IMG/VR virus record: IMGVR_UViG_3300029448_000397
Location: 1 to 25,308 of that record
From: a virus
DNA: 25,308 nt
Reading direction: 5' to 3' (one strand)
How positions within the stretch are numbered: the stretch's first letter is position 1; each line of letters begins with the position of its first letter. The notes under the pieces are model-generated. The model saw nothing but the letters and a program-made list of their open reading frames with translations, was not told where the DNA came from and searched no databases. This document shows, one piece after another, positions 1 through 25,308 of the stretch. A program made the position numbers and the translations under genes.

Positions 1-254
1 ATATTTCTGTATTTGCCTGTTGTGTTGGAATAATCCCAATAGTTTTTATCTAAAGATATTTGTGTTCTTTCTTCTATAATTTTTCCACATAAAAACTTTG
101 TCCCTTCATAAAAAGTTTCTATCTTTGCTATTGTTTTCCCATAAGATTGGAATATTTCTTGTTTGCTTTTTACATTCCCATTAACAGAAAAAGTTGTTGT
201 TATTGCTAATTGGTCTGGCCTGTTTCTTATTGCTAACGCTTTTGATGTAATCAT
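1..254 (-). CDS. Unknown phage protein, partial (3' end outside window)
   Basis: This leftward reading frame starts at the ATG complementary to 252-254 and stays open for all 84 codons to the window edge, so the C terminus is missing. It begins MITSKALAIRNRPDQ and ends with LDKNYWDYSNTTGKYRN, a Tyr/Trp-rich stretch. A GGGAG Shine-Dalgarno sequence sits 8 nt before the ATG, inside the end of the upstream 33-residue gene, so the two are probably translationally coupled. It lies back to back with the rightward packaging genes. The protein is soluble-looking, with mixed lysine and aromatic residues and no signal peptide. I do not recognise the family and assign no function. The open frame, the good ribosome site and the absence of any competing rightward gene make it a confident gene call. 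Confidence 0.8.
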   Translation of the reverse strand, partial: MITSKALAIRNRPDQLAITTTFSVNGNVKSKQEIFQSYGKTIAKIETFYEGTKFLCGKIIEERTQISLDKNYWDYSNTTGKYRN

Positions 255-257
255 TTT

Positions 258-359
258 TTATGCTCCCACATAATTATAAATTAAGATAAAGAAATAAATG
301 GCAGATATAAAAGCTCCACCAATTAAAAAGTATTCAAAAGATTTACAGATTAAAGACAT
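258..359 (-). CDS. 33-residue single-span membrane protein
   Basis: A short leftward gene of 33 codons plus TAA, starting at the ATG complementary to 357-359. An AAAGGAG Shine-Dalgarno sequence lies 7-8 nt upstream. The product, starting MSLICKSFEY, has one hydrophobic segment from about residue 11 to 28 (FLIGGAFISAIYFFILIY), followed by a short polar C terminus; this predicts a single membrane helix. Its stop is 3 nt from the start of the next leftward gene, whose ribosome site lies inside its last codons, so the pair forms an operon. Tiny one-helix proteins in phages are sometimes holins, spanin parts or superinfection factors, but nothing here decides between these. Function unknown; the gene itself is supported by its ribosome site and its fit with the downstream gene. 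Confidence 0.7.
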   Translation of the reverse strand: MSLICKSFEYFLIGGAFISAIYFFILIYNYVGA

Positions 360-390
360 CTATTTAACTCCTTTTTTGTTCTCCAAGAAA

Positions 391-419
391 ACGATAACAC
401 AGGTAGAATTAGAACGCAA
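391..419 (-). promoter_or_regulatory. Candidate sigma70-type promoter for the leftward operon
   Basis: Read on the minus strand, TTGCGT (complement of 414-419) and TATCGT (complement of 391-396) are separated by 17 nt. The second element is preceded by TGT, giving an extended -10 shape (TGTTATCGT). Initiation would fall near 384, about 25 nt before the ATG of the 33-residue gene. Matches to consensus are 3/6 and 4/6, so this is plausible but weak. No phage-type RNA polymerase promoter could be identified. Confidence 0.35.
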
Positions 420-504
420 GTAGTTTAGAAACTATTTTTAAAATAAATTAAAAACATTATTTTAATGATAATGAAGGTATTTTTTCCAATTCAATCATTA
501 GGTA

Positions 505-534
505 TTGACACGCACTTTTCACAAATTGCATAAA
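505..534 (+). promoter_or_regulatory. Candidate sigma70-type promoter for the packaging/head genes
   Basis: A perfect -35 hexamer TTGACA (505-510) is followed after 18 nt by CATAAA (529-534), a 4/6 match to the -10 consensus. Initiation would be near 541, at the Shine-Dalgarno region of terS. The first TTG of this promoter is also in frame with terS and can be mistaken for its start codon. The preceding 420-500 is very AT-rich, as expected for an UP-type region. The two divergent promoters would be about 100 bp apart. Confidence 0.4.
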
Positions 535-557
535 AGGAGGAGGAATAAAGGAGGAGG
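533..557 (+). promoter_or_regulatory. Tandemly duplicated Shine-Dalgarno sequence before terS
   Basis: AAAGGAGGAGG occurs twice as an exact 11-nt direct repeat, at 533-543 and 547-557, separated by 3 nt. The downstream copy is placed correctly (7 nt) for the ATG at 565. The upstream copy has no suitable start codon and could act as a ribosome standby site. This arrangement decides the terS start. Confidence 0.6.
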
Positions 558-564
558 TTTAGAA

Positions 565-924
565 ATGGGAAAGTTAACCAGTAGACAAAAAAGTCTTTGT
601 TACTATGTAGCATCTGGCTTGACTATTAAAAAGAGTGCAGAATTAGCAGGATTTGCAAAGGGTGAATCTGGCAGAGTAAATGCACAAAGGGCTTTAAAGC
701 TCTCCCATGTTCAAGAGCAGTTGAGAAAAGAAGTAAATGAATTGATAGGAATATCAGCAGTCAATGCTACCCACCGAGTGGCTAACCTTTCAATGAATGC
801 AAAGAGTGAATACGTTCAGCTTGAAGCAAGTAAAGATATTCTAGATAGAGCTGGGTTTGGTAAAGACCAACCATCCTTAAACATCAATGGTCAAGATATG
901 AAGATACTAATAGACCTTGGTTAA
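565..924 (+). CDS. terS: Terminase small subunit
   Basis: Probable DNA-recognition subunit of the packaging motor, which would bind the genome's packaging site and hand it to the large subunit. The 119-residue product starts MGKLTSRQKSLCYYV. Residues about 4-50 look like the helix-turn-helix of small terminases, with LTSRQ, an SGLTIKKSAELAGF helix pair and a following helix ending in HVQEQLRK. The C-terminal half carries the SKDILDRAGFGK signature common in podovirus TerS proteins. An in-frame TTG at 505 would add 20 residues (MTRTFHKLHKRRRNKGGG), but that extension is the translated promoter and Shine-Dalgarno region, so ATG 565 is preferred. It is first in the rightward run; terL follows after three small genes. 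TerS families diverge strongly, so the call rests on size, the HTH pattern and position. Confidence 0.75.
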   Translation: MGKLTSRQKSLCYYVASGLTIKKSAELAGFAKGESGRVNAQRALKLSHVQEQLRKEVNELIGISAVNATHRVANLSMNAKSEYVQLEASKDILDRAGFGKDQPSLNINGQDMKILIDLG

Positions 925-1247
925 ACCTAAAAAAATTGTAAAACTTAATCTCCTCGCTTGAGCTGTGTGTGGCTCCGCTCGAAGATAAGAACTTGGTTGG
1001 CTCGCAAGCTCGCATTAGTTACTCTCTATTCTTAACCCTTGTGCTTGGTGGCAACGTAGTAAATCTCGCCAGAAACATTGCTCTTTTAAAACGCAGATAT
1101 GGTCGGTGGGGGCAAAAACTGCACTGGTGTCTGTTACTATATGTACCTCCCAAACATTTTTAGTTAAAAAAAGTATTGAAAAATATTTTTATTCTGAATA
1201 GGTTTAGTTATTGATTGTAGTTCAAAGAAACCAGAGAAGGATTAGTT
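925..1247. other. G+C-rich non-coding gap with GCTCG repeats
   Basis: About 320 nt without a convincing gene. Line 961-1020 is 31/60 G+C and 1081-1140 is 27/60, against 19/60 at 1201-1260, so the gap is compositionally distinct. GCTCG occurs at 977-981, 1000-1004 and 1008-1012, with GCTCGC directly repeated at 1000-1005 and 1008-1013. A small inverted repeat, GAGC/GCTC, lies at 960-963 and 972-975. A rightward frame at 969-1163 (64 codons) lacks a ribosome site and has a junk-like composition. The end, 1160-1235, is AT-rich with a 12-nt AAAAATATTTTT-type palindrome near 1180. Lying next to terS, the gap could hold the terminase recognition (cos or pac) site or a structured RNA. Neither is proven. 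Confidence 0.5.
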
Positions 1248-1760
1248 ATGAGTAGTTTACTAGGAGGATACAGTAATTTATCTGCTGTTAAGGGTTCGCC
1301 TAAATTGGGAACAATTAATTTTTGGTCAGCTAGTTTAGCTACCCATTCTAAGAAAAGAAAGAAGTTAGCTAGTAGTAAAGCTAATGCCAGTATGATACGA
1401 GGTAATTTTTTACCTCAGAAAGCCACAGGCACTACAAGCAGAAAGAAAATAAAAGACGTTTCCGAGCTTACTTACAAAACGTCTACAACAAAAGCTAACA
1501 CTGTTAAGTCTAGCAATAACAAAAATGTAACTCCAAAGAAGTCATCTACTTCTACACAAAAGCAGGATAAACTTTTTGGCGGTAAGGGTTGGGGATTAAC
1601 AGAGAAGGCTCAGAAGAAGTTACCTAAGATGTTACAAAAGATTGGTGTTGGTCAGACTGAAAAGACAGTTACCATTATGGGTAAGAAGTTAACATTCAAA
1701 GCTCCTGACCCAAGAAAGAAAAAGGTAAACCCTGTAACTGGATTTGTGAGTTACGGCTAA
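1248..1760 (+). CDS. Basic, low-complexity protein of unknown function
   Basis: A 170-residue, strongly Lys/Ser/Thr-rich protein beginning MSSLLGGYSNLSAV. An AGAAGGA ribosome site lies about 8 nt before the ATG. The middle (roughly residues 35-105) is disordered-looking and full of KK and SS/TT runs. The last third has a more ordered GKGWGLTEKAQKKLPKML segment and a PDPRKKKVNPVTGF tail. I recognise no catalytic motif. The high positive charge suggests nucleic-acid binding, for example DNA condensation or a role with terminase, but this is inference. It is the first of three small genes between terS and terL and overlaps the next by one base (TAATG), implying coupled translation. Real gene, function unknown. 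Confidence 0.8.
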   Translation: MSSLLGGYSNLSAVKGSPKLGTINFWSASLATHSKKRKKLASSKANASMIRGNFLPQKATGTTSRKKIKDVSELTYKTSTTKANTVKSSNNKNVTPKKSSTSTQKQDKLFGGKGWGLTEKAQKKLPKMLQKIGVGQTEKTVTIMGKKLTFKAPDPRKKKVNPVTGFVSYG

Positions 1761-1954
1761 TGTCTTTTCTTCACAAACTTTCTATTGAAGATAGAAGGGT
1801 ATTAAGAATAGTAGTTAAGCAAGTACACTTTAAGATGTACCCAAAAGAATTTTGCACTGACCACGAAGCTGATAAAATGATTGCGGCTATTGCTCCAGAA
1901 ACTACTGAGAAGTTAATTAAGATTGGTAAAGATTCCAGAATAGAAACTAGGTAA
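1760..1954 (+). CDS. Small conserved-type phage protein, function unknown
   Basis: A 64-residue protein starting MSFLHKLSIEDRRVLRIV. Its start codon shares an A with the previous stop (TAATG) and has no Shine-Dalgarno sequence of its own, so it depends on coupling. The core, MYPKEFCTDHEADKMIAAIAPETTEKLIKIG (about residues 26-56), resembles short proteins I recall beside terminase genes in marine podoviruses, with a TDxEADxxI...PETxEKLI pattern. No catalytic residues or membrane segment are evident. It may be an accessory packaging or head protein, judged only by position. The frame and tight spacing make it a likely gene. Confidence 0.7.
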   Translation: MSFLHKLSIEDRRVLRIVVKQVHFKMYPKEFCTDHEADKMIAAIAPETTEKLIKIGKDSRIETR

Positions 1955-1964
1955 GGAAATTATT

Positions 1965-2315
1965 ATGGCTAAACCCCCAGTAAAAAGAAAATCATTACTC
2001 CCTGAAACTAAAAAGAAACGAACTGTTGCTGATGCAGTTGGTAAAGAAATGCCTAAAATAAAACCAAAACCAAAGATTTCTTCAGCACAATTAAAAGCTC
2101 TTGATGGTTTAAAGGTTGCAGGGAGAACTGATGATTTGGCAATTAAAATGTTTGGTGGAACTGCTTACGGAGCAAGCGGTGGTTTGGGTATGTATTTAAG
2201 TAATAGGGCAGATGGAATGAGTCCAATGGAAGCATACAATGATGTTTGGGATTATAGTCGTAGGGAGCTTATTGAATTTGAGTATGGGGATACTGATTTT
2301 CAAGAATACAGATAA
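1965..2315 (+). CDS. Small protein upstream of terL, function unknown
   Basis: A 116-residue protein with a TAAGGAA ribosome site 7-8 nt before the ATG. The first 45 residues are basic and proline/lysine-rich (PPVKRKS, PKIKPKPK) and likely disordered. The second half is ordered and ends in an acidic, aromatic stretch (AYNDVWDYSRRELIEFEYGDTDF). The GGTAYGASGGLGMY segment is glycine-rich but not a nucleotide-binding loop. No family recognised. The basic N terminus plus acidic C terminus suits an adaptor between DNA and a protein partner, but this is only a suggestion. It ends 51 nt before terL, with short tandem repeats between. Confidence 0.75.
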   Translation: MAKPPVKRKSLLPETKKKRTVADAVGKEMPKIKPKPKISSAQLKALDGLKVAGRTDDLAIKMFGGTAYGASGGLGMYLSNRADGMSPMEAYNDVWDYSRRELIEFEYGDTDFQEYR

Positions 2316-2320
2316 CACCC

Positions 2321-2369
2321 TATCAACTCTATCAACTCTATCAACTACCCTTGATATATGTGATATATG
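2321..2369 (+). repeat. Two 9-nt tandem repeats in the terL leader
   Basis: TATCAACTC is repeated at 2321-2329 and 2330-2338, with a third copy differing in its last base at 2339-2347. TGATATATG is then repeated at 2352-2360 and 2361-2369, the second copy ending in the terL start codon. The first TGATATATG contains a decoy ATG immediately followed by TGA. No Shine-Dalgarno sequence is present in this leader. Confidence 0.8.
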
Positions 2370-3887
2370 ACAGAATTTAAATACAAACCTGATGGGGAAG
2401 TTCTTAAGAACTTTATGAAAGATAGTAATTTCTTTCGTGGTATTCGTGGTCCTGTTGGTTCTGGTAAGTCTGTTGCCTGTTGTGTCGAAGTTTTTCGCAG
2501 AGCCTTAGAACAGAAACCAAATAAAGATGGAGTTCGGAAAAGCCGTTGGGCAGTAATAAGAAATACAAACCCACAGTTAAGAACTACTACTATTAAGACT
2601 TGGTTAGATTGGTTTCCAGAAGACCAGTGGGGAAGATTCCATTGGTCAGTTCCCTACACTCACCACATTAAAACTAGCAATCTTGATATTGAAGTTATCT
2701 TCTTAGCATTAGACCGACCAGAAGATGTAAAGAAATTGTTATCATTAGAGGTAACAGGGGTGTGGGTAAACGAAGCCAGAGAAATTCCAAAGAGCATTAT
2801 TGATGCTTGCACTATGAGATGTGGAAGATTTCCTTCTATGAGAGAAGGTGGTCCTACTTGGTCTGGAGTTATTTGCGATACCAACGCTCCAGAAGAAGAC
2901 CATTGGTGGCCGATAATGTCTGGAGAGGTTCCAATACCAGACCACATTCCTAGAGAGCAAGCTAAGATGTTAGTTAAACCTGATAACTGGAATTTTTTTG
3001 TTCAGCCTTCTGCAATGGTAGAAACTCTTGACGATAAGGGAGAAGTTAACGAGTACCAAGATAATGTTAAGGCAGAAAATAAATTAAATATGCTCGACAC
3101 CTATTACTCAAATCTTATTCGTGGAAAAACAAAATCATGGATAGATGTTTATGTAATGAATAAATTGGGTACAATCCAAGAAGGTAAACCTGTATACCCT
3201 CAGTTTGTAAGTGAAACTCATATAGCAGAAGAAGAAATACCTATTGCGGCAGGTGTTCAATTATATATTGGAATTGATTTTGGGCTTACTCCTGCGGCTG
3301 TCTTTGGTCAGAAGGTGCGTGGCAGGTGGTTAATACAAGCTGAGATAGTAGCGATTGACATGGGCATTGTTCGTTTCGCAGAACTACTAAGGCAAGAAAT
3401 AGCTACTCGTTTTCATAACCTTGATGTAAAAATTTATGGCGACCCTGCTGGTGACTTCAGGGCGCAAACAGATGAATCAACTCCATTTCAGATACTAAGA
3501 GGTGCAGGATTAAAAGCTATACCTGCTCCAAGTAATAGTGTTGACCTCAGATTGGAATCTGTTTCTTCTCAGCTAACTAAAATGGCAGATGGAAAACCTG
3601 CGTTTTTAATAGATAGACGTTGCCCTTCTTTGATTAAAGGATTTCAAGGTGGGTACTGTTATAGAAGGATGCAAGTATCAGGAGAACGCTTTGATGATAA
3701 GCCAGAAAAGAATATGTACTCCCATATTCATGACGCACTACAATATTTAATGCTAGGTGCAGGAGAAGGAAGGCAATTAATTTCTGGACAAAAGCCATTA
3801 AGTTCGTTTATAGCTAGAAAGGACTTCAATGTTTTTGACAAAAAGCCCAGTGTTAGAAAGAAATCTTCAATATGGGCTAACCTATAG
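2367..3887 (+). CDS. terL: Terminase large subunit (ATPase-nuclease)
   Basis: The DNA-packaging motor: the N-terminal ATPase pumps DNA through the portal and the C-terminal RNase H-like nuclease cuts it. In the 506 residues, Walker A is GPVGSGKS (28-35). Walker B is GVWVNEA with the catalytic-type glutamate at E136 and Asn at 135 where many ATPases have Asp. The nuclease acidic triad is visible as IGIDFG (D304), YGDPAGD (D359) and HDALQYLML (D456). Length and order fit a complete protein. The ATG at 2367 follows an in-frame TGA at 2361-2363, so no upstream extension is possible. There is no Shine-Dalgarno sequence; the leader is a set of 9-nt repeats. Portal-proximal genes follow 9 nt downstream. 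This is one of the firmest calls in the window. Confidence 0.96.
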   Translation: MTEFKYKPDGEVLKNFMKDSNFFRGIRGPVGSGKSVACCVEVFRRALEQKPNKDGVRKSRWAVIRNTNPQLRTTTIKTWLDWFPEDQWGRFHWSVPYTHHIKTSNLDIEVIFLALDRPEDVKKLLSLEVTGVWVNEAREIPKSIIDACTMRCGRFPSMREGGPTWSGVICDTNAPEEDHWWPIMSGEVPIPDHIPREQAKMLVKPDNWNFFVQPSAMVETLDDKGEVNEYQDNVKAENKLNMLDTYYSNLIRGKTKSWIDVYVMNKLGTIQEGKPVYPQFVSETHIAEEEIPIAAGVQLYIGIDFGLTPAAVFGQKVRGRWLIQAEIVAIDMGIVRFAELLRQEIATRFHNLDVKIYGDPAGDFRAQTDESTPFQILRGAGLKAIPAPSNSVDLRLESVSSQLTKMADGKPAFLIDRRCPSLIKGFQGGYCYRRMQVSGERFDDKPEKNMYSHIHDALQYLMLGAGEGRQLISGQKPLSSFIARKDFNVFDKKPSVRKKSSIWANL

Positions 3888-3896
3888 GAGAGTATT

Positions 3897-4121
3897 ATGT
3901 GTTTCGGAAGAAGTAGAGCGCCAGAGCCAGAGAAAGACCCTGTTGTTGAGCAAGAGTTGGAATCAAAAGAAGTAATAGAAGAAAAGAAAAAAGAAGAAAA
4001 TAAACAAAAAGCTCTTGAAGCACAGGTTGCAGTTAAAAGAGGTGGCACTGGAAGACGCTCTTTGTTAACAGGTGGCGGTGGAATTGGCTACTTTAATAAA
4101 TACAAAGGGATGATAGGCTAA
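3897..4121 (+). CDS. Small protein between terL and portal, function unknown
   Basis: A 74-residue protein with an AGGAGAG ribosome site 7 nt before the ATG. It starts MCFGRSRAPEPEKDP, passes through a charged, probably coiled-coil segment rich in E and K (about residues 20-50), and ends GGTGRRSLLTGGGGIGYFN. A short protein with an N-terminal MCxG and a C-terminal RRSLL-Gly-rich tail beside the portal gene is a recurring arrangement in podoviruses, as I recall. Its role is not established here; a head-assembly accessory is likely from position. The last base of its TAA is the A of the portal ATG. Confidence 0.8.
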   Translation: MCFGRSRAPEPEKDPVVEQELESKEVIEEKKKEENKQKALEAQVAVKRGGTGRRSLLTGGGGIGYFNKYKGMIG

Positions 4122-5713
4122 TGTATATAGCAGTAAAAGGTGCAGATGATTCCGCTATTGTATCTTCTGTCATAAAAAATTTTGAATCTGCGAAAACTAA
4201 GCGAGAGCTTATGGTTGAACTTTATGAAGAGTGCTTTGAGTATACCCTTCCGTATAGAGAATCGTTTCACCAGAAATCAGCAGGTCAAAGAAGAGATGAT
4301 AAGATATTTGATGAGACTGCTGTAGTTGGTGTACAGGAATTTGCATCAAGATTACAGTCTGGTTTAGTTCCTAACTTTGCAAGATGGGCTGATTTTGTTG
4401 CAGGAAGTGAAGTTCCTGCTGAAGAAAGAGATGAGATTAACAATGACCTTGATGCTATTACAGAGTATGTATTTGAGATTCTTCAAAACTCAAACTTCAG
4501 TCAAGAGATACATGAGTGCTTTATTGACCTTTCTGTTGGTACTGCCGTTCTCCATGTTGAAGAAGGTGATGCAATTCACCCTATTCGTTTTAGTGCTGTT
4601 CCCATTCCCCATGTTGTTTTGGATACTGGCCCTGATGATAGGGTTGACCATGTGTACAGAGAAAGGTCTGTAAAGTATTCAGATATTGAGATAGCTTATC
4701 CTAAAGCAAAAATATCTCCTGAGTTACAACAGGCAATAGAAAGAAATCCTGACACACGCACTAAAATTATTGAATTAGTATGCAGAGATTACTCCGCAAA
4801 AAACGAAGACAAGTATTTATATTATGTGTGTGAAGAAAATACTAAATCATTAATTAAGAATGAAACGCTTAAAGGAACAGGAGCTAACCCTTTTATAGCT
4901 TTTCGTTGGGGTAAAGCCGCAGGTGAAATATATGGTCGTGGCCCTGTGTGTAACTCGCTTGCCGCAATTAAGACTGTTAACTTAATTAAGCAACATATTT
5001 TAGAAAATGCGGCTATGGCAATCTCTGGAATATATCAAATGGATGATGATGGTATCATTAACCCTGATACAATTTCATTAGTCCCTGGCTCTGTAATTCC
5101 TAAATCCCCACAATCTATGGGGTTACAGCCAATTAAAGCGGCAGGAAATATAGACTTTAGTAATTTTATTCTCAATGATGAAAGACTTAATATTAAACAA
5201 GCATTGTATAATGATATGCTTGGCGACCCAAATAAAACTCCTGCTTCTGCAACAGAAGTAGTAGAAAGAATGGCTGACCTTTCTAAAAGAATGGGTGCGG
5301 CTTTTGGCAGGTTACAATCTGAAATGGTGCAACCTGTTCTACAAAGAGTAGTTTACATATTAAAGAAGCAAGGAAGAATAGATATGCCAACTGTTAACGG
5401 AAGAGCAGTTAAGATTACGTCTGTTTCTCCTCTTGCACAAGCTCAGAACAATCAGGACATTCAAAGTGTTGCTCGGTTCTTAGAATTGGTAGGAGGTAAC
5501 TTTGGCCCTGAAATGGTAAACTTACTTGTTAAATCAGAAGATGTTGCTGTGTATCTTGCTAAGAAGTTTAGTGTTCCTGATAATCTTGTTCGTGACCAGA
5601 AGGAGCGTGAGGAGATGATTCAGATGATGCAACAAATGCAGATGCAACAACAACAGCAACAACAACAGATGCAAATGCAACAACAACAAGGACAGGCTAT
5701 TGCCGCAGAATAA
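4121..5713 (+). CDS. Portal (head-to-tail connector) protein
   Basis: Forms the dodecameric ring at one capsid vertex through which DNA enters and leaves, and to which the tail adaptor binds. The 530-residue product matches the T7 gp8-type connector family. It has a helical N terminus, then RRDDKIFDETAVVGVQEF and ASRLQSGLVPNFARWADF (about 57-92), and the later NPFIAFRWGKAAGEIYGRGP and TPASATEVVERMADL segments typical of the stem and clip. The last about 30 residues are almost entirely Gln and Met, an unusual low-complexity tail likely to be disordered. The start shares an A with the previous stop. The 3' end overlaps the next gene, whose ribosome site lies in the poly-Gln codons. Family assignment is firm; the tail's purpose is unknown. 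Confidence 0.95.
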   Translation: MYIAVKGADDSAIVSSVIKNFESAKTKRELMVELYEECFEYTLPYRESFHQKSAGQRRDDKIFDETAVVGVQEFASRLQSGLVPNFARWADFVAGSEVPAEERDEINNDLDAITEYVFEILQNSNFSQEIHECFIDLSVGTAVLHVEEGDAIHPIRFSAVPIPHVVLDTGPDDRVDHVYRERSVKYSDIEIAYPKAKISPELQQAIERNPDTRTKIIELVCRDYSAKNEDKYLYYVCEENTKSLIKNETLKGTGANPFIAFRWGKAAGEIYGRGPVCNSLAAIKTVNLIKQHILENAAMAISGIYQMDDDGIINPDTISLVPGSVIPKSPQSMGLQPIKAAGNIDFSNFILNDERLNIKQALYNDMLGDPNKTPASATEVVERMADLSKRMGAAFGRLQSEMVQPVLQRVVYILKKQGRIDMPTVNGRAVKITSVSPLAQAQNNQDIQSVARFLELVGGNFGPEMVNLLVKSEDVAVYLAKKFSVPDNLVRDQKEREEMIQMMQQMQMQQQQQQQQMQMQQQQGQAIAAE

Positions 5714-5981
5714 ATTAACTGACCACCCTAGACCTATGGGACTTGATGGATACCATAGGAATAAAGATTTAGAAAAACAAATTAATGCAAATGTTCTTTC
5801 TTTATTTAACACTCTAACAGGAGCAGAGGTTCTAAAGTATCTGCGAAGTATTACGATAGAAGCAGTACATGGTGCTAATGTTACTGATGCAGTATTACGT
5901 CATGCAGAAGGACAGCGTTATATTGTTGGATTAATTGAAAGAAGAATGGTACAAGCAAGTAGGGATAAACAAAATGGCTGA
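5700..5981 (+). CDS. Bbp19-like small phage protein, TTG start
   Basis: A 93-residue protein whose core FNTLTGAEVLKYLRSITIE and AEGQRYIVGLIERRM (about residues 37-84) resembles the small Bbp19-like domain found beside portal genes in podoviruses. Role unknown, probably in head assembly. I accept the TTG at 5700 because AAGGA (5688-5692) lies exactly 7 nt upstream; the later in-frame ATG at 5736 has no ribosome site. The start lies inside the portal gene and the stop lies 8 nt inside the scaffold gene, so it is locked between the two by overlaps. Confidence 0.75.
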   Translation: MPQNKLTDHPRPMGLDGYHRNKDLEKQINANVLSLFNTLTGAEVLKYLRSITIEAVHGANVTDAVLRHAEGQRYIVGLIERRMVQASRDKQNG

Positions 5982-6693
5982 AGAAAATGAACAAGCAACA
6001 GAAGCAACCGAAGAAAATGTTTCACGTGAAACAATCCAAGAAACAAGACCAGAATGGCTCCCAGAAAAGTTCAAAACAGGCGAAGACCTCGCCAAAAGTT
6101 ACCAAGAACTCCAAAGCCAATTTGGTAAAAAAGACACCGAACTTAGGGAAAAGATTACTTCTGAACTTGAGGGAAAGCGTTTGGAGAATCGCCCTGATAC
6201 CGCAGGTGATTATCTTTTACCTGAAACGATTGATGAAACGCTAGCACCAGATAACGAGTTACTACAATGGTGGGCTGAACATTCTCATAATAATGGGTTT
6301 AGCCAAGAACAATTTTCAGATGGAATACAAAAATACTTAGATGCTTTTGGTAAAATTGTACCTAATATGGAGCAAGAAAAAGCATCACTTGGCGATAATG
6401 CTGACGCTAGAATAGAAGCAGTAGGTCTTTTTGCTAATAAGTTTTTCCCAGAAGATTTAAGAGAATCTATTGAAGCAATTACAGAAACCCATCACGGCAT
6501 TAAGATACTTGAACATATTATGAGTGAACAAGTAGAAGGTGCAGGTCCATCTTATGACGCTAATGCTGTAGGTCAAATAGATGAAAATGCTCTGAAATCT
6601 ATGATGCAAGACCCTAGATACCATAATCCTACAAGACAAGACCCTGCTTTTATTAAGCAAGTAGAAGATGGATTTAAGAAACTCTACGGATAA
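5974..6693 (+). CDS. Capsid scaffolding (assembly) protein
   Basis: Internal scaffold that directs capsid-protein assembly and leaves before DNA fills the head. The 239-residue product starts MAEENEQATEA. Its acidic N terminus is followed by PEWLPEKFKTGEDLAKSYQEL (about 27-47), the hallmark of this family in marine and T7-like phages. The C terminus, DPRYHNPTRQDPAFIKQVEDGFKKLYG, is the typical capsid-binding end. ATG 5974 is preferred over an upstream in-frame ATG at 5935, because the latter lies deep in the previous gene and the family starts with the acidic stretch; AGGGA precedes 5974. Codons 15-20 (NVSRET) contain a perfect parS-type palindrome. The next gene starts 4 nt after the stop. 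Confidence 0.9.
   Translation: MAEENEQATEATEENVSRETIQETRPEWLPEKFKTGEDLAKSYQELQSQFGKKDTELREKITSELEGKRLENRPDTAGDYLLPETIDETLAPDNELLQWWAEHSHNNGFSQEQFSDGIQKYLDAFGKIVPNMEQEKASLGDNADARIEAVGLFANKFFPEDLRESIEAITETHHGIKILEHIMSEQVEGAGPSYDANAVGQIDENALKSMMQDPRYHNPTRQDPAFIKQVEDGFKKLYG
6018..6033. other. Perfect parS (ParB-binding centromere) palindrome in the scaffold gene
   Basis: TGTTTCACGTGAAACA is a perfect 16-bp palindrome identical to the bacterial chromosomal parS site. It reads N-V-S-R-E-T in the scaffold frame and M-F-H-V-K-Q in the +1 frame. At this base composition a chance occurrence in the window is about 1 in 100,000. I saw no second full-length copy; only partial half-site resemblances occur near 4264 and 20647. 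The sequence identity is certain; ParB binding here is inference. Confidence 0.85.
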
Positions 6694-6697
6694 AATT

Positions 6698-7207
6698 ATG
6701 CAAATAGGAAAGCTCTCTCTTATTAAAGGGAGGCTTTCTCATGTAATGGCTGTTGCAGAGAACATGAGGATTGAAGATGAATTTGAATGTTCGCTCTTTG
6801 ATATAAGTCCAATGCAAGCATTACTTATGCCTTTTGCCTTTGATAGCTCTATAACTTATACACTTGTTGCAGGTAACAAACCTGTTGCTTTAATGGGTAC
6901 AGTAGAAACAGAAAAGGCAGGAACAGCTAGGGTTTGGTTTTTGGCAACGGAAGAACTGCATAAACATAACGTATCTTTTCTTAAAGGGTGCAAAGATGTT
7001 ATTGAATTATTACAAAATAAGTACCATACGTTAGAAAATTTTGTTCCTATTGAAAACCAATCGACTATTAAATGGCTTAAATGGTGTGGCTTTTTATTTG
7101 ATGAAAGTTACTATTCTCATAATAATTACAAGTTTTTAAAATTTATTCGTTGCAATGTGAATAAAAGTATGTCTTATAATGAAATGTCACAGCCTATTTA
7201 CCATTGA
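6698..7207 (+). CDS. T7 gp13-like (GNAT-fold-like) virion/assembly protein
   Basis: A 169-residue protein that resembles T7 gp13, a small protein of the internal virion/assembly group with an acetyltransferase-like fold. The matching part is residues about 75-135: ARVWFLATEELHKHNVSF, then a helix with LLQNKYHTLENFVPIENQ and the closing IKWLKWCGFLFDE. This parallels the T7 pattern of W/F-LATDE, KYDTLWNYV, N-IRFLKTIGAVF. No obvious acetyl-CoA-binding Gly signature is visible, so enzymatic activity is doubtful. I chose ATG 6698, 4 nt after the scaffold stop with CGGA upstream, over an in-frame ATG at 6668 inside the scaffold gene. The T7 equivalent lies after the tail genes; here the gene lies between scaffold and capsid. 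Confidence 0.7.
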   Translation: MQIGKLSLIKGRLSHVMAVAENMRIEDEFECSLFDISPMQALLMPFAFDSSITYTLVAGNKPVALMGTVETEKAGTARVWFLATEELHKHNVSFLKGCKDVIELLQNKYHTLENFVPIENQSTIKWLKWCGFLFDESYYSHNNYKFLKFIRCNVNKSMSYNEMSQPIYH

Positions 7208-7270
7208 GCGACCCTTTTGGACAATCGCAGTGAGATGACCCTAGATAGACAACTGCCGAGACAACTAAAA

Positions 7271-7299
7271 TTTAACTGTAAATAAGGAGATATACTATG
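7271..7299 (+). promoter_or_regulatory. Capsid-gene translation leader resembling the T7 gene 10 leader
   Basis: Before the capsid ATG (7297) the sequence reads TTTAACTGTAA (7271-7281), then AAGGAGATATAC (7284-7295), then TATGGCTA across the start. From memory, the T7 gene 10 leader reads TTTAACTTTAAG, AAGGAGATATAC, ATATGGCTAGC. The U-rich enhancer (epsilon) and Shine-Dalgarno block are thus almost superimposable, with one base fewer before ATG. This suggests very strong translation of the capsid gene. The 90-nt gap before it also holds a direct repeat, AGACAACT, at 7247-7254 and 7259-7266, of unknown meaning. Confidence 0.65.
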
Positions 7300-8109
7300 G
7301 CTAATAGTATTGATACAGCCTTTATCAAACAGTTTGAAGCAGATGTTCACATGGCTTACCAAAGAATGGGGTCTAAGTTACGGAATACTGTTAGAACTGT
7401 CGGTAATGTTGCAGGAAGCGTTGTTCGCTTTCAAAAAATTGCTAAAGGAAGTGCGTCTACCAAGTCAAGAAATGGTAACGTAACACCAATGGAATTAGTA
7501 CACACCACAGCAGAAGCTACAATGGCAGACTACTATGCCGCAGAGTACATTGATAAGTTAGACGAGTTAAAGACTAACATCAATGAACGTCAAGCTGTAG
7601 CACAATCTGCGGCGGCGGCTCTTGGTCGTAAGACTGACGAGCTACTTATTACCGCTATGGATGCAGGTGCTAGTTCAACTCAAATACATGATACAAGTTC
7701 TGCTCTTGAAAAAGCTGACGTACTATCATTGTTTGAAACTGTTGGTGTTGCTGATATGCCTGAAGATGGTAATAGGTTTTGTGCAATGAATCCAAAAGGG
7801 TTTGCTGATTTGTTTGCTATAAACGAATTTGCAAGTGCTGATTATGTTGGTGATGCAAACCTACCATACGCAGGTGGTATGACTATGAAAGAATTTTTAA
7901 GTTTTAAATTCTTCTCAACATCTGCTGTAACCGCAGGAAAGAACATGGCTTATCATAGTTCTGCTGTTGGTTTAGGCATTGGTGCTGACGTATCAACTGA
8001 ACTTAACTATGTACCTGAGAAGGTATCTCACCTAGCAACATCAATGATGTCAATGGGTGCTGTCGTTATTGATGACGCTGGCATCTATGAAGTCCTTGAT
8101 AATAATTAA
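7297..8109 (+). CDS. Major capsid protein
   Basis: Predicted shell protein, 270 residues. It starts MANSIDTAFIKQFEADVHMAYQ and continues with the VTPMELVHTTAEATMADYYAAEYIDKLDELKT region, whose alternating charged helix resembles the spine region of HK97-fold capsid proteins of the 'phage capsid protein' group found in podoviruses. The C terminus ends VVIDDAGIYEVLDNN. It is shorter than T7 gp10A (about 345 residues). The gene has the best ribosome site in the window and follows scaffold and gp13-like genes, exactly where a capsid gene belongs; a small capsid-associated gene follows after 14 nt. The fold cannot be proven by eye, but the position and the sequence style make this a strong call. 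Confidence 0.9.
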   Translation: MANSIDTAFIKQFEADVHMAYQRMGSKLRNTVRTVGNVAGSVVRFQKIAKGSASTKSRNGNVTPMELVHTTAEATMADYYAAEYIDKLDELKTNINERQAVAQSAAAALGRKTDELLITAMDAGASSTQIHDTSSALEKADVLSLFETVGVADMPEDGNRFCAMNPKGFADLFAINEFASADYVGDANLPYAGGMTMKEFLSFKFFSTSAVTAGKNMAYHSSAVGLGIGADVSTELNYVPEKVSHLATSMMSMGAVVIDDAGIYEVLDNN

Positions 8110-8123
8110 TAAGGAGATTTGAT

Positions 8124-8390
8124 ATGGCTTATAGTTCAGCTGGTCTTACTAGAATTGGTGGAGATTCCAATGGAAGTATGTGGAGATACACAACTACAGA
8201 TGCAATAGCTACTGTTAATTCAGCAGGTTATTTTACTGGAGAAGCTGTGAATATGTTAGCAGTTCGTGACCTTATTGTGGTTCACGACACTAATGTTCCA
8301 ACTACAAACTTTGTAACTGTTTTATCAAACAATGGTACTACTGTAGATGTTTCAGATGGTACTGCTGTAGCAGAAACAGATGGCGATTAA
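8124..8390 (+). CDS. Small capsid-associated (decoration-like) protein
   Basis: An 88-residue beta-rich protein with a perfect TAAGGAG ribosome site. Its first half, GGDSNGSMWRYTTTDAIATVNSAGYFTGEAVNMLAV, followed by DLIVVHD, is a pattern I know from small proteins placed immediately after capsid genes in many podoviruses and siphoviruses (Y-T-TxDAxATVxxAGYF). Those are usually annotated as hypothetical or as head-decoration proteins, sometimes as fibre-like. The C terminus is acidic (AVAETDGD). No enzymatic motif. Position argues for a virion protein attached to the head. The stop overlaps the TAAGGAG that begins the folded ribosome-binding site of the next gene. Confidence 0.75.
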   Translation: MAYSSAGLTRIGGDSNGSMWRYTTTDAIATVNSAGYFTGEAVNMLAVRDLIVVHDTNVPTTNFVTVLSNNGTTVDVSDGTAVAETDGD

Positions 8391-8424
8391 GGAGTAGGGG
8401 GAGAAATCCCCCTAAACCAACATG
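8388..8424 (+). promoter_or_regulatory. Hairpin-bridged ribosome-binding site for the gp11-like gene
   Basis: TAAGGAG (8388-8394) is followed directly by a perfect 8-bp stem, TAGGGGGA (8395-8402) pairing with TCCCCCTA (8407-8414), closed by a GAAA tetraloop (8403-8406). Then 7 nt lead to the ATG at 8422. Unfolded, the Shine-Dalgarno sequence is 27 nt from the start; folded, the effective spacing is 7 nt. There is no other ribosome site near the ATG, and no T-tract follows, so this is not a classic terminator. An RNA-processing or stability role between head and tail messages is an alternative. Confidence 0.7.
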
Positions 8425-9009
8425 ACAAGTACAGTAGCAGATACATCATTAAAGATTGCAAGCAGGGCATTAATTCTTATTGGTGCTGATGCTATTACAG
8501 CATTTGATGATGGGTCTACAGAAGCTACAATAGCTACAAATATGTATGAAGATGTTTGCAGAACTGCTTTAACAAATACTCGTTGGAGGTTTGCTACTAA
8601 TCAGGCGACATTAAATTTACTCTCGTCTGCACCTACAGGAAGATATGATAGGGCATATCAAATACCATCAGATTCTTTAATGATTCACGCTGTTACTGTT
8701 AATGATAATGTTATTGATTATCAGACTTATGGCGATAAAATTTATGCAGATACTTCTACAACCGATTCACTAATAGCAGATTACACATTTAGGGTAGGTG
8801 AAGATAAGTTTCCAAGTTATTTTATTCTTGCTCTTGAATATTCTTTAGCGTCTGTTTTTGCAACGTCTATTGCGAGGGATGCAAACTTAGCAAATCTTAT
8901 GACAAATGCCGCTTCAAATGCAATGGCAAAAGCAAGAAGTCTTGATTCACAATCACAGACAACAAGAAAACTTATCACATCAAGGTATCTTACTAACAGG
9001 AGAAGTTAA
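8422..9009 (+). CDS. T7 gp11-like tail adaptor (tail tubular protein A)
   Basis: Predicted ring protein joining the portal to the tail nozzle. At 195 residues it matches T7 gp11 (196) in length. The N terminus, VADTSLKIASRALILIGADAITAFDDGSTEA, and the CRTALTNTRWRFATNQATLNLL block (about 48-70) are typical of this family. So is the YDRAYQIPSDSLMIHAV segment that begins the beta domain. The C-terminal third is helical (YFILALEYSLASVFATSIA). Its start lacks an adjacent Shine-Dalgarno sequence and appears to use the hairpin-bridged site. The stop overlaps the next start (TAATG), coupling adaptor to nozzle synthesis. Confidence is high. Confidence 0.92.
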   Translation: MTSTVADTSLKIASRALILIGADAITAFDDGSTEATIATNMYEDVCRTALTNTRWRFATNQATLNLLSSAPTGRYDRAYQIPSDSLMIHAVTVNDNVIDYQTYGDKIYADTSTTDSLIADYTFRVGEDKFPSYFILALEYSLASVFATSIARDANLANLMTNAASNAMAKARSLDSQSQTTRKLITSRYLTNRRS

Positions 9010-11648
9010 TGAAAGTAGCTCGTGTTCCTGTAACGAATTTTCAATTTGGTGAGATAAGTCCTTCGTTAATTTCAAGAACTGATACTGACATCTATACTAA
9101 CTCTGCACAAAGGCTTGAAAACTTTTTTATTCGTGCAGAGGGTGGGGTGGTAAAAAGAGCAGGATTAAAACATAGTTATGAGTTTGATACTACAGTAGAA
9201 GCAACATCATTTACTATTACAGTTAGTGACTATGCTAATATAGCTACAGGTTCTAAACTACAATTTTACAAAGATGATGGTACATTAATAACGATACAAT
9301 TTGAAACCGCAGGTAGTTCTTCTCCCAGTTCTTCTGTAGGTAACACACATTATGTTAGAGCCTACCAAAGCAATAATACTACGGCTGACAATTTATATAC
9401 TGCTATAAATGCTATAAGTGGTTTTACAGTAGCCAATCCTTCTGCCGCTGTGGTTACAGTAGTAAGGGATAACCCTCGTTCTTCAACATATTTAACTGTA
9501 ACGTCTACAGACACTACAAGATTAACTGTTGTTAATTTTAGTGGAGGCACCAAACAACAAGTAAGGATTATTCCTTTTATATTTTCAGATGATGAAAGAT
9601 ATGTAGTTGCTTTAGAAAATGCTAAGATAAGAGTTTTTATTTTAGATTTTACTTCTACAGGTTCAGTTTCAACAGGAGCAATATCATTGTGTAACAATGG
9701 TACTTTGACTGCTGATGTAGATGGGGGTGCTTTGTCATGGTTAACAGATGCTTATCTAAACGAAATTACTTATGCTCAATCTGGTGATGTTATGTTTTTT
9801 GCTCACCAAACTTTTATGATTAAGAAACTTACAAGGACAGGTCTTACTACATTTACAGTAGACACTTTTAGTTTTGATGAGCGTTCTGATAGTAAACAAA
9901 TCTATCAACCTTATTATTCATTCCATCCTGTAGGGATGACACTTGACCCAAATGGAACAAGTGGCAGTGTTACACTTACAACAAGTGCGGCTTATTTTGA
10001 TATTACTGGTTCAAGTAATGGTTCTGAATACGCAAGTTCTACGCATAAGAATGCTTATCTTAGGTATCATGGACAAGAAATATTAATTGCTTCTGTGCAA
10101 AGTGCTACTTCTGCAACAGGAACAGTACAAGATGAATTGTTTACTACGTTAAACACAGATGCTTTTAGAACTGTAGAAGGCTCTACTACTGTTTATGTTA
10201 CTCAGGCATTACATGGTTTAAAAGCTAGTGACTCATTAACATTTTCTGAGTGTGGTGCTGTAGGTGGTATTGCTATAGGAAATTTAAATGGAACAAGAAC
10301 TGTTCAGAAGATTATTAGTGATAACGAATATACTATTACAGCAGGTGCGGCGGCTACTTCTTCAGCAACAGGTGGTGGTTCTCCTAAAGTTGTTACCCAT
10401 GCACCAACAGAAGATTGGGAAGAACAATCGTATTCTGCTGTTAGAGGATTTCCTGCGGCTGTAGCTTTCCATGAAAATAGGTTATGGTTTGGTGGAACAT
10501 TAGGACAACCTGATGGATTGTGGAGTAGTCAATCAGGAGAGTATTTTAATTTTAATACTGGTACAGCATTAGATAATGAATCAATACAGTTAACATCTAG
10601 TATTGGTGAGATTAATACTATTAAGCACATTGTATCTAATAGAGATTTGCAAGTGTTTACATCAACCTCTGAATTTGTTGTTCCTGCTTTTGACCAAAAC
10701 CCAGTTACACCTGCTAATGCTATGATAAGAAGGCAAACACCTTTTGGTGGTAGTGATGTTAGACCTCATGTTTATGATGGTGCTACTGTTTATGTTCAGA
10801 AAGGTGGCTCAATAATAAGAGAGTTTATTTATTCTGATGCTGAAGATGCGTATGTTGCTAATGCTGTTTCTACACTTTCTTCACACTTAATTAAAAACCC
10901 AAGACAAATGACAACATTGCAAGCGGCAATAGACAGAGCTGAATCGTATGTGTTTGTGCTTAATGAAGATGGAACGATAGCTGTGTTTAACTCTAATAGA
11001 GCAGAGAAAAGAGCAGGGTGGTCAGAGTTTACTACTCATACTAATGGTTCTTTCCATTCTATTTGTACTGTTGATGAAAGAGTTTTTGTTGTTGGCAAGT
11101 ATGACAAAGGTGCTAAAACTTTAAAGTTAGTTTTGTCAGAGTTTGATAGTAACTATAACTTAGATATGTCTAAGAAATATACTGGCAGTTCAGGTGTGTT
11201 TGATGTTTCTACTGAATTTGAAAACGGAGCTGTATTGGATGTAGTAGACAGGACTAACCATGTTGGTCAGTTTACAGTAGCAAGTGGTAATATAGATGTA
11301 TCTTCAGTAGATGATGATTTAACTTCAGCAGAGATTGGACGTAAGTTTAGTGTTAATTTAAAAACAAATCCTATAGATGTTGTAGACCAGTTAGGTCCTG
11401 TTACTGGTACTCCAAGAGGCATTGGTTTAGTTGTTGTTGATTTAAACTCTACCTTATCAGTAACAGTTAACAATAAAGAACTTGGCACACTTCAAGTAAC
11501 GGATGACCTTTCGCAACCAAGAACACCTTTTACTGGAAAAAAAGAATTTAAACTATTAGGGTACAGTCGTGACCCTAAAGTAGAAATATCACAGACTGCA
11601 CCATTACAAGTGCAAGTAAACAGTTTAATAGCGGAGTTAATAATTTAA
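9009..11648 (+). CDS. T7 gp12-like tail nozzle (tail tubular protein B)
   Basis: Predicted nozzle protein forming the tube below the adaptor, through which DNA and core proteins leave. 879 residues against about 794 in T7. The start VPVTNFQFGEISPSLISRTD, followed by RLENFFIRAEGGVVKRAGL (about 35-55), is the family signature. A second hallmark lies near residues 480-520: FPAAVAFHENRLWFGGT, then LWSSQSGEYFNF. The rest is beta-rich. Residues about 60-190 are Ser/Thr-rich and probably insert the extra mass relative to T7. Start and stop both overlap neighbouring genes by one base. It contains a few cysteines, in contrast to the three core proteins that follow. Confidence 0.93.
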   Translation: MKVARVPVTNFQFGEISPSLISRTDTDIYTNSAQRLENFFIRAEGGVVKRAGLKHSYEFDTTVEATSFTITVSDYANIATGSKLQFYKDDGTLITIQFETAGSSSPSSSVGNTHYVRAYQSNNTTADNLYTAINAISGFTVANPSAAVVTVVRDNPRSSTYLTVTSTDTTRLTVVNFSGGTKQQVRIIPFIFSDDERYVVALENAKIRVFILDFTSTGSVSTGAISLCNNGTLTADVDGGALSWLTDAYLNEITYAQSGDVMFFAHQTFMIKKLTRTGLTTFTVDTFSFDERSDSKQIYQPYYSFHPVGMTLDPNGTSGSVTLTTSAAYFDITGSSNGSEYASSTHKNAYLRYHGQEILIASVQSATSATGTVQDELFTTLNTDAFRTVEGSTTVYVTQALHGLKASDSLTFSECGAVGGIAIGNLNGTRTVQKIISDNEYTITAGAAATSSATGGGSPKVVTHAPTEDWEEQSYSAVRGFPAAVAFHENRLWFGGTLGQPDGLWSSQSGEYFNFNTGTALDNESIQLTSSIGEINTIKHIVSNRDLQVFTSTSEFVVPAFDQNPVTPANAMIRRQTPFGGSDVRPHVYDGATVYVQKGGSIIREFIYSDAEDAYVANAVSTLSSHLIKNPRQMTTLQAAIDRAESYVFVLNEDGTIAVFNSNRAEKRAGWSEFTTHTNGSFHSICTVDERVFVVGKYDKGAKTLKLVLSEFDSNYNLDMSKKYTGSSGVFDVSTEFENGAVLDVVDRTNHVGQFTVASGNIDVSSVDDDLTSAEIGRKFSVNLKTNPIDVVDQLGPVTGTPRGIGLVVVDLNSTLSVTVNNKELGTLQVTDDLSQPRTPFTGKKEFKLLGYSRDPKVEISQTAPLQVQVNSLIAELII

Positions 11649-12082
11649 TGTCTTTATTTGTTATATCACAGGTTTTAAGTTTTGCGGCAAAAGCAAGGGC
11701 GGCTAAACAAGCAAGGCTTGAAGCAGAACAGCAAGCTCAAGATTTAGAAACAAAGCAAAAAGAAAATAGAGTTATAGCGGCTGAACAACACAATGATTTA
11801 GTAAAAGATAGTGTAAGGATAAATGCGGCAAATCTTGCTACATTTGGATTTGCAGGAAGAGATGTAACAGACAGGTCGGTTAAGGCTTTTCTTGATTCGT
11901 ATAGTAAAGATGTTAAGACAGATTTAAATAGGCTAGACTCATCAGCTATTATACGCTCAAGACGATTTGTTACTTTAGCTGAAAGAACAAGACAGTCAGG
12001 TAAAGCAAAGAGCAGTTCAATTATGCTTGGAGCAATTAGTAGTTTTGCAGGAAACCTGTATGCAAATAAAGATATTTTATAA
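11648..12082 (+). CDS. T7 gp14-like internal virion protein
   Basis: A 144-residue protein, probably the smallest of three core proteins ejected into the host at infection; T7 gp14 (196 residues) forms an outer-membrane channel. It begins MSLFVISQVLSFAAKARAAK, a hydrophobic start running into a long Ala/Gln/Glu-rich helix likely to be coiled coil (about 10-55). Next comes LATFGFAGRDVTDRSVKAFLDSY, similar in layout to gp14 proteins, and a weakly hydrophobic SSIMLGAISSFAGNLY near the end. There is no cysteine. The assignment rests mainly on position, between gp12-like and the two giant core proteins, plus size and helicity. The start codon overlaps the previous stop; GGAG lies 11 nt upstream. 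Confidence 0.75.
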   Translation: MSLFVISQVLSFAAKARAAKQARLEAEQQAQDLETKQKENRVIAAEQHNDLVKDSVRINAANLATFGFAGRDVTDRSVKAFLDSYSKDVKTDLNRLDSSAIIRSRRFVTLAERTRQSGKAKSSSIMLGAISSFAGNLYANKDIL

Positions 12083-12091
12083 AGGCAGATA

Positions 12092-15000
12092 ATGGCAGTA
12101 CAAAGATACAGAGCAAGAGTAATCTCTCAGCAAAGCGGTGTTAACACAGCAGGGCCAAGCAATGTGCAAGATTTAATTAGTTTGGGTAATCAATACGAAG
12201 CAACAGCAAGTAAAGTTGGAACAAGGATTAGAGCAGACCAAGTTAAATTTGGTAATGATTATGGTAATGAAATTTTAATTGATGATGTTATTACCCTTGA
12301 CCCTGAAACAGGAAAACCTGTTGCATTTAAAACTTCTAAACTAACAACCCAAGCGGCAAGAGATGCGTTTGAAGATGTTGTGCAATCACGATTTGCTCAA
12401 GGAATTGAGAACCAGTTAAAATTAAGAAGAACACAAATCTTAGAAGAAGCTAAATATGCAGATGACCCTGTAAGTTATTTTAATAATAACTTTGATTCTT
12501 ATACAAAAGAAAGATTAAACAAAGCATCTGAAGGTTTTTACGCAAATAAAGTTTCTGAGATTTCTGGTTTATTAAAAGTAGATGGGTCTATTTCAGCAAA
12601 CAATATACAGGTTGAAAGAAATATAAACCAACTATCTGAATCTTTAGAACAGCAATACATAGAAAATTCAGAAGATGCCTTTTCATTAGGACAATCAGGA
12701 GGTAATGTTTCTGCTGTTTTAGCTATGAACGAAACAAAATCAGGTGAATTTAATAGCTTAAAAGAACTTAATTTAATTAGCACAACTAAACAAAAACAAA
12801 TGGAAAACCAGTTGTTAAGTAGTTATTATTCTGGTCGTCTTAACTATATATTAAAGAATTTTAATTTAGATAAAGATTACAATAAGCCAACTTTAAACCT
12901 TATCCAAGAAGCATTGATTGATGTTAATAAAGCTCTTGCTATGCCTTCTCATAAAGAAGGGGGAAGCGAACCTTTTTTATTAAGAACCCCAAATTCTCCT
13001 TTAGGTCGTAATCGTGCTTATCCATTAAAGTTAAGACAAGAAATTCTTAATTTCCACGAATTTGTAGACTTTGAAGAAAGACAAAAAGTAGCAGAAAGTA
13101 TTGCACAAGCGTTAACTTTAGGCGACCAATCTACTTCTCCAAGAGCAAATAAAGAAGCAGGAGGTTCAGGTGTTTCAACTAGCTCAACATTACAGCAAGC
13201 AAAAATTAATGTAAGAACACTTACTCAAGAGCGTGACGCTTTTAAGGGCCTTTACAATAATGCGAACATAAGCAGTGAGGAGTTTCTTAATGGCATTTCA
13301 GCTAAAGCAGATTTTGGGAATCTGTCGTTATACTCAGAACATTACGCTTCAAGTGATGGTATTGGCAATGATGGTATGCCAGATATACTTAGACGTAACC
13401 CTGATGACCCACTAGATACTCCAATATTTTTACCTTACACACAAGGCAATGCAGTAGAAAGGAAAGAGGCAACTGATGCTTTTAATTTTCTTAAAGCAGA
13501 ACAAATAAGATTTAATAGTTGGATTAAGGATGCTTTAGAATCAGGTTTAGTACAACCTATTTTAATTAAAGGCACTAATTCTATTATCCATGCAAAATAC
13601 ACAGAAGGTGAAAAAGAGGGGGAATTAAAGTGGCGAAAACTAACAACTCAAGACCAAGTGTTGTCCTTTCTTACTCAATACTCAGAACAAAATCCCAATG
13701 CTATAATGGAAGTAAGCCAAGCTGATGGTCAGAAAAAACTTATTAAAGCAAAAGATTTAATTATTGAAGCATTAAGGTCAGGTAAAGAAGCAAACCTTCT
13801 TGACCAAATGAAATTATATTCTCAAAGAATACAAGAACTTGATTCATACCTTGTAAATACTAAAGAAAAAATTACTAAAGAAACTGATAAAGTTTATGAA
13901 GAATACTTAAGTATGACAAATAAACTAATAGAAACTGAAAGAACAATAACTTTTGATAGCAAAATGACTGATTTTGTTTCATTTATTAACAATAGCACTG
14001 TTTCATTTAGCGAATCTAAAGTTCAGTTTTATATTAATGAAATAGACAAAATGAAAGACGAAGTTAGAGAAAGGGAATTTGATAAAAAATATATTACTGA
14101 ACTTAATAAAACAAAAGACACTTTAGTAAACCGACATTTAATTGCAAGTGCAACATACACTATTGAAGAAATTTCAAGAAGAACAAACCAAAATGTTGAT
14201 TTAGTTTCAAAGGAAGTTTACGAAGCAATAAGGTCAAAGTTAATAGAAGCTCCTCCTAGTTCTTTATCTGGTAGCCAAAAAGAAATCTTACAAAGTGGTA
14301 TATTAAAAAGTGCTTTAGATAAATTAAAAATACACCACAGTTCTCAAGAAGAAGTAGCTAAAGACATTAAAACTAATTTGTTAACAGATATAAATACAAG
14401 AATAACTGATTACAATGCTGACATAGCTCGTAAAGAAGAGTACCAAAAATTAATAAATGTACTTTCAGGGGATGGCTCAATACAAATTTCAGACATAAAT
14501 ACTGAAACTAAAAAAACTTTTCTTGAAAAACATCTTTTTGAAAAAACAGAAAACATGAGTAAGCCTTTAGAGTTATTTAAAGAAGGTAATGAAGATGATT
14601 TAAACTTAATTACATCATACCTTTTAAGAGGGGGTACTATCCCAAATCTTGAAAGGGAATTTAAAAATGCTATGAACGGAGGGTGGAGTAATTCTATACA
14701 AAACTTTGACGAAAAATTAACTTTTTATGAATACTTATCAAGGTTTCCAGTTCAAGACCCAAGTTCTAAAGTGGGGGTTATTACAACAAATTTAATGATA
14801 ACTTCTGGTTTTAATCCTTCAACTGACGATTGGATGAATAGTGCTATTATTCTTAGAAAAGTTTTAGGAAATGATAAGTATAAATCTGAGCTAACAACCT
14901 TATCAGAAATTATTAAAAATGGGAATGAGCGTTTTAAAACTGACCCTAGCTTAAAAAAAGATATTGATGATAAGATGTTAGACCTTGATTTTGCAAGTAA

Positions 15001-15817
15001 AGAATTAGTTAAAGATTACGGAATCTACTTAGCAGGTAAAAATGAAGATTTTAGAGATATACGAGATAAGATTGATTCGTATTTAGGTAGCGTTATGGGT
15101 GAATCTTATGGTGCTATTTTATCTTCAAGAGATAATATGCTAAAAAACAAAAGTCCCTTTAGTCTTGATATAGTTACTAAAGATAAAAAACTACAACAAC
15201 AATTTCTTGAAGAGTATGTTTTTGGTGATGTGTTAACTTTAGATACTGCTGTTGGTAAACTAATGGTTGTAAAAGAAGAAGGTAAAGAAGACATATATTA
15301 CAATATTAAAGTTGGTGATTTATACCAATCTGTAAATGGAGAAATAGAAGAAAGTGGGTTAGTTCCTAGTTCTTCAATGTTAACAAAAGAAGCATCACCT
15401 GAAACTAAAGAATTGTTAAGCAAGATTAAAGTTAAAAATTTATTTATTTTACCAATCCCTGATATTACGAATCTTTATTCTAAAATGAAAATAGAAACAA
15501 CAGATGCAGATGGTAATAATTTGCCTCCAGAAGCAGTTTATTCTCAGGTAGCAAGCCCTGCTAAATTTTTAATAATGGAACAAATACCTGATACGGATGG
15601 CGAATTAAAACCATTTGTTCAATTTGCAAATAGTATAGTATTTGATTTAAAAGAAATGAATAAATTTCTTAAAGAACAATCTGATGAAAAATTAGAAGAG
15701 TTGCGTTTAAAAGCAGAAGATGAAGCCTTACTATTAAAAATGAATCAAGTACCAAAACAAACTACTATTGACCCTTTTAGGGCTTCTGTAAATCCGTCTA
15801 TGCCAGAGGATTTTTAA
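12092..15817 (+). CDS. T7 gp15-like large internal core protein
   Basis: A 1241-residue, highly helical, charged protein in the position of T7 gp15 (747 residues), the middle core protein that forms the periplasmic part of the ejection channel. It starts MAVQRYRARVISQQSGVNTAG; an N-terminal RxxVxSQQSG-like start is common in this class. I could not find a lytic transglycosylase or other peptidoglycan-hydrolase signature anywhere in it. There is no cysteine in the whole protein. Long E/K-rich helices with heptad character occur at about residues 570-680. Its stop is directly followed by the ATG of the next core protein. Function comes from synteny; the length is well above T7, so extra domains are likely. 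Confidence 0.78.
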   Translation: MAVQRYRARVISQQSGVNTAGPSNVQDLISLGNQYEATASKVGTRIRADQVKFGNDYGNEILIDDVITLDPETGKPVAFKTSKLTTQAARDAFEDVVQSRFAQGIENQLKLRRTQILEEAKYADDPVSYFNNNFDSYTKERLNKASEGFYANKVSEISGLLKVDGSISANNIQVERNINQLSESLEQQYIENSEDAFSLGQSGGNVSAVLAMNETKSGEFNSLKELNLISTTKQKQMENQLLSSYYSGRLNYILKNFNLDKDYNKPTLNLIQEALIDVNKALAMPSHKEGGSEPFLLRTPNSPLGRNRAYPLKLRQEILNFHEFVDFEERQKVAESIAQALTLGDQSTSPRANKEAGGSGVSTSSTLQQAKINVRTLTQERDAFKGLYNNANISSEEFLNGISAKADFGNLSLYSEHYASSDGIGNDGMPDILRRNPDDPLDTPIFLPYTQGNAVERKEATDAFNFLKAEQIRFNSWIKDALESGLVQPILIKGTNSIIHAKYTEGEKEGELKWRKLTTQDQVLSFLTQYSEQNPNAIMEVSQADGQKKLIKAKDLIIEALRSGKEANLLDQMKLYSQRIQELDSYLVNTKEKITKETDKVYEEYLSMTNKLIETERTITFDSKMTDFVSFINNSTVSFSESKVQFYINEIDKMKDEVREREFDKKYITELNKTKDTLVNRHLIASATYTIEEISRRTNQNVDLVSKEVYEAIRSKLIEAPPSSLSGSQKEILQSGILKSALDKLKIHHSSQEEVAKDIKTNLLTDINTRITDYNADIARKEEYQKLINVLSGDGSIQISDINTETKKTFLEKHLFEKTENMSKPLELFKEGNEDDLNLITSYLLRGGTIPNLEREFKNAMNGGWSNSIQNFDEKLTFYEYLSRFPVQDPSSKVGVITTNLMITSGFNPSTDDWMNSAIILRKVLGNDKYKSELTTLSEIIKNGNERFKTDPSLKKDIDDKMLDLDFASKELVKDYGIYLAGKNEDFRDIRDKIDSYLGSVMGESYGAILSSRDNMLKNKSPFSLDIVTKDKKLQQQFLEEYVFGDVLTLDTAVGKLMVVKEEGKEDIYYNIKVGDLYQSVNGEIEESGLVPSSSMLTKEASPETKELLSKIKVKNLFILPIPDITNLYSKMKIETTDADGNNLPPEAVYSQVASPAKFLIMEQIPDTDGELKPFVQFANSIVFDLKEMNKFLKEQSDEKLEELRLKAEDEALLLKMNQVPKQTTIDPFRASVNPSMPEDF

Positions 15818-18800
15818 ATGGTAGACCTTTCATTAACATACAATATTACGAATGAAAATTCGTATAACAAACCTGCTCCAAACCCAACTAATAATCCATC
15901 TTTTAATGAAACATGGTCGGCACAATTAGAGTATAACTATGGTTCAATAGGAAATTCTATTGATAACTATTTTAGGTTTGGTGTTAATCAAAACCAAGAA
16001 TTTGACCCAGAGTGGGGTAGTAAAGCATGGGAACTTTTATCAGGGGAAGATAAATATTACCTTCCGTTTAAAGCAAACTTGCTTTCTACAATGAATGAGA
16101 TGCACTACAACCATGTTAAAACTCAAATTGATAAAACAATTGAGTCTAATAAAACGATTGCCGATACAGGGTTTGGTCAAAACATGATGGGTTATTTATT
16201 AGACCCGATTAATCTTTTTACTTTACCTATAGGTGGCCCTGTAACATCTTCTTTTTTTAAAGCAGGAGCGTTAGCTTCTGCAAGGGTTGCCTCACCTGTT
16301 GTTGGACTTGAATTAATCAATCATCAATTAGACCCTACAAGAACACAAGCTGAAACAGCATTAAATATGTCATCTGCAACATTAATTGCATTTGGATTAG
16401 GTGGAGCATTGGGAAAACTTAGAGGAAAAAATGCTGATTTAATTCAAAGAATAGACAATGAACAACAAGCGTTAATAAAAGATTTAAGTGAATTACCAGA
16501 TAATAAAGTAGATTTAGCATTTGAGCCTAATAGGGTATTTAAAGATTTCAGTGCAAGTAAAATTGTTAAAGAACAAGAAACTGCTAAAGAGCAATTATTA
16601 AAACTTAATGATTTTCTTAATGAACAAGAAGCGTTTAAAGGGAAACCTTTTAAAAGAGAAGGCAGTGCAGGTTTACTTGATGACCCTGAGTTTTTAAAGA
16701 TTGCAGGTGCAAACCCAGAACAAACTCTAGGTGAAATTATTGAAGGTGCAAAGATAAAAAAAGCTGACCTAGAAGAACGTATATTTGATTTTGATGCAGA
16801 ACTAAAAATAAAAAAGATTGAAGAAAAGTATCAAGGAAAAGATATGTGGGGTATAGCTGACAATTGGTTTACTAACAGTCCATTTTTCCAAGCTGTAACA
16901 ACTCCAATGAAAAGGTCATTACAAAGTAAACAACTTAAAGGTGCAAGAGATTTTGTTAAAAAGGCTTTTATTGAACTAGCAGGAGATGCGGCTTTAAATT
17001 TAAGAGCTAACAAGTGGAACATTGCTTCTCCACAATCTGTTTGGCAAAAATCAGCAGTTACACAATCAAGATGGGTAAGGACATACGATAGGTTGTATGG
17101 TTTATTTGGTGAAGACCAAAAGGTTACAAATTTAAAAGTTATGGATTATCATATTGTTGGGAAAAAACAATTTAATGAGTGGTTTAAAGAAGTAAATAGA
17201 AAAAGAATTTTTAAAGAGAAGCCTTCTACACCTACGGAAGCTACAGCCATTAAAGAATTAGATGCGTTCTACACAAAGTGGGAGCAGGACTTACTTAATA
17301 GAGGCTTATTAAGGAGAGGTAAGAATCTTACAGAAACTATTAGAATTAATAATGTTAAACTTCAAAAGTTAGAGGAGGCTTTTAAAAACAATGATGACCT
17401 TACTCAAACTAAAATTTTAAAAACTCAATTAGATGAACAAAGAAAAATTGTAAAACAGTTAGAAGAAGAAGTTAGAGGACAAGGCACAGATATAGAGCCA
17501 TTTAATCCTAGATACTGGGACCAACAAAAAATTAAAGAAAACCGAGATGAGTTTGAAAAAATATTAAGGGAGCATTATAAGGAAAACCCTGAAGTTTGGG
17601 TTTATGATAAAGTTAAAAAAGATTTTATCCCACAAAAATTAGACGATTCAGATGAAGCAATTAATTTAAGGGCTAAAAAAACTACAGATAAAATTCTTGG
17701 ACTACAAGACCTTACTGATGCAGACGCTACTTATGTAGGAAAAGGACAAACTAAACATTTAAAGTTTCGTGAATTAGATATAGCTAATACAAAAGTATAT
17801 GATTTTATACAACAAGACCCACAGCAAATAATGAAAGTTTATAGCCAAAGAATGTCACCAAAGGTACACATGGTAGACAATTTTGGTACTGCTGATATTG
17901 AGCAAATTACTATGAATTTAAGAAGTGAAATGAAAAGAGCAGGGGTAAGTATATCAGAAGAAAATGCTAGGATAAGAGATTTTGTTGCTTTGCATGATAG
18001 GGTTGCAGGAACAGTTCTTAAAAACCCTGATTCTTGGTCACAACAAACTAGAAGATTTTTAACAGAAGCCGCACAATTATCTTATCTTGGTACAGCAGGA
18101 CTTGCTTCACTAACAGATTTTTCAAAAATAATTATGGAGCATAATTTAGGGCCAACATTTAAAGTTTTATTTAATTTAATTGATGACCAAAAAGTTACAT
18201 TAAATGCAAAAGAAGGAAGGCTAGCAGGAGAAATTTTAGAAATTCTTAACGCTGACTCTTATTTAAGGTTTTCCGAAAATGTTATTAATAACCCATTTGA
18301 AAACACTATGCTTACAAGAGGAATGGCTAAAGTAAGAAATGCTTTTTTCTTTGTAAATGGATTAGCACCTCTTACTAATATTGCAAAAAAAATGGACTCA
18401 ATGATAAGGGTGCATGAAACTATTGAAATGGCAATTACAGTTAAAAACAAAGGTTATGATGCGTTACCTAAAATTGATAGAGAAAAACTTGCAAGGTATG
18501 GTCTTGATAAAAAAACTCTTGTAGAAATTGCTTCTGCTCCTCATGAAAAAACTCCAATGAGAACTGTAGCAGGTCAAAAACTTGGGGGTTTATATTTAGG
18601 TAATACAGAAAAATGGGTAGAAGAAGGTGTTTCTCAACAAACATTAGACAAGTTTAGGGCATCATTAAATTCAGGTATTCAAAACACAATAATGCTTGGC
18701 ACACCTGCGGATAAACCAATAGCAGTAGATGGGGTGTTTTATATAAATAAACATCTTGGAAAAATGTTTGGTTTAAAAGAAGACAAAATTGTTAGAGGGT

Positions 18801-19357
18801 ATGCAAGATTAGAAAGTGGACTAGGTGCTTTACCATTCCAATTCTATTCTTATAGTTTTGCGGCAATGAACAAAGTAACAGCAGGTCTTGCTATGGGACA
18901 GCAAAAAAACTTTGCTTGGAGTATTTTGGGTGCTATGGGTTTAGGTTATATGGGTCTTAAATTAAAAAATATAGGTAGACCTTATGTAATGGAAAATATG
19001 AGTATGGAAGATAAAATAGCCAGGTCGTTTGATATGTCAGGTTTAGCCGCTTTGTATTCTGATGCAGGGTATAGTGCAGGAGCGTTTATGAAAGATGCTT
19101 TTGATTATGACGCATTGGGTAAATTTGGGTTAAATCGTAAAGGACCAGATGGAAATTTAGGAGATGCTATAACTACATTTACTGGTGCAGGTACAGCTTG
19201 GGCTTATAATATAGCACAAGGGATGAAAGATTTTTATGACGGAAATTACAGCGAAGGAGCTAAAGAATTTTTATTTCAATCTCCATTTAATAATACTTTA
19301 TTAGGAAGAGGCATTGTAAGCGATATTAGGGGAATGGTAGAAAAAGGTAGATTTTAG
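15818..19357 (+). CDS. T7 gp16-like large internal core protein
   Basis: A 1179-residue protein in the place of T7 gp16 (1318 residues), the core protein that reaches the inner membrane and helps pull DNA in. It starts directly after the previous stop, with AGAGGA 7 nt upstream. The N-terminal quarter contains MMGYLLDPINLFTLPIGGPVTSSFFKAGALASARVA (about 127-165), the hydrophobic helical block typical of phage core proteins. Residues about 500-570 form a coiled coil. The C-terminal third has FAAMNKVTAGLAMGQ and ILGAMGLGYMGLKL, amphipathic or membrane-active segments. There is no cysteine and no recognisable transglycosylase motif at the N terminus, where T7 gp16 carries one. Synteny and layout support the call. 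Confidence 0.8.
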   Translation: MVDLSLTYNITNENSYNKPAPNPTNNPSFNETWSAQLEYNYGSIGNSIDNYFRFGVNQNQEFDPEWGSKAWELLSGEDKYYLPFKANLLSTMNEMHYNHVKTQIDKTIESNKTIADTGFGQNMMGYLLDPINLFTLPIGGPVTSSFFKAGALASARVASPVVGLELINHQLDPTRTQAETALNMSSATLIAFGLGGALGKLRGKNADLIQRIDNEQQALIKDLSELPDNKVDLAFEPNRVFKDFSASKIVKEQETAKEQLLKLNDFLNEQEAFKGKPFKREGSAGLLDDPEFLKIAGANPEQTLGEIIEGAKIKKADLEERIFDFDAELKIKKIEEKYQGKDMWGIADNWFTNSPFFQAVTTPMKRSLQSKQLKGARDFVKKAFIELAGDAALNLRANKWNIASPQSVWQKSAVTQSRWVRTYDRLYGLFGEDQKVTNLKVMDYHIVGKKQFNEWFKEVNRKRIFKEKPSTPTEATAIKELDAFYTKWEQDLLNRGLLRRGKNLTETIRINNVKLQKLEEAFKNNDDLTQTKILKTQLDEQRKIVKQLEEEVRGQGTDIEPFNPRYWDQQKIKENRDEFEKILREHYKENPEVWVYDKVKKDFIPQKLDDSDEAINLRAKKTTDKILGLQDLTDADATYVGKGQTKHLKFRELDIANTKVYDFIQQDPQQIMKVYSQRMSPKVHMVDNFGTADIEQITMNLRSEMKRAGVSISEENARIRDFVALHDRVAGTVLKNPDSWSQQTRRFLTEAAQLSYLGTAGLASLTDFSKIIMEHNLGPTFKVLFNLIDDQKVTLNAKEGRLAGEILEILNADSYLRFSENVINNPFENTMLTRGMAKVRNAFFFVNGLAPLTNIAKKMDSMIRVHETIEMAITVKNKGYDALPKIDREKLARYGLDKKTLVEIASAPHEKTPMRTVAGQKLGGLYLGNTEKWVEEGVSQQTLDKFRASLNSGIQNTIMLGTPADKPIAVDGVFYINKHLGKMFGLKEDKIVRGYARLESGLGALPFQFYSYSFAAMNKVTAGLAMGQQKNFAWSILGAMGLGYMGLKLKNIGRPYVMENMSMEDKIARSFDMSGLAALYSDAGYSAGAFMKDAFDYDALGKFGLNRKGPDGNLGDAITTFTGAGTAWAYNIAQGMKDFYDGNYSEGAKEFLFQSPFNNTLLGRGIVSDIRGMVEKGRF

Positions 19358-19381
19358 GGAAAAGAAAGATATTATAGCCAC

Positions 19382-20767
19382 ATGACAATAAGTACATCAG
19401 ATAACACACCAAGAATATCTTATACTGTATCTCAAGGAGTTACACAGACTGCATTTGCTGTACCCTTTGAGTTCTTTGCTGATGCTGATTTAAACTTTTA
19501 TGTTGATGGTACTAAGAAAACATTATCAACACACTATACTACTTCTGCTAATGCACAGAACAATCTTGCTCATTCTTCTGGTACTACAGGTTATATACAT
19601 ACAACAACAGATAATAGTATTACTGGTGCTACTGGTGGTAGTACAGTTATTATTACTAGAGATATAGCATTTGCTAGAACTACAGATTTTCCAACAGCAG
19701 GTGCTTTTGATGTTGATACTCTTAACTCAGAGCTAGATAGAATTACTGCTATTGCTTCTGATTTAGAGGACTTATCTTCTAGGTCAGTTAGATTAGTTGA
19801 TTATGATAGTGAAGTTTCTATGGAGTTACCTGTGTTGGCTTCACGGAAAGGAACTGTTTTAGGTTTTAATGCTTCTACTGGTGTAGCTGAAGCAGGACCA
19901 ACTATAACAGCAGTACAATCTTTAGCAGATGTTACTACTTCTATTAATCTTTTAGGTACATCTGCGGTAGTAGAAGATATGGGAATACTTGCAACGTCTG
20001 CAAATGTTACAGCAATGGGTCATCTTGGAACATCAGGTAATGTAACTGCAATGGGATTGCTTGGCACTTCGGCAGTTGTAACTGATATGGGATTACTCGG
20101 TACTACTGCCTGTGTAGCTGACATGGCTATATTAGGTACGACTGACAATGTGGCAAATATGGCATTGCTTGCGACTACTGATATAATTTCAGACTTAAAT
20201 ACCTTAGCGACATCTGCCATTGTAGAGGACTTAAATCTCCTCGCCACAAGTACAGTAATTGCAGACATGGCTACTATTGCAGGTGGTGGTGCCAATCCAA
20301 ACATAACTACATTAACTGCTAGTGGTGAGATAGCGGCAGGAAGTTTAGATATTTCTGGCAATGTTGATGTGGATGGAACTCTTGAAGCAGATGCTATGAC
20401 GTTGAATGGCACAGCTATAACTACAACAGCTACATTATCTACAGGTATATCAAATGGTAATCTTCCAGTGTTTACTTCTGGTGTTGCTGATGATGATTTT
20501 CTTAGAGTGTCAGGTACATCAATAGAAGGTAGGAGTGCTTCAGAAGTTCTTAGTGATATTGGTGGACAAGCCTCTTTAACTTTTGGAATTAGTAATACTA
20601 ATGCAGTGAAGGTGGATAGCTCTAGTGTAGCAGATGATGAGTATGCTCGTTTCACAGCTAATGGGTTAGAGAGTAGAAGCACCTCTGAAGTTTTATCTGA
20701 TATTGGTGGTACAACAGCAACGGCGGCGGCAAACGAGGCTACTGCTTTAGCCATTGCCCTTGGGTAA
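19382..20767 (+). CDS. T7 gp17-type tail fibre with 12-residue repeats
   Basis: Predicted trimeric host-binding fibre of 461 residues. Residues about 12-150 form the T7 tail-fibre N-terminal (tail-attachment) domain: YTVSQGVTQTAFAVPFEFF, an FYVDGTKKTL segment, and a DFPTAGAFDVDTLNSELDR helix. Residues 190-297 are nine 12-residue repeats of the form LLGTSAVVxDMG, likely a coiled or beta-helical shaft. The last 120 residues contain two copies of a V-ADD-x-RxxGxxxESRSxSEVLSDIGG element, also seen in marine phage fibres. The start codon has only weak ribosome-site character (AGGGAA about 20 nt upstream). It is short for a fibre, and the receptor-binding parts may be the small proteins that follow. 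Confidence 0.88.
   Translation: MTISTSDNTPRISYTVSQGVTQTAFAVPFEFFADADLNFYVDGTKKTLSTHYTTSANAQNNLAHSSGTTGYIHTTTDNSITGATGGSTVIITRDIAFARTTDFPTAGAFDVDTLNSELDRITAIASDLEDLSSRSVRLVDYDSEVSMELPVLASRKGTVLGFNASTGVAEAGPTITAVQSLADVTTSINLLGTSAVVEDMGILATSANVTAMGHLGTSGNVTAMGLLGTSAVVTDMGLLGTTACVADMAILGTTDNVANMALLATTDIISDLNTLATSAIVEDLNLLATSTVIADMATIAGGGANPNITTLTASGEIAAGSLDISGNVDVDGTLEADAMTLNGTAITTTATLSTGISNGNLPVFTSGVADDDFLRVSGTSIEGRSASEVLSDIGGQASLTFGISNTNAVKVDSSSVADDEYARFTANGLESRSTSEVLSDIGGTTATAAANEATALAIALG
19949..20272 (+). repeat. Nine 36-bp coding repeats in the fibre shaft
   Basis: The segment encodes nine consecutive 12-residue units (residues 190-297), with pattern [LIHT]-[IL]-[GA]-T-[ST]-x-x-[VI]-x-[DAN]-[ML]-[GAN]. 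The protein units are much better conserved than the DNA, so they are old repeats under protein-level selection. Unit phase is exact, with no insertions. Confidence 0.85.
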
Positions 20768-20780
20768 TTAGGAGAAACAA

Positions 20781-21128
20781 ATGGCAAATACTTTTAAGAC
20801 AATTACAAAAGCAGGGGTTACGTCAGTAGATGTAATTTACACTGTTGCAGGGTCTACGACCACAGTAGTTCTGGGATTAATGTTAGGAAATACAACGACA
20901 AGTTCAGTTACATCAACTGTTACTTTAAGCTCTGATACAAGTGCGAGAGCAGGTGCTAACAATGAGGCCAATCAGGATGTAGAATTAATAACTAATGCAC
21001 CTATTCCTAGCGGTTCCAGTTTAGAATTACTGGCAGGTAATAAGGTTGTGATGGAAACTACAGATGTTTTAAAGGTTACTTCTTCTGGTGCAACAGATGT
21101 ATGCCTTAGTGTGATGGAGATTACTTAA
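20781..21128 (+). CDS. Small beta-rich fibre-module protein
   Basis: A 115-residue protein with AGGAG 7-8 nt before the ATG. The pattern, SVDVIYTVAGSTTTVVLGLMLGNTTTSSV near the N terminus, then polar strands and VCLSVMEIT at the end, matches a family of small structural proteins that I recall in marine phage fibre regions (xVYTxPAxTTTVVIGLxxANT). It is probably a beta-sandwich that decorates or caps the fibre, but this is inference. No catalytic residues. It starts 13 nt after the fibre gene and its stop overlaps the next start (TAATG). Confidence 0.75.
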   Translation: MANTFKTITKAGVTSVDVIYTVAGSTTTVVLGLMLGNTTTSSVTSTVTLSSDTSARAGANNEANQDVELITNAPIPSGSSLELLAGNKVVMETTDVLKVTSSGATDVCLSVMEIT

Positions 21129-21577
21129 TGCCTTTTCTTGGAAATGAACCAAGTGCTAATTTTCAAACACCTCCTGCTGTAGTCAGGTTTAATGGTGATG
21201 GTAGTGATACTACTTTTGCTTTGGGTAGGACTATAAGTTCTGTACAGGAAATACTGGTATCAGTAGATGGTGTGGTACAGGATACTGCCGCTTATACAGT
21301 TCCAGATGGTAGCACTCTTACTTTCTCAGCCGCACCTAGTTCTGGCACAGGAAACATATTTGTTTATTTCTTAGAATTAGCAGGGGAAAGTGTAGCTCCT
21401 GCCGCAGAGAATAAAGGTAACTTTAAGCATGGTGGTATGTTTAGAACTAATGCTCAGTCTATGACTATTAATACTACTATTACTGCTACTGAAAATGCCA
21501 CAGCTACAGGTACATTAGGTATAGCATCAGGAGTAACACTAACGATTGAAAGTGGTGGGAGGTTAGTAGTTTTATGA
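21128..21577 (+). CDS. Fibre-module beta protein (MPFLGN paralogue)
   Basis: 149 residues starting MPFLGNEPS. The N-terminal domain, VVRFNGDGSDTTFALGRTISSVQEILVSVDGVVQ followed by LTFSAAPSSGTGNIFVYFLE (about 18-90), is a beta domain common in marine phage tail proteins. The C-terminal 45 residues (FRTNAQSMTINTTITATEN, then GVTLTIESGGRLVVL) look like a small beta-helix end domain. A second copy of this architecture, with much diverged sequence, is encoded at 24299-24763. Start and stop overlap neighbouring genes. It is likely a receptor-facing or accessory adhesin; exact function unknown. Confidence 0.78.
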   Translation: MPFLGNEPSANFQTPPAVVRFNGDGSDTTFALGRTISSVQEILVSVDGVVQDTAAYTVPDGSTLTFSAAPSSGTGNIFVYFLELAGESVAPAAENKGNFKHGGMFRTNAQSMTINTTITATENATATGTLGIASGVTLTIESGGRLVVL

Positions 21578-22164
21578 GTACGTTAAAAGTAGACACAATA
21601 CAAAAGACAAATGGCTCTGCTCCTGAACTTTCTGATTTAGGTGTTACTACTGGATATGAAGTTCATTGGTGGGGATACAGTGGGTCGCAGTCTACTGGGG
21701 CTGACAGTATAGTTTACTTAAATGCGTTTACTACTTTTAATAATACTGATGATGCAGATGGCACTAATGAAGGAGTGTCTCTTTTTAAAGAAATTGGTTC
21801 AAATTCATTTACACATTCCAGTGGTGTTTGGACATTTCCGAGAACAGGAACGTGGAAAATTACGGCAACAATAAATTTACAAGACAACGATGCGGATAGC
21901 AGACATGTTAATATTTCAATAGATATAAGTTCTAATAGTGGCTCAAGTTATTCTCCTTTTAACACTGGGTATGACCATTTCAAGTATATTAGTAGCAATA
22001 CTTACCTAAATTTAACTGGTTATAGAATAGTAAATGTAACCGATGCTTCTACCTTTAGATGTAGAATAGGTGTTCTATCAAATACAGATTTAGATGTTAT
22101 TAGAAACAAAGCTGATTTTTCACCAAGCCATCTAATGTTTGAGCGTGTCGCTGATGCACAGTAA
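21574..22164 (+). CDS. Fibre-module protein with C1q/TNF-like jelly-roll domain
   Basis: 196 residues starting MSTLKVDTIQKTNGSAPEL, the short N-terminal tag that many marine phage fibre proteins share. The rest resembles a C1q/TNF-type jelly roll: SLFKEIGSNSFTHSSGVWTFPRTGTWKITATINLQ (about 68-105), where F-P-x-G-x-W/Y-x-I is the typical strand pair, and a closing HLMFERVADAQ. Such domains trimerise and bind surface ligands. The ATG overlaps the previous stop (ATGA). It is followed 15 nt later by the first HGDLA paralogue. Probably a host-recognition tip protein; ligand unknown. Confidence 0.78.
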   Translation: MSTLKVDTIQKTNGSAPELSDLGVTTGYEVHWWGYSGSQSTGADSIVYLNAFTTFNNTDDADGTNEGVSLFKEIGSNSFTHSSGVWTFPRTGTWKITATINLQDNDADSRHVNISIDISSNSGSSYSPFNTGYDHFKYISSNTYLNLTGYRIVNVTDASTFRCRIGVLSNTDLDVIRNKADFSPSHLMFERVADAQ

Positions 22165-22179
22165 TAAAATAGGATAAAC

Positions 22180-22596
22180 ATGAGTACACTCTTATTAAAC
22201 ACACTAACAGGCAAAACCTCCGCAGGGTCTATCGTGGTGACAGGCGAAGGTGGTTCTACAACTACGAATATGCAACAGGGTTTAAATAAAGTTTGGATTG
22301 ATATACCAGAAGGACAAGCAAGTATAAACGATAGTTTTAATGTTGCATCTTTAACGGATACTGGCACAGGAGATGGTGCAGTAAACTATACTTCATCTTT
22401 TTCAAACACTACTTATTGTGTCTTAACTGGTTCTGAAGATAAAGCATCTAGCTCACCTGTAAGGACACATGACGTTACAGAAGGGCAAAAAACAACTGCT
22501 AAATATGACTTTGAAACTTTTTTTGTGAACTCTTCATCAGACAGAACAAACGATGATTGTAGGTCATATTCAGGAATACACGGAGACTTAGCATAA
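22180..22596 (+). CDS. HGDLA-family fibre-module protein, copy 1
   Basis: 138 residues starting MSTLLLNTLTGKTSAGSIVV. The family pattern is G-x-S-T-T-N-x-x-Q-x-L-x-K near residues 26-37, DSFNVASLTDTGTGDGAVNYTSSFSNTTY in the middle, and a C terminus ending IHGDLA. It is related to the products at 22596, 23889 and 24760. AGGA lies 8 nt before the ATG. The last codons (GGAGAC) supply the ribosome site for the next gene, whose ATG shares a base with this stop. No known family recognised; from context a small beta-rich virion protein of the adhesin module. Confidence 0.78.
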   Translation: MSTLLLNTLTGKTSAGSIVVTGEGGSTTTNMQQGLNKVWIDIPEGQASINDSFNVASLTDTGTGDGAVNYTSSFSNTTYCVLTGSEDKASSSPVRTHDVTEGQKTTAKYDFETFFVNSSSDRTNDDCRSYSGIHGDLA

Positions 22597-22598
22597 TG
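22579..22598 (+). repeat. HGDLA junction element, copy 1
   Basis: CACGGAGACTTAGCATAATG encodes HGDLA-stop and the overlapping ATG. GGAG lies 10 nt before the next start. Confidence 0.85.
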
Positions 22599-23009
22599 GT
22601 AGCACATGGAACAATAGCATTTGACACGCTTACAACGTCTGACCAAGTAAACACTGGCACTGAGAAGTCACTAGATACGAGTTATCTTTTTAATGGTGTG
22701 GCTAAACAGTGGAGCAAATACAACCAACAAACTCCTGCTACGGCTGATAGTTTTAACACAACTTCAATTACAGATGCGGCAACAGGAAAATTTACTACAG
22801 TAATTACAAATGTTATGAGCAGTACCGACTACACTACTATTGGAACTTGTATTTCTGTGGGTAATTATCATGGTGCTACAAGTGGTCCGCAGACCTCAGA
22901 TGTAACTATTACTACATCTACTTATGGTTTAAGAACTGCATCAACTTCAAATGAAACGCTAAGAGATATGGACCATAACTCAGTCTTAGTACACGGAGAC
23001 TTAGCATGA
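22596..23009 (+). CDS. HGDLA-family fibre-module protein, copy 2 (divergent)
   Basis: 137 residues starting MVAHGTIAFDTLTTSDQV. It keeps the family core (GVAKQWSKYNQQTPATADSFNTTSITDAATGKFTTVITNVMSSTDY, about residues 33-80) and the VHGDLA C terminus, but has lost the MST-type start and the STTN motif, making it the most divergent of the four. It starts on a TAATG overlap and ends with ATGA, so it is coupled to both neighbours. Function as for copy 1. Confidence 0.75.
   Translation: MVAHGTIAFDTLTTSDQVNTGTEKSLDTSYLFNGVAKQWSKYNQQTPATADSFNTTSITDAATGKFTTVITNVMSSTDYTTIGTCISVGNYHGATSGPQTSDVTITTSTYGLRTASTSNETLRDMDHNSVLVHGDLA
22992..23008 (+). repeat. HGDLA junction element, copy 2
   Basis: CACGGAGACTTAGCATG: same coding element, but the stop is TGA in an ATGA overlap, so GGAG lies 7 nt before the next start instead of 10. 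Confidence 0.85.
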
Positions 23010-23494
23010 CAATAGAAACACCAGAGTTTCAAGGCACACACTTATGGGAGCGTCTATGTTGGGCAAAGGAAAAGCTAGAGCCTTACAGGAGCGAGTACTG
23101 TGTAGTGTGGGAGGACCCTAACGATATGGAAAACCCTGCTAAAGTTACACACCCCGACCCAAACTGGATGGCTTGTGCATTACAGGGTGGGATACTACCA
23201 CCAGTACAATCCTACTGGGAACTAAAGAAGGATGAGAATAAGCCTGACTTTGTAAAGCATACTAGAGGTCCAGAGCTTCTACACAATATGAAACCTATTG
23301 ACGCTATGACAGAAGAAGAAGCAATAGAGTATTTAATAATGAAGGATATACCAGAACATGTGTGGAGAGATTGGGATAAGTCCAATAAGCCACGCTTAGT
23401 AATTTGCCAAAAGTCACAACTCCCTGCATCTAGGGAATGGAGAAACGCTTGGCAGATAAGTGATGAACTCACTGTTGAAACTGAAGCCGCATAA
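23006..23494 (+). CDS. Unknown protein in the fibre module
   Basis: 162 residues starting MTIETPEFQGTHLWERLCW. It is mixed alpha/beta, Trp-rich and acidic, quite unlike its beta-rich neighbours. Recognisable stretches are MTEEEAIEYLIMKDIPEHVWRDWDKSNKPRLVICQKSQLP (about 98-137) and REWRNAWQISDEL near the end. I recall similar proteins in marine phage fibre regions beside the short gene that follows here. A non-virion assembly factor (a fibre chaperone-type role) fits this composition and place, but it is inference. The ATG overlaps the previous stop (ATGA). Confidence 0.75.
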   Translation: MTIETPEFQGTHLWERLCWAKEKLEPYRSEYCVVWEDPNDMENPAKVTHPDPNWMACALQGGILPPVQSYWELKKDENKPDFVKHTRGPELLHNMKPIDAMTEEEAIEYLIMKDIPEHVWRDWDKSNKPRLVICQKSQLPASREWRNAWQISDELTVETEAA

Positions 23495-23505
23495 GGAGAT
23501 TAATA

Positions 23506-23880
23506 ATGGCAACTAAATCTTATATAACTGACATGGATGGAGCGACAGTGGATGCGTCTACTGTAACTAAGCCATCTGATAGACACTTCAGAGGAGCATG
23601 GAAACTTAGTGGTTCTACTATCTCTGAGGATATAACTAAAGCAAAAGAAATCTTTAAGGACAAGATTAGAGAAGCTCGTACACCTCTACTTGAAGCTGAA
23701 GATGTGGTGTATATGAAGGCACTGGAAGCTGATGATGCTTCTGCTAAGACTGCAAGTGTAGCTAAGAAAAAGAAACTTAGAGATGCACCTGCCGCCTCTG
23801 CGATTGGTAGTGCTGACACTATAGCTAAACTAAAAGCCGCTTGGGATGCAAGCACATTGGGTACTAGCCCTTACGCATAG
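23506..23880 (+). CDS. Tail/fibre assembly chaperone-like protein
   Basis: 124 residues with AAGGAGA 8 nt before the ATG. The layout SDRHFRGAWKLSGSTISEDITKAKEIFKDKIREARTPLLEAEDVVYMKALE (about 25-75), followed by a lysine-rich KKKKLRD stretch and IAKLKAAWD, matches a widespread small phage protein group placed next to fibre genes. Its pattern is R-x-F-R-x-A-W, then K-A-x-E-x-x-x-D-x-I-R-x-x-R, then L-R-D. These are usually annotated as hypothetical or as tail-assembly proteins. It is helical and probably not part of the mature virion. It probably works with the gene just upstream. Confidence 0.72.
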   Translation: MATKSYITDMDGATVDASTVTKPSDRHFRGAWKLSGSTISEDITKAKEIFKDKIREARTPLLEAEDVVYMKALEADDASAKTASVAKKKKLRDAPAASAIGSADTIAKLKAAWDASTLGTSPYA

Positions 23881-23888
23881 GATACTAA

Positions 23889-24299
23889 ATGGCACTGACC
23901 AATTTAACAAAAGGTTTAACTGTAGATAGTGAAGGTGGTTCTGCTACTACTAATCTTGTACAGAGTTTAGCTAAGTCTTGGATAAATTATAAACAAGCGG
24001 CTACGTTTGTGGTTAATGATAGCTTCAATATTAGTAGCGTTAATGATGATGGTACTGGTGATGGAGATACTAATTATACCAACAACTTTGGTAATGCTAA
24101 TTATGCGGCGGTTGGAGGGTCAGCCAGAGGGTTAGAAGACGCAACCAATGCATATTGGACTTTTCCTACTCGTGGCTCAGATAGTGTATACTCTACATCA
24201 TCTACAAGTTGGAGAAGTGGATATAATCCAAGTTCAGACGCTCTTAATGTAGCAGATTGTTTCTTAAACCTTATTTCTATTCACGGAGATTTAGCGTAA
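23889..24299 (+). CDS. HGDLA-family fibre-module protein, copy 3
   Basis: 136 residues starting MALTNLTKGLTVDSEGGSATTNLVQSLAKSW. The family features are all present: SATTNLVQSLAKSW (about 18-31), NDSFNISSVNDDGTGDGDTNYTNNFGNANYAAVGG (about 43-77) and a final IHGDLA. It is closest in the middle region to copy 1 (D-x-G-T-G-D-G-x-x-N-Y-T). AGGA lies before the ATG. The stop overlaps the ATG of the next gene. The two helical assembly-type genes separate it from copy 2. Confidence 0.78.
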   Translation: MALTNLTKGLTVDSEGGSATTNLVQSLAKSWINYKQAATFVVNDSFNISSVNDDGTGDGDTNYTNNFGNANYAAVGGSARGLEDATNAYWTFPTRGSDSVYSTSSTSWRSGYNPSSDALNVADCFLNLISIHGDLA

Positions 24300-24301
24300 T
24301 G
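24282..24301 (+). repeat. HGDLA junction element, copy 3
   Basis: CACGGAGATTTAGCGTAATG: differs from copy 1 at two synonymous third positions (GAT for GAC, GCG for GCA), keeping GGAG 10 nt before the next start. Confidence 0.85.
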
Positions 24302-24763
24302 CCATATATAGGAAAGTCACCAAAGAACTCAGTCCGTAGTCGCTTCACATATCAGGCTACAGCAGGACAGACATCATTCAGTGGTAGTGATGCTAACTCT
24401 TTAACTCTCAGCTATCCAGATAGTTTGTACATGGATATTTATTTAAACGGAGTGTTACTTAAAAGTGGTACAGATTATACAGCGACCACAGGTACAACTG
24501 TTGTCTTAGCCAGTGGAGCAGTAGCTAATGATGTTGTTGAGATGGTGGTGTATGATGTGTTTGGTGTAGCAGATAGTTATACTAAAACTGAAGCTGATAC
24601 TCGTTACCCTTTTCTTGGAAACAACTCTATCATTAGAACTAATGGTGCTACTATTACTTCTGACATAAGTATAAGCAGTAGTACAAACGGATTGTCAGCA
24701 GGGCCAGTAACAATTAATTCATCTAGCACTGTAACTGTTTCAGGACATTGGAGTATAGTATGA
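24299..24763 (+). CDS. Fibre-module beta protein (MPYIGK paralogue)
   Basis: 154 residues starting MPYIGKSPKN. The ATG at 24299 overlaps the previous stop and is served by GGAG in the HGDLA codons; an in-frame ATG at 24257 lies inside the previous gene and is rejected. The N-terminal domain (RFTYQATAGQTSFSGSD, then MDIYLNGVLLKSGTDYTATTGTTVVLASG) resembles the N-terminal domain of the 21128 product. The C-terminal SIIRTNGATITSDISIS, then AGPVTINSSSTVTVSGHWSIV, corresponds to that protein's end domain and to end caps of other phage fibres. A TKTEADTRYPF element links the two. Likely adhesin or fibre-tip part. Confidence 0.8.
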   Translation: MPYIGKSPKNSVRSRFTYQATAGQTSFSGSDANSLTLSYPDSLYMDIYLNGVLLKSGTDYTATTGTTVVLASGAVANDVVEMVVYDVFGVADSYTKTEADTRYPFLGNNSIIRTNGATITSDISISSSTNGLSAGPVTINSSSTVTVSGHWSIV

Positions 24764-25152
24764 CAAGTAAGCTAGTCTTAGATAATATAGCAGGAAGAAC
24801 TACAGCAGGTAGTATAACTATTGTTGGAGAAGGCAATAGTACAGCTACAAATCTACAGCAAGGATTGGCTAAATTTTTTTCAAGAACTGCTTCAGATGGA
24901 GCAAGTACAAACGATAGTTTTAATCAATCAGGATTAACTGATACAGCATCAGGAAGACAAGACTTTGCTTTTACTAATAATATGGCTAGTACAAATTATG
25001 CGGCACACGTTCAACCTCACGATGGTTTTGCTAATGAACCTGCTGTAAACACAATTGCAACAACTGGCTTTAGAGGAGATTGTAATGATGATACGGCAGG
25101 AGACAGACAAGATGTTAGTCAAGGTAATACAGTACACGGAGATTTAGCATAA
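24760..25152 (+). CDS. HGDLA-family fibre-module protein, copy 4
   Basis: 130 residues starting MTSKLVLDNIAGRTTAGSIT. ATG 24760 overlaps the previous stop (ATGA) and is preferred over an in-frame ATG at 24748. The start is strikingly like copy 1 (LLNTLTGKTSAGSIVVTGEGGST versus LDNIAGRTTAGSITIVGEGNST). STATNLQQGLAKFF, NDSFNQSGLTDTASG and FTNNMASTNYAAH follow, and it ends VHGDLA. The N-terminal MTSxLxxDxI tag is also shared with the next, partial gene. Confidence 0.78.
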   Translation: MTSKLVLDNIAGRTTAGSITIVGEGNSTATNLQQGLAKFFSRTASDGASTNDSFNQSGLTDTASGRQDFAFTNNMASTNYAAHVQPHDGFANEPAVNTIATTGFRGDCNDDTAGDRQDVSQGNTVHGDLA

Positions 25153-25154
25153 TG
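25135..25154 (+). repeat. HGDLA junction element, copy 4
   Basis: CACGGAGATTTAGCATAATG: one synonymous difference from copy 1, GGAG again 10 nt before the overlapping ATG. Confidence 0.85.
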
Positions 25155-25308
25155 ACAAGTGAACTAAGAGTAGACAAAATACATAACGAGGGGGGAGACA
25201 ATGATACAGGCCTAGACCTCTCAACCAATGACCAGATAGTTCTTAAGACTGCTAACACTACTCGTTTAACTATGGATGCTACAGGTCAGACCACGATTGT
25301 TGGTGAAG
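25152..25308 (+). CDS. Fibre-module protein, partial (3' end outside window)
   Basis: Fifty-two codons are visible, starting MTSELRVDKIHNEGGDNDTG and continuing LDLSTNDQIVLKTANTTRLTMDATGQTTIVGE. The short start tag resembles those at 21574, 22180 and 24760. The T-T-R-L-T-M-D-A-T-G segment is typical of larger phage fibre or structural proteins, so this is probably a longer gene that continues past the window. The ATG overlaps the previous stop and uses the GGAG inside the HGDLA codons. Confidence 0.75.
   Translation, partial: MTSELRVDKIHNEGGDNDTGLDLSTNDQIVLKTANTTRLTMDATGQTTIVGE

Follow-up and report, generated by a model that had tools for sequence, protein, structure and literature searches.

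Why should the genome of a T7-like marine phage carry a perfect copy of a bacterial centromere inside a capsid assembly gene? The window analyzed here (the whole stretch of 25,308 bp) is an IMG/VR virus record and possibly a fragment. As the preliminary description had reported, it contains the exact chromosomal parS consensus TGTTTCACGTGAAACA, a 16-bp palindrome, at positions 6018 to 6033 with 0 mismatches, and this is the only parS within 3 mismatches in the window (with 3 mismatches allowed, shuffled versions of the window contained 0.13 sites on average). The 16-mer encodes NVSRET, codons 15 to 20 of the scaffold gene, and sits in the short N-terminal tail of the protein, upstream of a conserved RPEWLPEKF. 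The surrounding features are as follows.

2367..3887, plus strand, terminase large subunit, 65% identical to that of pelagiphage Hodr
4121..5713, plus strand, portal (head-tail adaptor), phrog_332
5700..5981, plus strand, small gene between portal and scaffold, ending 8 bp inside the scaffold start
5974..6693, plus strand, T7-like scaffold/capsid assembly protein of 239 aa (PHROG phrog_1052, head assembly; Pfam Phage_T7_Capsid PF05396, 3.7e-12), 33% identical to that of Hodr
6018..6033, palindrome with no strand assigned, parS TGTTTCACGTGAAACA, consensus match that is synonymously invariant in all VSRET scaffolds
6668..7207, plus strand, gene between scaffold and capsid, internal-virion-protein family, phrog_308
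7297..8109, plus strand, major capsid protein, 52% identical to that of Hodr

Among cultured phages, the closest relative of the window phage is EXVC031P Hodr, a Pelagibacter phage obtained on HTCC1062, and from relatives only we infer that the window phage probably infects SAR11. Farther along the window (22180 to 25152), consecutive small ORFs (22180, 22596, 23889, and 24748) all end in HGDLA and have sequence in common close to the start, a pattern suggestive of duplication of a tail-tip cassette.

Among bacterioplankton of marine surface waters, SAR11 is reported to be the most abundant (PMC10504331). Its own parS occupies the first codons of rsmG, behind mnmG, and encodes VSRET (NVSRET in most); the coding parS that the preliminary description had ascribed to alphaproteobacterial rsmG genes is correct for SAR11. 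A site within 1 mismatch was present in 39 of 60 SAR11-family genomes, exactly one in 38 of these 39, and the 21 genomes without a site may be incomplete. ParB lies 1.4 to 1.7 kb from parS in the two genomes checked. The likely host, SAR11 as judged through Hodr, has the same parS as the window together with ParB. Host variants of the site also recur in phages: AGTTTC.. (outermost base) in L471, CGTTTC.. (outermost base) in L470 and L472, and TGTTCC../..GGAACA (position 5/12) in L367 and L368. Two phage variants at the center of the site (TGTTTCACATGAAACA and TGTTTCATGTGAAACA) were not seen in the sample of 60 SAR11-family genomes. Across the SAR11 loci L477 to L487, parS is usually single and inside the start of rsmG, and a host with only one parS may be exceptionally vulnerable to interference by phages.

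Codon invariance of the site in scaffold genes

The protein searches for scaffold homologs covered the matches listed, and the census of the family is incomplete. In 22 of 22 distinct VSRET scaffold genes the peptide is spelled GTT TCA CGT GAA ACA, and these five codons never vary, whereas synonymous variation is present in 29 of the 30 other columns with an invariant residue. Between VSRET scaffold lineages, 26 to 55% of shared residues are spelled by different codons. Under the codon usage of the window, NVSRET would be spelled in exactly this way with a probability of 0.0047, and the joint chance of the five VSRET codons is 0.0067. The invariance of these codons while other columns vary, with this joint chance, therefore indicates that selection acts on the DNA. 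Four of the 22 genes (L111, L141, L148, and L159) were found only by exact-16-mer searches, which are biased towards the site; the conclusion of DNA-level constraint does not rest on them.

Other searches approached the site differently. Protein searches starting at RPEW, which are blind to the N-terminal tail, recovered the VSRET lineages L404 and L411, both with the exact 16-mer. When the IMG/VR viral_contigs were screened for VSRET in any codons ahead of PEWLPEK (the only constraints being a GAA codon and a gap of at most 33 bp), 20 contigs were returned. All 20 spell the peptide GTT TCA CGT GAA ACA and have the same 14-bp core; 3 of them depart from the 16-mer at its outermost base alone, which is the wobble position of the codon preceding V. 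In addition, 29 viral contigs have P-E/D-W no more than 30 bp after the exact 16-mer, most of them scaffold genes from several divergent lineages with differing residues around VSRET. The preliminary description had looked to NVSRET with free synonymous variation as evidence against a parS, and no homolog keeps VSRET with a synonymous change.

These data bear directly on whether the NVSRET peptide is itself selected in the scaffold protein, with the parS match as a by-product. In its favor, VSRET is the usual translation of the site and the tail belongs to the protein. However, five codons are fixed across 22 genes when 29 of 30 other columns vary, and this contrast and the low joint chance make this account extremely improbable; moreover, most homologs lack the peptide, and the site also occurs in unrelated proteins and in non-coding DNA. 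Synonymous invariance and the non-coding sites together rule out peptide selection as the sole cause.

Distribution of the site among related phages

The site was found at several other positions in related phages. In G024, an exact parS lies in the C-terminal linker of a 138-aa protein (L518:9883-10299, minus strand) that ends in DDIPF and adjoins an ERF annealase; the ending of this protein resembles the acidic tip of single-stranded-DNA-binding proteins, and no match to it was found in Pfam or PHROG. In G050, an exact parS lies in a large virion protein, and in L040 one lies in non-coding DNA behind the portal gene. The same non-coding place holds a 1-mismatch parS in L367/L368 and L370, and the non-coding DNA behind the portal in L369 holds a 3-mismatch site; in one related lineage the non-coding site is just before the small gene that separates portal and scaffold (the counterpart of 5700..5981). 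A 1-mismatch parS occurs near the end of the gene that separates scaffold and capsid (the counterpart of 6668..7207) in L387 and L426. Hodr itself has a 2-mismatch version, TGTTTCAAATGAAACA, encoding ENVSNET, and the Hodr-like L366 has NVSHET with 1 mismatch. The number of sites per genome in the family is usually one, with one in each record searched. In 1.07 Mb of sequence from relatives lacking VSRET, permuted palindromes were matched 0.043 times on average with no more than 1 mismatch. On the reverse strand of L040, between the portal and the next gene, a promoter-like sequence (TTGACT-N17-TATACT) lies ~70 bp upstream of the non-coding parS and is conserved in L367 and L370.

The site is nevertheless absent from much of the wider family. 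No site was detected in 86 of 102 dereplicated scaffolds (among the matches listed), which are mostly of higher GC and of which many are fragments; carriers are AT-rich, with a median GC of 0.365 versus 0.43 when kinship is ignored. Absence of both peptide and site with no site elsewhere, which had been proposed as grounds for doubt, divides the family: several relatives carry the site elsewhere, but most distant homologs have neither. On a tree of the 102 scaffolds, the scaffold parS requires at least 5 changes, 3 of them on strongly supported branches, and any site requires at least 10 changes, 6 of them on strongly supported branches; gains are indistinguishable from losses on this tree, and the any-site count is if anything low because L040 was labeled siteless. 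L320, the sister of L470 and L053, is without a site.

Among cultured phages, no site within 2 mismatches was found in the pelagiphages HTVC010P, HTVC034P, HTVC019P, HTVC011P, HTVC025P, HTVC119P, HTVC200P, Bylgja, Jormungand, Eistla, Skadi-4, and Baldr or in Roseobacter phage CRP-125. With these twelve pelagiphage isolates siteless and Hodr at 2 mismatches, the site is therefore dispensable for many pelagiphages, and the twelve siteless isolates indicate a trait restricted to some lineages. HTVC134P (OR420744.1), a cultured pelagiphage of another group, has a 2-mismatch parS-like sequence, TGTCTCAAGTGAAACA, at 30113-30128.

Probable loading of host ParB and the alternatives

A ParB_N domain was found in 0 of 14 phage records, with SAR11 controls positive in the same search, and a ParB of the phages' own was rejected on this ground. 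This was the check for phage parB genes that the preliminary description had suggested, and its proposal of a putative host parS on a phage without Par genes of its own gains support from the synonymous constraint and from the absence of ParB_N. We consider it probable, at roughly 0.83, that the 16-mer serves as a loading site for host ParB and that selection at the DNA level maintains it in the phage genome.

ParB is known to nucleate on parS, bind CTP, and slide as a clamp onto adjoining DNA (PMC8367383). We infer that host ParB would likewise bind the phage parS and close into a CTP-loaded clamp, that the clamp would slide from parS onto neighboring phage DNA, and that the phage genome would become cargo of host ParA/ParB and perhaps of SMC, to the benefit of the phage. 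The likeliest benefit would be that the phage genome is positioned on the nucleoid and passed on to daughter cells, either in a slow infection or in an unintegrated carrier state, and the phage would gain this without encoding Par proteins. Unstable plasmids are stabilized when they have one chromosomal parS and the cognate Par proteins (PMC7022226). We rank positioning and inheritance as our first choice of benefit, followed by DNA organization or transcription effects and then by ParB titration, and we give a benefit from positioning or segregation alone slightly less than even odds.

The two lower-ranked benefits draw on the same data. ParB/SMC loading may organize, condense, or protect phage DNA, or spreading may modulate scaffold-capsid transcription, as several lineages carry the site between the portal and capsid genes, the L040 site is ~70 bp downstream of the promoter-like sequence described above, and nearby promoters can be affected by ParB complexes (PMC7022226); however, the position is not constant, and in G024 (beside ERF) and G050 (large virion protein) the site is far from the capsid genes, which leaves this role doubtful. 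A takeover of host ParB, in which many phage copies sequester the protein, disrupt host segregation and division, and thereby benefit the phage, is also unlikely. Most site-bearing SAR11 genomes have one parS, which a replicating phage could outnumber with a single site per genome, yet titration alone would favor several sites per phage genome, and the family genomes searched have one.

Explanations that do not involve ParB fare considerably worse. An RNA or DNA hairpin (TGTTTC and GAAACA arms around ACGT) is very improbable as the selected feature: the palindrome can form a 6-bp stem of -3.9 kcal/mol, and some variants (Hodr, L366, and L370) fall in the 4-nt loop, but folding of the 80-nt region is no more stable than that of shuffled sequences (z = 0.20), the 22 scaffold sequences contain no compensatory stem change, and the outermost-base variants of L470 to L472 disrupt the terminal pair and coincide with variants of the host parS. 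The hairpin was rejected because its folding is not unusual relative to shuffles. Even less credible is integration into host rsmG with the 16-mer as attachment core (attP), which would account for the identical 16 bp there. The phage records searched yielded neither a tyrosine integrase nor a serine recombinase, phage-host identity extends no more than a base or two beyond the palindrome, and the site moves within phage genomes while its sequence is unchanged; an attP/attB core was discarded as no phage integrase was found in these records.

Comparable systems and occurrence in other viruses

Bacteriophage phi29 DNA carries parS-like sites. This virulent podophage enters spores with the help of host Spo0J (Meijer et al. 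2005, cited in PMC9437464); its genome is handled by a ParB homolog of the host and not by one that the phage encodes, which is the likeness to the reading proposed here. Phage use of host ParB is therefore of a known kind. In phi29, however, the purpose is entrapment in the spore, tied to Spo0A control, whereas the present phages are T7-like and marine, with presumably nonsporulating alphaproteobacterial hosts and a single site that is usually in coding sequence. Set beside phi29, their records, some of which are fragments, have parS and no ParB_N, integrase, or serine recombinase. A phi29-like contig with a tail knob of the gp9 family (L009) has four parS, three exact and one with 1 mismatch, in two close pairs (5525, 5551, 12130, and 12154), which fits the use of Spo0J by phi29.

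Phage-plasmid parABS systems (P1, N15, and mycobacteriophage) also place a centromere on phage DNA for partition, with their own ParA/ParB and their own parS types. In contrast, the present phages lack ParB_N (0/14), and their site is of the host chromosomal type. The coding parS of rsmG (gidB) shares the 16-mer, the frame, and VSRET (NVSRET in most) near the N terminus, but the phage site is in an unrelated protein and the flanks are not shared. Alphaproteobacterial phages have also repeatedly acquired CtrA-binding sites, associated with lytic deferment (PMC9437464); these too are DNA sites for a host cell cycle protein, although a transcription factor and promoters are involved there and a chromosome-partition protein here. 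In the open-access literature we found no report of a host parS in pelagiphages or in other lytic phages from the sea, and as far as that literature shows, a single host centromere kept in T7-like marine phages of presumably nonsporulating hosts is undescribed.

In the IMG/VR viral_contigs, at least 120 stretches (loci L001 to L120) contain the exact parS 16-mer, compared with 5 for one palindrome of the same composition. Chance is ruled out by this control palindrome together with the permuted palindromes in the relatives. ParB_N was present in only 3 to 4 of 42 larger exact-parS carriers, and some contigs could be misassigned host DNA. Clusters of three to five exact parS occur in L016, L043, L052, and L062 (the first three being short), and no ParB_N was found among those of the four that were searched. 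In a phage primase/helicase family, two members (L091:7754 and L108:3397) have an exact parS as VSRET at the same place; this pair is 74% identical, and 49% of the identical residues are spelled by different codons.

We see an even chance that a host centromere without ParB is a widespread convergent phage strategy, a DNA-only attachment to the host partition machinery that has arisen repeatedly within tolerant gene stretches (scaffold tails, linkers, and primase) or non-coding DNA. Overall, the sequence evidence suggests that this family of marine viruses may borrow the chromosome-sorting machinery of the host without encoding it. If so, phages related to SAR11-infecting isolates would be built for handling by the host chromosome-partition machinery, and the phi29 precedent would be extended beyond sporulation. 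The finding offers a clear test of whether phages that seem to be lytic rely on a host centromere to position their unintegrated genomes or pass them on, and parS without ParB offers a sequence marker that can be counted across viromes.
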